Assembly: GCA_903847605.1 (NCBI GenBank)
Contig: CAINED010000056.1
Coordinates: 1-64,000, forward strand
Reading direction: 5' to 3'
Source of the DNA: an uncultured Hyphomicrobiales bacterium
GTDB taxonomy: Bacteria > Pseudomonadota > Alphaproteobacteria > Rhizobiales > Beijerinckiaceae
DNA: 64,000 nt
Shown here: piece by piece, positions 1-64,000 of the stretch
How the letters are laid out: the number at the start of each line of letters is the position of its first letter
How positions within the stretch are numbered: the first letter of the stretch is position 1
Program-made: the position numbers and the translations under genes
Notes under the pieces: model-generated
Told to the model about the DNA's origin: nothing
The model's database searches: none
The model's input: only the letters and a program-made list of their open reading frames with translations

Positions 1-75
1 CTTCAAAAGCAGCAGCGCAAAACCCGCAAAGCCAGCCAGGGAGAAGCACCGAAACTTGACGACGACCTGACCTAA
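1..75 (+). CDS. 3' end of a transposase gene, probably IS21 type (cut by window edge)
   Basis: A reading frame open from the first base ends with a TAA at 73-75 and encodes a short basic-then-acidic tail (ending APKLDDDLT). The family is inferred from the repeated element ends just downstream, which look like those of IS21-family elements, not from the 24 residues themselves. Only the C-terminus is present here, so nothing can be said about catalytic residues or intactness. Confidence 0.4.
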   Translation, partial: LQKQQRKTRKASQGEAPKLDDDLT

Positions 76-90
76 TCTCATCATCAAGCC

Positions 91-140
91 GGGTCACTTC
101 TCCGTGGAAATCCCGGGTCAGTTCTCAGTGGAAATCAACA
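91..140. repeat. Tandem terminal repeats of an IS21-like element end
   Basis: Two imperfect direct copies of a 22-bp unit (GGGTCAsTTCTCmGTGGAAATC) lie at 91-112 and 115-136, followed by AACA at 137-140. Multiple terminal repeats ending in a short conserved tip are characteristic of IS21-family ends, and here they follow directly after a transposase C-terminus. The element boundary is taken as about base 140. Family assignment is from memory of the motif and is moderate. Confidence 0.45.
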
Positions 141-164
141 GGTGTAAGGCGCTAATAGCGAATT

Positions 165-309
165 CTAGGTCGCAGACTCATAATTCGTGAGCCACAATCG
201 CACGGCGGCGACTTTCGCGAAATCTAATTGGCTGATACGGTGTGTCCATAGCGCGTAGCGATGTCGCGGAACTTCTTGAGCCTTTTTGATGTAGCGTTCG
301 TCAAGATTC
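165..309 (-). pseudogene. Decayed C-terminus of an IS5-type transposase
   Basis: Read on the minus strand this stretch encodes KRLKKFRDIATRY, a motif typical of the C-terminal end of IS5-family transposases. One base of frameshift later it encodes LDFAKVAAVRLWLTNYESAT and a stop at 165-167. The two pieces are in different frames, so the gene is dead. Its upstream part is missing: the sequence is cut at 309/310 by the end of the IS3-family element. The frame of the neighbouring IS3 OrfB runs into this remnant, producing a chimeric C-terminus. Confidence 0.55.
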
Positions 310-1192
310 TGAATAGCCCCAAGTTTTCTAGACACCCTCGGCGGTCAGTTTTCTGCTGCCGTTCGAATTCGACGGGCGACAGCATCCCGTTTCTGACATG
401 CTTGCGTTTGGGATTGTAGAACATCTCGATGTAGTCAAACACGTCCTGCCTTGCCTCGGCGCGGGATTTGTAGATCTGGCGCCGTATCCGTTCACGCTTG
501 AGCAGGTTGAAGAAGCTCTCCGCAACGGCGTTGTCATGACAGTTCCCACGACGGCACATCGAATGCTCCAGATTGTGAGCTCGCAGGAATGACGCCCAGT
601 CCATGCTGGTGAACTGAGAGCCTTGATCGGAGTGAACCAGCACCTTGTTTTTCGGCTTCCTGCGCCAGACGGCCATCAACAATGCTTGCAGAACAACGTC
701 TGTTGTCTGCCGGCTTTGCAAACTCCAACCGACGATCCGGCGGGAGTAGAGGTCGATAACGACTGCCAGATGAGCAAAGCCTTCCAGCGTCCTGATATAG
801 GTTATGTCCGTGACCCAGACACGATCGGGCTCCTGCACATCGAAGTGCCGGTCCAGTGTATTGTCGACGATCAACGATGGCTTGCCACCGTGATGCCCTG
901 GCCGGCGCTTATAGCCGATCTGGGCCCTGATTCCGGCCAGTTTGGACAGTCGTGATACACGGTTCGGAAAGCATATCTCGCCCTGCTCAATCAGGTCGTC
1001 GTGCAATTTGCGATAGCCATAGACTTTACCGCTTTCCTTCCACGCCGTGCGGATGAGTTCGGTCTGGCGGGCATCTTCCTTGGCCCGCCTGCTCTGCGGA
1101 TTGTTCAGCCAGGCATAATAGCCACTGAGGTGGATGCGAAGACAGCGACACATCACTCTAGAGCGATGCTCCGCAACGAACGCGTATCTCAC
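224..1192 (-). CDS. IS3-family transposase OrfB (DDE integrase), reading through the element end
   Basis: This is the catalytic half of the IS3 transposase, with an rve integrase core. The acidic triad context is visible: the first Asp in WVTDITYI, the second Asp in VHSDQGSQ, and the Glu in NAVAESFFNLLKRE. The start is a GTG overlapping the usual end of OrfA. The frame has no stop inside the element; it passes the left inverted repeat at 310 and continues 86 bases into an IS5-type remnant, so the last 28 residues or so are foreign. With the OrfA shift this suggests a degenerating, perhaps inactive, copy. Confidence 0.75.
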   Translation of the reverse strand: MRYAFVAEHRSRVMCRCLRIHLSGYYAWLNNPQSRRAKEDARQTELIRTAWKESGKVYGYRKLHDDLIEQGEICFPNRVSRLSKLAGIRAQIGYKRRPGHHGGKPSLIVDNTLDRHFDVQEPDRVWVTDITYIRTLEGFAHLAVVIDLYSRRIVGWSLQSRQTTDVVLQALLMAVWRRKPKNKVLVHSDQGSQFTSMDWASFLRAHNLEHSMCRRGNCHDNAVAESFFNLLKRERIRRQIYKSRAEARQDVFDYIEMFYNPKRKHVRNGMLSPVEFERQQKTDRRGCLENLGLFRILTNATSKRLKKFRDIATRYGHTVSAN

Positions 1193-1519
1193 TTTGCATC
1201 CTTGGCGAAATAGGCGGTGGCTTTTTTAGGATGTCGCGCTCCTCGGTGACCCGAGACAGCTCTCGCTTCAAACGCCTGATCTCGGCATCCCGGTCATCAG
1301 CCGATGACCCAGCCGACATCGCGAACTTCTTCTTCCACCCGTAAAGCGAATGCTGACTCACGCCCAGACGCTGCGAAACCTCAGCGACCGGATAGCCTCG
1401 TTCAACGATCTGGGCCACCGCGTCGCGCTTGAAATCCTCGCTGAAATTACCCTTGCCCATCTTGCCCTCCTTGTCTCAAATTTAGGGAAGTAGGTGTCTA
1501 CAAATCTAGGGGCTATTCA
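310..1519 (-). mobile_element. IS3-family insertion sequence, 1210 bp
   Basis: Imperfect 27-bp inverted repeats delimit the element. The left copy is 310-336 (starting TGAATAGCCCC) and the right copy is 1493-1519 on the complementary strand; 24 of 27 positions match. Between them lie orfA and orfB on the minus strand with an A6G run between, the usual IS3 arrangement. No target-site duplication is visible: the three bases on the left are TTC and on the right ACC. This suggests that the flanks have rearranged since insertion. The element abuts an IS5-type remnant. Confidence 0.85.
1158..1460 (-). CDS. IS3-family transposase OrfA (HTH protein), probably frameshifted at its end
   Basis: The first 75 or so residues form a typical IS3 OrfA: a helix-turn-helix (SEDFKRDAVAQIVERGYPVAE...LGVSQHSLYGWKKKF) followed by a leucine-zipper-like segment (EIRRLKRELSRVTEERDILKK) used for dimerisation and for fusion to OrfB. 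After ILKK the frame departs from what is usual. The expected tail (KATAYFAKDAK and a stop overlapping the OrfB start) is found one base out of frame, so a base seems to have been lost next to the A6G run (about 1222-1228). The copy may therefore no longer make the OrfAB fusion. Confidence 0.7.
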   Translation of the reverse strand: MGKGNFSEDFKRDAVAQIVERGYPVAEVSQRLGVSQHSLYGWKKKFAMSAGSSADDRDAEIRRLKRELSRVTEERDILKKPPPISPRMQSEIRVRCGASL

Positions 1520-1613
1520 ACCGACGTTCTTCGGTTTTGAACTATCGGGATGCACAGCGCGTGGATAAATGGGTCGACGTTATGTAAAAGTCTTGGTGGG
1601 GGAGGAATGGAAA

Positions 1614-2729
1614 ATGGCAGATAACCCGCTGTTTGGTCCCAACAAATTGAAGCTTGGTCTATTCGGACTCAACGTCGATAAAGCTTGCGCCATAACAACG
1701 CTGGACGGAACATTTCATCCAGACTGGCAGCTGGTCAAGCGAATTACAAGAATTGCCGATGAGGCCGGCTTGGAAGCTGTCGTGCCGGTGGCGCGGTGGC
1801 GCGGTTTTGGCGGGCCGACCAATTTCAATGGATCATGCTTTGAGACTTACACGTGGGCTGCGGGCGTCAGCGGAGCGACCGACAGAATTAGTGTTTTCTC
1901 GACATCACATGTTCCGGTCATTCATCCGATAGTTGCAGCTAAACAGGCGACTACAATCGACCATATATCTGGCGGACGCTTTGCACTTAACATTGTATGC
2001 GGCTGGTTTGAGCCTGAACTCGAGATGTTTGGGGCCCCCATTATGGCTCACGATGAGCGTTACGCCTATGCCGGAGAATGGCTCGATGTCGTGCGGGCGC
2101 TTTGGACAAGCGAAGAAGAATTCGATTACGAAGGAAAGTATTTTCAGATCAAGAAAGGGTTTCATCAGCCAAAGCCAATTCAAAGACCGTTCCCACCGGT
2201 CATGAACGCCGGCGGTTCCGGCATTGGACGGCATTTTGCAGCCAAACACTGCGATATGATTTTCGTGCATATCAAGGGAGATCAGATCGAAGCTGCTCGC
2301 CATGATGTTGCGGAAGTACGAGAACTTGCCCGCAGAGAGTACGGTCGTGAAATTCAGGTTTGGGCTAATTGTTATTGTGTCATAGGAGACAGCGATGCGG
2401 ATGCTCAAACGTTTCGCGACTATTATGTAAAGGAAAAAGGAGACTGGGTTGCAGTCGATAATCTCGTCAAGAGTCTGGGTATTCAGACCGGAGTGCTTCC
2501 GAAGGATATGCTTGAAGCGGCAAAGTACAATTTCATCGCGGGCTGGGGAGGATATCCGCTTGTAGGCGCAGCTCCAACAATTGCAAGGGAACTGGAGAAT
2601 CTCTCGAACGCCGGTCTGGATGGGGTTCTCTTATCCTGGGCTCGTTACGAAGACGGCTTGCGACGATTTGTAATTGAAGTGCTTCCACTACTGGAACAAG
2701 CAGGATTGCGGAGCCCGGCGCCACAATAA
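1614..2729 (+). CDS. LLM-class flavin-dependent monooxygenase
   Basis: A 371-residue luciferase-like TIM-barrel monooxygenase, using reduced FMN and O2, of the alkanesulfonate/dimethylsulfone/RutA branch. The N-terminal strand KLKLGLFGLN, the ISGGRFALNIVCGW segment (phosphate-binding and substrate region) and QPKPIQRPFPPVMNAGGSGIGR are typical. The start at 1614 is chosen over an upstream ATG because GGAGG lies 8 bases before it. By eye the gene is clearly poorer in G+C than the genes after 2.9 kb and sits next to the insertion sequences, so it may be a recent arrival. The substrate is unknown; a sulfonate, sulfone, nitrogen heterocycle or aminopolycarboxylate is possible. Confidence 0.8.
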   Translation: MADNPLFGPNKLKLGLFGLNVDKACAITTLDGTFHPDWQLVKRITRIADEAGLEAVVPVARWRGFGGPTNFNGSCFETYTWAAGVSGATDRISVFSTSHVPVIHPIVAAKQATTIDHISGGRFALNIVCGWFEPELEMFGAPIMAHDERYAYAGEWLDVVRALWTSEEEFDYEGKYFQIKKGFHQPKPIQRPFPPVMNAGGSGIGRHFAAKHCDMIFVHIKGDQIEAARHDVAEVRELARREYGREIQVWANCYCVIGDSDADAQTFRDYYVKEKGDWVAVDNLVKSLGIQTGVLPKDMLEAAKYNFIAGWGGYPLVGAAPTIARELENLSNAGLDGVLLSWARYEDGLRRFVIEVLPLLEQAGLRSPAPQ

Positions 2730-2877
2730 GCAATTGGCCCGGTCATGGTAAAATTCTGACCGCCGGGCAGCGGGCGCAAGGATCATGCCCCGACTTGTCA
2801 AACCGACAAAAAAAAAGCCAGAATTCGCCCGGGAAGCACTCGTCCTGCGAATGTAGGTCGGAATAAGGGGGAACTCC

Positions 2878-4353
2878 ATGGGCGTTCGTACAGGTGCGCA
2901 GATTCTTGAGGGTCTTCGCGACGGCCGGGAACTCTATATGGACGGCGAGCGCGTTCGCGATGTCACGAGCGATGCGCGACTTGCCGGCGGCGCGGCAACG
3001 ATGGCGCAGCTTTACGACATGCAGCATTCGCCCGACCTGCGTGACGAGATGACCTATGTTTCGCCGAAAACCGGCCAGCGCGTAGGCATGTCATTCCTTC
3101 AGCCGAAAACGCTCGAAGATCTGGCGCTCAAGAGAAAGGCCTTCCGCCGCTGGCATGACCACACGCTCGGTATGTTCGGCCGCGCCCCGGATTTCGTGAA
3201 TGTCATGCTCAGTTCATTCGCGGCGGGAGCGGAGGCTTTCGGCCCTTACGCGAAAAACATGATCGCCTATTACGAAAAGGCGCGCGACGAGGATCGCATC
3301 GCCACCCATTCCCTCACCAATCCGCAGGTCGATCGCAGCCGCAACGTGGCTGCACAAGCCATCGACGTCGCCGCGCGCGCCGTGCGCGAAACCGACGCCG
3401 GCATTGTCATTCGGGGCGCGCGAATGCTGGCGACCCTGGGCGCCTATTCCGACGATTTTCTCGTCATGCCCGCGCCCTCCTATCCCCTGCCGGACACCGA
3501 AGAGGCGAAGGCCTTCGCGATCGGATTTCACATTCCCGTCGCAACGCCCGGCGTCAAGATGATCAACCGGCCAGCGATGATTCCGCCCCGCATCGGCTCC
3601 ACGCACGATTATCCGCTCTCCTCGCGCTTCGACGAAAGCGATTGCATGATCGTGTTCGACGACGTTCTGGTGCCCTGGGAAAACGTGTTGATGTATCGCG
3701 ACATCGATATTTTCAACAACGTCTACAGGCGCGTTCACGCCATGGGCGCGATGGCGCACCAGTTTTCCGTCAAGGACCTTTGCAAGGCGGAATTCATGAT
3801 GGGCCTGGCGTTTTCCCTGGTGCAGACCACGCGCATCGACGGGTACCAGCACATTCAGGGCATGCTGGCCGAACTGATCAACAGCGTGGAAATCCTGCGC
3901 GCCTGCATTCTTGCTTCGGAGGCTGGCGCGGAAGTATCGCCGACAGGAATGATGACGCCGGCCGCCGGCCCGCTCGCCGCCGTACGATTCGAATTTCCCG
4001 AAATGTTTCGCCGATCCTGCGAAATCATTCAGATCATGGGCGCAGGCGGGCTCACCATGGTGCCTTCCTATGCAGAGGTCGAGGGTCCCCTGGCGCAGGA
4101 TGTCGCCACTTACTATCAAGCGGCTGCTGCCGACGCCACGACGCGCATCAAGCTGTTCAGGCTTGCCGTCGACGCCTCGATGTCGATGTTTTCAGGACGT
4201 CAGCAGTTGTATGAGCGCTATTTCGCCGGCGACCCCGTGCGCGGCGCAGGCGGACTTTATCACAATTACGACAAGCAACCCCATTTGCAACGCATTGTCG
4301 ACTTGCTTGAGCGGTTCGACGCCGAGGAACGCGTGCGCACGGCAAAGATATAG
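2878..4353 (+). CDS. 4-hydroxyphenylacetate 3-hydroxylase family (HpaB-type) FADH2-dependent monooxygenase
   Basis: A 491-residue protein of the HpaB/PvcC/TftD family. These enzymes use FADH2 from a separate reductase to hydroxylate phenols and related compounds. The N-terminal part (TGAQILEGLRDGRELYMDGERVRDV) and the helical acyl-CoA-dehydrogenase-like core (residues about 150-480) match the family length of about 480-520. No HpaC-type flavin reductase is seen nearby, so it must be supplied from elsewhere. The gene converges with a Bug-type binding-protein gene (4435-5514). The aromatic substrate cannot be inferred from sequence. Confidence 0.82.
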   Translation: MGVRTGAQILEGLRDGRELYMDGERVRDVTSDARLAGGAATMAQLYDMQHSPDLRDEMTYVSPKTGQRVGMSFLQPKTLEDLALKRKAFRRWHDHTLGMFGRAPDFVNVMLSSFAAGAEAFGPYAKNMIAYYEKARDEDRIATHSLTNPQVDRSRNVAAQAIDVAARAVRETDAGIVIRGARMLATLGAYSDDFLVMPAPSYPLPDTEEAKAFAIGFHIPVATPGVKMINRPAMIPPRIGSTHDYPLSSRFDESDCMIVFDDVLVPWENVLMYRDIDIFNNVYRRVHAMGAMAHQFSVKDLCKAEFMMGLAFSLVQTTRIDGYQHIQGMLAELINSVEILRACILASEAGAEVSPTGMMTPAAGPLAAVRFEFPEMFRRSCEIIQIMGAGGLTMVPSYAEVEGPLAQDVATYYQAAAADATTRIKLFRLAVDASMSMFSGRQQLYERYFAGDPVRGAGGLYHNYDKQPHLQRIVDLLERFDAEERVRTAKI

Positions 4354-4434
4354 CGCAACGGGCGCTCAGGCGCGTGGCGGCTGAGCGCGGACGATAGCGC
4401 AAGATTGATTATTTCAACGACCGGCGTTTCCCCG

Positions 4435-5514
4435 TCAGCGCGACGGCGGGGTCTTCATGTATTTGATGATGAACTCGCGCGTTTTCGGATCGATGTTCAT
4501 ATTGGCGCGCGTGACTTCCGCGACATTGGCGGTCGCAATCCATTCGGGCACGAAACCGAATGTCTTCATGGTTTCTGCAGAAAATTCAGGATCAGAGCCA
4601 AGCTTGCTCATGGCGTCGCGGACCGCTGCGACCGCTTCACGCGGCACGCCCGGCGGCATGATGACCTGCCGCAACATGCTGTTGGAAAGGAGCACGCCCG
4701 CCATATAGGCATCCCAAAGCGGGCCTGACGGATCCTTGCCAAAAACCTTCTTGTAGAATTCGTTGAACGGGAGAACGTCGAGGCCCTCCATCTGCTTCGA
4801 CTTGTAGAAGTTTGCGCCATCGTGGAACGGGTCGTAATATAACGGGATGCCTTCGCCCTTCTCGATGATGGCAGGCATGACCAGCGCGCGAAAGCCCGGC
4901 GGCGATTCCGAGAACATGCTGACTTCGTTTTTCTGCAGCGCGAGGCGCACTGCATTGTTGCTCTTGTAGCCTGTCACCCAGCGGTATTTCACGCCCAAGA
5001 GATCGAGCGACAGCCGCATCAGCAAATCCTTGGTGTTTTCCGCGCCGAGGCCGCCGGCAATCAAATCCTCCGCTTTCAGAATATCGGGCGCCGATCGCAG
5101 TCCGGGCTTCACATCGGTGCGCGCGTAATAGACGTTGGTGCCGGCCTGATGGGCGACGAACTCGTAGGTCTTGAGATCGACCCGTCGCGACAGCGGCTCG
5201 ATCGCATTCTGGAATGCAGCGCCGGTCACGAAGCCGATCAAGGTTCCATCCTTCGGGGCAATTTCCCCGATGTAATTGATGCCCACGACGCCGCCGGCGC
5301 CGTCCATGTTCTGAACGACAACACCCGAATTTCCGGTGAGATATTTGCCGAGATATCGCGCGACCATCCGCCCTTCGATATCCGTTGGCCCCCCCGGCGC
5401 GAAGTTGATCAGCATGGTGACGCGCTTGCCCTTGTAGAAATCCTGCGCAGGCGCGATGCCGGTTCCAGCTATACAAAGGCAGAAAAGAGAGAGCAGAATC
5501 CGGACGGCAGGCAT
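4435..5514 (-). CDS. TctC/Bug-family periplasmic solute-binding protein
   Basis: A 359-residue extracytoplasmic receptor of the tripartite tricarboxylate transporter (Bug) family. A signal peptide is clear (MPAVRILLSLFCLCIAGTGIAPAQ, cleavage near residue 20), followed by the family hallmark FYKGKRVTMLINFAPGGPTD and later NMDGAGGVVGINYI. The first ATG (5520) has GGAGG only 2 bases away, while the second ATG (5514) has 8 bases, so 5514 is preferred. No TctA or TctB gene is present in the window; orphan Bug proteins are common in related bacteria and often sense or deliver carboxylates. It converges with the HpaB-type gene. Confidence 0.88.
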   Translation of the reverse strand: MPAVRILLSLFCLCIAGTGIAPAQDFYKGKRVTMLINFAPGGPTDIEGRMVARYLGKYLTGNSGVVVQNMDGAGGVVGINYIGEIAPKDGTLIGFVTGAAFQNAIEPLSRRVDLKTYEFVAHQAGTNVYYARTDVKPGLRSAPDILKAEDLIAGGLGAENTKDLLMRLSLDLLGVKYRWVTGYKSNNAVRLALQKNEVSMFSESPPGFRALVMPAIIEKGEGIPLYYDPFHDGANFYKSKQMEGLDVLPFNEFYKKVFGKDPSGPLWDAYMAGVLLSNSMLRQVIMPPGVPREAVAAVRDAMSKLGSDPEFSAETMKTFGFVPEWIATANVAEVTRANMNIDPKTREFIIKYMKTPPSR

Positions 5515-5612
5515 TGGCATATCCTCCCATAGTTATTTTTTTCGGCCTGGACGAATCCGTGCGCCTCCATGCGATTGCGCTTGATGGCGGCGGATTTACT
5601 CAACGCAGTCTC

Positions 5613-5642
5613 GAAACGAAAGCCCCCGGCCTCGCCGGGGGC
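5613..5642 (-). terminator. Rho-independent terminator after the livK-like gene
   Basis: On the minus strand GCCCCCGGC, a GAG loop and GCCGGGGGC form a perfect 9-bp G+C stem (5622-5642), followed by TTTCGTTTC. It lies just past the stop of the substrate-binding protein gene ending at 5656. Confidence 0.75.
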
Positions 5643-5655
5643 ACCGAGTGCTACT

Positions 5656-6876
5656 TTACTGCCAGCTGGGCGCGGGCCATTTCAGCTTGCCGGTCGAAAG
5701 GTTCGGCGGCCACACGACGACGACATTGCCGTCCTGGTTCTGCGTGATGAGCGTGCGCGTATCGGGCTGGCCCTTTTCGTCGAATGTGACCGGGGCGGTC
5801 GGCCCCTTGAACGTGCCCTTGAACAGCGCTTCGCGCACCTTCTCGCGATCGACGGCGCCAGCCTTTTCGATGGCCTGCAGCATGATGAGGTAAGATGTGA
5901 AGCGCGGCATCACTGTTGCGCTTTCGAAGACATTGACGTTGGCCTTGTCGAGGACCGTCTTCATGAGGTCTGCGAATTCGGACTTCACACCGGGAATCCA
6001 TCCGACGACGCCGGTGATGCCTTCAATGCCGCCGACCGCCTTGGTCTGCCGCCCCAGCTCCAGCGAAACGATCGGGAAGTGCACGCCCCTGGCGCGAACG
6101 CGTTGCTGGCGCAGCTGCGTCAGCAAAGGTGCGGCGACGTTATCGAAGGAGTTGATGTAGATAACGTCGGGGCGCGCGGAACGGATTTTCAGCACGATGG
6201 AGCTGAAGTCCTTGAGGTCGTTCGGGAAGGTTTCGTCGCCGACAACCTTGATGCCGAGTTCCTCATATTTCTTAGCCCAGATGTCGCGCACGGACTTGTA
6301 GACCGGGTTGTCCTGCGTCACCCAGAACATTGTCTTGGGACGATCTTTCTCGTCCATGTTCTTCAACATGTCGAAGTAATTGGCGTCCCAGTTGAACGTC
6401 ATCGGGAAGGGGGTCGACCAGAAATACTTGAGGCCGCGTTCGAAAGCCGCGGGCGTTGCGACATTGCCGCCGATGATCGGTATCTTGTGCTTTTCGGCGA
6501 CGGTCGAGACCGGCATGACGACGAAGGTCCAGTCGGTGCCGGCAAAGAAGTCGACATTGTCGACGGTCGCCATGCGTTCGTGCAGGCTCACGGCGGTCGC
6601 CGGATTACCCTGATCGTCGTAGATCACGAACTTGATCGGCACCCTCTTGCCGCAGGACGCGATCGGGATGCCGCCGCTCTTGTTGACCTCCTCGGCGAAG
6701 ATGTTCGTCATCTTGTCCCAGTTGCCGGTCAGGGTCGCGAGCGGGCCGGACATCGAGATGGTCGTGCCGATAAGGATGGGTTCGTCGCAGGAGTTCTGTT
6801 TTGCCTGCGACGCCGGCGCCAGGGCGCAGAGCGCGGCGGCGGCGAGCGGAAATGCCCATTTCTTCAAACTGGTCAT
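5656..6876 (-). CDS. ABC transporter substrate-binding protein, branched-chain amino acid (LivK) type
   Basis: A 406-residue periplasmic binding protein. It starts at 6876, where GGGAGGAACTC precedes the ATG, and has a signal peptide MTSLKKWAFPLAAAALCALAPASQA. The type-1 periplasmic fold is evident from ILIGTTISMSGPLA near the mature N-terminus and from YDDQGNPATAV. It is divergent from the membrane and ATPase genes at 7076-10424 and almost certainly serves them. LivK-type proteins in such catabolic settings often bind aromatic acids, amides or urea derivatives rather than leucine, so the ligand is left open. Confidence 0.88.
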   Translation of the reverse strand: MTSLKKWAFPLAAAALCALAPASQAKQNSCDEPILIGTTISMSGPLATLTGNWDKMTNIFAEEVNKSGGIPIASCGKRVPIKFVIYDDQGNPATAVSLHERMATVDNVDFFAGTDWTFVVMPVSTVAEKHKIPIIGGNVATPAAFERGLKYFWSTPFPMTFNWDANYFDMLKNMDEKDRPKTMFWVTQDNPVYKSVRDIWAKKYEELGIKVVGDETFPNDLKDFSSIVLKIRSARPDVIYINSFDNVAAPLLTQLRQQRVRARGVHFPIVSLELGRQTKAVGGIEGITGVVGWIPGVKSEFADLMKTVLDKANVNVFESATVMPRFTSYLIMLQAIEKAGAVDREKVREALFKGTFKGPTAPVTFDEKGQPDTRTLITQNQDGNVVVVWPPNLSTGKLKWPAPSWQ

Positions 6877-6990
6877 GAGTTCCTCCCGGAGTGGAAAAGG
6901 GAGGCCCGTCGTTTGGCGCGTCGCCCGTGCGGACCTTCGCGCGGATGATTTCACATCCCCGGTTCGTGTCAAGCCGAGACGAGGCTTCTA

Positions 6991-7018
6991 TTGACTTGAA
7001 CTGATAGCGTCGTATGCA
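6991..7018 (+). promoter_or_regulatory. Possible sigma-70 promoter for the livHMGF-like operon
   Basis: TTGACT (6991-6996) and TATGCA (7013-7018) are separated by 16 bases and lie about 60 bases upstream of the permease ATG at 7076, in the divergent region shared with the binding-protein gene. Match quality is modest. Confidence 0.35.
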
Positions 7019-7075
7019 TCTTTCCATTGACCGGGCGCAAAGTCCCGGACGCCGGGAGCGGCGCAGGAGGGACTC

Positions 7076-7954
7076 ATGCCATTCGATATCTTCGTCCAGG
7101 TGCTTTTGAACGGCATCCTGCTCGGCGGCATCTATGCGCTCGTGGCCTTCGGCCTGTCCCTCGTCTATGGCGTCGCGCATATCCTGAACATTGCGCATGG
7201 CACCCTGCTGGCGATATCGGGCGTTTTTGCAAGTCTCGTTTACATGCATACCGGCTGGCATCCGCTGCTGATCATCCCCATGATCGTGGTGCCCATATTC
7301 GCTTTCGGATACCTGTTTCATGCCGGCCTGCTGCGCCCGCTCGCCTCGCGCGGCAAGCACGACGAAACCATCGGCACCGTGCTCATCACGACGGGCGCGC
7401 TCATCATGATGAGCGACATCACCGGCTTTGCCGCGGGCACGCAGCAGCGCAACATTCCCGTCCGCTCGGAGATGCTGGAAATCGGCGACATCATTCTGCC
7501 GTGGTCGCAGATCTGGATTCTCGGCGGCATCGTTATTCTCACGATCGCCCTGCATCTCTATCTCAAATATGCATGGTTCGGCCGCGCCGTTCGCGCGGTG
7601 ACGCAGGATCCGTTGGGCGCGACGATTTGCGGCGTGAATGGAGCGCGCGCACGGGCTCTCACCTTTGCGGCGGGTTCGGGCCTCGTCGCGGTCGCCGGCG
7701 TACTTTATGCACTGGTTTATCCCGTTGATCCCTATATGGGCTTCAGCCTTACGGTGCGCGCGTTCACGATCATCGTCGTCGGCGGCATCGGCAATCTCGC
7801 CGGCGCGATGATCGCGGGCTTGCTGCTCGGCGTTGCCGAGGCCTTTACCGCCTTCCTATGGTCACCGAAATGGGCGCCGGCTATCAGCGTCATTCTGCTG
7901 CTGATCATACTCGTGGTTTTCCCGCGCGGACTCGCCTCCTGGCAGAAAACGTGA
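7076..7954 (+). CDS. Branched-chain amino acid ABC transporter permease (LivH type)
   Basis: A 292-residue inner-membrane permease with about eight hydrophobic segments. LNGILLGGIYALVAFGLSLVYGV near the N-terminus and the cytoplasmic loop with GRAVRAVTQDPLGATICGVN are diagnostic for LivH-type subunits (the coupling EAA-like loop). A strong AGGAGG precedes the ATG. It is the first gene of a four-gene operon; the next gene begins about 14 bases after its stop. Together with the divergent binding protein and the ATPases downstream it forms a complete HAAT-family importer. Confidence 0.9.
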   Translation: MPFDIFVQVLLNGILLGGIYALVAFGLSLVYGVAHILNIAHGTLLAISGVFASLVYMHTGWHPLLIIPMIVVPIFAFGYLFHAGLLRPLASRGKHDETIGTVLITTGALIMMSDITGFAAGTQQRNIPVRSEMLEIGDIILPWSQIWILGGIVILTIALHLYLKYAWFGRAVRAVTQDPLGATICGVNGARARALTFAAGSGLVAVAGVLYALVYPVDPYMGFSLTVRAFTIIVVGGIGNLAGAMIAGLLLGVAEAFTAFLWSPKWAPAISVILLLIILVVFPRGLASWQKT

Positions 7955-7968
7955 CGTAAGGCAGAGTG

Positions 7969-9710
<1,742 letters not shown>

Positions 9711-9714
<4 letters not shown>

Positions 9715-10424
9715 GCCTTCTGAAGATCGAAAATCTCCAGGTTTCGCACGGCCCGCTGCAAGCGCTCTGGGACGTATCGCTCGATATTGCCGCCGGAGAA
9801 AAAGTCGGATTGCTTGGCGCCAACGGCGCGGGAAAATCGACGACCCTGGGAGCGGTTGTCGGATATTATCCCGTGCAGAGCGGGTGCATCACTTTCGACC
9901 GCGAAGACGAGACGCGCAGCGAGGTTTCGCAACGCCTGTCTCGCGGCATGGCGCTGGTGCCGGAGGGGCGGCGGCTCTTCACCGATATGAGCGTGCGCGA
10001 AAATCTCGAGATGGGCGCATATATGTCGGGACCGCGGCGCAAGCTGGCGGAGTCGCTGGAGCATGTCTTTTCGCTCTTTCCGATTCTGAACGAGAAGCAG
10101 CGGCAGGCTGCCGGCACGTTGTCGGGCGGCCAGCAACAGATGGTCGCCATCGGCCGCGCCCTGATGTCCCGGCCGAGGCTCCTGTTACTCGACGAGCCCT
10201 TCATCGGCGTTGCGCCGCTCATCATCCGCGATGTGATGGACGCTCTCGCGAAAATCGCCGCCGAAGGCATTACAATCGTATTGGTCGAGCAGAACATCCA
10301 TCGCGCGCTGGAGTTCGTGGACCGCGCCTATGTCATCGAGAACGGACGAACGATTCTAGAAGGCACACGCCAGCAGTTGCTCGATGACGCCAGTTTCGGC
10401 GCGAAGATGCTCGGGCTGGACTGA
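9711..10424 (+). CDS. Branched-chain amino acid ABC transporter ATPase (LivF type)
   Basis: A 237-residue ATPase with Walker A GANGAGKST (residues about 38-46), signature LSGGQQQMVAIGRAL and Walker B LLLLDEPFIGVAP. The LivF-specific PEGRRLFTDMSVRENLEMGAY is present. The ATG overlaps the TGA of the LivM-LivG fusion (ATGA), so the two are translationally coupled. It completes the importer. Confidence 0.9.
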
Positions 10425-10479
10425 GTTTAGAGCGCCGGACGTCGGCGAGTTCAACGAACTGGAGTCGCCGGAGGTTCCC

Positions 10480-10857
10480 TTGCAGCGCAACGCCATTTTG
10501 GAAGCTGATATCGTCGCCATTCGCGGGATGCGTCTGATGTTCGAGGCCGGCGTAGAACTGTCGCGTCAAGTCTGGCTCGATCAGGCCGGCTATTGCGATT
10601 TCGCTTTGCTCGCTTCCCCGGTTCATGATGGCCGTTACCGCTGGCGTGTTCGTTTCGAGGATTCCTCCTGCGCACTCGACGCGCGCGGGGATGCGACGCT
10701 TGCGGCGCGCCTTTGGGCGCTCATAGGCGATTGCCTTCCGGAGCCGCTCATCTGGTCGCTTTATATTGAGGTCGCCAGCGGCGATGCGGCTGACGAACGG
10801 CCGGGCCCGCCCATCCGCAATGCTCCCCCGGTTTTGCTCGCGGCATCGCGCCCATGA
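10480..10857 (+). CDS. Uncharacterised 125-residue protein between transporter and oxidoreductase genes
   Basis: The frame is open from 10384, but a TTG at 10480 preceded 5-6 bases upstream by GGAGG is the likely start, giving 125 residues. The protein has no recognisable motif; it is predicted soluble, with an acidic N-terminal half (EADIVAIRGMRLMFEAGVELSRQVW) and a pair of Trp-rich segments. Its TGA overlaps the next ATG (10854), so it is translationally coupled to the Gfo/Idh gene and probably belongs to the same pathway. No function is proposed. Confidence 0.55.
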   Translation: MQRNAILEADIVAIRGMRLMFEAGVELSRQVWLDQAGYCDFALLASPVHDGRYRWRVRFEDSSCALDARGDATLAARLWALIGDCLPEPLIWSLYIEVASGDAADERPGPPIRNAPPVLLAASRP

Positions 10858-11972
10858 TGCGGATCGGTCTTGCCGGCCTTGGAGCCGCAGCGCGCATGGT
10901 GCTGCCGATCTTCGCAACCGCCGATGGCTTTGAACTCGCAGCGGCCGCCGACGTGCGCCCCGAGGCCCGCGACGATTTCACAGCCACGTTCGGGCGGCCC
11001 GTTTTTGCCAGCATCGAGGACATGTGCAAGGGCGCGAAGATCGACGCCGTCTGGATCGAAACGCCCAATCAGCTTCACTGCGAACATGCCCTGACGGCAT
11101 TCGCTCACGGCAAGCATGTGATCTGCGCGAAGCCGCTGGGAATCAGCCTCGATGAATGCGAGCGAATGATTGTAGCCGCGCAGCGGGCAGGCGTTCTGCT
11201 CGTTCAGGCCCATTGCCGCGCCATCGATCCGCCAGTGCTCGCCATGCGCGATGTCGTGGCTTCGGGCGCGCTCGGCCGTGTGATCCAGACCGAGACGTCG
11301 ATCCATAACGACTGGCTGCAAAGGCCGCGTCTTGCCGAAGAACTGGATGAGAATATCGGCGGCGGCGTGCTGCTGCGCCAGCTTCCGCATCAGGTCGACA
11401 TCGTCCGCGCGATCGTCGGCGCGAAGGTGACGGAAGTCTATGGTGCGACAGGCCGTTGGGATTCCGCCTTCGCGACCGAGGGGAATTATCTCGGCCTGAT
11501 GAAGTTCGAGGGTGGGGCAAGCGCATCGGTCGCGTTCAACGGTTATGGCTGGTTCGACACCACCGAACTGACCTGGGGCATCGACGGACTGGGCCGGCGC
11601 AACAGGGTAAGCAAACCCGCGGCTGCACGCAGGGCGGGGCCAATGCCGGCGGCGGAAAAGTATGCCGCGACAGCAAAGCCGCCAGCATCTGCGCAGGACG
11701 GCTATGCGCCGATCTTTGGGCAGACCATAGTGTCCTGCGAATTTGGCTCCATCCGCCAGTCGCCCACCGGACTCATAATCTACAGCGCGAAAGGCCGTCG
11801 GCGGGTCGCTGCGCCCCCCAACATCGGGCGCCGGGCCGAGCTTCTGGCGCTTCGCCGCGCGATCGACTCAGGCGAGCCCGCATATCCTGATGGCGAATGG
11901 GGACGCGAGACCCTGCGCGTGTGCCTCGCGCTGCGGGACTCGGCGCGTACAGGCAAGCCAGTGGCCCCCTGA
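10854..11972 (+). CDS. Gfo/Idh/MocA-family NAD(P)-dependent oxidoreductase
   Basis: A 372-residue dehydrogenase with an N-terminal Rossmann fold (IGLAGLGAAARMVLP, residues 3-17) and the family's conserved lysine in CAKPLGIS (usually EKP). A C-terminal alpha/beta domain supplies the substrate pocket (GGGVLLRQLPHQVDIVR, the His-containing catalytic segment). An ATG at 10854 overlaps the preceding stop; a second ATG follows directly at 10857. It ends the operon that begins with the transporter genes, which suggests that it acts on the imported compound, perhaps a cyclic polyol or a phthalate-like diol. A second family member lies at 15484-16743. Confidence 0.82.
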   Translation: MMRIGLAGLGAAARMVLPIFATADGFELAAAADVRPEARDDFTATFGRPVFASIEDMCKGAKIDAVWIETPNQLHCEHALTAFAHGKHVICAKPLGISLDECERMIVAAQRAGVLLVQAHCRAIDPPVLAMRDVVASGALGRVIQTETSIHNDWLQRPRLAEELDENIGGGVLLRQLPHQVDIVRAIVGAKVTEVYGATGRWDSAFATEGNYLGLMKFEGGASASVAFNGYGWFDTTELTWGIDGLGRRNRVSKPAAARRAGPMPAAEKYAATAKPPASAQDGYAPIFGQTIVSCEFGSIRQSPTGLIIYSAKGRRRVAAPPNIGRRAELLALRRAIDSGEPAYPDGEWGRETLRVCLALRDSARTGKPVAP

Positions 11973-11978
11973 ACGCCG

Positions 11979-13010
11979 TCAGCGATCTTCCAGCCCCAGC
12001 AGGTTACGTATCCGCGCGATGGTCGGTGCCGGCGTTGCATAGATCGCGTTGACCGTTGCGAGGATATCGCCGTGCGAAACGGGCCTGACATCGAGCCTTT
12101 GTTTCGCCATCTCGTCGAGGAAAACTGGATCGCGCACGGCCTCGTCGAAGGCCGCTCTAAGCGCCTGCGCCCGATCCGCCGGGATGCCTTCCGGCCCCAT
12201 GACTGGGCGCATGTAGCTCAACGGCGCGTAGAGGACGCGAATGATATCGCGCTCGTCGTCGGATTTGGCGAGATCGGAAATATTGGGCACATCGCGCAGA
12301 TCGGGATTGCGCCTGATTCCGAGTTGCAGCGGTATCACGATCTTCCCGTCGGAAACCTGCTGCTGCAGGTCGACCTTGATGGTCGAGCCCGGCAGACCGC
12401 ATTGTCCATCAAGCTCCCCGCGCTCGGCGGCGAGCCGCACTTCGAACATGCCCCGATATCCCGTCACGATCCGGAAGCGATAACCGAAGATCGTGTTCAG
12501 GATTTTCCCGTCGATGGCCGACCCTCCCGTCGAACCTGTGGCCCCGATAACGATATCGCGTTTCTTGAGATCGTCGATCGTCTTGATGTCTTTCGCCCAG
12601 AAGGCGCAGGCCGTCGTATCGTCGGACACGCTGCCGATCCACGTGAACGTGCGCGGATCGTAATTCGCGCTTTTCGGTTCGAGCAGTGGCGTTGTCGTGC
12701 TTTGCGGATTTGATAGCGCCAGCGTCAGGCCGTCAGGCGCAGCCACCTTGGCTGCATAGGAAACCGCATTGATGCCGCCGGCGCCCGGCATGTTCTGGAC
12801 GATGACACCAGGCGCACCCGGAATATATTGCCCCATGTGGCGGCCGAGCGTGCGCGCATAGAGGTCGAAGGTCGAACCGGGCGGATATCCCACAACGATC
12901 CGCACCACCTTGCCGCGAAAGAAATCCGCCGCGTCTTGCGCCGCCGCGCCTTGTACGGACGTCGCCGCGCAGACGGCAGCCGCAAAACCCAGATCGCGAA
13001 GCCGGATCAT
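11979..13010 (-). CDS. TctC/Bug-family periplasmic solute-binding protein
   Basis: A 343-residue Bug receptor. A signal peptide (MIRLRDLGFAAAVCAATSVQGAAAQ) is followed by FFRGKVVRIVVGYPPGSTFDLYARTLGRHMG, the conserved ligand-pocket loop of the family, and VIVQNMPGAGGINAVSYA. GGAGGG lies 5 bases before the ATG. It is divergent from the Rieske oxygenase at 13160 with about 150 bases between the two starts, so they may be co-regulated. No TctAB permease genes are in the window. Confidence 0.88.
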   Translation of the reverse strand: MIRLRDLGFAAAVCAATSVQGAAAQDAADFFRGKVVRIVVGYPPGSTFDLYARTLGRHMGQYIPGAPGVIVQNMPGAGGINAVSYAAKVAAPDGLTLALSNPQSTTTPLLEPKSANYDPRTFTWIGSVSDDTTACAFWAKDIKTIDDLKKRDIVIGATGSTGGSAIDGKILNTIFGYRFRIVTGYRGMFEVRLAAERGELDGQCGLPGSTIKVDLQQQVSDGKIVIPLQLGIRRNPDLRDVPNISDLAKSDDERDIIRVLYAPLSYMRPVMGPEGIPADRAQALRAAFDEAVRDPVFLDEMAKQRLDVRPVSHGDILATVNAIYATPAPTIARIRNLLGLEDR

Positions 13011-13159
13011 TCAGCCCTCCCATATTCCGGTTCATGTTCCGGAATTATAAGCGAATGCGTAGCGAACGCGCACCGGCCGCGCAATCGCGGCGGCGTGGGG
13101 CGTTGATTCCCGGAGCCAGCGGGCGCAAGTTAAAAGAAACTGCAATTTGGGGAAACGTC

Positions 13160-14428
13160 ATGCTGACCGAAGCCGAGAACAGGACGCTGACCGAGATCGG
13201 CCCCGGCGCCCCCATGGGCGATCTGATGCGCCGGTACTGGCAGCCGGTCGCCGCAAAAGCCGATCTGGCGAAGCGCTGGACGATGCGCGTGCGCATTCTG
13301 GGAGAGAACCTCGTTCTTTACCGCGACAGGCAGGGCAATTACGGCCTCGTCGGAGAGTTCTGCCCGCACCGCGGCGCCTCGCTGGCCTACGGCATCCCGC
13401 AGCAGACGGGCCTGCGCTGCCCCTATCACGGCTGGCAGTTCGATGGCGAGGGGACCTGCATCGATCAACCCAACGAAACCCGTCACGCCTTGCTCGGCAA
13501 GAAGACGATCGCCGGATATCCTGTGCAGGAAATGGGCGGGCTTCTGTTCGCCTATCTTGGGCCTGCGCCCGCGCCGTTGCTGCCAAAGCTCGACGGCCTA
13601 GTGGCCGAAGGGGTCATCCGTCACGTTGGCCGCGCGATCATCCCGTGCAACTGGCTCCAGATCATGGAGAACTCCGTCGATCCCGTGCATGTCGAATGGG
13701 CGCATGGCGCGCTTCTCGAATTTCTGCATGAGGACGAGGGCCTGAAGACTCCGTGGTCGCGCAAACATGCGAAGATCGGCTTCGACGAGTTTGCGCACGG
13801 CATCATCAAGCGCCGCATGCTCGTCGGCCAGACCGAGGAACATTCGGACTGGAAGGTTGGCCATCCGCTTGTATTCCCGAACACACTTGCGGTCGGCGTC
13901 GGCGGCGGCGACTGGCAGGAATATCGTTTCCAGTTCCGGGTCCCCGTGGATGACACCAACACGCTGCACTTCTGGTATTCGGCCTATACCGTTCCGGCGG
14001 GCGCGCAGGTTCCCGAACATCTTCTTCGCGATACGCCCGTCTACGACGTTCCGTTTCTCGACGCACAAGGCGAGTATCTCCTCGATCTCGTCCATGCCCA
14101 GGACATCATGAACTGGGTGACGCAGGGCCCCATCGCCGATCGAACGAAAGAAAGCCTTGGAGCGAGCGACCGCGGTCTTGTCGTCTACCGCCGCATGCTC
14201 ATGCGCGAGATGGAGAAGATAAAGTCCGGCCTCGATCCGATCCATACCTTCCGCGATCCGCAAGTTTACCCCGTGATAAACCTGCCTCTGGAAATAAAGG
14301 GCAACATGGCCGCGCGCGGCTTCGAACTGAACTTCCGCCAGCACATGACCGCGTTTTCTCCCATTGCCAACGATATTGTGGCTGTGTTCACCGGCACATC
14401 AAACAAGCAGCCGATCGCCGCCAGTTGA
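13160..14428 (+). CDS. Rieske non-heme iron aromatic ring-hydroxylating oxygenase
   Basis: A 422-residue oxygenase component of the phthalate-dioxygenase/vanillate-demethylase type. The Rieske [2Fe-2S] ligands are CPH (CPHRGASLAYG) and CPYH (LRCPYHGWQFDGEG), residues about 70-95. The mononuclear iron segment NSVDPVHVEWAHG supplies the Asp and two His. The start at 13160 is chosen because MLTEAENRTLTEIGPGAPMGDLMRRYW aligns with family N-termini and a GGGGA precedes it; the frame is open 126 bases further upstream. A reductase partner is not found nearby. It resembles the second Rieske protein at 44082, and both sit beside Bug receptor genes. Confidence 0.88.
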   Translation: MLTEAENRTLTEIGPGAPMGDLMRRYWQPVAAKADLAKRWTMRVRILGENLVLYRDRQGNYGLVGEFCPHRGASLAYGIPQQTGLRCPYHGWQFDGEGTCIDQPNETRHALLGKKTIAGYPVQEMGGLLFAYLGPAPAPLLPKLDGLVAEGVIRHVGRAIIPCNWLQIMENSVDPVHVEWAHGALLEFLHEDEGLKTPWSRKHAKIGFDEFAHGIIKRRMLVGQTEEHSDWKVGHPLVFPNTLAVGVGGGDWQEYRFQFRVPVDDTNTLHFWYSAYTVPAGAQVPEHLLRDTPVYDVPFLDAQGEYLLDLVHAQDIMNWVTQGPIADRTKESLGASDRGLVVYRRMLMREMEKIKSGLDPIHTFRDPQVYPVINLPLEIKGNMAARGFELNFRQHMTAFSPIANDIVAVFTGTSNKQPIAAS

Positions 14429-14572
14429 CAGCTGCATGCGCGTTCAAAGTCGTGTGCGAATCGCTCGTCACTTTGGCGCATCGTGTTGCGCTCGCATTTT
14501 TGGATTCGGCAGCGAGAGAGAATCGGCATATTTAGTGAGCCCTCGATTTACCCGGATCGAACGAGGGTCGTG

Positions 14573-14773
14573 ATGCAGACCGAAAAGCTTGTCGATGTTT
14601 TCGCTCTCAATGGACAGCGAATCGGCCGCTATCGTGTTGGACTGCCGGAACGTGGCGCCGAGAAAATTGCCGAACGCCGCGCCATCGAACAGGCGATCAG
14701 GGACGGCGACGCCGGCGAAAGCGACCGGCGCAAGCTGGTTGCTTTTGTTCGCAACTTGATCGTGCGCCACTAA
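14573..14773 (+). CDS. Small hypothetical protein, 66 residues
   Basis: A short frame beginning MQTEKLVDVFALNGQRIGRYRV, with GAGGGT upstream of the ATG, ends at 14773. It is charged and helix-rich (RGAEKIAERRAIEQAIRDGDAGE), with no signal peptide. No family is recognised. The frame also runs upstream to 14483, but the internal ATG fits better. It stands alone between the Rieske gene and a membrane-protein gene. Confidence 0.4.
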   Translation: MQTEKLVDVFALNGQRIGRYRVGLPERGAEKIAERRAIEQAIRDGDAGESDRRKLVAFVRNLIVRH

Positions 14774-14864
14774 CAGAACATCTCGCCGGTTGGGTTTGAG
14801 CGGATCGCAGAGTTTTCAATCGCAGTTGCGTTGCGCCCTGAATTAAACGAGCACCGAAGTCCGG

Positions 14865-15431
14865 ATGGAAGCTGCAAAGCCGCAAGAGGCCTCCTCGACC
14901 CGGCGCCGGTCCTTTCTGCTGGTCGCAGGCTGGTTGCTGGCGCTTCCCGGGCTCTGGGTCATTGCCAGCTTCGTGCTCCAGGGCTTTGTTTCGCAATGGG
15001 CTGGCTGCCCTTCGCCGACAGGAATGAACTTCCCGCCCTGTCCGCCGGGCTCGGCGGGCGCATTGGCCGACGCCATGCGCCAGACCGTACTCATAACGCT
15101 ACTGGCGTCATTTGTCGGGATAGGGATGCTCCCACCGCTCTATAGCGCCGTGTTCGTGGCGTGGCGGTTGGCCAACGCGATCGAAGTGTGGCGATTGAAG
15201 CGGCAAGGAAAATGGCCAGCCTCGGTATCCACTGGTCGTGTTGTGGCCGTCGGGTTCTTTCTCTTTATGGCGCTGGCCATGGCCGCAGGCATGATCGCAC
15301 GGATTTTGTCCGATGCGCGCAGCAGCAAAGCCGCCCTTGGCGAGTTCGGCGAAGGTATGCTTGGACTGGCTGCCATGGCGGCGCTCGCCTATGGCGTTTA
15401 CAGGCTCGTTATTAAATTGCGACGCAGATAG
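14865..15431 (+). CDS. Hypothetical membrane protein with four hydrophobic segments
   Basis: A 188-residue protein with hydrophobic stretches around residues 12-40, 65-90, 120-145 and 160-180 (for example FLLVAGWLLALPGLWVIASFV and VVAVGFFLFMALAMAAGMIA). A Cys/Pro-rich loop lies between the first two (GCPSPTGMNFPPCPPGSAGA). It is probably an inner-membrane protein with a periplasmic loop that could form a disulfide. No family is recognised and there is no operon partner. The ribosome-binding site is weak. Confidence 0.5.
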   Translation: MEAAKPQEASSTRRRSFLLVAGWLLALPGLWVIASFVLQGFVSQWAGCPSPTGMNFPPCPPGSAGALADAMRQTVLITLLASFVGIGMLPPLYSAVFVAWRLANAIEVWRLKRQGKWPASVSTGRVVAVGFFLFMALAMAAGMIARILSDARSSKAALGEFGEGMLGLAAMAALAYGVYRLVIKLRRR

Positions 15432-15483
15432 CGCCTATTTGCATCGCGCCGGAAAGCGTCATGACCGACTTGCCGGCAGATCC

Positions 15484-16743
15484 TCAAAGTCCTGCGACCT
15501 GCATCTTCGCATCGTAAGCGGCCGGCACTTCCACCTGATGTTGCAGCATGATCTCGCGACGCTCGCGCGCCGACTGCATGATGGCGAGACAGACTTCCAG
15601 CGTCGCCATGCCCCAGCGCCCGTCGTGCCAAAGCGGTTCGCCATGCACGACGGAAGCGTAAAGCTCTTCCAGTTCCGCGCGACGCTGCACCATGCCGGTT
15701 TCGTGATCGGCGACGACGCGCAGATCGCGCTTGCCGCTGTCGTCATGCACGAAGACGCCGAATTTCGACTGGCGCAAATCCGCGCGATCGAGACTTGCGA
15801 TGGCGAACCCCATGTCTTCGGGAATCCAGGGCGCGTTGTCGTCGTCGTAAAAATATTCCTTCTCGCGCGACCCGCCGATGCGGATGGATTGTTTTTCGCC
15901 GGTTTCGTCGCGCGTGCCGCTGCGCAATGCGGTGCGGATGGCGGCGCGCTGTTCGGCTGTATAAACGGCCTTGTCATGGCCCCACGGCACGAGTTCGGCG
16001 CCGACGAAATAGCCATAGCCATTGTGGACGATGGTCGCGGGCAGGCCGCTCTCGAATTCCATGAAGGCGGCGTAATAGCCGGGAATACTGCGCTCCTTCA
16101 TCCATGCGCCGGTCTGTGCGCGCACGGAGCGCACGATGCCGCCGCCGAGCAGGCGCACGGTGTCGACCTGATGCGGCCCTTGCCGGTAGGGAATGCCGCC
16201 GCCCTGTGCGATGTCGAGTTCGTCGGCCGTACGCGGACGCAACATCCAGTCCGAATACGACCAGATGTTGAGCGCGCGCAGATCGCCGAACTTTCCCGAT
16301 TGAATGACGCGGCGCATGGCGCGGATCGGCACCGTGAAGGCGCGCGTATGGCCGGCCAGCAATTTGATGCCGTATTTCTCGGCGGCTTCGACCATCCCGC
16401 CCGCCTCGGCGAGCGAGATCGCCATGGGCTTTTCGACGACGACATGCTTGCCATGTTTTGCCGCGAGGATGGCGTGCTCGGCGTGAAAGCGATTGGGGCT
16501 CGAAATCCACACCGCTTCCACATTGTCGTCGGCGCAAAGCTGCTCTGCGGTGAGATATGTCTTCGCTTCGGGGAAGCGCTCTCTGAACCGCACCAGCGTC
16601 TCCGGCACGACATCCGCGCCCGCGACGACTTCGATCGTGTCCATGGCCGCAATGGCGCGTAGGATTTCCGCGCCACCGACGCCGATGCCGATCATGCCGA
16701 GCCGCAGCTTCCGCGGCGCGGGGGTGTTGGACGTGCCGGACAT
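15484..16743 (-). CDS. Gfo/Idh/MocA-family oxidoreductase
   Basis: A 419-residue dehydrogenase. The Rossmann motif GMIGIGVGGAEILRAIA lies near residue 20, followed by VVEKPMAISLAEAGGMVEAAEKYG (EKP catalytic Lys) and GGGIPYRQGPHQVDTVRLLGG (catalytic His region). The protein is longer than the usual 330-390 residues because of an insert around residues 250-310 (DETGEKQSIRIGGSREKEYFYDDDN). This longer form is typical of the 4,5-dihydroxyphthalate dehydrogenase-like subgroup. The frame is open 640 bases further upstream, but GGAGG 6-7 bases before the ATG at 16743 fixes the start. It is divergent from an aldo/keto reductase gene. Confidence 0.85.
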   Translation of the reverse strand: MSGTSNTPAPRKLRLGMIGIGVGGAEILRAIAAMDTIEVVAGADVVPETLVRFRERFPEAKTYLTAEQLCADDNVEAVWISSPNRFHAEHAILAAKHGKHVVVEKPMAISLAEAGGMVEAAEKYGIKLLAGHTRAFTVPIRAMRRVIQSGKFGDLRALNIWSYSDWMLRPRTADELDIAQGGGIPYRQGPHQVDTVRLLGGGIVRSVRAQTGAWMKERSIPGYYAAFMEFESGLPATIVHNGYGYFVGAELVPWGHDKAVYTAEQRAAIRTALRSGTRDETGEKQSIRIGGSREKEYFYDDDNAPWIPEDMGFAIASLDRADLRQSKFGVFVHDDSGKRDLRVVADHETGMVQRRAELEELYASVVHGEPLWHDGRWGMATLEVCLAIMQSARERREIMLQHQVEVPAAYDAKMQVAGL

Positions 16744-16881
16744 ATGACCTCCCGAAGCCGCCTTCAGACGGCCATCTTGATTTTGAGTTTGAGTGTAGCG
16801 GGGCTGTAAACAGACGCAAGCTGCGATATAGAACCGGCGACGCTGCAAGCAAACGAAGAAATTGCAAGACGGGAGAAGTTC

Positions 16882-17865
16882 ATGGAATTCAGATATGTCG
16901 GCAAATCGGGCCTGCGCGTCTCCACGCTCGGCATCGGCTGCAATAATTTCGGCGGCCGCAGCGACGAAGAGTCTTCGCGTGCCGTCATTCACGCTGCGCT
17001 CGATGAGGGCGTGAATTTCTTCGACACGGCGGATGTCTATCCTGTTGGCAAATCGGGCGAGTCCGAAGCGATTATAGGCCGCGCCCTCGCAGGCAAGCGC
17101 CATGACGTGGTGATCGCCACGAAATTCGGCCTGCCCATGAAGCGCACGACATCGGGCAATTTCGGCGGCGCCAACGGTTCGCGCGGTTATGTGATGACGG
17201 CGCTGGAAGACAGTCTGAAGCGTCTGAAGACCGACTATATCGATCTCTATCAACTTCATTTCCCCGACCATCACACGCCCATTGAAGAAACTTTGCGCGC
17301 GTTCGACGATGCCGTCAGGCAGGGCAAGGTCCGCTATATCGGCATTTCCAACATGCCGACATGGCAGCTCGTCGACAGCCTTCACGCATCGGGTCGCATG
17401 GGCACGGAACGGTTTATCTCCAGCCAGAACCAGTACAGCCTGCTCGCGCGCGAAGTCGAAGCGGAACTTGTTCCCGCGCTACGCCATCATGGCCTGGGTC
17501 TCTTGCCGTTCTTTCCGCTCGCGGGCGGATTCCTGTCCGGCAAGTATCGCCGCAACATGCCCATGCCAGCAGGGTCGCGCCTGACGAAAACGCAAAATCT
17601 CGCCAACATGTTTCTGACGGACCGCAATTACGAGATTGCCGAGGGTCTCAAGGATTTCTGCGATGCGCGTGGCATCACCATGTTGCAGATGGCTTTCCGC
17701 TGGCTCTTGTCGCGCGATGTCGTGCCGAGCGTGATTGCAGGCGCGAGCACGCCAGCGCAGGTGCAGGAAAACGCCAAAGCCGTTTCAGCGACGCTCAGTG
17801 CCGACGATGTCGCGGAAATCGAGAAAATCGCGATGAACGCGCCGCACCAGTTCTGGGTTCATTGA
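16882..17865 (+). CDS. Aldo/keto reductase
   Basis: A 327-residue NADPH-dependent oxidoreductase of the YajO/voltage-gated K+ channel beta-like group. FFDTADVYPVGKSGESEAIIGRAL contains the catalytic Asp and Tyr, VIATKFG the Lys, and LYQLHFPDHHTPIEETL the His. C-terminal VIAGASTPAQVQENA binds the cofactor. GGGAG precedes the ATG. It is divergent from the Gfo/Idh gene and may act with it. Confidence 0.87.
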   Translation: MEFRYVGKSGLRVSTLGIGCNNFGGRSDEESSRAVIHAALDEGVNFFDTADVYPVGKSGESEAIIGRALAGKRHDVVIATKFGLPMKRTTSGNFGGANGSRGYVMTALEDSLKRLKTDYIDLYQLHFPDHHTPIEETLRAFDDAVRQGKVRYIGISNMPTWQLVDSLHASGRMGTERFISSQNQYSLLAREVEAELVPALRHHGLGLLPFFPLAGGFLSGKYRRNMPMPAGSRLTKTQNLANMFLTDRNYEIAEGLKDFCDARGITMLQMAFRWLLSRDVVPSVIAGASTPAQVQENAKAVSATLSADDVAEIEKIAMNAPHQFWVH

Positions 17866-17890
17866 CGGCGCGGTTCAGTTTGCAGAGTCG

Positions 17891-17940
17891 AGAGCATCGG
17901 GCGAAAAAGTGGATACCGGTTTTCGCTAAACCGATGCTCT
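17891..17940. repeat. Palindromic intergenic repeat (Hyphomicrobiales type)
   Basis: AGAGCATCGG at 17891-17900 is exactly complementary to CCGATGCTCT at 17931-17940, and the inner part (GCGAAAAAG versus TTTTCGC) pairs as well. The unit lies between convergent genes. A related unit with the same architecture (GAGCGTGT, GAAAAAGT, TTTTTC, ACACGCTC) is found at 53779-53825. Such GAGCAT...ATGCTC palindromes are dispersed in many rhizobial genomes and may act as bidirectional transcription stops or mobile repeats. Confidence 0.65.
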
Positions 17941-18619
17941 AATTATCGAGATGTTTCCGTACGGATTTGAAAACATCGTGGAACATGGCTTCGGTGAGAA
18001 CGCCCGTGTTCGTATTGTAACGCGAGCAATGATAGCTGTCGAAAAGCGTGATCTCGCGGCCGTTGCAGTCGATCCGGTGCGTGGCGCCGTGGCCGAACGG
18101 ATGTTGCGAGAGTTTGCGGTCGAGCGCGCGAATTGTGCTTTCGTGCGCAATGCGCCCGAGCGCGACGATGGCGCGCAGGGACGGCATGGCCGCAAGGGTT
18201 CGCGACAGGAACGGGCGGCACGCATTCATCTCGATCGGAAGCGGCTTGTTCTGCGGCGGCACGCAACGCACCGCATTGGTGATGCGGCAATCGACGAGCT
18301 CAAGCCCGTCGGCGGGGTCCGCGCGATATTCCCCTTGGGCGAAGCTATATTTGCCGAGCGTCGCGTAGAGGAGATCGCCGGCGTAATCGCCCGTGAATGG
18401 CCGGCCGGTGCGGTTTGCCCCGCGCACACCCGGAGCTAGCCCGACGATCAGCAGCCGTGCGTCCGCCGAGCCGAAGGATGGAACGGGCGCATTGTGCCAT
18501 TGGGGTTCGGCGCGACGGTTTTCCTCGCGGTAGGTCTTCAGGCGAGGGCACAAAATGCAATTCCGGCCGGGTTCGCCGGCCGGAATTGGAGGTGCCGCTG
18601 CTGTCTGCGAAAGAGCCAA
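17939..18619 (-). CDS. Uracil-DNA glycosylase, family 5 (UDGb type)
   Basis: A 226-residue iron-sulfur DNA repair enzyme that excises uracil and other deaminated bases. Motif GLAPGVRGANRTGRPFTGD is the family-5 active-site motif (lacking the usual catalytic Asp/Asn of family 4), and SYHCSRYNTNTG is the second motif. Cysteines in NCILCPRLK, NAVRCVPPQ and DCNG could bind the 4Fe-4S cluster. The only suitable start is a TTG at 18619 with a weak ribosome-binding site. It is followed by the NYN-domain gene upstream on the same strand with a 9-base gap, so the two are probably cotranscribed. Confidence 0.85.
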   Translation of the reverse strand: MALSQTAAAPPIPAGEPGRNCILCPRLKTYREENRRAEPQWHNAPVPSFGSADARLLIVGLAPGVRGANRTGRPFTGDYAGDLLYATLGKYSFAQGEYRADPADGLELVDCRITNAVRCVPPQNKPLPIEMNACRPFLSRTLAAMPSLRAIVALGRIAHESTIRALDRKLSQHPFGHGATHRIDCNGREITLFDSYHCSRYNTNTGVLTEAMFHDVFKSVRKHLDN

Positions 18620-18628
18620 GCGAAAGGC

Positions 18629-19249
18629 TTAGTCTTCGTCGGCAGGCGCGAAATTGGTCGAACCGGGCGCCGGCATCTGCGCCGGGCGGCGTTCGCCCTG
18701 GAAGCGCTGGCGCTCGACGCGTTCGGCCGGATCGCGTCCGATCTTGCTGGACAGATGGATCAGGTCGACGAATTCGTCGGCCTGGCGGCGCAGCTCGTCG
18801 GCGACCATCGGCGGATGGGTGGTGATCGTCGAGACGACGGACACCCGCACGCCCTTGCGCTGCAAGGCTTCAACCAGCGAGCGGAAGTCGCCGTCGCCGG
18901 AGAAGAGCACGATGTGGTCGAGGTGCTCGGCCATCTCCATCGCGTCGACCGCAAGTTCGATGTCCATGTTCCCCTTGACCTTGCGGCGTCCCAGGGAATC
19001 CACGAATTCCTTCGTCGGCTTGGTCACGACGGCATAGCCGTTGTAATCAAGCCAATCGATCAGCGGGCGGATGGAGGAATACTCCTGATCTTCCACCAAC
19101 GCCGTGTAATAGAATGCGCGGACCAGACGGCCGCGAGAATGGAATTCCTTGAGAAGCCGCTTGTAATCGATGTCGAAACCCAGCGACTTGGCCGTCGCAT
19201 AGAGGTTTGCTCCGTCGATGAAGAGCGCAATCCTTTCGATGTCTGCCAT
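18629..19249 (-). CDS. NYN-domain (LabA/DUF88) putative ribonuclease
   Basis: A 206-residue PIN-like protein. ALFIDGANLYATAKSLG (residues 7-23) gives the first acidic residue, and GNMDIELAVDAMEMAEHLDHIVLFSGDGDFRSLVEAL gives the remaining metal-binding aspartates. The C-terminus is a Pro/Arg-rich tail. Its place immediately before rpoZ is conserved in Hyphomicrobiales. The start is MADIERIALFIDGANLY at 19249; the frame runs 96 bases upstream without a better start. RNA processing is likely from the fold; the target is unknown. Confidence 0.85.
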   Translation of the reverse strand: MADIERIALFIDGANLYATAKSLGFDIDYKRLLKEFHSRGRLVRAFYYTALVEDQEYSSIRPLIDWLDYNGYAVVTKPTKEFVDSLGRRKVKGNMDIELAVDAMEMAEHLDHIVLFSGDGDFRSLVEALQRKGVRVSVVSTITTHPPMVADELRRQADEFVDLIHLSSKIGRDPAERVERQRFQGERRPAQMPAPGSTNFAPADED

Positions 19250-19670
19250 TGAACTCGTCTCAACCTGTTGTTGTTGTCCCGTGTCGACCCAATTCCCCCG
19301 GAGCCCGCATCTGACGACCCTGACGAAATCCTGTGTTCCTTCCAACGCCTGCTGCCCAATCGGGCGACCCCGAAGCCCGACATGTATCTCGGATGTGACA
19401 GGTCAAGCTGTTTACCTACAGTTCGATCTCACAATATTGTCAAGACGACATTGTTGGAAACCAAGAAAATTGATGCAATCCTATGAGCTTGGCCTTGTCC
19501 GAACGAAGCGGTGCGGCAGAATTTGCCCTGCCGAACCGTCTGAAATCCAGGGCCCCGCCTCTTAGGGGAGGCGGGGTTGCGCTGCAACATGCTTTCGTGT
19601 ACGCCCGCGGCTCATTTGCCGGAAATGTGCTATTGCTCACCTATGATGCACACAACCAGGAGGCAGCAAT
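19250..19670. other. Divergent intergenic region upstream of NYN gene and rpoZ (421 bases)
   Basis: No gene is seen. It must carry the promoters of both flanking genes. Two structures are visible: a perfect 10-bp palindrome ACAATATTGT at 19431-19440, and a G+C hairpin with 8-bp arms CCCCGCCT (19553-19560) and AGGCGGGG (19569-19576), without a T-run on either strand. Confidence 0.5.
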
Positions 19671-20069
19671 ATGGCGCGTGTGACCGTTGAAGACTGTATC
19701 GACAAGGTCGACAACCGCTTCGAACTCGTTCTGATCGCCAGCCATCGCGCGCGGGCCATCTCGTCGGGCTCCCAGATCACCATCGACCGCGACAACGACA
19801 AGAATCCCGTCGTCGCGCTGCGGGAGATCGCCGATACGGCGTTGCGCCCGGACGATCTGCGTGAAGATCTCATCCACTCGCTGCAGAAGCACGTCGAGGT
19901 CGACGAGCCCGAGCAGGAGACGGCTCCCGCGCTGGCATCGGCCGGCGGCCTTGCGCCGTCGACCGACGATTCCGGCGACGTGCAGTTCGATCGCATGACC
20001 GAGGAAGACCTCTTGCGCGGTCTCGAGGGGCTCGTGCCGCCAGCCGAGACGGACGACGACGCCGAATAA
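19671..20069 (+). CDS. rpoZ: RNA polymerase omega subunit
   Basis: A 132-residue omega subunit. [33 protein letters not shown] is the conserved N-terminal part that clamps the beta-prime C-terminus; the acidic C-terminal extension is usual in alphaproteobacteria. A strong AGGAGG lies 7 bases before the ATG. It is followed by a terminator and then rel, the standard order in this group. Confidence 0.96.
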
Positions 20070-20096
20070 CCGGCGACTCCTTGCAATTCAGTCCAG

Positions 20097-20123
20097 AGCC
20101 CCGGCCAACCCCGGGGCTTTTTT
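20097..20123 (+). terminator. Rho-independent terminator after rpoZ
   Basis: AGCCCCGG (20097-20104) pairs perfectly with CCGGGGCT (20111-20118) across a CCAACC loop and is followed by six T residues. It lies 28 bases after the rpoZ stop. Confidence 0.88.
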
Positions 20124-20237
20124 CATGGCGTAGTCCGTTCCGCGTAAAGCCCGTTGATTTATCTTGTTTTGCGGGCATCGCAGCGCGATATTGAGTCCTG
20201 ATCGATTTCCCAAGACCCTGAAGGAGTGCGGCCTGCA

Positions 20238-22442
20238 ATGATGCGGCAATACGAACTCGTTGATCGCGTGCGGCGCTACAACCCGCACGTCAACGAGGAA
20301 TTGCTGAACAAGGCCTATGTCTACGCCATGCGTGCCCACGGCACCCAGAAGCGCGCCTCCGGCGATCCCTATTTCACCCACCCGCTGGAAGTCGCCGCGA
20401 TCCTCACCGATCTGCGCCTCGACGACGCCACCATCGTGGCGGCGGTCCTGCACGACACGATCGAGGATACGTCGGCCACCCGCGAGGACATCGAGAGGCT
20501 CTTTGGCAGCGAAATCGCCAATCTCGTCGATGGCCTCACCAAGATTGCCAAGCTTGATCTCGTCTCCAAGCGGGCCGAGCAGGCGGAAAACTTCCGCAAG
20601 CTGCTGCTGGCCGTCGTCGACGACGTGCGCGTGCTTCTGGTGAAGCTCGCCGACCGCCTGCACAACATGCGCACGCTGCAGTTCGTCTCACCGGAAAAGA
20701 GCGGCCGGATAGCGCAGGAAACGCTCGACATCTACGCGCCGCTGGCCGGCCGGATGGGCATGCAGGGGCTGCGGGAAGAACTGGAAGATCTGTCCTTTCG
20801 GACCTTGATGCCAGAGGCGCACGCGATGATCGTGACGCGCCTCGGGGACCTGCGGCGCCGCAGCGGCGAAAACATCAACCGCATCGTTACGGAGCTTTCG
20901 CAGGAACTTTCGGCGCGCGGCATCGACGCGGAGGTAACCCGCCGCGAAAAGGCTCCCTATTCGATCTGGCGCAAGATGGAGCGCAAATCGATCGCTTTCG
21001 AACAGCTGTCGGACATTTATGGATTCCGCATCGTCGTGAAAACCATTGATGAATGCTACCGCGCCATCGGCGTCGTCCATACCAAGTGGCCGACGGTACC
21101 AGGCCGTTTCAAGGACTATATCTCGACGCCCAAGCAGAATGACTACCGCTCCATCCACACCACGGTCATCGGCCCGGGACGGCAGCGCGTGGAACTGCAG
21201 GTTCGCACCGGCGACATGGATGAAGTCGCCGATTTCGGCATCGCGGCGCATGCGCTCTACAAGGACGGCAAGGCCGGCGATCTCGACGCGCTGACGCGCG
21301 AAAGCCGCTCCTACAAGTGGTTGCGCCACACCATCGAACTCCTGTCGGAAGGCGACAGCCCCGAGGAATTTCTCGAGCACACGCGGCTCGAGATGTTCCA
21401 CGATCAGGTTTTCTGCTTCACGCCGAAGGGACGCCTCATCGCCTTGCCGCGCGGCGCAACGCCGATTGATTTCGCCTATGCCGTCCACACCGATGTCGGC
21501 AACACCGCCGTCGGCGCGAAGGTCAACGGCCGCATCGCGCCGCTTCTCTCCGAATTGCAGAACGGCGACGAGGTGGAGGTCGTCGTCGCAGCCGGACAGG
21601 TGCCGCCGCCGGCCTGGGAGTCTCTGGTCGTCACGGGCAAGGCGCGCGCCGCCATCCGGCGCGCCTCGCGCGACGCCATTCGAACGCAATATGCCGAACT
21701 CGGCCGGCAGATCGTCACCCGCGCCTTCGTGCGCGCCGGCAAAACCTATGAGGACGACAAGATCAGGGCCGTGCTGTCACGCCTGGCGCGTACGTCCGTC
21801 GAGGATGTGCTGGCCGCCGTTGGCCGCGGCGAAATGTTTTCCGGCGATGTCGTGAAAGCCGTGCATCCGGAATTCGTGCCGGTGCGGTCCGCGGGGGCCG
21901 TGGCGGAGAAGGGCGAGAAGGGCTGGTTCGGCTTGAAAAAGGCGGCGAGCCTGGTCTTCAAGATTCCCTCCGCCAAGGAGGACGCGTCGGACGCCATTCC
22001 CATCCGCGGCCTCGGCAGCGACCTGCCTGTGCGCTTTGCGCCGATCGGCGGCGCCGTTCCCGGCGACCGTATCGTCGGAATTCTGACGCCCGGCGAAGGC
22101 ATCACCATTTACCCGATCCAGTCGCCGGCGCTGATGACATTCGACGATCATCCCGAGCGCTGGCTCGACGTGCGCTGGGACATCGACGAGCACGATACGC
22201 GGCAATATCCCGCCCGCATCCAGGTCTCCGCCATCAACGAGCCGGGCACGCTCGGCCTCATAGCAACGGTGATCGGAGAAAGCGGCTCCAATATCGACCA
22301 TGTCGAATTCATCACGCGGTCCAGCGACGTGCGCGACGTCGTGCTCGACATTGAGGTGCGAGACCTGAAACATCTCAGCTCGATCATCTCGCAATTGAAA
22401 TCGAAATCGGTCGTGTCGAAAGTCGAGCGTATCAACGGGTGA
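20238..22442 (+). CDS. rel: Bifunctional (p)ppGpp synthetase/hydrolase (Rel/SpoT homologue)
   Basis: A 734-residue long RSH enzyme controlling the stringent response. The N-terminal HD hydrolase domain carries HDTIEDT (metal-binding HD motif, residues about 75-81). The synthetase domain contains FRIVVKTIDECY and PKQNDYRSIHTTVIGP. A TGS domain (FCFTPKGRLIALPRGATPIDFAYAVH) and a C-terminal ACT domain (TLGLIATVIGESGSNIDHVEF) follow. Both catalytic motifs look intact, as in the single bifunctional Rel of alphaproteobacteria. ATG at 20238 is taken because AAGGAG lies too close to the upstream GTG at 20226. Confidence 0.95.
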   Translation: MMRQYELVDRVRRYNPHVNEELLNKAYVYAMRAHGTQKRASGDPYFTHPLEVAAILTDLRLDDATIVAAVLHDTIEDTSATREDIERLFGSEIANLVDGLTKIAKLDLVSKRAEQAENFRKLLLAVVDDVRVLLVKLADRLHNMRTLQFVSPEKSGRIAQETLDIYAPLAGRMGMQGLREELEDLSFRTLMPEAHAMIVTRLGDLRRRSGENINRIVTELSQELSARGIDAEVTRREKAPYSIWRKMERKSIAFEQLSDIYGFRIVVKTIDECYRAIGVVHTKWPTVPGRFKDYISTPKQNDYRSIHTTVIGPGRQRVELQVRTGDMDEVADFGIAAHALYKDGKAGDLDALTRESRSYKWLRHTIELLSEGDSPEEFLEHTRLEMFHDQVFCFTPKGRLIALPRGATPIDFAYAVHTDVGNTAVGAKVNGRIAPLLSELQNGDEVEVVVAAGQVPPPAWESLVVTGKARAAIRRASRDAIRTQYAELGRQIVTRAFVRAGKTYEDDKIRAVLSRLARTSVEDVLAAVGRGEMFSGDVVKAVHPEFVPVRSAGAVAEKGEKGWFGLKKAASLVFKIPSAKEDASDAIPIRGLGSDLPVRFAPIGGAVPGDRIVGILTPGEGITIYPIQSPALMTFDDHPERWLDVRWDIDEHDTRQYPARIQVSAINEPGTLGLIATVIGESGSNIDHVEFITRSSDVRDVVLDIEVRDLKHLSSIISQLKSKSVVSKVERING

Positions 22443-22472
22443 TGCTGTGAATGGGTCTCGCTGTGTAGGGAG

Positions 22473-23888
22473 ATGTTGGTGAGTTTCCTCAACGCTATCC
22501 TCTTCCATGCCAGAGCGACTCCGAACAGTGCGGCCATGGTCTTGTCTGACCGCATCGTGACTTACGGCATGTTGTTGCAAGCTGTGGATGGGATGGCCTA
22601 TCGGCTGTCTCGACAGGGCCTGAAGCCGCGCGACGTTGTTGCCGTTCATATCGAAAATCCCGTACGTCACCTTGTGGCTCTGTTCGCGCTTTACCGCGCC
22701 GGACTGATTGCGGCGCCCGGCGCTCCGCTTTCCAACCAGTCGGCAGAAAACCCGCCGGTAGCAGCTCTTCTTTGCGAAACGATATTTCCAACCGGCGCAA
22801 TACGCGCCATCGTTGCGGGCGACGACTGGTACGCGCCTGCAAGCACTGCATTGCCGGAGGAGCAACACTTCGGTTCCGACGATATCTTTCGTTACTCGTA
22901 TTCCTCCGGCGCGACGGGCAAGCCCAAGGCTGTTGGCATGACGCTTCGCATCAGCGAAGATCGCAGCATTCAGCGCATGTCCATGACTGCAGGACTTACC
23001 GCTTGCGATCGGGTCCTTTGTCTTCCCGGAGTCGCCGGTAATTGGGGCTTTCGCCTTGCGTTGCAGGTTCTGAGCGCTGGCGGACTTGCGGGATTTGCGT
23101 CGTCGGCCGTCGAAGCCGTACAGATGATTGAACTTTATGGCATGCGCTATGCTGCAGCTTCAACTCATCAATTGCGCGAGATGATCGCCGCGATAGATCG
23201 TGCGCCACGGACGCTGGAAACCCTTCGTCTCATCGAAACCGGAGGTAGTCTCGTCGGGAGTAGCCTGCTGGCGGACGCGGAAGCAGCCTTTTCGTGCCGC
23301 ATCCTTTCAAACTACAGCGCGACGGAATCCGGCGTGATCGCTTATGGATTGCGGCAGATGTTGCACAAGACCGAGAATGCCGTGGGTCATGTCGCGCCCT
23401 GGGCGCGTGTTCGCATCATTGGGGACTCCGGAGAAGGTCTTGGTCCGGGTACGGAAGGCACGATCCTCGTTCGCACGTCGAGTATCGCTTCAGGCGCAGG
23501 CGAGGACGATCAGTGGTTTGCGACAGGCGACCGCGGCGCCTTGACCGCAGAAGGACTGCTGACGGTCACCGGACGGGCCAATCAGGTGATCAATGCAGGA
23601 GGCGTAAAGTTTGCGCCGGAATTGGCGGAAGATGCGCTAATGGCGCGTGGCGATCTCATTGACTCCGCTGTCGTGCAGATGCCCGATAGCGGCGAGGTGT
23701 GGCTGGCCCTTAAACCGAAAGACCGGGTCAACCCCTTGGCGATTCTGGAATGGTCGGCAAAGCGAGGTTGGCCGCTGGACAGGATCGCGGAAGTCGATTC
23801 CATCCCGAGAAGCGCGACGGGGAAAATCCTTCGCGCCGAACTCGTTGGGCTAATTAGCCAACGATTTCCAGCCGTTCAGAAGCGGTAG
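22473..23888 (+). CDS. AMP-dependent acyl/aryl-CoA ligase (ANL superfamily)
   Basis: A 471-residue adenylate-forming enzyme. The phosphate-binding loop is YSSGATGKPKAVGMT (residues about 145-159), the A5 motif is YSATESGVIAYG, the A7 motif TGDRGALTAEGLLTVTGR and the A10 lysine motif PRSATGKILRAEL. The protein is at the short end for the family (500-600). The first ATG touches a GGGAG; a GTG at 22479 has better spacing and may be the true start. It separates rel from pdxJ, which are usually close, so it is an insertion in the core order. The substrate is unknown. Confidence 0.85.
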   Translation: MLVSFLNAILFHARATPNSAAMVLSDRIVTYGMLLQAVDGMAYRLSRQGLKPRDVVAVHIENPVRHLVALFALYRAGLIAAPGAPLSNQSAENPPVAALLCETIFPTGAIRAIVAGDDWYAPASTALPEEQHFGSDDIFRYSYSSGATGKPKAVGMTLRISEDRSIQRMSMTAGLTACDRVLCLPGVAGNWGFRLALQVLSAGGLAGFASSAVEAVQMIELYGMRYAAASTHQLREMIAAIDRAPRTLETLRLIETGGSLVGSSLLADAEAAFSCRILSNYSATESGVIAYGLRQMLHKTENAVGHVAPWARVRIIGDSGEGLGPGTEGTILVRTSSIASGAGEDDQWFATGDRGALTAEGLLTVTGRANQVINAGGVKFAPELAEDALMARGDLIDSAVVQMPDSGEVWLALKPKDRVNPLAILEWSAKRGWPLDRIAEVDSIPRSATGKILRAELVGLISQRFPAVQKR

Positions 23889-24577
23889 TTGAAGCCCGTC
23901 CGCACGATGGCGGCGCTGTCCCTGAAGCCGAATTGATAGGTGCCGAGATTGGTGGTGGGAAAACGGGCCGTCCGGTTTTCAAGGCCGACGTAAAGCCCTT
24001 CCAGTTTTACCGACCAGTTCTGGTTGAGGGCATATTCGATGCCGGCGCCCGCGACCCACCCGAAACGCCAGCCAGATTGGCGGAAGTCGAATGTTGTGAA
24101 GCCCGTGGCGAAGTGGCGCGTGCCTACATTGGCTGTCGCGATACCGCCGGTGACGTAAATCAGCGCACGATCAAGCGGGACGCCGATGCGCAGGCGGGCC
24201 GTCGCGATCCCATCGAGATTGGACGAATAGGTCCCCACCGCGGGGAACACGAAGGCGTCGAACTGCGACCGCTTCGATGCGGACACCAGACCGGCATCCA
24301 GTTCTACGCCCGTGATGAGGGACCCGAATTGCCAATTATAGCCGGCATTGACGCCGCCATAAAAGCCGCCGACCGTTTGACTGAAGCGCGTCGGTCCGAA
24401 GGCGAACGGGGCTGCCCGGACATCATTGTCATTCCAGGCGAAACCGACATTTGCGCCGACGTATAAGCCGGTCCAGGTAAAAACCGGCGCGGGCTGGGCG
24501 GTTGCGAGGCCGGGAAGGAGCGCGCCGGCAGCGGCCGTCAGAGCCCAAAATCCGCCGATGGATTTCGCATGTGTCAT
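23876..24577 (-). CDS. Outer-membrane beta-barrel protein (Omp25/OmpA-like porin family)
   Basis: A 233-residue protein with signal peptide MTHAKSIGGFWALTAAAGALLPGLATA, followed by FTWTGLYVGANVGFAWND, the standard opening of rhizobial immunogenic outer-membrane proteins. Alternating strands and a C-terminal phenylalanine (VRTGFNYRF) indicate an eight-stranded barrel inserted by the BAM complex. AAGGA precedes the ATG. The 3' end overlaps the convergent ligase gene by 13 bases. Confidence 0.85.
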   Translation of the reverse strand: MTHAKSIGGFWALTAAAGALLPGLATAQPAPVFTWTGLYVGANVGFAWNDNDVRAAPFAFGPTRFSQTVGGFYGGVNAGYNWQFGSLITGVELDAGLVSASKRSQFDAFVFPAVGTYSSNLDGIATARLRIGVPLDRALIYVTGGIATANVGTRHFATGFTTFDFRQSGWRFGWVAGAGIEYALNQNWSVKLEGLYVGLENRTARFPTTNLGTYQFGFRDSAAIVRTGFNYRF

Positions 24578-24888
24578 AGAAAATCCTTCTGAGCCCACCG
24601 GACTCAATTCTTGACTGTCACCCCAAGCGTAACTGGTAGCAGCTTGGACGAGCAATAGTTCAGCTCGAAAATTGCCCAATCCGGCCAGATTTTGGCCTAT
24701 TTTTCTGAAGAAAGTTGCGCTGTTGCAACAAATTACGGGTCCTAAATCAACATTTCGGCGCATCCGGCCGCCCAAGCGAAGCGCTAGAAGAAGACCGTTC
24801 GAAAATGCTATGGCGCGGTCCAGAATTGGGTGCCAAGGAGTTGTAAGATTAGATTCCCCGACACAGTGACGGCTCATACAAAATACAA
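24578..24888. other. Divergent intergenic region (311 bases)
   Basis: No gene is seen between the outer-membrane protein gene and the ABC exporter gene, which diverge from here. The region is A+T-richer than its surroundings and must hold both promoters; no -35/-10 pair was convincing enough to name. Confidence 0.5.
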
Positions 24889-26667
24889 ATGAAAAACGCC
24901 AAATACACGCGCGTGCTGCGCTTCTGCTGGCACTACTGGACGCTCTGGCCGACGCTCTTCTTTGGCGTCCTGCTGGCGCGGCTACTGTCGACGCTCATCG
25001 ACGTCGCCGTGCCCTGGGCTTCCGGCGCGCTTATCGACGCCGTCGCCGCCGGCGCGCGCGACAATCCGGGACCGGCCATACGCGCGGCCGCGATCTTCAT
25101 CGGAATCGGCGCAGTCTTCGCTTTGGCGCGCAATTTCGTCGCCTTTCTCGTCAATCGCCTGAGCGCCCGCTCGATCACGGCCATCGGCCGAGAGGCTTTC
25201 GCCAAGGTGCAGCGATTTTCCGCCGATTGGCACGCGAATTCCTTCGCCGGCGCTACGGTCCGCAAGATCACGCGCGGCATGACGGCCTACGACACGTTTA
25301 CCGACACGGTTCTTTTCGGCCTTTTGCCGTCGTTCATCGTCGTGACCGGCGTGAGTGTCGCCTTCTGGTGGCGCTGGCCGGTGCTCGGCGCGATCGTTGG
25401 CGGCTCAATTGTTTTTTACGTGACCGTGGTGGTCCTGATATCCGTCTATTATGTGCGGCCGGCCAATGTCGCGGCGCGCGAATGGGATTCGCGCATGAGC
25501 GGCACGCTCGCCGATTCCGTGACAGCCAACGCCATCGTGAAGAGCTTCGCCTCGGAAGAGCGCGAGGACAAGCATTTCGCAGGCGTCGCGCACAACTGGG
25601 AATGGCGCGCCATCCGTTCCTGGGATCGCAGCGTCGTCAGCGGACTCGTGCAGTCCGTCATGCTGGTGGGGTTGCAGACGGCGATGCTCGGCACGGGCCT
25701 GATGTTGTGGAGCGAAGGCAAGGCAACTCCCGGCGACGTTGCAACGCTCATCGCAACGCAATTCCTGATCAACGGCTATCTGCGCGATATCGGGCAACAT
25801 GTCCGCACCGTGCAGCGCACAGTAAACGATATGGACGACGTGCTCGATTTTCGCGACGCCACCTTGCAGGTCGCGGATGCGGCGAATGCGAAGCCCATCG
25901 AAATCAGCCGTGGCGAAATCGTCTTCGACAAGGTGACCTTCCGTTACGAGGGACAGTCGCGCGCGCTCTACGAGGATTTCTCGCTGGTCATTCCGGCGGG
26001 ACAACGGGTCGGCCTCGTCGGGCCGTCCGGCGCCGGCAAGTCGACCTTCGTCAAGCTGATCCAGCGTCTCTACGACGTGCAGGGCGGCGCGATCAGGATC
26101 GACGGCCAGAACGTCGCGGAAGTGCAGCAGGCTTCGTTACGCGAGGCAGTGGGACTGGTGCCGCAGGAGCCAATCCTGTTCCACCGCACGCTCGCGGAAA
26201 ACATCGCCTATGGGCGGCCCGACGCAACGCTCGACGAAATCGAGGAAGCGGCGCGGCTCGCCCATGTCGATCTCTTCGTGAAGGATCTGCCCAAGGGCTA
26301 CGATACGCTCGTCGGCGAACGTGGCATCAAGCTATCGGGCGGCGAGCGCCAGCGAGTCGCCATCGCGCGCGCCATTCTGGCGGGCACGCCCATTCTCATT
26401 CTCGACGAGGCGACCTCCAGCCTCGATTCCGTGTCCGAACTTTACATCCGCCAGGCGATCGAGCGCCTGTCCGCAGGCCGCACGACCATCGTTATCGCGC
26501 ACAGGCTGTCGACGATCCAGCGGCTGGATCGCATTCTCGTCTTCGAGGAGGGTCGCATCGTCGAGGACGGCGTCCATGCCGATCTCATGCAGCGGCCGGA
26601 CGGCGTCTACAGGCGGTTGCTCGAAACGCAAATCAAGGCGGGCGAAATCGCCGAGGCCGCGGAGTAG
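24889..26667 (+). CDS. ABC exporter, fused membrane and ATPase domains (MsbA/Atm1-like)
   Basis: A 592-residue half-transporter acting as a homodimer. Residues 1-320 form a type IV ABC transmembrane domain with about six segments. The ATPase domain contains Walker A GPSGAGKST, signature LSGGERQRVAIARAIL, Walker B ILILDEATSSLD and the H-loop IAHRLST. The N-terminus (MKNAKYTRVLRFCWHYW) lacks a signal. The ribosome-binding site is poor. Lipid, peptide or drug export cannot be separated by sequence reading. Confidence 0.88.
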   Translation: MKNAKYTRVLRFCWHYWTLWPTLFFGVLLARLLSTLIDVAVPWASGALIDAVAAGARDNPGPAIRAAAIFIGIGAVFALARNFVAFLVNRLSARSITAIGREAFAKVQRFSADWHANSFAGATVRKITRGMTAYDTFTDTVLFGLLPSFIVVTGVSVAFWWRWPVLGAIVGGSIVFYVTVVVLISVYYVRPANVAAREWDSRMSGTLADSVTANAIVKSFASEEREDKHFAGVAHNWEWRAIRSWDRSVVSGLVQSVMLVGLQTAMLGTGLMLWSEGKATPGDVATLIATQFLINGYLRDIGQHVRTVQRTVNDMDDVLDFRDATLQVADAANAKPIEISRGEIVFDKVTFRYEGQSRALYEDFSLVIPAGQRVGLVGPSGAGKSTFVKLIQRLYDVQGGAIRIDGQNVAEVQQASLREAVGLVPQEPILFHRTLAENIAYGRPDATLDEIEEAARLAHVDLFVKDLPKGYDTLVGERGIKLSGGERQRVAIARAILAGTPILILDEATSSLDSVSELYIRQAIERLSAGRTTIVIAHRLSTIQRLDRILVFEEGRIVEDGVHADLMQRPDGVYRRLLETQIKAGEIAEAAE

Positions 26668-26712
26668 CGGGCCGCTCTTCGGGGCCGGGACGATTCGTGG
26701 TATTGATCGGGC

Positions 26713-27009
26713 ATGAAACGGGATCAGGCCATACGCGAACTCGTTAAGCGCGAGCACAAGCTGCGCGAAATGGGCGCGCGTGCGCTTTTTCTATTCGGCT
26801 CGACGGCGCGCGATGGCGCAAATGAAACCAGCGATCTCGACGTGTTCATCGACTACGACAAGGAAAGCCGCTTCAATGCTTTCGATCTTGTGGGAATAAA
26901 GCTTTTCCTGGAGGAAGAGCTGCGGGCGAATGTCGATCTCACGACGAGGAATGGGTTGCACCCGGCGTTACGCGACCGGATCATCAAGAGTTCCGTCAGA
27001 GTATTTTGA
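26713..27009 (+). CDS. mntA: MNT-domain nucleotidyltransferase, probable antitoxin (MntA)
   Basis: A 98-residue minimal nucleotidyltransferase. LFLFGSTARDGANETSDLDVFIDYD contains the GSx10DxD signature (Gly-Ser and two metal-binding Asp). In HEPN/MNT modules the MNT protein AMPylates and so silences the HEPN RNase. The TGA overlaps the next ATG (27006-27009). The module is inserted in the housekeeping backbone. Confidence 0.82.
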   Translation: MKRDQAIRELVKREHKLREMGARALFLFGSTARDGANETSDLDVFIDYDKESRFNAFDLVGIKLFLEEELRANVDLTTRNGLHPALRDRIIKSSVRVF

Positions 27010-27350
27010 TGTCTCGCGAAGTGCTTCATGTTCTGATCGACATTCTCGCCGCCATCGAATGGATCGAGAATTTCACGTCTGGACATGACGAAAGCTCGAT
27101 GATTGAGGACATGAAGTCCTACTTTGCGGTTCAGAGATGCCTTGAAATCATATCCGAAGCCAGCCGCGCCATACCTGCGGACCTGCAGGAACTTCGTCCC
27201 GAAATTCCCTGGGCGCGCATTCGGGCATTCGGAAACGTGATGCGTCATGAATACGACGGGATAGCGCCTGATCTCATTTGGGGTGTCGTCGTCGATGAAT
27301 TGCCCCGATTGAAACAAGCAATCGTTTACTTGCGAGAAAAGTGTCAATGA
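27006..27350 (+). CDS. hepT: HEPN-domain (HepT/DUF86) putative RNase toxin
   Basis: A 114-residue all-helical protein. The conserved segment is [15 protein letters not shown]. Many HepT toxins show RNxxxHxY; here the position of that Arg is a Gly and an Arg directly precedes the His (N-V-M-R-H-E-Y), the form seen in another branch of DUF86. Ribonuclease activity is therefore likely but not certain. The gene overlaps mntA by 4 bases at its start and pdxJ by 4 bases at its end (ATGA at 27347-27350). Confidence 0.78.
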
Positions 27351-28099
27351 CAAATGCGATCCGCCTCGGCGTGAACATCGACCATGTCGCCACCGTCAGG
27401 AATGCGCGCGGCGGCAAACTGCCCGATCCAGTCAGGGCCGCGCAAATCGCCATCGACGCCGGCGCCGATGGCATCACCGCGCATTTGCGCGAAGATCGCC
27501 GCCATATCATGGACGACGACATCGTCCGGCTGCGCAAGACCATTTCGAAGCCGCTCAACCTCGAAATGGCGGCGACGATGCAGATGCTGGATGTCGCCTT
27601 GCGCACGAAGCCGCATGCGTCCTGTATCGTGCCGGAAAAGCGCACCGAGCGCACGACGGAGGGCGGGCTCGATGTCGTCGGCGGGCGCGAACACCTGATC
27701 CCCTTCGTCGACCAGTTGAAGCGCGCGGGCATTCGCGTCTCGCTCTTCATCGAACCCTCCATCGATGCGCTGGATGCATCGAAAGCGATCGGCGCCCCGG
27801 TGGTGGAACTGCATACGGGCGCGTGGTGTCACGCGCTTGCGGAGGGTCAGGCGGCAAAGGCCGACCATGAATTCGGCAGAATTCGTGTCGCCGCAGCCCA
27901 TGCCGCCGAAATCGGTCTGGAGTGCCATGCCGGTCACGGCCTCGATTTCGAGAGCGCGCGCAAGATTGCGGGCTTGCCGCAGATCGTCGAACTCAACATC
28001 GGACATTTCCTGATGGGAGAAGCGATCTTTTCGGGCCTTCCCGATGTCATCGCGAGAATGCGCAGGGCGATGGACGAAGGCCGGGGCGTTTTGGGATGA
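27347..28099 (+). CDS. pdxJ: Pyridoxine 5'-phosphate synthase
   Basis: A 250-residue TIM-barrel enzyme that condenses 1-deoxyxylulose 5-phosphate with 3-amino-2-oxopropyl phosphate to give PNP, the last step of DXP-dependent vitamin B6 synthesis. [18 protein letters not shown] at the N-terminus, HLREDRRHI, and [12 protein letters not shown] with [14 protein letters not shown] at the C-terminal phosphate-binding end are diagnostic. Translation starts inside the HepT stop codon, so expression may be coupled to the toxin gene. acpS follows after 7 bases. Confidence 0.95.
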
Positions 28100-28106
28100 T
28101 GCGCTC

Positions 28107-28517
28107 ATGATCATCGGCATAGGCTCGGATCTCTGCGACATCAGGCGGATCGAGGATTCGCTCGAACGCTTTGGCCAGCGTTTCGTCGACCGATGCTTCA
28201 CGCCTGTCGAACAGGTTAAGTCCGACAAGCGCGCCGCGCGCGCAGCCTCCTATGCCAAGCGTTTCGCAGCGAAGGAGGCCTGCGCCAAGGCGCTGGGCAC
28301 CGGCATCCGCAAGGGCGTTTACTGGAAGGACATGGGAGTCGTGAATCTCGCCTCGGGTCAGCCGACCATGTCGCTGACGGGTGGCGCGGCGGAACGTCTC
28401 GCGGCCATCACGCCCTCAGGCCATCGCGCCGTCCTGCATCTTTCCATCACCGACGATTATCCGCTTGCGCAGGCTTTCGTCGTGATCGAAGCTGTGCCGT
28501 TACGCACCGCGGATTAG
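28107..28517 (+). CDS. acpS: Holo-[acyl-carrier-protein] synthase
   Basis: A 136-residue phosphopantetheinyl transferase that activates ACP from Co[17 protein letters not shown] holds the metal-binding Asp, and [16 protein letters not shown] holds the Glu and Lys of the second motif. The ATG at 28107 is chosen because the conserved N-terminus begins there. It is 7 bases after pdxJ and followed by lepB genes, the usual alphaproteobacterial order. Confidence 0.95.
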
Positions 28518-28572
28518 CAAGCGCATTGCCATCCTTGCGCACACGGGCGTGTCGTCCCGGAGGATGCATCAC

Positions 28573-29280
28573 ATGGCCAATGCGACAACCACGAGTGCGG
28601 GCAAGGAGCGCCGCTCGCTCCTTCTGGCGGGAACGCTCGGCTTCATCCTGTTTCTGGGATTGCTCGCGGTCGTCCCGCAAATCGGGCTGATGTTTCGCAT
28701 TCATACGGTGCCCGCAGGTTCGATGCTGCCGACCTACAAGACCAAAAGTTACATCGTTACGAACCTCGCCGCTTACGGCTATTCCCGTTACTCCTTCGAC
28801 TGGGTGCGATTGCCGATCTCCGGCCGCATCCTCGCCGGCGCGCCCGCCCGCGGCGATGTCGTGACTTTCCGAATTGGCGATGGGCGCGACGAAATCATCT
28901 ATTTCAAGCGCGTCGTCGGACTGCCGGGCGACAAGATACAGCTTGTGAAAGGCCGGCTGCATATCAACGGCGTCGCCGTCGACCGTGAGCCCCGGTCGGA
29001 CATCATGATCGACGATTTCGGGCGCAAGAAGACGGCTGTGCGCTGGCAGGAGACACTGCCTGGCGGCGCTGCCTATGACATCGTCGAGATGGAGGGCGAC
29101 AGAGGTCCCTTCGACAACACCAGGGTTTTCGAGGTGCCGGCGGGACATATCTTTGTCATGGGCGACAACCGCGACAATTCCGCGGATTCGCGTATTGAGC
29201 GGGCGCAGGGCGGTATCGGTTTTGTCCCCATCGAGCGCATTTCCGGCAAGGTCATCGGGACATTCGATCTGAACGACTAG
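28573..29280 (+). CDS. lepB: Signal peptidase I, first of two paralogues
   Basis: A 235-residue inner-membrane protease. One N-terminal membrane segment (LLLAGTLGFILFLGLLAVVPQIGLMF) precedes the Ser motif VPAGSMLPTY. The general-base Lys lies in YFKRVVGLPGDKIQLVKGRLHINGV, and box E is FVMGDNRDNSADSR. GGAGG lies 9 bases before the ATG at 28573. It differs from the second copy in having longer cytoplasmic residues before the anchor and GSML rather than GSLI at the catalytic serine, so the two may prefer different substrates. Confidence 0.9.
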   Translation: MANATTTSAGKERRSLLLAGTLGFILFLGLLAVVPQIGLMFRIHTVPAGSMLPTYKTKSYIVTNLAAYGYSRYSFDWVRLPISGRILAGAPARGDVVTFRIGDGRDEIIYFKRVVGLPGDKIQLVKGRLHINGVAVDREPRSDIMIDDFGRKKTAVRWQETLPGGAAYDIVEMEGDRGPFDNTRVFEVPAGHIFVMGDNRDNSADSRIERAQGGIGFVPIERISGKVIGTFDLND

Positions 29281-29425
29281 CCCACCCGGTTTTCACGCGG
29301 CTCCATGACTTGCGCGGCTTGGCGGGGCAGGGGGCAAAAGGTATAGGTGCGCCTGCGCCAGTCCCGCAGTGTAGAATCGGGGTCCGGCAATCTGAAGCGG
29401 CAGAATTTTACGGAAGGCGGAACGG

Positions 29426-30181
29426 GTGGCGCAATCCAAGCAAGACGGTGGCATTGTCGATACCATCAAGGTTATCATTGAGGCGCTGCTCATCGCCCTG
29501 GTGATCCGGACAGTCCTCTTCCAGCCCTTCAACATTCCCTCGGGTTCGCTGATCCCGACGCTGCTTGTCGGCGACTACCTCTTTGTTTCCAAATACGCTT
29601 ACGGTTATTCCCGGCACTCGATCCCGTTCAGCCCGAACATATTTTCCGGCCGCATCTGGGGAGCGCCGCCCAAGCGCGGCGATATCGCCGTGTTCAAGCT
29701 GCCGAGCGATGGTTCCACCGACTACATCAAGCGCGTCATCGGCATGCCCGGCGACAAGATCCAGATGATCGAGGGGCGGCTCTACATCAACGGTGTCATG
29801 GTGCCGCGCGAGCCGGTGAAGGAAATCGTCTCGACCGACGTCTTCGGCCGCGAGCGGCCCCTGCCGACCTATCGCGAGACGCTGCCGGGCGGCGTGAGCC
29901 ACCTCATCATCGAGCGCGACGGCGACCGCGGCACGTTCGACAATACCGGCGTCTTCGAAGTGCCGCCGGGCCATTACTTCATGGTCGGCGACAACCGCGA
30001 CAATTCCACCGATTCCCGCGAATCCCCGCAAAATGGCGGCGTCGGCTTCGTGCCTTACGAGAATTTCGTCGGGCGGGCCGAAATCATCTTCTTCTCCGTC
30101 AAGGATGGGGAAGCCGCCTGGCAGGTCTGGCGCTGGCCCTGGTCGGTCCGCTGGGACCGCCTTTTCTCCACGGTCCGGTGA
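29426..30181 (+). CDS. lepB: Signal peptidase I, second of two paralogues
   Basis: A 251-residue signal peptidase starting with GTG. The membrane anchor (IVDTIKVIIEALLIALVIRTVLF) is followed by the catalytic Ser motif NIPSGSLIPTLLVGDYLFVSKYAYGYSRHS, the Lys motif YIKRVIGMPGDKIQM and the box-E motif FMVGDNRDNSTDSR. This copy, directly upstream of rnc with a 1-base gap, matches the position of the canonical lepB in the order. The upstream 28573 gene is the extra paralogue. Confidence 0.93.
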   Translation: MAQSKQDGGIVDTIKVIIEALLIALVIRTVLFQPFNIPSGSLIPTLLVGDYLFVSKYAYGYSRHSIPFSPNIFSGRIWGAPPKRGDIAVFKLPSDGSTDYIKRVIGMPGDKIQMIEGRLYINGVMVPREPVKEIVSTDVFGRERPLPTYRETLPGGVSHLIIERDGDRGTFDNTGVFEVPPGHYFMVGDNRDNSTDSRESPQNGGVGFVPYENFVGRAEIIFFSVKDGEAAWQVWRWPWSVRWDRLFSTVR

Positions 30182-30182
30182 G

Positions 30183-30893
30183 ATGGCGCGCAGGGCTAAG
30201 CCCTCGATCCCGGCGCTGGAGGAGCGCCTCGGCTACAACTTTGCAAATCGCACCCTGCTCGAGCAGGCCCTGACCCATGTCAGCGCCATCAATTCGGGCC
30301 GGCTACGGTCGGAATCCTATCAGCGTCTCGAATTCCTCGGCGACCGCGTTCTCGGCCTCACCGTGTCCGAGATGCTGTTTGCGCACTTCCCAAAGGCGAC
30401 CGAGGGGGAAATGTCGCGCCGTCTCGCCGAACTTGTGAGACTCGAAACCTGCGCCGAAGTCGCGGAGGAATGGGGCCTCAGCGATTGGCTGCGTCTCGGC
30501 GCGGGCGAAGCCAGCACCGGGGGCGCCCGCAAGGCTGCAATTCTCGGCGATGTGTGCGAAGCTCTCATCGGCGCGGTTTTTCTGGACGGCGGTTATGCGC
30601 CGGCGCGCGCGCTGGTGGAAAAGGGCTGGGCGCAGCGCATGCAGCAGCCGCGCCGCCCGCTGCGCGACCCCAAGACATCGCTGCAGGAATGGGCGCAGGC
30701 GCGGGGAAACCCGCCGCCTGTCTATCGCGAGATCGAGCGCGCCGGGCCGGCGCACAAGCCGGAATTCACCATCGCCGTCGATGTCGAGGGCTTTGCCTCC
30801 ATCGAGGCGCGCGGCGCATCCAAGCGCGCGGGGGAACAGGCTGCTGCCCGCGCGTTTATGCAGCGAGAGAACATCAAGGAGGGCAAGGAGTGA
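30183..30893 (+). CDS. rnc: Ribonuclease III
   Basis: A 236-residue dsRNA-specific endonuclease used in rRNA and mRNA processing. The signature QRLEFLGDRVLGL (residues about 42-54) and the downstream GDVCEALIGAVFLDGGY give the four acidic metal ligands. A C-terminal dsRNA-binding domain is present (DPKTSLQEWAQARG...FASIEARGASKRAGEQAAARAFM). It begins 1 base after lepB and its stop overlaps the GTG of era. Confidence 0.95.
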   Translation: MARRAKPSIPALEERLGYNFANRTLLEQALTHVSAINSGRLRSESYQRLEFLGDRVLGLTVSEMLFAHFPKATEGEMSRRLAELVRLETCAEVAEEWGLSDWLRLGAGEASTGGARKAAILGDVCEALIGAVFLDGGYAPARALVEKGWAQRMQQPRRPLRDPKTSLQEWAQARGNPPPVYREIERAGPAHKPEFTIAVDVEGFASIEARGASKRAGEQAAARAFMQRENIKEGKE

Positions 30894-31819
30894 GCGAAGG
30901 CATGGAAGTGGCGCAAGGAACCGGACAGACGCGATGCGGCTTCGTCGCGCTGATCGGCGCGCCCAATGCCGGCAAGTCGACGCTCATCAACGCCCTCGTC
31001 GGCAGCAAGGTCTCCATCGTCTCGCGCAAGGTGCAGACGACGCGCACGCAGGTGCGCGGCATCGCGATGAAGGGCGATGCGCAGGTGATCCTCGTCGACA
31101 CGCCCGGCATCTTCAAGCCGAAGCGCCGCCTCGATCGCGCCATGGTGACATCGGCCTGGGGCGGCGCCGGCGACGCGGATGTCGTCTGCCTGCTTGTCGA
31201 TGTGCGCAAGGGTCTCGATGAAGAGACCGAAGCGATCGTCGACAAGCTCGGCGATGTGCGTCAGCCGAAGTTGCTCGTGCTCAACAAGATCGACACGCTC
31301 GAGCGTTCGAAACTTCTGCAACTCGCGCAGAGCCTGAACGAGAAGGCGAAGTTCGAAGCCACTTTCATGATCTCTGCGCTCAACGGCGACGGCGTCGACA
31401 GATTGCTCGAGGATATCGCCGCGCGCGTAAAGCCCGGACCCTGGCTCTATCCGGAAGACCAGATTTCAGATGCGCCGCTGCGCTCGCTCGCCGCCGAGAT
31501 CACGCGCGAAAAGCTGTTCGAGCGCTTGCACGACGAATTGCCGTATCAGCTCACCGTGGAGACGGAGAGCTGGAAGGATTTGCCGGACGGCAGCGCGCGC
31601 ATCGAGCAGACGATCTATGTGACGCGCGAAAGCCATCGCAAGATCGTCATCGGCGAAGGCGGGCGCGTGCTCAAATCCGTCGGCAGCGCCTCGCGCAAGG
31701 AGATCGGCGAAGCGGCGGACCAGAAGGTCCATCTCTTCCTGTTCGTGAAAGTGCGCGAAAACTGGGTCGACGATCCCGAACGCTACCGCGAGATGGGCCT
31801 CGAATTTCCCAGGAATTGA
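30890..31819 (+). CDS. era: GTPase Era
   Basis: A 309-residue GTPase for 16S rRNA and 30S maturation. G1 is GAPNAGKSTLIN, G2 region VQTTRTQVRG, G3 DTPGIF and G4 NKID. The C-terminal KH domain contains KIVIGEGGRVLKSVGSASRKEI. GTG at 30890 is taken because AAGGAGG lies 6 bases before it; ATG at 30902 is the alternative. The start overlaps the rnc stop by 4 bases. Confidence 0.95.
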   Translation: MSEGMEVAQGTGQTRCGFVALIGAPNAGKSTLINALVGSKVSIVSRKVQTTRTQVRGIAMKGDAQVILVDTPGIFKPKRRLDRAMVTSAWGGAGDADVVCLLVDVRKGLDEETEAIVDKLGDVRQPKLLVLNKIDTLERSKLLQLAQSLNEKAKFEATFMISALNGDGVDRLLEDIAARVKPGPWLYPEDQISDAPLRSLAAEITREKLFERLHDELPYQLTVETESWKDLPDGSARIEQTIYVTRESHRKIVIGEGGRVLKSVGSASRKEIGEAADQKVHLFLFVKVRENWVDDPERYREMGLEFPRN

Positions 31820-31839
31820 GCGGCAAAGGTCCAAACGGG

Positions 31840-33057
31840 ATGGAAGCGCAGGAAGGCGGGCCAGCCACCCCCGAAAAGATCGTTCGCGGCACGCCAGCCT
31901 ATCGGCGCACGTCGCTTGCGATCTTTTCCTGCGGCTTCTCGATCTTCGCCATTCTCTATTGCACGCAGCCGATTCTGCCGCAGCTCGTGCAGGAGTTTTC
32001 GGTAACGCCCGCGCAGTCTTCGCTGGCCCTGTCGCTCACGACGATCTCCATGGCGATCGCGATGCTCTTTGCGAGTTCGCTGTCGGAAGGCTGGGGCCGC
32101 AAATCCCTCATGCTCGGCGCATTGATCTCGTCGTCGATCTTCACGCTCGCGCTCGCATTCGCGCAGGAGTGGAACCAGATTCTCTGGCTGCGCGCGCTGG
32201 CCGGCGTAGGCCTCAGCGGCATGCCCGCTGTCGCGCTCGCCTATCTCGGCGAGGAAATGGACAAGGGCTCGGTCGCACCCGCTGTGGGGCTTTATATCGG
32301 CGGCGGCGCTGTCGGCGGCATGTCCGGCCGTCTCGTCACGTCTTTTCTCGCCGACTATGGCAGCTGGCGTCTCGCGATGGCGGCGCTTGGCGTTCTCGGC
32401 CTCATGTCGGCGCTGGTCTTCTGGCGCGCGCTTGAGCCGTCACGCTTCTTCGTGCCGCGCAAGGTCGCACTCGGCGCGATGACGCGCAGCCTCCTTGGCC
32501 ATTTCCGCAATCCCGGCATCGTGCTGCTGGCCATTGCAGGGTTTGTTATGCTCGGCGGCTACATGGCGCTGTTCAACTATATCGGCTTTCGCCTGCAAGG
32601 CGCGCCGTTCAACTGGAGCCAGACGGCGGCGGGGCTGATCTTCGTCGTCTATCTTCTTGGATCGGTCGGCTCCGCGCATATGGGTGCGCTTGCGGCGCGT
32701 TACGGACGCGGGCGCATGCTGATGGCGACGCTCGCGATTTCGCTCGCCGGTCTGGCGCTGATGACGCCCGACAATTTTTTGATCATAGCCGTCGGCCTTG
32801 CCGTTATGACCTATGGCTTCTTCGGCGCGCATTCGATCTGCAGCGGCTGGGCGCCCGCGCTTGCAGTCCGCGACAAGGCGCAGGCCTCTTCGCTCTATCT
32901 CTTGCTCTATTACATCGGCGGCGGCGTCGCCGGCTCCATGGGCGGCATATTCTGGCAGATGAACGGCTGGAACGGCGTCGCGCTATTTTCGGCCGTGCTA
33001 TATGTACTGGCCTTCGCCATCGCATTCGCCATGACGCGTTTCGCTAACACTCAATAG
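31840..33057 (+). CDS. MFS transporter (YnfM-like)
   Basis: A 405-residue protein with 12 predicted membrane segments. The MFS motif A-like loop is SLSEGWGRKSLMLGA (between segments 2 and 3), and a long glycine-rich segment GLYIGGGAVGGMSGRLV forms helix 5. The family exports small molecules by proton antiport. It lies between era and recO, which are normally adjacent, so it is a small insertion in the core order. TTG at 31816 overlapping era is the alternative start. Confidence 0.85.
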   Translation: MEAQEGGPATPEKIVRGTPAYRRTSLAIFSCGFSIFAILYCTQPILPQLVQEFSVTPAQSSLALSLTTISMAIAMLFASSLSEGWGRKSLMLGALISSSIFTLALAFAQEWNQILWLRALAGVGLSGMPAVALAYLGEEMDKGSVAPAVGLYIGGGAVGGMSGRLVTSFLADYGSWRLAMAALGVLGLMSALVFWRALEPSRFFVPRKVALGAMTRSLLGHFRNPGIVLLAIAGFVMLGGYMALFNYIGFRLQGAPFNWSQTAAGLIFVVYLLGSVGSAHMGALAARYGRGRMLMATLAISLAGLALMTPDNFLIIAVGLAVMTYGFFGAHSICSGWAPALAVRDKAQASSLYLLLYYIGGGVAGSMGGIFWQMNGWNGVALFSAVLYVLAFAIAFAMTRFANTQ

Positions 33058-33070
33058 GTGCCAGCTTCCG

Positions 33071-33805
33071 ATGGAATGGCGCGACGAAGGATTGATCATC
33101 GGTTTGCGCAAGCACGGCGAGACCAGCGTCATCGTCGAGCTTATGACGCGCGCCCATGGCCGCCATCTCGGCATCGTCAAGGGCGGCCGCTCCAAGCGTC
33201 TGCAACCCGTATTGCAACAGGGCAATAGCCTCGATGTCGTCTGGCGCGCGCGCCTTGAGGAACATCTCGGCCTCTACCAGGTCGAGGAATCGCGCACCCG
33301 CGCGGCCCGTCTCATGGAAAGCGGCATGGCGCTATCCGGCCTCGGTCATATCGGCGACCTTCTGCGCCTGCTGCCCGAGCGCGATCCGCACGAAAATCTC
33401 TTCGCCATGGCCGAAGCTCTGGCCGATCATCTCGACCGGATCGACCTCGCGCCGCAACTCATGGTGCGCTTCGAACTGGAAATTCTGCGAGACCTCGGCT
33501 TCGGCCTCGACATGAGCGAATGCGCCGCAACGGGCACGCGCGAGGATCTTGTTTACGTGTCGCCGAAATCGGGCAGGGCGGTGTCGCGCGGCGCGGGCGA
33601 ACCGTGGAAAGACAGGCTGCTCGCGCTGCCGGATTTCCTGCTGAAGGACTTTGGCGCGCTGGAGAGCATCGACGAAGGCGATGTTCGAAACGCTTTCCGT
33701 CTCACGGGCTATTTTCTGGAGAGAAACGTCTTCGGCCCCAGGCAGATCGGCCTGCCGGACGGAAGAGCGCGATTTCTGGCCTCGGCCTTCGGCTCTGACG
33801 TGTAA
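33071..33805 (+). CDS. recO: DNA repair protein RecO
   Basis: A 244-residue recombination mediator that loads RecA with RecR. The N-terminal OB fold begins MEWRDEGLIIGLRKHGETSVIVELMTRAHGRHLGIVKGGRSKR; the helical C-terminal domain follows (LMVRFELEILRDLGFGLDMSECAATG). A zinc-binding Cys set is incomplete, as is common in alphaproteobacterial RecO. The gene begins 13 bases after the MFS gene. Confidence 0.93.
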   Translation: MEWRDEGLIIGLRKHGETSVIVELMTRAHGRHLGIVKGGRSKRLQPVLQQGNSLDVVWRARLEEHLGLYQVEESRTRAARLMESGMALSGLGHIGDLLRLLPERDPHENLFAMAEALADHLDRIDLAPQLMVRFELEILRDLGFGLDMSECAATGTREDLVYVSPKSGRAVSRGAGEPWKDRLLALPDFLLKDFGALESIDEGDVRNAFRLTGYFLERNVFGPRQIGLPDGRARFLASAFGSDV

Positions 33806-33812
33806 AAACGGA

Positions 33813-34019
33813 TTATTCGCAGACCTTGCGCGCGACGGTACCGGAAACGCCATAGCCGTCGTCGACCGCGACCTGCACGATGCGGCAATTGCCGCTATCC
33901 TGCGCCGCCTGAACCTTGCCGGTTTGCGAGGACGCAGCGAGAAGAACAGCCGCCAGCGCCATCGCCGCCACCAGTCCCGAGAACGTCATCAAACGAACCA
34001 TTGTTCTGCTCATCTGCAT
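33813..34019 (-). CDS. Small exported or membrane-anchored hypothetical protein
   Basis: A 68-residue protein. The first 40 residues are a signal or membrane segment (MVRLMTFSGLVAAMALAAVLLAASS), followed by a short mature part with two cysteines (SGNCRIVQVAVDDGYGVSGTVARKVCE), probably a disulfide in the periplasm. An ATG at 34013 is nearly as good a start. It converges with recO. No family recognised. Confidence 0.5.
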   Translation of the reverse strand: MQMSRTMVRLMTFSGLVAAMALAAVLLAASSQTGKVQAAQDSGNCRIVQVAVDDGYGVSGTVARKVCE

Positions 34020-34265
34020 GGAGCGGACCAATCCCCCTTGGCCGGTCATCGCTCATGACCGGACAATAACCTTTGAAACTGTGGATGATGTGCGCGGGCG
34101 CACACGAGATGACCGCCGTGTAAGTGCTTCGCGGCAAGGCGGCTAGTGCATTCCTGCAACACTGCGCCCGAATGCTGCTAGTAACCTGAATTTAGACGGT
34201 AAACTGTGCAGTGGCGCGGCGCGAAAACCGAGCCCCCGCAAGGCTTTCGGCGGGCCGGGCGCCGG

Positions 34266-34520
34266 CTATTTCCTCCCGCTCCTCACGGACAGAATCCGCA
34301 GGACCGTGAAGAAGACGACCGCGAGCCAGAACAGGGAGGCGATCAGCAGTTCGACGGCAAAGCGGGTCCAGAACAGCACCGGCGTCTCCGAACGCCTCAC
34401 GCCCCCGTCACGAATGCCGATGCGCTCGAAGCCCAGCCCCTGCCAGACCTCGTATGTTGCCAGGAAGCCAAGGGCCGTGGCGATGATGATGAGAGCGAAG
34501 AGGGCAAGACGCTGCTTCAT
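34266..34520 (-). CDS. Small two-helix membrane protein
   Basis: An 84-residue protein with membrane helices at residues 5-25 (LALFALIIIATALGFLATY) and 55-78 (FAVELLIASLFWLAVVFFTVL), with a short charged loop and a basic C-terminus (SVRSGRK). GGAG lies 6 bases before the ATG. It follows the nitronate monooxygenase gene on the same strand. Function unknown. Confidence 0.5.
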   Translation of the reverse strand: MKQRLALFALIIIATALGFLATYEVWQGLGFERIGIRDGGVRRSETPVLFWTRFAVELLIASLFWLAVVFFTVLRILSVRSGRK

Positions 34521-34547
34521 GGGTGCTCCGGCAGGTGATCGCGAGCG

Positions 34548-35528
34548 CTAGCGCAGCACATAGTCGGAGTTCTCGCCGAGACGCTCGCAAGCTTGTGCAA
34601 TCATGTTTTCGACGATGCGCGCGGCGGGGGGCGCGGCCTGTATGACACCCGACACTTCTCCCATCAGCACGCCGGTATTATCGGCGTCGCCCCTGCCAAA
34701 AGCACTCCAAAATTTTTCGCTTTCGGAATCTATGGATGCCTCCAGTTCACGTTCTCGCCCATGCCATTTGCCGACGAAACTGTTCTTCAATACGCGGACA
34801 ATGAATTCGGAATTCGGCCAGTAACGCTTTCTCGCGACATCGACTGAAATTGACTTCATCGTGGAATCGCCATCGGCAGCGATGATCGCGCGACGAAACC
34901 CTTCCGGAGCTTCTGACTCTGCGCTAGCGACAAAGCGCGTGCCAACCAGTACCCCCTCGGCGCCGAGCATTAGAGCTGCCGCGAGACCGCGCCCGTCTCC
35001 AACGCCGCCAGCTGCGACTAGAATCGTCTCCGGCGAATGTTTCGCTAGGTAATCCGCTGCCTCTGGAACGAGGGTGAAAGTACCGCGATAGCCGCTGTGG
35101 CCTCCCGCTTCGCAGCCCTCAGCAACAATGATGTCGGCGCCGGCATCGACCGCTTCGCGCACGTATTTCATGCCCTGTACCTGGCAGATCAGGGGAATGC
35201 CCTGGCTCTTGATGCGCGATGCGTGCGGTTCCAGCTCACCGAAAGAAAGCATCAACGCCGCGGGGTGCTTGGCCAGCGCTTGTTCGAGCAATTTTGGATT
35301 TTGCGCCACGGACCAGGTGATGAAGCCGCAGCCCACCCGCGCGTCGCCCGCCGCGGCGAATTGCTGCTCTAGCCATTCGGAGTCGCCGTAGCCGCCGCCG
35401 ATAATCCCCAAGCCGCCGGAATTCGACACGGCGGCGGCGAGACGGCCCCCCGCCATAACGCCCATTGGGGCCAGCAAGATTGGATGTTTGATGCCCAGTC
35501 GCTTATTTAGACGTGTTTGCAACTGCAT
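34548..35528 (-). CDS. Nitronate monooxygenase-like FMN flavoprotein
   Basis: A 326-residue TIM-barrel of the NMO/2-nitropropane dioxygenase family. MQLQTRLNKRLGIKHPILLAPMGVMAGGRLAAAVSNSGGLGIIGGG is the usual N-terminus, AEGCEAGGHSGYRG carries the catalytic His, and LVAAGGVGDGRGLAAALMLGAEGVLVGTRF binds FMN phosphate. A further ATG at 35579 would add 17 residues; 35528 fits the family N-terminus. It could detoxify propionate 3-nitronate or act in nitroalkane catabolism; the family is also often mis-assigned to enoyl reductases. Confidence 0.82.
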   Translation of the reverse strand: MQLQTRLNKRLGIKHPILLAPMGVMAGGRLAAAVSNSGGLGIIGGGYGDSEWLEQQFAAAGDARVGCGFITWSVAQNPKLLEQALAKHPAALMLSFGELEPHASRIKSQGIPLICQVQGMKYVREAVDAGADIIVAEGCEAGGHSGYRGTFTLVPEAADYLAKHSPETILVAAGGVGDGRGLAAALMLGAEGVLVGTRFVASAESEAPEGFRRAIIAADGDSTMKSISVDVARKRYWPNSEFIVRVLKNSFVGKWHGRERELEASIDSESEKFWSAFGRGDADNTGVLMGEVSGVIQAAPPAARIVENMIAQACERLGENSDYVLR

Positions 35529-35652
35529 GGCTGCCTCGGTCGCGAACGCACCTGATTTGCTTTCGAGCATAGGTCGCATTTTGGCGCAGGAAACGAAAAT
35601 TGCAGAGTCCGAGAATACGGCACTCTACGTGCTGGGCCAGTGCTGCACAGTA

Positions 35653-35681
35653 TTGACAAATTCTGAAAATATTCCTATATG
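35653..35681 (+). promoter_or_regulatory. Sigma-70-type promoter upstream of parC
   Basis: A perfect -35 box TTGACA (35653-35658) is followed after exactly 17 bases by TATATG (35676-35681). The stretch is sharply A+T-rich in a G+C-rich context. Transcription would start near 35688, far upstream of the parC ATG at 36065. Confidence 0.6.
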
Positions 35682-35884
35682 ACTTTAATCCTATCCACGA
35701 GGGGCCGGTCGCGAGCGGTCGTTTCAGGCGGATGGGACCGGCGCCTGGGGGTCGTGTTCACCGGACATGGCGTGCGGGCCGGACCGCCAGCACGCATGGG
35801 CCGCAAGGCTCATGCCGATTCCCGTTGCACCGCCATTGGCGTTGTATTCCCAGGGTTTGGCGGACCCCGCAAAAAGCCGGATCG

Positions 35885-35939
35885 CGGGACGCTGGTGCGC
35901 CAGACCATCCCTATCCTTACAGGCCGCGCCAGCGTCCCG
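35885..35939 (+). repeat. 14-bp inverted repeat in the parC leader
   Basis: CGGGACGCTGGTGC (35885-35898) is complementary to GCGCCAGCGTCCCG (35926-35939) apart from one G-U pair, with a 27-base loop. It is not followed by a T-run, so it is not a simple terminator. Confidence 0.5.
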
Positions 35940-36064
35940 TGACCCTTCTCAACCCGCCCTTCGTCGAGGCGCGGGGACGTTTTTCCGCGTCCGGTCGAAG
36001 CCCGCGCCGCACGCGCACAAAACAAGAACTTGTTTCGAATCGTCCCGTCATTTAGGCCACGGTC

Positions 36065-38326
36065 ATGGGCAAGCCAGTCGATCCAAAATCCATTCCGCCG
36101 GGCCCCGACGGGGGCGCCGAACTCGTCAATCTCAAGGATGCGCTCGAGGAGCGCTATCTCGCCTATGCGCTCTCCACCATCATGGGCCGGGCGCTGCCGG
36201 ATGCGCGCGACGGGCTGAAGCCTGTTCACCGCCGCATCCTATACGGCATGCAGATCTTGAGGCTCGATCCCGGCACGGCCTTCAAGAAATGCGCAAAGAT
36301 CGTCGGCGACGTGATGGGTTCGTTCCATCCGCACGGCGATCAGGCGATCTATGACGCGCTCGTGCGTCTCGCGCAGGATTTTTCCTCGCGCTACCCGCTG
36401 ATCGATGGGCAGGGCAATTTCGGCAATATCGACGGCGATGCGCCCGCCGCCTATCGCTACACCGAAGCGCGGATGACCGACATCGCGGCGCTGCTGCTCG
36501 AAGGCATCGACGAAGACGCGATCGACTTCCGCGAAAACTATTCCGGCGACCAGAAAGAGCCTGTCGTTCTGCCGGCGGCCTTTCCGAACATGCTGGCCAA
36601 TGGCGCGCAGGGCATCGCCGTGGGCATGGCGACATCCATTCCGCCGCACAATCTCGCCGAACTCTGCGACGCGGCGCATTATCTCGTCACGCATCCCAAT
36701 GCGAATTCCGATCAGCTCTTCTCCTTCGTGCAGGGGCCGGATTTCCCGACCGGCGGCGTCATCGTCGACGACAGCGAGACGATCAAGGAGGCCTATCGCA
36801 CCGGGCGCGGCTCCTTCCGCGTGCGCGCACGATGGGAGAAGGAAGACGCGGGCCGCGGCACATGGGTCGCCGTCGTCACCGAAATTCCCTACATGGTGCA
36901 GAAGTCGCGACTGATCGAAAAGCTCGCGGAACTCCTGAACGACAAAAAGCTGCCGCTCGTCGCCGACATCAGGGACGAATCCGCCGAGGACGTGCGTATC
37001 GTCATCGAGCCGCGCGCGCGCACGGTCGAACCTGAAATCATGATGGCGACGCTGTTCAAGCTCTCCGAGCTCGAAACGCGCTTCTCCATGAACATGAACG
37101 TGCTGGTTGACGGCAAGGTGCCGCGCGTCGTGTCGCTGTCCGACGCGTTGAAGCAATGGCTCGACCATCGCCGCCAGGTTTTGCAACGCCGTTCGCGCGA
37201 CCGGTTGAAAGACATCGAACATCGCCTCGAAGTTCTCGCAGGCATGCTGATCGTCTTCCTCAATCTCGACGAAGTCATCCGCATCATCCGCGAGGAGGAC
37301 GAGCCGAAGGAAGCGCTGATGGCGCGCTTCGCGCTGTCCGAGGTTCAGGCGAATTACATTCTCGACACCCGCCTGCGCTCGCTGCGCAAGCTTGAGGAAA
37401 TGCAGCTCAAGAGCGAACACGACGAGCTGATGAAGGAGAAGGCGGATATCGAGGATCTGCTTGGCGACGAGAAGCGCCAGTGGAAAGTCATCCAGCTTCA
37501 GATCCGCGACATCAGGAAGAAATATGGGCCTGAGACGAAGATCGGCAAGCGCCGCACGACCTTCGCGGAAGCGCATGAGACCGTCGATGTCGACATCGTT
37601 TCCGAAGCGCTGATCGAGCGCGAACCGATCACCGTCGTCGTCAGCGAAAAGGGCTGGGTGCGCGCGCTCAAGGGCCATCAGGCCGATGTGTCGACCTTGC
37701 AGTTCAAGGGCGACGACGCGCTGCACACGTCCTTCCTCGCCGAGACGATTTCCAAGATCCTCGTGCTCGCGACGAACGGGCGCGTGCATACGATCGATGC
37801 CTCGAAACTGCCGGGCGGGCGCGGCTTCGGCGAGCCGATCCGCATTTTGACCGAGATCGAGGAAGGCGCCGACGTCGCCGCCGTCTTCCCCTATCAGGCC
37901 GGCGCGAAGATGCTCGTCGCGTCATCGGGCGGCAATGGTTTCATCGTGCCGCAGGACGAGATGATCGGTACGACGCGCAAGGGCAAGGGCCTCATCAACG
38001 TCTCCGGCAGCGAAAAGGCCTCGGTCATCGTTCCCGCAGATGGCGATCATGTCGCCGTCATCGGCGAAAACCGCAAGCTGGTCGTTTTCCCGCTTGAGCA
38101 GGTGCCGGAAATGGCGCGCGGCAAGGGCGTGCGTCTGCAGAAGTACAAGGACGGCGGCATCGCCGACGCGAAGGTCTTCGCAATCGCGGACGGCCTTACC
38201 TGGCAAGACAGCGCCGGACGGACCTTCACAGTCGCAAGGCCGGAGCTGAACGAATGGATCGGCAACCGCGCCGATGCGGGGCGTCTGCCGCCAAAGGGAT
38301 TTCCGAAGAACAACCGGTTCTGGTGA
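36065..38326 (+). CDS. parC: DNA topoisomerase IV subunit A
   Basis: A 753-residue type IIA topoisomerase subunit that decatenates chromosomes with ParE. The breakage-reunion domain begins [33 protein letters not shown], and the catalytic Tyr is in [11 protein letters not shown] (residues about 140-150), preceded by the quinolone-resistance region [23 protein letters not shown]. The C-terminal beta-pinwheel repeats are shorter than in GyrA and lack a clear GyrA box, supporting ParC. Promoter at 35653. Confidence 0.95.
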
Positions 38327-38338
38327 GAGCGCGGATGC

Positions 38339-38968
38339 TCACCCCCGCGCATCCCACAACAGCTTCACGCCGATGGCGCCGATGAAGCCGCCGACCGCAC
38401 GGTCGATCGTCGTTTTGGCACGTGCATAAAGCGCGCGCGGTTTCGGCAGTGAGAAGCCCAGCGCGACGAGACCATACCACGCCGTTTCCTGCACGAAGAC
38501 GATCGCGAGGATCGCTGAGATCATCCATGCCGGCATATTGGCCGGCAGCAGCGCGATGAAGATCGAGGCAAAGAACAGGATGCATTTCGGATTGGACAAT
38601 TGCGTCCACAGCGCAAACAGAAACGAGCGCCAGAGGCCGCGCGCGCCGGTCGTACTTGCTTCTACTGAAGGCAGCGGATCGCGCGCATGGCGGAAAATCT
38701 GCACGGCGATCCAGATCAGGAAAAGCGCGCCGGCAATCTTGAAGGCGAGGAACAGCGCCGGCAATTGATCGAGCGCAGCCTTCAGGCCGAGTAGAGCGGC
38801 AGCCGCGTAAAAAGTCGCGCCCGCGCCCATGCCGAAGGCAGACGCCACCGCATCGGCGCGCGAGACCGCCACCGCATTGCGCACCACCAGCACGAAGCTG
38901 GGACCGGGCGACATAGCCGCAAGAAGATGAGCGAAGGCAATGGTGGCAAGAAGGAGCAGGTCGTTCAT
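38339..38968 (-). CDS. LysE/RhtB-family amino acid exporter
   Basis: A 209-residue inner-membrane protein with about six membrane segments. The family motif AHLLAAMSPGPSFVLVVRNAVAVSRADAVASAFGMGAGA is at residues 12-50. The start at 38968 fits the short periplasmic N-terminus of the family. It converges with parC, leaving 12 bases between the ends. Confidence 0.85.
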   Translation of the reverse strand: MNDLLLLATIAFAHLLAAMSPGPSFVLVVRNAVAVSRADAVASAFGMGAGATFYAAAALLGLKAALDQLPALFLAFKIAGALFLIWIAVQIFRHARDPLPSVEASTTGARGLWRSFLFALWTQLSNPKCILFFASIFIALLPANMPAWMISAILAIVFVQETAWYGLVALGFSLPKPRALYARAKTTIDRAVGGFIGAIGVKLLWDARG

Positions 38969-39054
38969 ACGAGTTTCGCGTGAATTTGCATTTCTGTTGC
39001 GTCCGCAGCCTATCTGGGCAAGGCTTTCATAGGCAGCATGGGCCGGAGTCTGCA

Positions 39055-40836
39055 ATGACCGATAGCATTACCCGGCGCGACTTTCTCAACGGTGCGGCGC
39101 TCGCCATCGGCGCCGGGCTCACGCCCTCGTCGCTGTTCGCAGCCGGGTCGACGTCCCCGCCGGCGATGACGGGCCTGCGCGGCTCGCACGAGGGCGCATA
39201 TGAGGCCTCCCACCGCGTCGCCTTGCAAGGCGAACAGGTCGACATCGATGCGCTGCCGATATCAGAGCATGTGGACATGGCGATTGTCGGCGCGGGCATT
39301 GCGGGTCTGTCGGCTGCCTATTTTGCACGGCAGCGCTTCGGCGCGCGTCACCGTATTCTCGTCCTCGATAATCACGAGGATTTTGGCGGCCACGCAACGC
39401 GCAATGAATTCCGCTTCGGCGGACGTTTGCTCCTGTCTTTTGGCGGCAGCGAAAGCCTGCAATCACCATCGGCCTATTTCTCGCGCGGCGTATTCTTCGA
39501 TCGGGAGACCTTCGGCGAGGACCGTCTTGCGCCGGGCGATCCCATGCGCTGGGTGTCCGACGACATACCTCCTGCAGGTCGCAACGCAGACTCTGTCGAA
39601 GCTTTCGTCGCGCGTTTTCCTATGAGCGAAGACGCGCGCAAGCAATTGTCCGAATTGCTGAAGGAAGCGAGGGATCCACTGGATGCGCTCGCGCCAGAAG
39701 CAGCGGAAGCTTATTTGAAGAAAACCCCCTATCTCGAGTTCGTTGCCGAGCATTGGGGCCTTGGCGCGGAAGCTCGGAAATTCTTCCGCCAGCGCAGCAG
39801 CGATTTTTTCGGTTTCAGCATCGATTATGTCAGCGCGGCGGAAGCGCTTGCAGCCGGCTTTCCCGGACGTGGCGTCAAGACACCGGGCGCCGAAGCAAAG
39901 ACAGCGGCGGCGTCAGCCGAACCCTATATTTATCACTTTCCCGATGGCAACGCTTCGATAGCGCGTCTGCTCGTGCATGCCCTGATTCCTTCGGTCGCGC
40001 CCGGCCTTGCGCGCAGCCGTCGCATGCAGGATATCGCCTCCGTATCCTTCGACTACGCCAAGCTGGATCGTCCGGAGAATGTGGTGCGCATAAGACTGGC
40101 CTCCACGGTTCTGGCCATGCGCAACAGAGCCGGCGGCGTCGATCTCGTTTATTATCATGCGGGCGAAATGAAGCGCGTGCGCGCGCGGCGCGCGGTCTAT
40201 TGCGGATGGAGCATGATGCTGCCCCACATTTGCAAGGACGTGCCGCAAGCGCAGCGCGAGGCCTTTGCGGCCAATGTGAAATCGCCTGTTGTCTACGCCA
40301 AGGCGCTGATCGCGAACTGGACGAGTTTCGTTCACGCAGGCGTGCATGAAATCTATGCACCGTCAGCATTTTATGCGCGCACACGACTCGATTTTCCCGT
40401 CAGCATGGGAAGCTACAAATTTCCGAAATCGCCGCAGGAACCCATGGTCGTGCATTTCGTGCATGTGCCCGAGCCCGATGGGTCATTCGAGAATGTACGC
40501 GACAGGGCGCGTGCAGCGCGCGGGATTCTCCTCGGCCGTTCGTTCGCCGAATATGAAGCGGCGATGCGCGATCAATTACAGCGTATGCTCGGCTCGCACG
40601 GGTTCGACGACAAACGCGACATCGCCGCGATCACGGTCAATCGGTGGTCGCATGGCTATTCGTATATGGACAACACGCTTTACGACAAAACCGGAGACGT
40701 AAAGAATTTGGCCGCCGCAGCGCGCCAGCGCATCGGCAATATTGCGTGCGCCAATAGCGACACGGCCTACGACGCCTATCTTCATGCCGCCATCGACGAG
40801 GCCGCGCGCGCCGTGCGCGATCTGGCGCAAGGCTGA
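39055..40836 (+). CDS. Tat-exported FAD/NAD(P)-binding oxidoreductase
   Basis: A 593-residue protein. The twin-arginine signal SITRRDFLNGAALAIGAGLTPSSLFAAG at residues 4-31 implies folding with cofactor in the cytoplasm before export. A dinucleotide fold AIVGAGIAGLSAAYFARQ follows at about residue 78, then LVLDNHEDFGGHATRNEF, as in amine-oxidase-like flavoproteins. A C-terminal segment (SHGYSYMDNTLYD) matches a subgroup of alphaproteobacterial NAD(P)-binding proteins of unknown substrate. GGAG lies 8 bases before the ATG. Confidence 0.8.
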   Translation: MTDSITRRDFLNGAALAIGAGLTPSSLFAAGSTSPPAMTGLRGSHEGAYEASHRVALQGEQVDIDALPISEHVDMAIVGAGIAGLSAAYFARQRFGARHRILVLDNHEDFGGHATRNEFRFGGRLLLSFGGSESLQSPSAYFSRGVFFDRETFGEDRLAPGDPMRWVSDDIPPAGRNADSVEAFVARFPMSEDARKQLSELLKEARDPLDALAPEAAEAYLKKTPYLEFVAEHWGLGAEARKFFRQRSSDFFGFSIDYVSAAEALAAGFPGRGVKTPGAEAKTAAASAEPYIYHFPDGNASIARLLVHALIPSVAPGLARSRRMQDIASVSFDYAKLDRPENVVRIRLASTVLAMRNRAGGVDLVYYHAGEMKRVRARRAVYCGWSMMLPHICKDVPQAQREAFAANVKSPVVYAKALIANWTSFVHAGVHEIYAPSAFYARTRLDFPVSMGSYKFPKSPQEPMVVHFVHVPEPDGSFENVRDRARAARGILLGRSFAEYEAAMRDQLQRMLGSHGFDDKRDIAAITVNRWSHGYSYMDNTLYDKTGDVKNLAAAARQRIGNIACANSDTAYDAYLHAAIDEAARAVRDLAQG

Positions 40837-40862
40837 TCTTCGACTGCCTCGCCCCGGCGCAA

Positions 40863-41492
40863 TTATCCCTGCTTTTTCGGGATCAAGGCTTCGTCGATTT
40901 CCTGCGCGCGCTTGAAGGCGGGGCGCGACGAAATGCGCGCGACATAGTCCATAAAGGACGGGAGCTTCTCGATGATGCCGAAATGCGTCAGCCAGCCGAT
41001 CTGCCCGCCGGTGTAAATGTCGGCGGCAGTGAACGTGTCGCCGGCAAAATATTGCGACCCTTTCAGGTGCTGATCGAGCGTGTTCACGACATCTTCAAGC
41101 GATCCGTAGCCGGCCATGCGCTTGCGCTCCTCGGGCACGACGACGCCGAGCGCCTTGTTGACCGATGCCTGCTCCAGCGGCCCTGCGCCGAAGAACATCC
41201 AGCGCATATAGGCGCCCCGTTCCGCCGCGCCGATTGCAGGCGCGAGGCCCGCTTGCGGAAAGGCGTCGGCGAGATAGGTGCAGATCGCCGCCGTTTCCGT
41301 CACGACGACGTCGCCATGCTTGAGCGCTGGCACCTTGCCCATCGGATTGATGGCGAGATAGGCGGGCGCCTTCATCGTCGTGCCGTATTCGAGAATCTCG
41401 GTCTCGTAGGGCTGACCGATTTCTTCGAGCATCCACCGCGCCGTGCGGCCGCGCGATTGCGGATTGGTGTAAAGAACTAGTTTGGCTGACAT
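40863..41492 (-). CDS. Glutathione S-transferase family protein
   Basis: A 209-residue protein with an N-terminal thioredoxin-like domain (KLVLYTNPQSRGRTARWMLEEIGQPYE), the cis-Pro segment NPMGKVPALKHGDVVVTETAAICTYL that binds glutathione, and a helical C-terminal domain ending YVARISSRPAFKRAQEIDE. A Ser in PQSRGR could activate the thiol. It lies next to the P450 gene on the same strand, 88 bases from its end. Confidence 0.88.
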   Translation of the reverse strand: MSAKLVLYTNPQSRGRTARWMLEEIGQPYETEILEYGTTMKAPAYLAINPMGKVPALKHGDVVVTETAAICTYLADAFPQAGLAPAIGAAERGAYMRWMFFGAGPLEQASVNKALGVVVPEERKRMAGYGSLEDVVNTLDQHLKGSQYFAGDTFTAADIYTGGQIGWLTHFGIIEKLPSFMDYVARISSRPAFKRAQEIDEALIPKKQG

Positions 41493-41580
41493 GCTGAAGC
41501 CTTTCGAGTTTAAATTTCACTGTGAGCAGGAAACAGGAATTCGGTGGCGCAAGTGCGGCGACAGTAGTTCGTTACCACGT

Positions 41581-42750
41581 TCAAACATCCCACACGACCG
41601 GCGTCCTGAGCGGTCCGCGAAACGCCCAGCCGCCGAAGGTCGAGGGCGCTTGCGGATCGAGGCGCATATTCTTCAGCCGTGCGAAGAGTTGCGGCAACGC
41701 CACTTCGGCGATCAGGCAACGCGACGCCCATGCGCCCGCGCAGTAGTGCGGTCCCGCGCCGAACGGGATCGATTTCTGCAAATTGCGCGAAATGTCGAAG
41801 TCGTCGGGACTTTCGAACACCCGCTCGTCGCGATTGGCTGCGGCGAACATCAGGAATATCCGCTCTTCCGGTTGCAGCGCCACGCCATGCATCTCGTAGG
41901 TTTGCGCGACCCGACGCGGCGACATGGCGACCGGCGAAATCCAACGCGCATATTCCTCGAAGGCCTGCAGCCAAGAGGCTTCGCCGCGCATGATCGACGC
42001 AAGCTGATCCGGATGCGACAGCAGCGCCCACGCCGTCCCGGCGATGGCGTCGCGCGGCTCGTTCTGTCCGCCTGAGATCGCAAGCTTGATATTGGCTCGT
42101 ATCCGGTCGAGCCCGAGCCCTGCCTGCTGCTGCACGCTGAGAAGCGAATAATCGGTCTTGCCCGCAAGTTCTGCGATGCGTTCGTCGATATGGCGGTCGA
42201 TGGACGCAGTGCAGTCGTTGCAACGCGCCTCGACCGCGGGATCGCCCGCGTAGTTGGCGCAACCGTCGATCATGCCCTGGCTGACGCGGTTCATTTCGAA
42301 AGCGCTCATGTTCGTCAGGCCCGTGATCGCTTTCAGCGCTTCGGCTGAAACAGGCATGGCGAAGTCCGCGACGAGATCGGCTTTGCCTCGCCCGGCGATT
42401 TCATCGAGGACACGGGCCGTATGATGTTCGAACTGATCGCGCCAGACATTCTTCACTGTCTTAGGCGACACCGTGGGAAAGATTGCCGTGCGTTCGCTCT
42501 GATGCGCCTCGCCGTCGCGGCGCATTAGGTTCTCGCCCATCAGCCGCGTCATAAGCCCGCCCGGCTGCAGTGAGGAGAAGACATCAATCTTTTTCTCGTT
42601 GACGAAGATGTCGTCGCGCCGGGTCATCAGCGTCGCCCCAAGTTGCGGGACGAAGGCGAGAGGCATCTCGTTGCGCATGCGCTTCAGGTCCGAATAGGGA
42701 TCGTCCCAGAAAGCCTTGGGATCGATGTTATAGACAGGCGCTCCCGGCAT
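41581..42750 (-). CDS. Cytochrome P450
   Basis: A 389-residue soluble bacterial P450. The heme-binding loop is FGAGPHYCAGAWASR near residue 335 with the axial Cys. The I-helix reads ISGGQNEPRDAI, where the acid-alcohol pair is unusual (Asn-Glu in place of Asp/Glu-Thr). The ExxR is in EEYARWISP, and the PERF-like segment is ESPDDFDISR. GGAGGG precedes the ATG at 42750, overriding 435 bases of open frame upstream. It needs a ferredoxin and reductase that are not in the window. Divergent from a Bug receptor gene. Confidence 0.9.
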   Translation of the reverse strand: MPGAPVYNIDPKAFWDDPYSDLKRMRNEMPLAFVPQLGATLMTRRDDIFVNEKKIDVFSSLQPGGLMTRLMGENLMRRDGEAHQSERTAIFPTVSPKTVKNVWRDQFEHHTARVLDEIAGRGKADLVADFAMPVSAEALKAITGLTNMSAFEMNRVSQGMIDGCANYAGDPAVEARCNDCTASIDRHIDERIAELAGKTDYSLLSVQQQAGLGLDRIRANIKLAISGGQNEPRDAIAGTAWALLSHPDQLASIMRGEASWLQAFEEYARWISPVAMSPRRVAQTYEMHGVALQPEERIFLMFAAANRDERVFESPDDFDISRNLQKSIPFGAGPHYCAGAWASRCLIAEVALPQLFARLKNMRLDPQAPSTFGGWAFRGPLRTPVVWDV

Positions 42751-42975
42751 GTTCCCTCCGCGCGAATTCTGCGCCGGGATTTTGTCATGTTGCGGCGGCG
42801 GCGCAAAGTCCCGCAAATTATGATCGCCTGCGCAGATGCGCTTGCGGACCGATCCGCCCGGCGACGAGGAGACCGCAGGGAAAGCGTCCCCGGCGAATTT
42901 GCAATTTCCGGTTTGAATGGGCATTAATTGGGTAATCAAAGGCGTCCGGAAAGGTGCGCCGCAGGGGAGGAATGC

Positions 42976-44028
42976 ATGGTGGCCTGGAGCCGGAAAGCCC
43001 CATTCGTAGTCGCTGCGCTCTGCGCGACTTTCGGCTTCCTGACGAGTGTCCTTTCCGCCAGCGCACAACAGGATGACCTCGCCAGGTTCTGGCGAACCCA
43101 GGGCCTCACCATTGTTGTGGGCTATGCGCCCGGCGGCGGCTACGATCAGTCTGCCCGCGTTCTTGCCAGGCACTTCGGCAAGCATCTACCGGGAAATCCG
43201 ACAATTTCCGTTCGCAACATGCCGGGCGCCGGCACTGTGGTGGCCGCGAACCATGTGAACAACAACGGGTTGCGGGACGGTTCCCTGATTGCGCTTTATG
43301 CCGACCTGATGACGCTGGCGCCGCTTTTGAAGCTGCCCGGCGTGCAATTCGATCCGCGCCAGTTCGGCTGGCTGGGCTCGATGGCGTCGCGCGGGACGCC
43401 GATTGTGATCGTGCGTACGGATGCGCCGGCCACGACGCTTGAACAGGCGCGCGAGCGCGAAATCGTCATGGCCGCCAGCGGTCCGGACGCCACCAGCGCC
43501 TACGCTTTTCTTGCCAATGATCTGCTGGGCACGAAGTTCAGAGTCATCGCCGGTTATCGCGGCGGCACATCGGAAATCATGCTGGCGATCGAGCGCGGCG
43601 AAGCGCATGGGCGGGCGAGTCACGACTGGTTCTCGCTCAAGACAAATCAGAAGGAATGGCTTGACCGAAGATTCATCAAGCCGATGTTGCAGATGTCGTT
43701 GAAGCGCAATCCGGAACTGCCGGATGTGCCGTTGGCCTACGAACTGGCGGCGAACGAAGAAGCCCGTCAGATCATGGAGCTTGTCTTCGGCAGCGCGCAT
43801 TTTTTCCGGGCGTTCTCGACCCCTCCGGGCGTGCCTCCCGCGCGACTGGCGGCGCTGCGGGCCGCATTTGAGAAAACCAAGGACGATCCGGACTTCGTGC
43901 GCGACTGGACGAGTTCGTCGGCTGCCGGTGTCGATTATTCTTCCTATACCGAGATCGAGAATTTCATGAAGCGCGTCTACGCTTTTTCGCCCGAAGTCGT
44001 GGCGCGCGCGGAGAAATATCTGAAGTAG
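42976..44028 (+). CDS. TctC/Bug-family periplasmic solute-binding protein
   Basis: A 350-residue receptor with signal peptide (KAPFVVAALCATFGFLTSVLSASAQ) and the family loop IVVGYAPGGGYDQSARVLARHFGKHLPGNPTISVRNMPGAGTVVAANHV. GGGGAGG lies 5-6 bases before the ATG. It is the third Bug protein of the window and is followed 53 bases later by a Rieske oxygenase gene on the same strand, with which it is probably cotranscribed. Confidence 0.88.
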   Translation: MVAWSRKAPFVVAALCATFGFLTSVLSASAQQDDLARFWRTQGLTIVVGYAPGGGYDQSARVLARHFGKHLPGNPTISVRNMPGAGTVVAANHVNNNGLRDGSLIALYADLMTLAPLLKLPGVQFDPRQFGWLGSMASRGTPIVIVRTDAPATTLEQAREREIVMAASGPDATSAYAFLANDLLGTKFRVIAGYRGGTSEIMLAIERGEAHGRASHDWFSLKTNQKEWLDRRFIKPMLQMSLKRNPELPDVPLAYELAANEEARQIMELVFGSAHFFRAFSTPPGVPPARLAALRAAFEKTKDDPDFVRDWTSSSAAGVDYSSYTEIENFMKRVYAFSPEVVARAEKYLK

Positions 44029-44081
44029 CGAACGCCCGGTGCAGGTTCGCTTTTGAACTTTCGACAGAGGAGACCAAGACG

Positions 44082-45428
44082 ATGCTGTCCCCCGAACAAA
44101 ACGAACGCCTCACGCGCGTTGGACCCGGTACGCCCTGCGGCGAACTCCTGCGCCGCTACTGGATACCGGTGGCGCCGTTGGCGCAATTGCTGGAGAACCC
44201 CGTGCGAAAGGTGCGCATTCTCGGCGAAGACCTTGTGTTGTACCGGAACAACAAGGGTGGGCTGGGCCTGATTGGAGATCGGTGCCTGCATCGGCTGGTC
44301 GATATGCAATGGGGTATCCCGGAGGACAACGGCCTGCGCTGCCCCTATCACGGCTGGCTCTACGACGATAACGGCGAATGTATCGAACGGCCGATGGAAG
44401 CAACCCCCTGCGGCAAGATCGGGCGCAAGCTGAAAGGCTATCCGGTGCAGGAAATGGGCGGCCTCGTGTTCGCCTATATGGGCCCGTTGCCGGCGCCCTA
44501 TCTGCCGCCCTGGGATCTTTATGTATGGCCGAACGCCGTGCGCCAGATCGCCATCAACATACTGCCCTGTAATTGGCTGCAATGCCAGGAAAACACCGGC
44601 GATCCCACCCACAGCGTTTACGGCCACGGACATTTCTTCGAATATGTTCTCAAGCGTGAAGGTCGTTACGAAGAGCGCGCGGCCAGCGAAAAGCATACGC
44701 TGAAAAACCGCAAGAAATGGGGCATCGGCATCAAGGAAGTGACGGCGAAGACGACGCAATATGGCTTCGAAAAAAGCATCGTATATTCGAAGGCGCTGGG
44801 CGCGGACGAGGATCGCACGCGCCGACATTCCACCGTGATGTTCCCTTTCTACACCAACACGGGGAGACCCGGCGCGCCGCGCAGCGATTATCAGATCCGC
44901 GTGCCGATCGACGACACCAGCACATTGCACATAAGCTATCAGGTCTATGCTGCGCCTGAGAACATCCCGGCGCCGAAGCAGGATGTGGTGCCATATTACG
45001 AGCCGCCTCTGTTCGACGAGAACGGCAAGCCGATCCTCGACTATATTCTCGCGCAGGACGCCATCATGTGGTGGGCGCAGGGCGATATCGTCGATCGCTC
45101 TCAGGAACTGCTGGGCCGGACCGATGTCCCCATCGTTCTGTTGCGCAAGCAACTCGAGGAGCAGATCAAGCTCGTCGAGGACGGCAAGGACCCGCTGAAC
45201 GTCTTTCGCGACGATCCCGGTCCGATCCTGTTTGGTTCGGGGCAGGCGCCCAAGGGCTGGAACGAAGGCCAATGGGCCAATAGCGTCAATGCCGAAGGCA
45301 ATCAGGATTACCGCAAACTCTATCACAAGGGCTTCGCGGAGGACGACGTCGACCGTTACGGTCCCGCGGTCGAACTGGTGAAGGAATTGCACCAGCGCAT
45401 TGAGGAATTCGAACTGGCGAAGGCCTGA
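44082..45428 (+). CDS. Rieske non-heme iron oxygenase
   Basis: A 448-residue phthalate-dioxygenase-type oxygenase. The Rieske ligands are CLH (GDRCLHRLVDMQWG) and CPYH (LRCPYHGWLYDDNGECIERP); the catalytic iron segment is QCQENTGDPTHSVYGHGHFFEYV. GAGGAG precedes the ATG. The N-terminus is clearly similar to that of the Rieske protein at 13160, so the two are paralogues or parallel acquisitions. Downstream and convergent is an aldo/keto reductase gene. Substrate unknown. Confidence 0.88.
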   Translation: MLSPEQNERLTRVGPGTPCGELLRRYWIPVAPLAQLLENPVRKVRILGEDLVLYRNNKGGLGLIGDRCLHRLVDMQWGIPEDNGLRCPYHGWLYDDNGECIERPMEATPCGKIGRKLKGYPVQEMGGLVFAYMGPLPAPYLPPWDLYVWPNAVRQIAINILPCNWLQCQENTGDPTHSVYGHGHFFEYVLKREGRYEERAASEKHTLKNRKKWGIGIKEVTAKTTQYGFEKSIVYSKALGADEDRTRRHSTVMFPFYTNTGRPGAPRSDYQIRVPIDDTSTLHISYQVYAAPENIPAPKQDVVPYYEPPLFDENGKPILDYILAQDAIMWWAQGDIVDRSQELLGRTDVPIVLLRKQLEEQIKLVEDGKDPLNVFRDDPGPILFGSGQAPKGWNEGQWANSVNAEGNQDYRKLYHKGFAEDDVDRYGPAVELVKELHQRIEEFELAKA

Positions 45429-45446
45429 ACGCGCAACCGGCCGAAG

Positions 45447-46472
45447 TCAGGCCCGTTCGCCGAAATTACTCCGCCAGACGGCCTCGAGTTTCGAGGCCTG
45501 GGCGGCTGTGAAACCGGGCTTGCCGGAAACAGAGGCAATTTCCTCAAGTTGCTCCATCGAGGAAAATCCGCCGAGGGCCACAGTGACCGAGGGATGATCG
45601 AGAACGAAGCGGAATGCCGCTTGCGCCATCGTCAGATTGTTTTCGCGGGCAAGAAACGACAAAGCCATGGCCCGGGCGGCATTGACGCGCGCCGCTTCCG
45701 TTAGGGGATCCTGTTGACGGGCGAGCGGATGACGCGCGGCCCCCGCAATAGCCTGATCGGTCAGGAACCCGCCGGCCAGAGGCGCATAAATGGCTGCGCC
45801 CGCGCCGTGCCGTGCGGCGGCGGAAATGACATCGCCGAAATCGAGCCTGGTTCTCAGCCCTTCGGGCACGGCGCGTCCGGCAGATGGATTCAACAGGGTG
45901 TAGGGCACGTTGATCAGGCTGAAATAGCTGGCGCCGAGGAGTTCGCGGACCTCTTCACCATCGTTGCCGCGGCAGATGAAGCCGAGATGGCGCACTTTGC
46001 CGTCGCGCTTGAGACGTAGCATGCCGTCGATCGCGCCACCGGGTTCGAGATAGTCCGCAATCCCAAGGTGTGTGTACACCTTGCCCTCAAGTTGGGGCTG
46101 GGCCCTTGTGGGGCCGTTGTGAATCTGGAGGACGTCGAGATAGTCCACGCCGAGGCGTTTCAGGCTCGCTTCTGTCGAGCGCACGACATGACCTGCGATG
46201 TCGCCCAGATTCTCCGCGCGAATCTCGACCTTGGAGTTGAGGAGCGGACGATGTTTCAGTTCCTGCAACACGCGGCCCAGATTGGTTTCGGCGAGGCCGT
46301 CACCGTAATCGGGCGCATTGTCGAAGTAATTGATGCCCAGTTCGAGCGCGCGCGCGACAATCTGGGTCTGCTCCCGGAATTCGCCGCGCAGCATCAGGCC
46401 GGCATTGCCGCCGCAGCCAAAGCCAATTTCGGAAAGTTCGAGGCCGGTCGCGCCAATGCGATTGTATTTCAC
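45447..46472 (-). CDS. Aldo/keto reductase
   Basis: A 341-residue oxidoreductase. The catalytic Asp and Tyr lie in NYFDNAPDYGDGLAETNLGR; the usual catalytic Lys position reads LLNSKVEIR, and LDVLQIHNGPT carries the His. C-terminal VTVALGGFSSMEQLEEIA binds the cofactor phosphate. It resembles L-fucose or galactose dehydrogenase-like members of the superfamily. It lies 138 bases downstream of the selenoprotein gene on the same strand and may be cotranscribed with it. Confidence 0.85.
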   Translation of the reverse strand: MKYNRIGATGLELSEIGFGCGGNAGLMLRGEFREQTQIVARALELGINYFDNAPDYGDGLAETNLGRVLQELKHRPLLNSKVEIRAENLGDIAGHVVRSTEASLKRLGVDYLDVLQIHNGPTRAQPQLEGKVYTHLGIADYLEPGGAIDGMLRLKRDGKVRHLGFICRGNDGEEVRELLGASYFSLINVPYTLLNPSAGRAVPEGLRTRLDFGDVISAAARHGAGAAIYAPLAGGFLTDQAIAGAARHPLARQQDPLTEAARVNAARAMALSFLARENNLTMAQAAFRFVLDHPSVTVALGGFSSMEQLEEIASVSGKPGFTAAQASKLEAVWRSNFGERA

Positions 46473-46610
46473 GTCTGCTCCGCTGACCGGATTGACCGAT
46501 CAATCAAATCGAAACAAAAGATCGCAGGGCGATCGGGCAATCCCGTGGCGTGTATCATGGCGGCGATGAAGGGCAGGCGTAGCGCCTAAGCGCAACGAAG
46601 AGCCCGCGCT

Positions 46611-48245
46611 TCAGCGCCACGCATCCACCGACACCGTCGATGTCTTGAACCGCGTACCCTCGTAGATGCGCCATGCGCCCTGCGTCTGGCCGCCGGTCAC
46701 GACGATGTTGATCTCGTGCGGCTGATGCACCTTCACGAGTTCGTCGGGCGCGGCCTTCAGATTGCTGGCATAGGGCTCAACGCCCGCGACCGCGAGCGGA
46801 TGGATGAGGGTCTGCACCCACATCTCGTTCCAATATTCGCTCGCCGGGAGTTTCGCGTTGTCGGCCATCCAGTGGATCAGGTCCATGCTCGTCTTGAAGC
46901 CGCGATCGACATAGAGCTTGGCGACGATGGGATCCATGATGAGCAGGGGTGACTGCCGCGCGTCGGCGGCAGTCAGACAGCGCAGCATCTTGCCTTCCCA
47001 GTGCTCGCGCGGGCCGAAGCCCGACGTCATATAGCGCCCGCCCCGGAAGACCGTGACGGTCGAATCTGTCGGCTTGAAGCCGTAGCGCACGTGCATGGGA
47101 TCCCACGGGCTCGCTTCTTCGTTCTCGGCGAAGACGAAGCTGTAGGAGAGCGGATTGCCGAGCGTGCCCATATAGGTGTCGTCGGGAACCGACCCGCCCT
47201 GCAGATTTGCGGAGAGCAGGTTCCAGGCGCGGCCGATGGTGACATTGGCGTGCGAATAGGGGCCGGTCGCGCCGATCCCGGTGTTCATGCCGATCTCTTT
47301 GCGCACGGGGCCGTTGACGACGCCGATGCCCGCGAACGAGGTCGTACTGGAGTTACGGGCCGTGATGCCGCTCGACGCCATGGCAAGGATGACCGGGAAA
47401 TATTCCGGCTTCGCGCCCGCCATGACAGCATTGACCGCGACCTTCTCGACGTCGAATTCCCAGTCCTCGCGGAACGCCGTCGGGCTCAACCGCCCGACGA
47501 TGCGGTCGCGCGGAATGCTCGTGCCTTTCAGCATGGCTTCCACGCGCTCTTCCGTCGGCAGGTTGATCGGCAGGTAGTCGGTCCAATGGTTCTGCTCGAA
47601 CAGCGCCCGCAGATTGTCTTCGGTATCAGGCTCGAGCAGGTGCGTCTTCGGCCTGTCGAAGCTCAGACCCTTGAGGTCGTTGTCATTGAGCGGCGTCGTA
47701 AGCCCCTCGATGATCTCCTGCATGAACGGGCGTTTGCTGATCGGGTCCGTGCCTTCGATATAGGCGCGAAGATCGGAGGGCGACTTATCGACGAGCGGTT
47801 GCGGCACGAAGGCCTGGCGTGCCGTCGGCATGCCATTGGCGGTCGCGACCGACTTCGCGAGACGCGCGAACACATGCGTATGGATGGCGATTGCGGGGAT
47901 GCCCGCCTTTTCCAGTTCCAGGGTCAGCCCCACGACCGTGGGGCTACAGGTGCTTCATAAGCCTACGCCGAGAATGGCGGCGTCGCCGTTCGCGACCACC
48001 TTGGCGCGCATTTCTGGATCGTCGACCCAGCTTTCGCGAGGCTTGATCATAGGCGTCTTCACGGAGGGAAGGTGCGTGGCGAACCAGTCCTTCATCTCAT
48101 TCATGAAGACTTCGGAATTGTCGAACAGGCAATCGACGAGATAGACCGTCTTGCCTTCGAGATTTTGGAGGCGCTGCGCAAGCCGCTTGCCGGCCACCTT
48201 GGGCGCATAACCGCGCGGATCGTAGACTGCGATTTTGCCGGACAT
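46611..48245 (-). CDS. UGSC-family selenoprotein, selenocysteine at an in-frame UGA (Sec97)
   Basis: One 544-residue protein results if the TGA at 47957-47955 is read as selenocysteine; a usual gene caller would give a 96-residue fragment and a separate downstream piece starting at a GTG. Both pieces are in one frame with seven sense codons between the TGA and that GTG. The residues around it are G-V-G-L-U-S-T-C-S, matching the U-x-x-C redox motif of the UGSC (seleno)protein family, here U-S-T-C rather than U-G-S-C. A perfect hairpin follows the UGA (see the separate entry), and selA, selB, selC and selD lie within 10 kb. GGAGGAG precedes ATG 48245. The large C-terminal region is conserved-looking but uncharacterised. 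The enzymatic role is unknown; a thiol/selenol redox or hydrolytic role in the adjacent catabolic cluster is conjecture. Read-through itself is inferred. Confidence 0.88.
47926..47957 (-). promoter_or_regulatory. UGA plus bacterial SECIS element of the UGSC gene
   Basis: On the coding strand the UGA (47957-47955) is followed after nine bases by AGCCCCAC, the tetraloop GGUC and GUGGGGCU: a perfect 8-bp stem (47945-47938 with 47933-47926). The loop begins 17 bases after the UGA. This spacing and a G-U-bearing apical loop are what bacterial SelB needs; GGUC also occurs in the loop of the E. coli fdhF SECIS. Confidence 0.85.
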
Positions 48246-48372
48246 GGACTCCTCCGAAATTTTCATCAGTGTTGCGCCCGCCGGGCCGCGCCGTCAAGCT
48301 CTTCGCACAGGCCATTTGCCCGCGGAAGTGGAACGAAATAGGCTCGTTCCCGGGAGCGTTAGAGGGGCCAAA

Positions 48373-49422
48373 ATGGGTTGCTTTACTTCGAGAATGGCTG
48401 TTTTCCCTTCGGGCGGGAGTCGTAGCAAGTTGCTGGCAGGTCTCGCCGGCCTTGCCGCATCCGTGGCGCTTATCTGGGGCTCGGCACACGCGCAATCGCC
48501 ACTGAACTTTACCTTCGCGCTCATCGGCGACCTTGGCTACTACCCTGAGCAGGAGCCGTGGGTCGCAAATGTCTATGCGGACATCAACAGGGACAATGCA
48601 CTCGCATTTGCCGTTCATCTCGGCGATCTCTCCCGCCCCGTAAGCGCCTGTGAGGACGCATTTCGTCGCAAGCGGCTGGCGGAATTCAATGCCATCAATC
48701 ATCCCGTGATTTTCACGCCCGGTGACAACGATTGGACTGACTGTCACGAACCCGACTTGAAAAATGGCGATCCGCTGGAGCGCCTCGCCGACGTGCGCGC
48801 GCTTTTCTTCCCTGACGAACAAAGCCTCGGCAAGCGCAAGCTGCCATTGCTGCGACAGAGCCGCGATTCTGCTTTCGCGAGATATCGCGAAAACGCACGC
48901 TGGGAAATGGGTGGCGTGACCTTCATCACGTTGCATGTCGTCGGCACAAACAATGGGCTTGGCCGCAAGCCCGAATGGGATGCGGAGTATGAGGAGCGAA
49001 ATGCCGCCAACCTGATGTGGCTGCGTCAGGGATTCGCCCATGCGAGCGCCAACAAGAGCCGCGCTGTTGTGGTGCTGCAACAGGCCAATCTGTTCCCACA
49101 CATAACGCCGAATGCCGGTCCCGAAGGAAAGCCCAGCGGATATGCAAGCCTGCGCGACGCGCTTGAGAAAGAAGTCAACGCGTTCGAAAAACCTGTCGTG
49201 CTCGTTCACGGCGACAGCCACTTCTTCCGCATCGACAATGCCTATTCCAAGCGTCCGCCTAGAGGAAAAGGCGGCGACCCAGCGCCTGAAAACTTTACGC
49301 GTGTGGAAACATTCGGCACGCCAAACCATCACTGGCTGCATGTGACGGTGGACCCGCAAGACCCAAATGTCTTCACGTTCCGTCCGCGCATTGTCCAGGA
49401 GAACATCATCAAGCGAAACTAG
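48373..49422 (+). CDS. Exported metallophosphoesterase (calcineurin-like)
   Basis: A 349-residue protein with N-terminal signal sequence (SKLLAGLAGLAASVALIWGSAHAQ) and metal ligands in FALIGDLGYYPEQ, HLGDLSRP, FTPGDNDWTDCHE (the GDND motif) and LVHGDSHFFRID (GDxH). The phosphoesterase fold is clear; it may hydrolyse extracytoplasmic phosphoesters. GAGGGG precedes the ATG. It is divergent from the UGSC gene with 127 bases between the starts and converges with the thioredoxin-reductase-like gene. A link to selenium metabolism is not evident. Confidence 0.82.
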   Translation: MGCFTSRMAVFPSGGSRSKLLAGLAGLAASVALIWGSAHAQSPLNFTFALIGDLGYYPEQEPWVANVYADINRDNALAFAVHLGDLSRPVSACEDAFRRKRLAEFNAINHPVIFTPGDNDWTDCHEPDLKNGDPLERLADVRALFFPDEQSLGKRKLPLLRQSRDSAFARYRENARWEMGGVTFITLHVVGTNNGLGRKPEWDAEYEERNAANLMWLRQGFAHASANKSRAVVVLQQANLFPHITPNAGPEGKPSGYASLRDALEKEVNAFEKPVVLVHGDSHFFRIDNAYSKRPPRGKGGDPAPENFTRVETFGTPNHHWLHVTVDPQDPNVFTFRPRIVQENIIKRN

Positions 49423-49431
49423 CTACGTCCG

Positions 49432-50349
49432 TTACCCAACCCAGGCTCCATTCTGCACATAGGCACGCGCCGCGGAGGCCGCCTTTTCGCCGTCCTCTGC
49501 TGAACCCGCAGCCCGGAAGGCTGCGCCGCTGCGCACAGTTCCGGCTGCGAGAAGGCCCGGAGCATTGGTCCGCATGTTGTCGTCGACCTCTATGGCGCCG
49601 CCGGATTCGAGTGAAACCACGTTGCTGGCAAGGGCGGAATTCGGCGTCATGCCGATGAAGACAAAGACCGAAGCACAGGAAATCTCCTCGCCATTGGCGA
49701 GCCTGACACCGGTGACTCCATTGTCGCCGAGCAATTCCGTCACGGTGGTATTCGTTCGCACGGATACCTTGGGGTTTCCGCCGACTTGCTGCTGAAAATG
49801 CGGTTGTGCGCGTAGCGCCTCGCCGCGTGTGACGATGGTGATCCTTGCTACCGGACCCAGCAACGCCAAAGTCTCCTGCAATGCGGAGTCGCCGCCGCCG
49901 ACAACGACGACATCCTTGCCGCGCAGCAGGGGTGCATCGCAGCTCGCGCATTGGCTGATGCCGCGTCCTTCGAAATCGTCTTCCCGCGGCAGGCCGAGTT
50001 TCTTCAGGCTGGTTCCCGTTGCGAGGATGACGGACCTGGCGGAGTAATCGGCGCCGCCGGCCTTCACGGTCCATTGCGCGCCATCGGTGGAAATCGCGTC
50101 TGCTTCCAGCATTTCGAATTGCGCGCCGGCGTCGGCGGCTTCCTCCTGCGCGATGGGGCCGAGGTCATAACCTGGAATCCCCTCGGGCTGCGCAGGCCAG
50201 TTCTCGACATTCTCGATGGAGATCAGATGTCCGCCCAGCGTCATTCCTGTCAGGCAAAGCGTGGCCAGCCCTGCCTTGGCGCTTTCGCGTGCGGCGGTAA
50301 GCCCGGCGATCCCGCCGCCGATGACGATGACATCGAATTGCTGCGCCAT
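49432..50349 (-). CDS. Thioredoxin-reductase-like FAD-dependent oxidoreductase
   Basis: A 305-residue class-II pyridine nucleotide-disulfide oxidoreductase. FAD site [23 protein letters not shown] (residues 5-27), redox-active pair C134-A-S-C137 in [13 protein letters not shown](P)H site [19 protein letters not shown], and the C-terminal FAD segment [29 protein letters not shown]. It is less than 35% alike by eye to canonical TrxB, which normally has CATCDG. GGAGGG precedes the ATG at 50349. It is divergent from selA and lies between the two selenoprotein genes, so it is a plausible electron donor to one of them (inference). Confidence 0.85.
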
Positions 50350-50438
50350 ATTCCCTCCATCAACATGATGCCCGTGCGGTGCAGGGTCTACAGCATGTCG
50401 CCATTGCAGTCCGGCTTCCGCCGGGTCTAAATGAACGG

Positions 50439-51869
50439 ATGGAGGCAAACGCGCAACAGCGGCAGGGCATGGCTGCCCTGCCTTCGGTGGACAGGTTGAT
50501 GAAGACGCCTGTCCTGTCTGCGCTCGTCGAGCAGCATGGGCGCGCGCCCGTGACAGACGCCGTCCGGTGGGAGCTGGACCGGCAACGCCGCGCCATTGCG
50601 CAGGGCAAGGTGGAGGCTGCGGCGGAAGCCGAGATCGTTGCGAGCATCGCTGTGCAACTGGAGCGAGCGATGACGCCGAGCCTGCGCCCGGTCTTCAATC
50701 TCACCGGCACGGTGCTGCACACGAACCTCGGCCGCGCGCCGCTGCCGCAGGAGGCGCTTGACGCGATCGCTGCCGTCTCGCGCGGCGCATCCAATCTCGA
50801 ATTCGATCTCGCGACGGGCAAGCGTGGCGATCGCGACACGCATCTCGAAATCCTGCTTGCGCAACTGACCGGCGCGGAGGCTGCGACTGTCGTTAACAAC
50901 AATGCCGCAGCGGTGCTGCTGACGCTCGCCGCCATCGCGCCACGCAAGGAAGTCATCGTCTCGCGCGGCGAACTCATCGAAATCGGCGGCGCATTCCGGA
51001 TGCCCGACATCATGACGCGCGCCGGCTGCAGGTTACGCGAAGTCGGCACGACCAATCGCACGCACGAGAAGGATTATCGCGACGCTATCAATGCGCGCAC
51101 GGGCGCGTTGATGAGCGTCCATACCAGCAATTATGCGGTTCAGGGATTTACTGCATCCGTTGACGAAGCGCGCATAGCCTCGATTGCACACGCGGCAGGA
51201 TTGCCCTTTCTTGTCGATCTGGGCGCTGGCGCGCTGGTTGATTTCGGCCCCTATGGATTGCCGCACGAGCCGACAGTCGCGGATACCGTGGCGGCAGGCG
51301 CCGATATCGTGACATTCAGCGGCGACAAGCTGCTGGGTGGCCCGCAGGCCGGCCTGATTGCCGGCCGCCGCGATCTCATCGATAAAATCAAACGCAACCC
51401 GCTCAAGCGCGCTCTGCGCTGCGACAAGATGACGATTGCCGCGCTCGAATGCGTCTTGCGCATGCATCTCGATCCCGGACGTCTTGCCAGCCGCCTGCCT
51501 GCGCTTACGCTTTTGACGCGAAAGCAGGGCGATATCGCCGCGCAGGCCCATCGTCTCGCCGGGGCCATGTCCGCTCTATTTGGCGCAAGCGTCGAGGTTT
51601 CCGTCGAGGATTGCGTCAGCCAGATCGGCAGCGGATCGCTCCCGGTGGAAACTTTGCCGAGCGCAGCCATCGTCCTGCGTCAGGCGCAACGCAAGAAGAG
51701 CAGCGGCGCCTGGCTAAATGCGCTCGCGAAGGCATTGCGCGAATTGCCTGTGCCGGTCATCGGCCGCATCGAGCGCGATGCCTTGATTCTTGACCTGCGC
51801 TGCCTGACCGACGAGCAGGCTTTCTGCGCGCAATTGCCGAAGCTGTCGCTCGAAGCCGGCGCGTCATGA
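50439..51869 (+). CDS. selA: L-seryl-tRNA(Sec) selenium transferase
   Basis: A 476-residue PLP enzyme that converts Ser-tRNA(Sec) to Sec-tRNA(Sec) with selenophosphate. [30 protein letters not shown] is the N-terminal tRNA-binding domain. [18 protein letters not shown] and [16 protein letters not shown] follow, and the PLP lysine lies in [18 protein letters not shown]. The start at 50439 is the best of three ATGs; 50469, with GGCAGGG upstream, is the alternative. The stop overlaps the selB ATG by 4 bases, so the pair is translationally coupled. Confidence 0.96.
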
Positions 51870-53779
51870 TCGTCGCGACTGCAGGCCATATCGATCATGG
51901 CAAGACATCTCTGGTAAGAGCGCTGACCGGCGTCGATACAGACCGGCTGCCGGAAGAAAAGCGCCGCGGCCTCACCATCGACCTTGGCTTCGCCTATCCC
52001 AAGGGCAATCAGTCCATCGGTTTCGTCGATGTACCCGGGCACGAACGCTTCGTGCGCAACATGATTGCCGGCGTGACGGCGATCGACTGCGCGATCATCG
52101 TCATTGCGGCCGACGACGGCCCGATGCCGCAGACATCAGAACATCTCGCCATTCTCGATCTGCTCGGCGTCAAGCGCGCCGCGGTCGCGCTCACGAAGAT
52201 CGACAAGGTTGCGCCTGAGCGCATTGACGTGGCGAGCGACGAGATTTCTTCTTTGCTGGAGGATACGGCGCTTGCGAATGCGCCAGTATTTCCATTGTCG
52301 ACATTAAACGGAGACGGCGTCGGCGCGTTGAAAGCCTGGCTCGACGAGGAAGCAAGGACTACGCAGGCGCGCGAGCGCGGGGCCGGGTTCCGCATGGCTG
52401 TCGATCGCAGTTTCGTCATAGATGGTGCAGGCGTCGTCGTCACTGGCGCCGTGGCTTCCGGCAGTGTCGAGCCGGAACAGCGGCTCGTCCTGTCGCCCGA
52501 GGGGATCGAAGTGCGCGTGCGCGGCATCCATGCGCATAACCGCAAGGCGCAACAGGGCAGCGCAGGCGAACGCTGCGCCATCAATGTCGCCGCCCCCAGA
52601 TTGTCGCTCGATCAAGTTTATCGGGGACAATGGCTTGTCGCACCCGAAATCGCGAAAACGACGATGCGTTTCGATGCACGCATTCGACTGTTGCCGAGCG
52701 AGACGCGCGCCTTGCGCCACTGGACGCCCGTCCATCTTCACATCGGGGCAGCTGATGTTCCTGCCCGCGTGGCGCTGCTCGAAGGCGCGCCGCTGGAGCC
52801 CGGCGGCGCTGCGCTTGGGCAACTCGTGCTTTCGTCTCCGGTTTCGGCGCTTTTTGGCGACAGGTTCGTTTTGCGCGATCAATCGGGACGCCGAACTATT
52901 GGCGGCGGCATCGTGATCGATCCCTTCGCCCCTTCGCGTGGACGCGCGAAGGCGGAGCGCATCGCGATGTTGCGCGCGCTTGAGCCGGCGAAGATCGCGG
53001 AGGCGCTGGCAAATGGCTTGAATGTTTCTCCGTCAGGTTTTGAGCTCGGCGCTTTCTTGTGCGCGTGGAATGTCTCGTCAGATGAGGCGAAAGAACTTGT
53101 CGCGCGCCACGACTTGCGCACGGTTGGCGACGGTTTCGGTAAGCTCGCCTTTACGCAAGCAGCATGGAATTCGGCGCGGATTGGACTTGGCCGCGCCATA
53201 GCCCAGAGCAGGTCTCCCAACGAGGGACTGACGAAAGACGCTGTTGCACGGGCGACAAAGCCGCGGGTTCCGGGTCCGGCGCTCGAGGCTTTGCTCGCGG
53301 ACCTGATCGCACGGGGCGAAATCGAATTTGCCGGCGGCATGTACCGGCCACGCGGCGCAACGATCCAACTTGAACCGCAGGACGCGGCTCTCTGGGCGAA
53401 GCTTCAGCCTTTACTCGACAACATTCGCCCGCCTACCATTGCGGAACTTGCTGCCGAGTTGAAAGCAGATGCGCGCCCCATCGAACGTCTTCTGCAGAAG
53501 GTTGCGCGCATGAATCTTACCGTGCAGATCGCGCCAAACCGCTATTACTTGCCCGATCGCTTGCGCGAGCTTGCGAGCTTTGCAGAAATGGTTGCGCAGG
53601 AAACGCCCGGCGGCCTCGTGAGCATTCGCGCCTTTCGCGACAAGTCCGGCGTCGGACGTAATCTCAGCGTCGAGGCGCTGGAGTTCTTCGACCGGCTCGG
53701 CTTTACAGGCCGCGCAGGCGAGCATAGGCGTATTGTCAAGCCGCGCGATCAGGTGCGCTGGGCGCGCGGCATGCAATAG
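51866..53779 (+). CDS. selB: Selenocysteine-specific translation elongation factor
   Basis: A 637-residue GTPase that brings Sec-tRNA(Sec) to the ribosome at a SECIS. EF-Tu-like G domain: [16 protein letters not shown] (G1), [10 protein letters not shown] (G2), [15 protein letters not shown] (G3), TKIDKV (G4). Two beta-barrel domains follow, then about 250 C-terminal residues of winged-helix repeats that bind the SECIS hairpin (for example [20 protein letters not shown]). Its length is usual. It directly precedes the tRNA-Sec gene. The presence of the full SECIS-binding part supports a working UGA-decoding system. Confidence 0.96.
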
Positions 53780-53825
53780 AGCGTGTACCGAAAAAGTTGC
53801 AGACTTTTTCGATCAGGACACGCTC
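53779..53825. repeat. Palindromic intergenic repeat between selB and selC
   Basis: GAGCGTGT (53779-53786) is complementary to ACACGCTC (53818-53825), with inner arms GAAAAAGT and ACTTTTTC. It has the same architecture as the unit at 17891-17940. Its first base is the last base of the selB stop codon. It could terminate selAB transcription, leaving the tRNA with its own promoter. Confidence 0.6.
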
Positions 53826-53838
53826 CGGTTTATAGTCT

Positions 53839-53933
53839 GGAAGGGCAACGTCCCCGGTGGGGCGCCCGGTCTTCAAAACCGGTGAGGGGCGTTCGACGTC
53901 TCTGGTGGGTTCGACTCCCACACCCTTCCGCCA
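53839..53933 (+). tRNA. selC: tRNA-Sec (anticodon UCA)
   Basis: A 95-base tRNA with encoded 3' CCA. The anticodon TCA is at 53873-53875 within stem CCGGT/ACCGG. Features special to tRNA-Sec are present: an extended acceptor-T domain (GGAAGGG pairing with CCCTTCC), a long D stem, and a long extra arm (GAGGGGCGTTCGACGTCTCT). T loop GTTCGACTC is normal and G73 precedes the CCA. The position just after selB agrees with its role as substrate of SerRS, SelA and SelB. Confidence 0.96.
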
Positions 53934-53943
53934 GATCCTGCGA

Positions 53944-54420
53944 TCACTTCTTTTCCATTTCAGCCATGCGCGTGAGCTGACGCACCAGCTCTTCGGGAGC
54001 CATGCGCCCCACTGGCCCGCTCGCGTAAAGCGAATGGATCACCTTGCCATCGCGCCCGATCAGAAATTCGGCGGGCTGCATGTTGTTGCGCTGCTCGCCC
54101 CACCATGCGCCGAGACGCGTTGCATCCTCGCGCGTGACGCCGAATGCGACAGGAAATCCGACATCCTTCGCGAACTCGTGGCCATGCTCTTCATCGTCCG
54201 CGCTTGCTGCGATGATCTTGGCGCCCAGCCTCTCAAGTTCTTCTCGGTGCTTTTCCATGCCAGCCAACTGCCGGCGACAATAGGGTCACCAATGGCCGCG
54301 ATAGAAAATGGCGATGAGATACTTCGAGTCGATGTCGGCGGGAATGGAGAAACGCCCGCCGCCGACAAGGCTGAGAACCAGGGGCGGAAAAACGTCGCCG
54401 GAATAGAGTGGCTTCGTCAT
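53944..54420 (-). CDS. Peroxiredoxin-like selenoprotein, selenocysteine at an in-frame UGA (Sec45)
   Basis: A 158-residue AhpC/TSA-family protein if the TGA at 54288-54286 is read as Sec; without read-through only a 44-residue fragment or an N-terminally truncated piece from a TTG would be annotated. The sequence around it is FYRGHW-U-PYC-RRQL: Sec replaces the first Cys of the peroxidatic W-C-P-x-C motif and Cys48 remains as the resolving partner. The rest (KIIAASADDEEHGHEFAKDVGFPVAFGV...FLIGRDGKVIHSLY) is a normal thioredoxin fold. ATG 54420 encodes MTKPLYSGDVFPPL. A hairpin fitting a SECIS follows. The gene converges with selC, 11 bases away, and follows selD on the same strand, 54 bases downstream of its end, so it may be cotranscribed with it. 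Likely role: peroxide reduction. Confidence 0.9.
54259..54288 (-). promoter_or_regulatory. UGA plus bacterial SECIS element of the peroxiredoxin gene
   Basis: On the coding strand the UGA (54288-54286) is followed by GCCGGC (54275-54270), loop AGUUG (54269-54265) and GCUGGC (54264-54259), giving a 6-bp stem with one G-U pair. The loop begins 16 bases after the UGA and contains the GU dinucleotide expected for SelB binding. The position is nearly the same as in the UGSC gene. Confidence 0.75.
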
Positions 54421-54474
54421 GGGTCAATCGCCTGTTTGAGTGGCATTGCGGCATGTTGGCATGAGGCGGACCGG

Positions 54475-56730
54475 CTAATCAAACGATTTGATGGCGATTC
54501 TCGATCCGCTCTCCTTCGCCGCGACAGTTCGGCCTATGACAACGGCGCAGTCGAAACCGGCCTCGCGCAGGGCGGCGACGCATTGAACTGCCAGATCAGG
54601 CTGCACGCCGGCAAGCAGTCCGCCCGCCGTCTGCGGATCGAAGAGCATTGCCAGAGCGAAGTTCTTGCTTCGCTCCAATTCGCAATCCAAGAACGCGGCA
54701 AGTTTGGCATTTTCCGGATGCAGCGTGCTGAAAATACCGGCCTGCATGGCCTCCAGCGCGCCCGCGAGCGTTGGCAGGGTCGCGAGGTCGATATGTGCGG
54801 AAAGCCTGGACGCGCGCAGCATGTCCATGAGGTGGCCCGCAAGGCCGAAGCCGGTCACATCCGTGCAGGCTGTTGCGCCATTGCCGATGAGAATTTTGGC
54901 GGCAGCTTCATTCGATTGCAGCATAGAGTGGATCGCTGCATATACATCCCGACCGCGCGCCTTTGCACGCATGTCCGCAGCGAGAAGCGCGCCGGTTCCG
55001 ATAGCCTTGGTCAATATCAACGCATCGCCTTCGCGCAATCCGTTCTTGCGCAGAAGCATTTGCGGATCGGCGAGGCCGGTCAGAGAAAAGCCCAGAGTCG
55101 TTTCTGCGCCCTCGGCCGTATGGCCGCCTGCAAGTGCAGCGCCCGCAGCGTCGAGTGTTTCAACGGCTCCTTGCATCATCTGCATGAGATCGCGTGCGAC
55201 GATGGATTGCGAGTCCGCGGGCAAGGTGACGATCGCCATGGCGGCCTGCGGTTCGCCGCCCATGGCATAGATATCGCCGAGCGCGTGATTGGCTGCAATC
55301 TTTCCGAAAAGCCAGGGATCGTCGATCATGGCGCGAAAGGCGTCGACGGTCTGTACGGACACCTTGCCATCGGGAACTTTTATGACCGCAGCATCGTCGA
55401 GCGCTTCCAGACCCAGAAGCACATCATCGCGTTTAGCGGGGTTCATCTGCGCCAGCGCCTGAGAGAGCGTTTCGCTGCCGATCTTCGCGCCGCATCCGCC
55501 GCAACGCATTTCCTCGTCAACGGGCGGAGGGCGTATTGCTTCGCGAAGGCGCGAAAGCAATCCGGGCTTTCCCATGCCATCAGGCAAATCGTTGAATTTC
55601 GCCATGAAGCGGCGGTCGATGGAATCTTTCCAGCGCCAGACCCAATCGCCCGCAATGATCCAGTTGCCGCGAGAGGCGATTGCTGTTTTCGATCCGGCCG
55701 CCAGAATTTTGAGGAACTTGCGCTGCGGCCGATATGCTTCGAGCGTCTCGCCGCGCAATCTGCGGCGAAGATTGCGGGTCAGCACCGGTCCTTGCCTGAC
55801 TGCAAAAACGCCTGCCTTCGGGCGGGGATCGTCGATCATCGTGGCGACATCGCCTGAAGCGAAAATATCGTCGTGCGATGACGATTGCAGCGTCTGCCTG
55901 ACGGCGATGAAGCCCCCGCCATCGGTGGCGAGCCCGCTTGCGCGCGGCCATGGCGGCGCGCCTGCCGCCGTCACCCAGAGAATCTCGTCGGCTTCGTAGC
56001 GACCGCCCTTCGCCGTGCGCAGAATTCCACGTTCCAGCGCGGTCACATTCTCTTCGCTATGGAGATGGACGCCGCTCTGCCGAAGCAACCGCCTGCAATG
56101 ATCGCGTAGCACAGGTGACTCTGTGGGCAAGAGCTCGCCGCGCGAGAAGAGGTGGAACTCGCTCTTGCAGTCCGGCGCTGCCTCGGCGAGCGCATGCTTG
56201 ATCGCCAGCAGAAGTTCGAGGCCGCCCGCGCCGCCGCCAACCACCGCGATACGAAATTTGCCGCGACGCGCGAGCGCCCGTTCGCGCAGCCCTTCCCAAT
56301 GCGCCAGAAATTTGGAGATGGGCTTTACGGATATTGCGAATGCGGCGACGCCCGGCACGTCGTCCGCGCGCGGCGTCGAACCGGTGTCGATTGAGAGAAG
56401 ATCGTAGCCGAGCGCCGGCCGTGCCTTGAGGCGGATTGTCCGCGCGCCGGGGTCGAGACCCTCAGCTTCCGCGCATAGGAATCGCGCGCCGGCCCAGCGG
56501 CACAGGCGCACAAGGTCGATATGCGTATCGTCGAACCCATAGTGACCTGCGACAAGGCCCGGCAGCATGCCGGAATAGGGCGTCATCGGATCGGGCGAGA
56601 CCAGCGTCACCCGCACGCCCGGCTCGGGCTTCATGCCGAATGACTTGATGACCTGCACATGAGCGTGGCCGCCCCCGAGGAGGACGAGATCTTTTTCGAT
56701 TTTTGACCTGGATTGCATCGGCGCGATCAT
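54475..56730 (-). CDS. selD: Fused NDH-2-like flavoprotein and selenophosphate synthetase
   Basis: A 751-residue two-domain protein. Residues about 1-375 are a pyridine nucleotide-disulfide/NDH-2-like domain with an FAD site DLVLLGGGHAHVQVIKSFG, a second nucleotide site RIAVVGGGAGGLELLLAIKHAL and a C-terminal FAD segment DDIFASGDVATM. Residues about 405-751 are SelD (selenide + ATP to selenophosphate), starting EEMRCGGCGAKIG with Cys413 at the catalytic position and Lys416. ATP-binding LLGLEDDAAVI-like motif is present as LGLEALDDAAVIK, with later GGHTAEGAE. This fusion is known in several bacteria; the flavin domain may reduce selenium for SelD. A second ATG at 56718 is possible; neither start has a strong ribosome-binding site. 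Confidence 0.93.
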   Translation of the reverse strand: MIAPMQSRSKIEKDLVLLGGGHAHVQVIKSFGMKPEPGVRVTLVSPDPMTPYSGMLPGLVAGHYGFDDTHIDLVRLCRWAGARFLCAEAEGLDPGARTIRLKARPALGYDLLSIDTGSTPRADDVPGVAAFAISVKPISKFLAHWEGLRERALARRGKFRIAVVGGGAGGLELLLAIKHALAEAAPDCKSEFHLFSRGELLPTESPVLRDHCRRLLRQSGVHLHSEENVTALERGILRTAKGGRYEADEILWVTAAGAPPWPRASGLATDGGGFIAVRQTLQSSSHDDIFASGDVATMIDDPRPKAGVFAVRQGPVLTRNLRRRLRGETLEAYRPQRKFLKILAAGSKTAIASRGNWIIAGDWVWRWKDSIDRRFMAKFNDLPDGMGKPGLLSRLREAIRPPPVDEEMRCGGCGAKIGSETLSQALAQMNPAKRDDVLLGLEALDDAAVIKVPDGKVSVQTVDAFRAMIDDPWLFGKIAANHALGDIYAMGGEPQAAMAIVTLPADSQSIVARDLMQMMQGAVETLDAAGAALAGGHTAEGAETTLGFSLTGLADPQMLLRKNGLREGDALILTKAIGTGALLAADMRAKARGRDVYAAIHSMLQSNEAAAKILIGNGATACTDVTGFGLAGHLMDMLRASRLSAHIDLATLPTLAGALEAMQAGIFSTLHPENAKLAAFLDCELERSKNFALAMLFDPQTAGGLLAGVQPDLAVQCVAALREAGFDCAVVIGRTVAAKESGSRIAIKSFD

Positions 56731-56862
56731 GCGCGGGCGGGAAGCCGTTCACAAGCCGGGCGCGCAAGCGGCAGCCGGTCGCAGACCTTTGCGATGACGC
56801 CCGGCCTTCCACGGGCTAGACTGGGCCAAAATCGGAAGCCGGACTTCCGGGAGGATGCGCAA

Positions 56863-58203
56863 ATGATGAAGCTCGGTCTCTTCGTGCAGGGCGGCGGCCA
56901 TCACGTCGCGGCATGGCGGCATCCCTCGACGCCGCGCAACGCCAGCGTGAATTTCAGGCATTTCGTAAATCTCGCGCAGATTGCCGAGCGCGGCCGCTTC
57001 GACATGATGTTTCTGGCCGACACGATCGGCACGTTCGGGCCTGACGATCCCGAAGTTTGGCGGCGCGGCTGCGCGGCCTCGCGTCCCGAGCCGGTGACGA
57101 TTCTCTCGGCGCTTTCGGCGGTCACGACTCATCTCGGGTTCGTCGCGACCTTTTCGACGACCTTCATCGAGCCCTTTTATGTCGCGCGCCAGTATGCCTC
57201 GCTCGACTATATCAGCGGCGGGCGCGCCGGCTGGAACCTCGTGACATCCGCAGCGCCCTCAGAGCCGCCGAATTTTGGCGCAGCGAAACATGTGCCGGCG
57301 GCCGTGCGCTATGCACGCGCGGCGGAATTCGCCAAGGTCGTTCTCGGCTTGTGGAATACCTGGGAGGACGACGCCTTCGTCGAGGACAAGGAGAGCGGCA
57401 TCTTTTTCGACAAGGAGAAGATGCACTACCTCAACCACAAGGGCGGCTTCTTCGATGTACGTGGACCGCTGACCATAAGGCGTTCGCCGCAGGGGCGGCC
57501 CGTGCTGGTTCAGGCCGGACAATCCGAACAGGGCAGGGAACTCGCCGCCGAGACGGCTGAAGTCGTCTTTACGGTACAGCAGGATATGGACGCCGCGCGC
57601 GCCTTTCGCACCGACGTTCATGCCCGCGCGCGCAAGTATGGGCGCGAGGCATCGAGCATCAAGGTCATGCCGGGTCTTGTGCCGTTCGTTGCGAAGACGC
57701 GCGCGGAGGCGCAGGCCAAGTTCGACGAATTGCAGGCGCTCATCCATCCCGAACTGGGCCTGCGGGTCGTCTCCGACATGGTCGGCCTCGATCTGCGCGG
57801 CTATGATCCCGACAGCCCCATGCCCGATGCGCCGCCCAACGGCATGCAGGAGGGACGCCAGCGCGTCGTACTCGACATGGCCAAGAAGGAAGGGCTGACG
57901 ATTCGGCAAACCTACGAGCGCGCCGTCGGCGCGCGTGGTCACCGCATCCTCATCGGAACGCCGCAGGAGATCGCCGACAATATGGAAGCGTGGGTGAAGG
58001 CGGGGGCGGCCGATGGCTTCAACATCATGCCGCCGATGTTCCCGGCAAGCCTCGTCGATTTCGTCGATATGGTGATTCCGGAATTGCAGCGTCGCGGGCT
58101 GTTTCGCAAGGAGTATGAGGGAACGACGCTGCGCGAGAATTTGGGCCTGCCGTTTCCGGTCAACCCGCATGCAGCGGAAAGGGCGAGCAAGGCGGCTGAG
58201 TGA
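56863..58203 (+). CDS. LLM-class flavin-dependent monooxygenase (NtaA/SnaA/DszA type)
   Basis: A 446-residue luciferase-like monooxygenase of the nitrilotriacetate/pristinamycin/dibenzothiophene sulfone group. MMKLGLFVQGGGHHVAAWRHP at the N-terminus, FDMMFLADTIGTFG, LDYISGGRAGWNLVTSA and RGPLTIRRSPQGRPVLVQAGQSEQGRELAAETAEVVFT are typical. It needs FMNH2 from a separate reductase. GGAGG 9 bases before ATG 56863 fixes the start against 150 bases of open frame upstream. It differs in subgroup from the LLM enzyme at 1614. Divergent from selD. Confidence 0.88.
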   Translation: MMKLGLFVQGGGHHVAAWRHPSTPRNASVNFRHFVNLAQIAERGRFDMMFLADTIGTFGPDDPEVWRRGCAASRPEPVTILSALSAVTTHLGFVATFSTTFIEPFYVARQYASLDYISGGRAGWNLVTSAAPSEPPNFGAAKHVPAAVRYARAAEFAKVVLGLWNTWEDDAFVEDKESGIFFDKEKMHYLNHKGGFFDVRGPLTIRRSPQGRPVLVQAGQSEQGRELAAETAEVVFTVQQDMDAARAFRTDVHARARKYGREASSIKVMPGLVPFVAKTRAEAQAKFDELQALIHPELGLRVVSDMVGLDLRGYDPDSPMPDAPPNGMQEGRQRVVLDMAKKEGLTIRQTYERAVGARGHRILIGTPQEIADNMEAWVKAGAADGFNIMPPMFPASLVDFVDMVIPELQRRGLFRKEYEGTTLRENLGLPFPVNPHAAERASKAAE

Positions 58204-58223
58204 AGCCCGACTCCAAGCGGCCG

Positions 58224-58931
58224 CTATTGCTCGATTCCGAATAACGAAGGATCGAGATCGCAGTACCGAGCAATCTTCTCGACCTGCGCTTTTTCAAGAA
58301 ATAGCACAAGCACGGCCCCACCGTCGCCGATGGCATGAAATCGCTGCGTTATTTTTTCTGGCAAGTTGGCATTGAGTTTTTCAAAGAGGCTGAAATCGAG
58401 GTCTTTCAGGTGCTGTATCCGGAACGAAATCCGTCGGGAATCCGTTTCGATACTCACATCTAGTGGTTCGTTGAAAGACTCCTCCTGTGCACAAGTCACA
58501 TCCACGTTTGAGACCGGCCAAGCGCTTTCAGTTAGCGCAATAATATCGGAAATGATCAACTGGAAATCTTCTGGAACGGCCCCGTCATAACAATGGTCGA
58601 CGAGCAATATCGCATTTCTGAAACCTCGGTATGGTTCTTCTGTAAACTTGCCTTCATCGCGCTGTTGCCACAGCAAGTGGATCGGCCGAAGTTCGGTTTG
58701 GTCGAGCCCTTGTCTAAAGTTGTCGTCATTGGATATTTCCCAAGCAACCTCTGCAAGTGTCATTTCATCATACATTGGTCCCAATCTGAGGCCGGCTCCG
58801 ATCAATTCGGCCAAGTGTTTGTGAACCTCTTCGACCGTAGCGGGATTTGGAGGTGGAGGTGCTTGTCTCGCATCTTTCTTGGGCAGGGACGAGGGTGATG
58901 TTCCAAAAAAGTTCTTAGTCCATGAAAACAT
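58224..58931 (-). CDS. Hypothetical protein, 235 residues, atypical base composition
   Basis: An acidic, soluble protein with a short Pro-rich N-terminal linker (SSLPKKDARQAPPPPNPATVEEVHKHLAEL) and no recognised motif. Two segments look like folded alpha/beta parts (residues 95-150 and 180-235). It is visibly poorer in G+C than the genes on either side, which suggests transfer. GGAAG lies upstream of the ATG. It is flanked by the LLM gene (convergent) and the MetE-like genes (same strand). Confidence 0.6.
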   Translation of the reverse strand: MFSWTKNFFGTSPSSLPKKDARQAPPPPNPATVEEVHKHLAELIGAGLRLGPMYDEMTLAEVAWEISNDDNFRQGLDQTELRPIHLLWQQRDEGKFTEEPYRGFRNAILLVDHCYDGAVPEDFQLIISDIIALTESAWPVSNVDVTCAQEESFNEPLDVSIETDSRRISFRIQHLKDLDFSLFEKLNANLPEKITQRFHAIGDGGAVLVLFLEKAQVEKIARYCDLDPSLFGIEQ

Positions 58932-58988
58932 GTGTTTCTTCCGTATCCTAGCTTTTTTAATGGAGGGTGAGCGCCGTCAAGGAGCGCG

Positions 58989-60143
58989 TTACCCCCACAA
59001 CTCCTTGCTCGCGATCTTCGCACCTTCCGCCAGCGCCTCGTATTTCGCCCACATCACGCTGGGATGCACGCGCTGGTAGCCTTCGGCCTGCGCAAAGCCG
59101 CAATCTGTACCGGCAATCACGTTCTCGCGCCCCACGAGTTTCGCGAATTTGACGATGCGGTCGGCGACGAGGCGCGGATGTTCGACTGTTATCGTGTGAT
59201 GCGTCACCACACCGGGGATCAAAATCTTGCCCGGCGCGAGTTTCACCTGTTCCCACACACGCCATTCGTGTTCGTGCCGAACATTGGCGGCTTCGATGGA
59301 ATAGGCCTGCGCCTTCACTTTCACGATATGCTCGACGATGTTTTCGAGCGGCGCGTCTGCGACGTGCGGAACGTGCCAGCTTCCAAAGCAAACGTGATAA
59401 CGGATGCGATCCTCGGGAATGCCTTCGAGCGCATGGTTGAGCGCTTCGACGCGCAGTTCCGCCCATTCGCGATAGCGCTGTGGGCTCTGCTGCACGAGAT
59501 GGTCGTAGTAATTCGCCAGCACGGCGTCATCGACCTGGAGTAGCAAGCCCGATTTGTAAATCGCCTGATATTCGTGCCGGAGCGCCTCTGCGATGGCGAA
59601 GATGTATTTGCGCTCGTCATGGTAATATTCGTCGACGCCGTCATAAGCCGTGCTTGCCGGCGCGACGGCGGTGATGAAAGCTTCCTCAACCGCGACGCCC
59701 TTTATGGCCGCTTTCAGGTTCTCGCAATCGCGCTCGATGGCGCCATCGTCCTTGTAGGCAATCGGACCGATGCAGGCCTCGGTCGGGCGTCCTTCCACGG
59801 CGCTCGGCATTTCCTGCAATATGGCTTCGCGGAATTTCGCGAGATCGCGGCCCATCCATTCGCCGGGACGCAATTGATGCGGTCGTCTCTCGAAGCCTGT
59901 CATGCGTTCGAGTACATAGGCGGCCCAGCTCGACTTGCCGTATTCGCCATCGTTGACAATGTCGATCCCGGCGGTAGATTGCTGCATCACGACATCGGCA
60001 ACTTTTACTTTCAGCAGCGCCTCGTACCGCGCAGCATCATCGCCGCCATTGGCGCGTGCGGCGCGGGCCGCTTCTAGGAGATCGGCCGGGCGGATGATGC
60101 TGCCGACATGCGTCGTCAGAATTCTTTTCTCGCTGCGCTTCAT
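58989..60143 (-). CDS. MetE C-terminal-domain-like zinc methyltransferase, first copy
   Basis: A 384-residue protein equal to the catalytic half of cobalamin-independent methionine synthase. Zinc ligands are conserved: His and Cys in RYHVCFGSW, Glu in SIEAANVRHEHEW and Cys in AGTDCGFAQAEGYQRVHP. The N-terminal folate-binding half of MetE is absent. Such stand-alone proteins probably transfer or remove methyl groups on thiols, or act in catabolic demethylation; true methionine synthesis is unlikely without the partner domain. The second copy is 12 bases away. Confidence 0.82.
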   Translation of the reverse strand: MKRSEKRILTTHVGSIIRPADLLEAARAARANGGDDAARYEALLKVKVADVVMQQSTAGIDIVNDGEYGKSSWAAYVLERMTGFERRPHQLRPGEWMGRDLAKFREAILQEMPSAVEGRPTEACIGPIAYKDDGAIERDCENLKAAIKGVAVEEAFITAVAPASTAYDGVDEYYHDERKYIFAIAEALRHEYQAIYKSGLLLQVDDAVLANYYDHLVQQSPQRYREWAELRVEALNHALEGIPEDRIRYHVCFGSWHVPHVADAPLENIVEHIVKVKAQAYSIEAANVRHEHEWRVWEQVKLAPGKILIPGVVTHHTITVEHPRLVADRIVKFAKLVGRENVIAGTDCGFAQAEGYQRVHPSVMWAKYEALAEGAKIASKELWG

Positions 60144-60155
60144 GTCGAATTGCCC

Positions 60156-61307
60156 TCACCAGAATTTCTTCGTCGCAATGCGCGCGCCCTCGGCCATCGC
60201 CGCCATCTTCGCCCAGACGACATCGGGATCGACAGCCGCCTGTCCGACCCACGTGCCGTAGCCGCAATCCGTGCCGGCGATGACGTTCTCGCGCCCGACG
60301 AGTTTGGCGAAATTGCCGATCCGCTGCGCAACGAGTTCGGGATGTTCGATGAAGTTGGTTTTGGATTCCAGCACACCGGGTATGAGCACCTTGCCTTCCG
60401 GCAGCTTCACGCTTTCGAACACCGCCCATTCATGCGCGTGGCGCGGGTTCGCCGCCTCAAAGGAAATCCCTGACGGCCGCGCGCCGAATACCACGTCGAT
60501 GATATCGGCGAGCGCAATGTCGTAATGATGCGGCCCCTCGTAATTGCCCCAGCACAGATGCAGCCGCATTTGCTCAGGCGGCAGGCCTTCGAGCGCATGG
60601 TTGAGCGCTTCGATATTCAGTGCCGCCTGCCTGCGAAATTCGTCGAGCGAATTGTCTGCGAACTGGATATGCCGGCCCATCGCGAGATCGGGACAATCGA
60701 TCTGCAATACGAAGCCCGCTTCGACGATGGTGCGGTATTCCTCGCGCATGGCGTCGGCGATGGCAGCGAGATACTTTTCGCGTGATCCATAGTGATCGTC
60801 GCGGAAGAACAGCGCGATCACGCCTGGCGAAGCCGCGCTCATGAAGCCACGTGTCGCCCCTGACGCCGTCATTGCCGTGCGCAGATTGGCCGCATCCGTC
60901 TTCGCTGCCGCGCTGTCGCGCACGGAGATCGGCGCGTTGCAGCCCGGCGTTTTCCGGCGCGAGCGGCCGGGATCGCCGAATACCTTGTTGGCGAGAACGG
61001 GAAAATCGTTGAGGTCCTGGTATTTGAACGTATTGCCCGTGCCGCCGAAGCCGTTCAGCCGGTCTTTCACATAGGTGGCGTAGCTCGGCTTGCTCATCTC
61101 GCCGTCATTGACGATATCGACGCCGGCCTTCACCTGTTTGCCGACGATTTCGCCGACTGCGTCGTGAATCTGCGTAGCCAGAGCCGGAAGATCTACAGGC
61201 ACGCCTTCTTCCTTGGCGAACATGGTGCGGATGAGATCGGGCGGGCGGGGCAGGGAGCCCGTATGCGTGGTGAGGAAACGCTCTGTCGATCTCTGTATAT
61301 CCGCCAT
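60156..61307 (-). CDS. MetE C-terminal-domain-like zinc methyltransferase, second copy
   Basis: A 383-residue paralogue of the preceding gene. It keeps the zinc ligands (RLHLCWGNY, SFEAANPRHAHEW, AGTDCGYGTW) and begins RFLTTHTGSLPRPPDLIR. ATG 61307 follows GGGGGGA. An insert LDVNDFPVL-like segment (YQDLNDFPVLANKVFGDPGRSRRKTPGC) distinguishes it from the first copy, so the two are not a recent duplication. Probably cotranscribed with the AhpD-like gene upstream. Confidence 0.82.
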   Translation of the reverse strand: MADIQRSTERFLTTHTGSLPRPPDLIRTMFAKEEGVPVDLPALATQIHDAVGEIVGKQVKAGVDIVNDGEMSKPSYATYVKDRLNGFGGTGNTFKYQDLNDFPVLANKVFGDPGRSRRKTPGCNAPISVRDSAAAKTDAANLRTAMTASGATRGFMSAASPGVIALFFRDDHYGSREKYLAAIADAMREEYRTIVEAGFVLQIDCPDLAMGRHIQFADNSLDEFRRQAALNIEALNHALEGLPPEQMRLHLCWGNYEGPHHYDIALADIIDVVFGARPSGISFEAANPRHAHEWAVFESVKLPEGKVLIPGVLESKTNFIEHPELVAQRIGNFAKLVGRENVIAGTDCGYGTWVGQAAVDPDVVWAKMAAMAEGARIATKKFW

Positions 61308-61330
61308 TTCGTCCCCCCGCTTATTCGATT

Positions 61331-61921
61331 TTATCGTTCGTGTTTTCCGGCGGACCAGCCCGCCTGTTCGAGACGCTCCTTGCCGAACTTCAGCGGCGAG
61401 CTTTCGAGTTCGGTCGCAAGCGTATCGTTCCAGCGATTCAGGAAGCCGTAAAGCGCGATGACGCCGATCATTTCGACGATCTGGTCTTCGCTGAAATGCT
61501 TTTTCAACTCGGCAAATTCGGCGTCCGTGACGGCGTTTGGTGTGAGCGCCCCGCCGCGCGCAAGCGTCAGCGCTGCGCGTTCGCCGGCGCTGAATAGCGG
61601 GCTCGTTTCGTAGGACCAGATCGAGTCGAGCTTTTGCGCGGTCACGCCGTTCTTCTCGGCGATATGGCCGGTATGCGCGATGCAATAGTTGCAGCCGGAG
61701 GCGCGGCTGGCAATATGCGCAACCATGATCTTCAGATCCTGCGGCACCTTGCCCGGCGCGAGAGCCGCGACGGCAAGTTGCTGGAAGGCGCGCAGCAAAG
61801 CCGGATGCCGCGCCATGATGAGGTTGCTGTTGGGCACGAAGCCAAGGATGGCTTCGATCCGCGCGAATCCTTCCGCGAGTTCCGGCACCGCATCCTTCGT
61901 CAAAGGGGTAATGCGTTCCAT
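61331..61921 (-). CDS. Carboxymuconolactone decarboxylase/AhpD-like protein
   Basis: A 196-residue all-helical protein of the AhpD-like family. The redox pair is in ASRASGCNYCIAHTGHIAEKNG (CxxC followed by xxxH), the pattern of alkylhydroperoxidase-type members rather than of decarboxylases. AGGAAAG lies upstream of the ATG. It sits between the GntR regulator gene and the MetE-like genes with short gaps, forming an operon read on the minus strand. Confidence 0.85.
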   Translation of the reverse strand: MERITPLTKDAVPELAEGFARIEAILGFVPNSNLIMARHPALLRAFQQLAVAALAPGKVPQDLKIMVAHIASRASGCNYCIAHTGHIAEKNGVTAQKLDSIWSYETSPLFSAGERAALTLARGGALTPNAVTDAEFAELKKHFSEDQIVEMIGVIALYGFLNRWNDTLATELESSPLKFGKERLEQAGWSAGKHER

Positions 61922-61938
61922 GCGTGTTTCTTTCCTGA

Positions 61939-62661
61939 TCAGGACGAAATGATGGCCATCATCGTGCTGGCGGTCGCGCGGATGTGGCCTGCGATGAGCG
62001 CGCAGGCTGTCGGCGCATTGCGCGCCAGCACGGCATTGGCGATTTCGCGATGTTCGGTCGCCAGATCCCGTCCCTCCGTGCCGTGTTCGATCAGCAGGCG
62101 GCGATAGCGCTCGGAATGTTCGAACAGATCTTCGCGGATGGCGAGCAGGCGCGGCGAACCGCAAGCGGCCACGAGACTGTCGTGAAAGCGCTTGTGGCGC
62201 CTGCTCCACTCGTCAGTCAGCGGCGAGCCTGCCGGCCAGCGCCCGTGGGGCAGCAGCAGCAGATGATGGAGGGCAGCGGCGACATCGGCCTCCCATGCAT
62301 CGCTGCCTTTCTCGATCGACATGCGCAGCGCCATCGTCTCAATTTCGCTCCGCAGGCGCGCGATATCTTCGAGATCGCCCGCAGAAACCGACGCCACGCG
62401 AAAGCCGCGCTGTCCTTCGACAATGGTCAGTCCTTCTCCGGTGAGGCGAGCCAGCGCCTCGCGCAAGGGGCTGAAGCCGACGCTGTAGTCGCGTCGCAGC
62501 GCCTCCAGGCGAAGCTTTGCTCCCGGCATCAGCCGGCATTTGAGGATGTCCTGCCGCAGTCGCGTATAGGCTGAAGCCGCCAGCGTCTCGCCGTCGTGCG
62601 CGCGCTCGTCGTCCGCTATCGCGCTACTTATCCCCACAGATATTGCCGGCGTCGCTCCCAT
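61939..62661 (-). CDS. GntR-family transcriptional regulator (FadR/FCD subfamily)
   Basis: A 240-residue regulator. The N-terminal winged helix is YTRLRQDILKCRLMPGAKLRLEALRRDYSVGFSPLREALARLTGEGLTIVEGQRGFRVA; the FCD effector domain follows with IARLRSEIETMAL, RRHKRFHDSLVAACGSPRLL and EHREIANAVLARN (Asp/His metal ligands). It is the first gene of the minus-strand operon with the AhpD-like and MetE-like genes and divergent from the VOC gene. It probably binds the palindrome at 62700-62715 and controls both directions. Confidence 0.88.
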   Translation of the reverse strand: MGATPAISVGISSAIADDERAHDGETLAASAYTRLRQDILKCRLMPGAKLRLEALRRDYSVGFSPLREALARLTGEGLTIVEGQRGFRVASVSAGDLEDIARLRSEIETMALRMSIEKGSDAWEADVAAALHHLLLLPHGRWPAGSPLTDEWSRRHKRFHDSLVAACGSPRLLAIREDLFEHSERYRRLLIEHGTEGRDLATEHREIANAVLARNAPTACALIAGHIRATASTMMAIISS

Positions 62662-62699
62662 GGTTTGTATTGTTCTCCGGGCCGGCCGTTGGGGCAAGG

Positions 62700-62715
62700 A
62701 AAATTTCGAAATTTT
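62700..62715. promoter_or_regulatory. 16-bp perfect palindrome, probable GntR operator
   Basis: AAAATTTCGAAATTTT is self-complementary over all 16 bases and lies in the 151-base divergent region between the GntR-family gene and the VOC gene. FadR-type regulators bind short palindromes in exactly such positions, although the usual TGGTnnnACCA core is absent. Confidence 0.55.
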
Positions 62716-62812
62716 GTCCTTTCATCGAAAAAAGCCGTTGACGGGGACGGGGTCAGAGGTTCTTCTATGCTCAACGGAAGCCGATTGCCGCCTGCGGCCA
62801 GGGGAGGGTTCG

Positions 62813-63751
62813 ATGATCAAGGTTCAGGACGTCATCAATACGAATTACCGTGTGCCCGATCTCGACAGGATGGAGAAATTTCTTACCGATTTCGGCATGG
62901 TTCGCGCCCGGCGCGACGAGAATAAACTCTACATGCGTGGCGCGAGCTCGCTGCCCTATATCACCTCGGTGGAAAAGGGGGAGCCGGCTTTCATCTCCTG
63001 TTCGATGGGCGTCAATTCGATGGCCGAACTGGAAGAGGCGGCAAAACTGCCCGGCTCTTCGGCTATCGAAGACATGGACTCGCCCGGCGGCGGCAAACGC
63101 GTGCGCGTGAAAGGGCCGGATGGCCATCGCGTCGATCTCGTTTTCGGCCAGACGCCGGCCGCGCCGCTTACGGACGTGCGCGGTCCCCTGCAGGTGAATT
63201 TCGCACAACAGAAGCAGCGCGTCTTCGCCCTGCAGCGTCCTGCCAACGAGCCGGCGCGCGTCTTCCGCATCGGCCATTGCGTCTTCAAGGTGAGCAATGC
63301 GGACGAAGCGGTGAAATGGTTCCGCGATACGCTGGGCATGCTGGTCACGGACCGCATTCACGTCCCGGATAATTCGAATGTCACGCTGGGCACGTTCCTG
63401 CGCTGCAACAAGGGCAAGAATCCCGCGGACCATCATTCCATTTTGTGCCTGCAATCGACGCCCGACGACATCAAGGTCCATCACTCCTCATATGAAGTGC
63501 AGGACCCCGACGCCGTGCACATCGGCCACTATTGGCTGAAGCAGGGCGGATATCAGGCCGAATGGGGCGTCGGGCGTCATCTCCTGGGAAGCCAGGTCTT
63601 CGACTACTGGCGCGACCCGTGGGGGCACATGTTCGAGCATTACGCCGATGGTGACCTTCTCGACGACACAGCTACGCCGGGCGACTATCCCGCGACGCAA
63701 GAGAACCTTGCGCAATGGGGGCCGGAGGTAACGCCCACGTTCTTCAGTTGA
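62813..63751 (+). CDS. VOC-family protein, extradiol dioxygenase-like
   Basis: A 312-residue protein with two vicinal-oxygen-chelate modules. The first begins INTNYRVPDLDRMEKFLTDFGM, and the second, IGHCVFKVSNADEAVKWFRDTLGMLVTD, carries the metal-binding His. Other likely iron ligands are the His in HIGHYWLKQGGYQAEWGVGRHLLGSQVFDYWRDPWGHMFEHY and the final Glu. This resembles 2,3-dihydroxybiphenyl 1,2-dioxygenase-like ring-cleavage enzymes. GGAGGG precedes ATG 62813. A terminator follows, so it is monocistronic or ends its unit. Substrate is probably a catechol-type product of this catabolic region. Confidence 0.82.
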   Translation: MIKVQDVINTNYRVPDLDRMEKFLTDFGMVRARRDENKLYMRGASSLPYITSVEKGEPAFISCSMGVNSMAELEEAAKLPGSSAIEDMDSPGGGKRVRVKGPDGHRVDLVFGQTPAAPLTDVRGPLQVNFAQQKQRVFALQRPANEPARVFRIGHCVFKVSNADEAVKWFRDTLGMLVTDRIHVPDNSNVTLGTFLRCNKGKNPADHHSILCLQSTPDDIKVHHSSYEVQDPDAVHIGHYWLKQGGYQAEWGVGRHLLGSQVFDYWRDPWGHMFEHYADGDLLDDTATPGDYPATQENLAQWGPEVTPTFFS

Positions 63752-63757
63752 GACTGG

Positions 63758-63790
63758 GGCCGCGTTTGCAAAAGCGCGGCCTGTTTATTT
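63758..63790 (+). terminator. Rho-independent terminator after the VOC gene
   Basis: GGCCGCG (63758-63764) pairs with CGCGGCC (63775-63781) across a TTTGCAAAAG loop and is followed by TGTTTATTT. It starts 7 bases after the stop codon. Confidence 0.65.
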
Positions 63791-63854
63791 GGCGCGAGGC
63801 GGGGAGGGACCGGCTCGCAATTGAGTCAGGCAATTCGAATCCGAGGAGGGATCC

Positions 63855-64000
63855 ATGAAGCATCTGGTATTGAAGACGGCCGCAGCTGCGTTGCTGACAG
63901 CAAGCGTGGCGACGGGGGCGCTGGCGGCTAATTTCCGCCTGACGATCGCTGCAGGACAAGTTCCGCGCGCGCTGCCAAATCTCGAGGAAGTTCAGAAGTT
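63855..64000 (+). CDS. Periplasmic solute-binding protein, N-terminus only (cut by window edge)
   Basis: The first 48 codons of a gene running out of the window. GAGGAGGG precedes the ATG, and MKHLVLKTAAAALLTASVATGALAA is a clear signal peptide. The mature start ANFRLTIAAGQVPRALPNLEEVQK resembles TRAP-type (DctP) binding proteins more than Bug proteins, but 20 residues do not settle it. Its place after the VOC gene fits uptake of the substrate of this block. Confidence 0.6.
   Translation, partial: MKHLVLKTAAAALLTASVATGALAANFRLTIAAGQVPRALPNLEEVQK

Follow-up and report, generated by a model that had tools for sequence, protein, structure and literature searches.

The UGSC family of selenoproteins was described in 2008 from marine metagenomes, in which these proteins are among the commonest selenoproteins and occur as 255 selenocysteine (Sec) and 21 cysteine forms; a fusion of the UGSC domain with a domain named Unknown_1 was reported in the same study (PMC2398784, in part). 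We found no function for UGSC proteins in the available portions of the literature, including a 2026 review (PMC13188914, in part), and no link of the family to thioredoxin reductase or GrdB in the portions bearing on that pairing. Much more has been described for GrdB, GrdF, GrdH and PrdB, the Sec subunits of glycine, sarcosine, betaine and D-proline reductases, whose known members are re-reduced by the thioredoxin system or by PrdC (PMC3091704, in part). Glycine reduction proceeds via thioredoxin reductase and thioredoxin, and for D-proline reductase it was proposed that the Sec of PrdB attacks the alpha carbon of the bound substrate, after which a Cys of PrdB forms a selenide-sulfide that is re-reduced by PrdC (PMC3091704, in part). 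In the Sec-using Alpha- and Betaproteobacteria of a 2006 study, formate dehydrogenase was the sole selenoprotein (PMC1794560, in part), and it is regarded as the primary role of Sec in those groups (PMC8124441, in part).

Here we describe a locus in a stretch of 64,000 nucleotides (the window; contig CAINED010000056.1, assembly GCA_903847605.1) from an uncultured Hyphomicrobiales bacterium of the Beijerinckiaceae. For one of its genes, comparison of sequences makes read-through of a stop codon, giving a selenium-containing protein, very probable. The protein is a new member of the UGSC family known since 2008, and both the family and a fusion are already in print; the interest of the locus lies in its functional leads, the selenoprotein itself joining a known family. 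The features of the locus are collected in Table 1.

Table 1. Features of the UGSC locus and the neighboring Sec machinery, in positions of the window
Feature	Position	Strand	Remarks
Aldo/keto reductase, directly downstream of the selenoprotein gene, same strand	45447..46472	-	PF00248 E 3.7e-37
UGSC-domain gene, probable selenoprotein	46611..48245	-	544 aa including Sec97, stop codon within the coordinates; PF24696 E 6.9e-25, residues 7-161
C-terminal domain, residues 166-544	46614..47750	-	Without Pfam match; in other loci, a partner fused to UGSC domains or adjacent to them
N-terminal UGSC domain, residues 1-165	47751..48245	-	Predicted flavodoxin-like; U97-x-x-C100 starts the helix after strand 89-95
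Predicted SECIS hairpin	47926..47945	-	8-bp stem; GGUC loop at 47934-47937
In-frame TGA, probable Sec codon U97	47955..47957	-	TGA in 80/80 kept relatives; Cys codon in the fourth copy of the genome
Open frame between reductase and selenoprotein	48235..49422	+	Unmatched in Pfam and NCBIfam; overlap of the listed start with that of the selenoprotein
Thioredoxin-reductase-like flavoprotein, CASCD motif, proposed electron donor	49432..50448	-	True start probably inside the listed frame
selA	50379..51869	+	TIGR00474 595 bits, cut-off 268
selB	51866..53779	+	TIGR00475 389 bits, cut-off 242
tRNA-Sec (selC), anticodon TCA	53839..53929	+	RF01852 78 bits, gathering 47; ARAGORN
selD behind a fused pyridine-nucleotide oxidoreductase domain	54475..56730	-	TIGR00476 305 bits, cut-off 125; Pfam

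Reading frame, in-frame TGA and SECIS hairpin

The initial annotation held that a TGA joins two open stretches at a U-S-T-C motif, and translation bears this out: read from 48245 to 46611 on the minus strand with TGA as U, the frame runs for 544 residues, contains exactly one internal TGA (47957-47955) and has the junction GVGL-U-S-T-C-SPTVVGL. By eye, a ribosome-binding sequence, GGAGGAG, stands just 5' of the ATG at 48245. Under translation table 11 the same region is divided into a 103-residue frame up to the TGA, starting at an ATG 21 bases farther upstream, and a 440-residue frame after it. Annotation does go wrong at such genes, as had been predicted: for a TGA-containing UGSC homologue of Acidovorax p2-T1 (L125:8001-8291), the record shows a hypothetical CDS of 291 bases, the length of the longer homologue up to the TGA.

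The perfect 8-bp stem with GGUC that had been noted nine bases past the TGA is present in the sequence, the hairpin being AGCCCCAC-GGUC-GUGGGGCU. On folding, a further U-G pair is formed and the energy is -18.2 kcal/mol over 53 nt; the loop lies 17 nt from the UGA. Bacterial SECIS elements are expected to have an apical loop of 3-9 nt with G in the first two places, an upper stem of 4-16 bp, a UGA-to-loop distance of 16-37 nt and a minimum free energy of at most -7.5 kcal/mol (PMC13188914, in part); with its 4-nt loop, G in both places, 8-9 bp and the spacing and energy just given, the hairpin fits these rules. Taken alone, the hairpin, which had been described as a perfect SECIS, is weak evidence, near chance level. 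An equally good folding was obtained in 18 of 200 shuffles. The window has 78 TGA codons flanked on each side by an open stretch of 60 codons or longer, and among these the hairpin of U97 ranks third by energy. The hairpin by itself is unremarkable, the single sequence could not have given certainty, and it is conservation that carries the claim.

Scanning the genome collection yielded 161 confirmed relatives, the best 80 of which were kept for comparison. The codon at position 97 is TGA in all 80, and the matched frame is otherwise free of stops. The motif is U-S-T-C in 72 of them and U-S-S-C in 8, or U-S-T-C in 73 of 81 with the window included (a pattern gave 62 and 7, respectively, and the remaining 11 were taken from its listing). 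By title, the hosts belong to Pseudomonadota, Rokubacteria, Chloroflexi and Actinomadura, with one Acidobacteria metagenome-assembled genome (MAG); some MAG titles look like mislabelled species, and we rely on the taxonomic spread and not on single names. Viral contigs gave 172 pattern matches, with no relative among them.

The loop is GGTC in all 81 sequences (80 relatives and the window), and the third bases of the P102 and V105 codons are paired in every one (G-C 64, C-G 15, A-T 1 and T-A 1), while the residue at the V105 position is Val, Ala or Ile. This synonymous stem pair is maintained by compensatory change among four pair types; in a control with Pro and Val/Ala codons three apart elsewhere in the same genes, 235 of 598 codon pairs had complementary third bases. 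A quick protein tree requires 7 changes of pair type, and at least 5 of these are forced by well-supported branches (G-C group). The V104 codon is GTC in 81/81, compared with 52% of Val codons elsewhere in the same genes. For the 8-bp stem as a whole (66 distinct rows), cells changed on both sides number 24, versus 7.1 in shuffles, and three of five measures (cells paired, cells with double changes and covariation score) are higher for the stem than in any of the 500 shuffles; on the other two, pairs with double changes (3) and further pair types (8), the stem does not surpass the shuffles. Versions of the stem slid along the sequence have fewer cells paired and a lower covariation score, and two of them also have 3 double-change pairs. 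Counted from the loop outward, the pairs are formed in 80, 67, 81, 81, 66, 60, 62 and 46 of the 81 sequences, and 15 relatives from Rokubacteria and Chloroflexi retain just the four loop-proximal pairs. The codon following the Sec TGA (47952-47954 in the window) encodes Ser as AGC in 76 sequences and as AGT in 5, with no TCN codon (n=81); this is perhaps a read-through context.

Family membership, copies in the genome and Sec machinery

Residues 7-161 match the UGSC family of Pfam (PF24696) at 88.6 bits, above the gathering cut-off of 25, and all 52 members of our alignment match it at E values up to 10 (best 4.5e-28). The NCBIfam UGSC equivalog, NF041046, scores 62.8 bits against a cut-off of 125, so the protein is filed under PF24696 and not under NF041046. 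Matches to UGSC are rare, occurring in 5 of 398 genomes of the window's phylum, its own genome included. The literal U-G-S-C is replaced in the window by U-S-T-C, with UxxC retained. The initial annotation called this variant unusual, which is correct with respect to the wider family: of 20 further places counted once each (24 loci, four of them seen twice), 17 have [U/C]-G-S-C. The fused subfamily regularly has U-S-T-C (73 of 81) or U-S-S-C (8 of 81). The expectation that homologues carry Cys or Sec at position 97 holds for most: of the 20 places, 11 have Cys and 7 have TGA, and the 2 with Met are remote homologues with M-G-T-S, in which the second Cys is also absent. These two, from Sporomusa termitida and Vibrio europaeus plasmids (L023 and L126), lie near aconitase X and DUF126 genes and are possibly non-redox members.

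The genome contains four copies of the gene: the window copy (U-S-T-C), C90 (U-S-T-C), C21 (U-S-S-C) and C78, which has C-S-T-C with a Cys codon; the other three are 69, 65 and 51% identical to the window copy. The three Sec copies have the same hairpin in common. Within codons 97-107, 9 of 10 comparable columns are identical in all three, versus 135 of 273 over the whole gene, and the longest run of identical codons among them, of 8, ends at residue 43, outside the hairpin. When a covariance model of the 81 hairpins was used to search the 5.34-Mb genome (150 of 10,094 first-look candidates were scored), three places had E values below 1e-11, and they were exactly the three Sec-type copies; the next match had an E value of 0.035. 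The Cys copy C78 (L015:8876-10537, plus strand) falls on the tree with Rokubacteria and Chloroflexi Sec forms, on a long branch, and lies near a periplasmic-binding-protein importer and a molybdenum hydroxylase.

Altogether, the relatives, the stem covariation and the Pfam match support the earlier proposal of a 544-residue UGSC-family selenoprotein with a bacterial SECIS. The opposite reading, that the TGA is a genuine stop, created by sequencing error or left in a pseudogene whose two open stretches are unrelated or dead, is extremely improbable: the hairpin alone is within chance and most of the 78 comparable TGA junctions in the window presumably are chance, but the TGA in three of the four copies and in all 80 kept relatives with their otherwise open frames, the SECIS covariation and the covariance-model matches at the three Sec copies together refute it in our view.

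The fused selD lies near selA-selB-selC, and all four are within 50379-56730 of the window. Comparison supports the decoding of the UGA at residue 97 as Sec, directed by the putative SECIS and carried out by this adjacent machinery. The Sec trait is patchy: of 99 genomes searched in the family (own included), 19 have a SelB scoring above its cut-off, and the genus's 3 other members on the list have none. In this genome, 16 matches to the formate dehydrogenase alpha model were found, several of them partial and some probably related enzymes, and none contains a TGA or other stop. The genome departs from the picture given in the available portion of the 2006 study (PMC1794560): the TGA is found in three UGSC genes and in 0 of 16 formate dehydrogenase matches.

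Partner domain and linked flavoprotein

Searching Pfam with residues 105-544 returned nothing except the tail of UGSC. A PDB sequence search with the single window protein found no relatives, and a PDB profile search found just two weak matches to VPS28 (E values of 0.46 and 2.4). The C-terminal domain recurs: it stands beside the UGSC domain in 5/5 loci (four genomes) fetched by the UGSC model alone, and in 18/18 further loci, a set that is biased since all were fetched by the fused protein. These comparisons support the view that the window protein is a fused form of a two-part unit, made of a UGSC domain and a C-terminal partner domain. No Cys is invariant in the partner domain among the 52 members (the best column, 460, has Cys in 29), which argues against a PrdA-like pyruvoyl group derived from Cys; outside U97 and C100, the best-kept Cys is C39 (49 of 52 members).

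The structure of the N-terminal domain was predicted with a pLDDT of 90. Its Foldseek matches are weak, with TM scores of 0.3-0.5 by query length among the matches listed, the best of which are a NagZ-type hexosaminidase, flavodiiron proteins, a flavodoxin-like domain and PTS IIB; thioredoxin is absent among the best 50 of 1,716 matches. In the predicted model, the fold of the Sec domain looks flavodoxin-like rather than thioredoxin-like. A thioredoxin-like fold was supposed for UGSC proteins in the marine study of 2008 (PMC2398784, in part), and our comparison does not support it. With the full-length model, TM scores by query length were at most 0.20 among the matches listed, and these were not used for naming.

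The flavoprotein of the window lies 1.2 kb upstream of the selenoprotein gene on the same strand, with a frame on the opposite strand in between. By tblastn (1e-8, best hit per locus), a flavoprotein of this kind was found within 1.9 kb in 42 of the 80 loci, always on the same strand (42/42); it is within 250 nt of the UGSC gene in 38 loci, in 31 of which it is upstream within 150 nt. We used this count instead of clustering neighboring open reading frames (ORFs), in which antisense frames were included and the reductase of the window itself was missed. The flavoprotein of L024, a close relative, lies 24 bases before the selenoprotein start. By the same search it was not found in 38 of the 80 loci, including 13/13 Rokubacteria (8 of the 80 loci have at most 1 kb of upstream DNA), and there was no match to it near the other three copies of this genome. 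The motif CA[ST]CD is present in 30 of 32 called copies, and the other two calls look like wrong frames. Against the thioredoxin reductase model TIGR01292, the window frame 49432-50448 scores 257.4 bits, below the cut-off of 343.45, with the CxxC motif present. Gene orders elsewhere include trxB-trxA-partner-UGSC in Arthrobacter ERGS1:01 and trxB-TctC-SDR-partner-UGSC in Variovorax SRS16. In Neorhizobium galegae (L022:10648-11545), a Cys-form copy is directly followed by a reductase-like gene, which tblastn showed in two pieces. These neighbors suggest that the selenoprotein is a selenium-dependent reductase fed by the linked flavoprotein.

Beyond the flavoprotein, the neighborhoods vary (CoA transferases, aconitase X, ComA-like, DUF1989, MetE-like and TctC genes), and importer genes are found near several UGSC copies. 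TctC receptors are very numerous in such genomes, and therefore their proximity means little. Deducing the substrate from gene context was rejected, the neighborhoods being too varied.

A UxxC motif and a thioredoxin-reductase-like neighbor would suit any thiol redox protein, and the window protein might thus be a general thiol-disulfide oxidoreductase or peroxidase of thioredoxin-like fold, serving redox defence rather than catabolism. We consider this unlikely: the predicted domain appears flavodoxin-like, every locus tested carries a large conserved partner domain, and importer genes lie near several copies.

Remote likeness to GrdB and PrdB and the proposed chemistry

After UGSC, the NCBIfam models closest to the window protein are GrdB, GrdF, GrdH and the general B-selenoprotein model, all sub-threshold (E values of 0.03-0.13, residues 78-155). 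Sub-threshold matches among the 52 members were to GrdF (11), PrdB (6), GrdB (4) and GrdH (2), with a best E value of 0.011, and seven unrelated models matched one member each. For two divergent plasmid UGSC proteins, PrdB was next-best, also sub-threshold (E values of 0.02 and 0.075); the NifU match of the Arthrobacter protein (E 0.022), close behind PrdB (E 0.02), was counted as chance. No match to PF07355 (GRDB) was found in the genome itself or among the 52 scanned members, which places the protein outside that Pfam family. In the GrdF match, which spans the same length of protein and of profile, U97 corresponds to profile position 350 of 435; in C. sticklandii, Sec is residue 350 of 436 in GrdB and 352 of 440 in GrdH (PMC3091704, in part).

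Profile-profile alignment with hhalign against six PF07355 relatives (six of seven were used, L138 being dropped as below the cut-off, and no clostridial GrdB is among them) gave a score of 42.1 and a probability of 59-61% for the fused set, and 40.4 and 77% for the domain set. It aligns U97-x-x-C100 with C-P-x-C, placing U97 on the first Cys. Maxima in 100 column shuffles were 33.0 (fused set) and 25.3 (domain set), and maxima against 33 other neighbor families, which come from the ORF clustering with antisense frames and include some that are not real genes, were 26.1 and 26.7. On these sequence grounds, kinship of the UGSC Sec domain with GrdB and PrdB is likely.

We put at roughly 60% the probability that the locus combines Sec decoding with a fused two-part selenol reductase of GrdB/PrdB-like action, re-reduced via the linked flavoprotein. 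What is observed is the motif, the arrangement of the genes and the remote similarity; the chemistry is drawn by analogy. The selenoprotein would work like the Sec subunit GrdB or PrdB, with another partner domain and another reductase. The C-terminal domain would hold the substrate, perhaps a small imported organic acid or related compound, and the U97 selenolate would be the nucleophile attacking it between the two domains. The attack would leave the product reductively cleaved or reduced and would create a selenenylsulfide between U97 and C100, and electrons from NAD(P)H would then pass through the flavoprotein (49432-50448) to reset U97 and C100, directly or via thioredoxin.

Several points stand against the proposed reductase: the GrdB and PrdB matches are sub-threshold, 38 of 80 loci show no linked flavoprotein over the sequence covered, the partner domain has no invariant Cys, a frame on the opposite strand intervenes in the window, 15 relatives have four-pair stems, and two remote homologues are without U or C at both positions. 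One could also accept the selenoprotein and its redox pair as real and assign to Sec some other carbon-bond chemistry than cleavage of the Grd/Prd type, for example dehalogenation or desulfurisation. The varied neighborhoods are in keeping with this, but GrdB and PrdB are the nearest known families by profile, and we find such chemistry improbable, placing it after redox defence. The linked reductase, the recurrent partner domain and the remote link to GrdB and PrdB together make UGSC function testable.

Compared with the UGSC family as described (PF24696, NF041046 and PMC2398784, the last in part), the window protein is alike in its domain match, in Sec or Cys at the same place and in the UxxC pair, and differs in that the fused subfamily has U-S-T-C or U-S-S-C where the family has U-G-S-C. 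A UGSC fusion is also in print there, with Unknown_1, which may or may not be the C-terminal domain of the window protein. The linked gene resembles thioredoxin reductase (TIGR01292) in its FAD and NAD(P) domains and CA[ST]CD redox motif, and differs in its sub-cut-off score and its operon-like place beside UGSC genes. With GrdB, GrdF, GrdH and PrdB (PF07355, TIGR01917 and TIGR04483), the window protein shares UxxC or CPxC at the same place, followed within a common stretch by LE..GI.TV, and the profile similarity is in register; on the other hand, the similarity is sub-threshold, and the partner domain is another one, without an invariant Cys. Tentatively, and with rather less confidence than we place in the reductase itself, the UGSC domain, the partner domain and the CxxC flavoprotein may represent, next to glycine reductase and D-proline reductase, a third branch of reductive-cleavage enzymes based on a selenol that spans Pseudomonadota, Chloroflexota and Actinomycetota (as well as Rokubacteria, where no reductase is close) and for which, rather than for formate dehydrogenase, the Sec machinery of this bacterium would have been retained.
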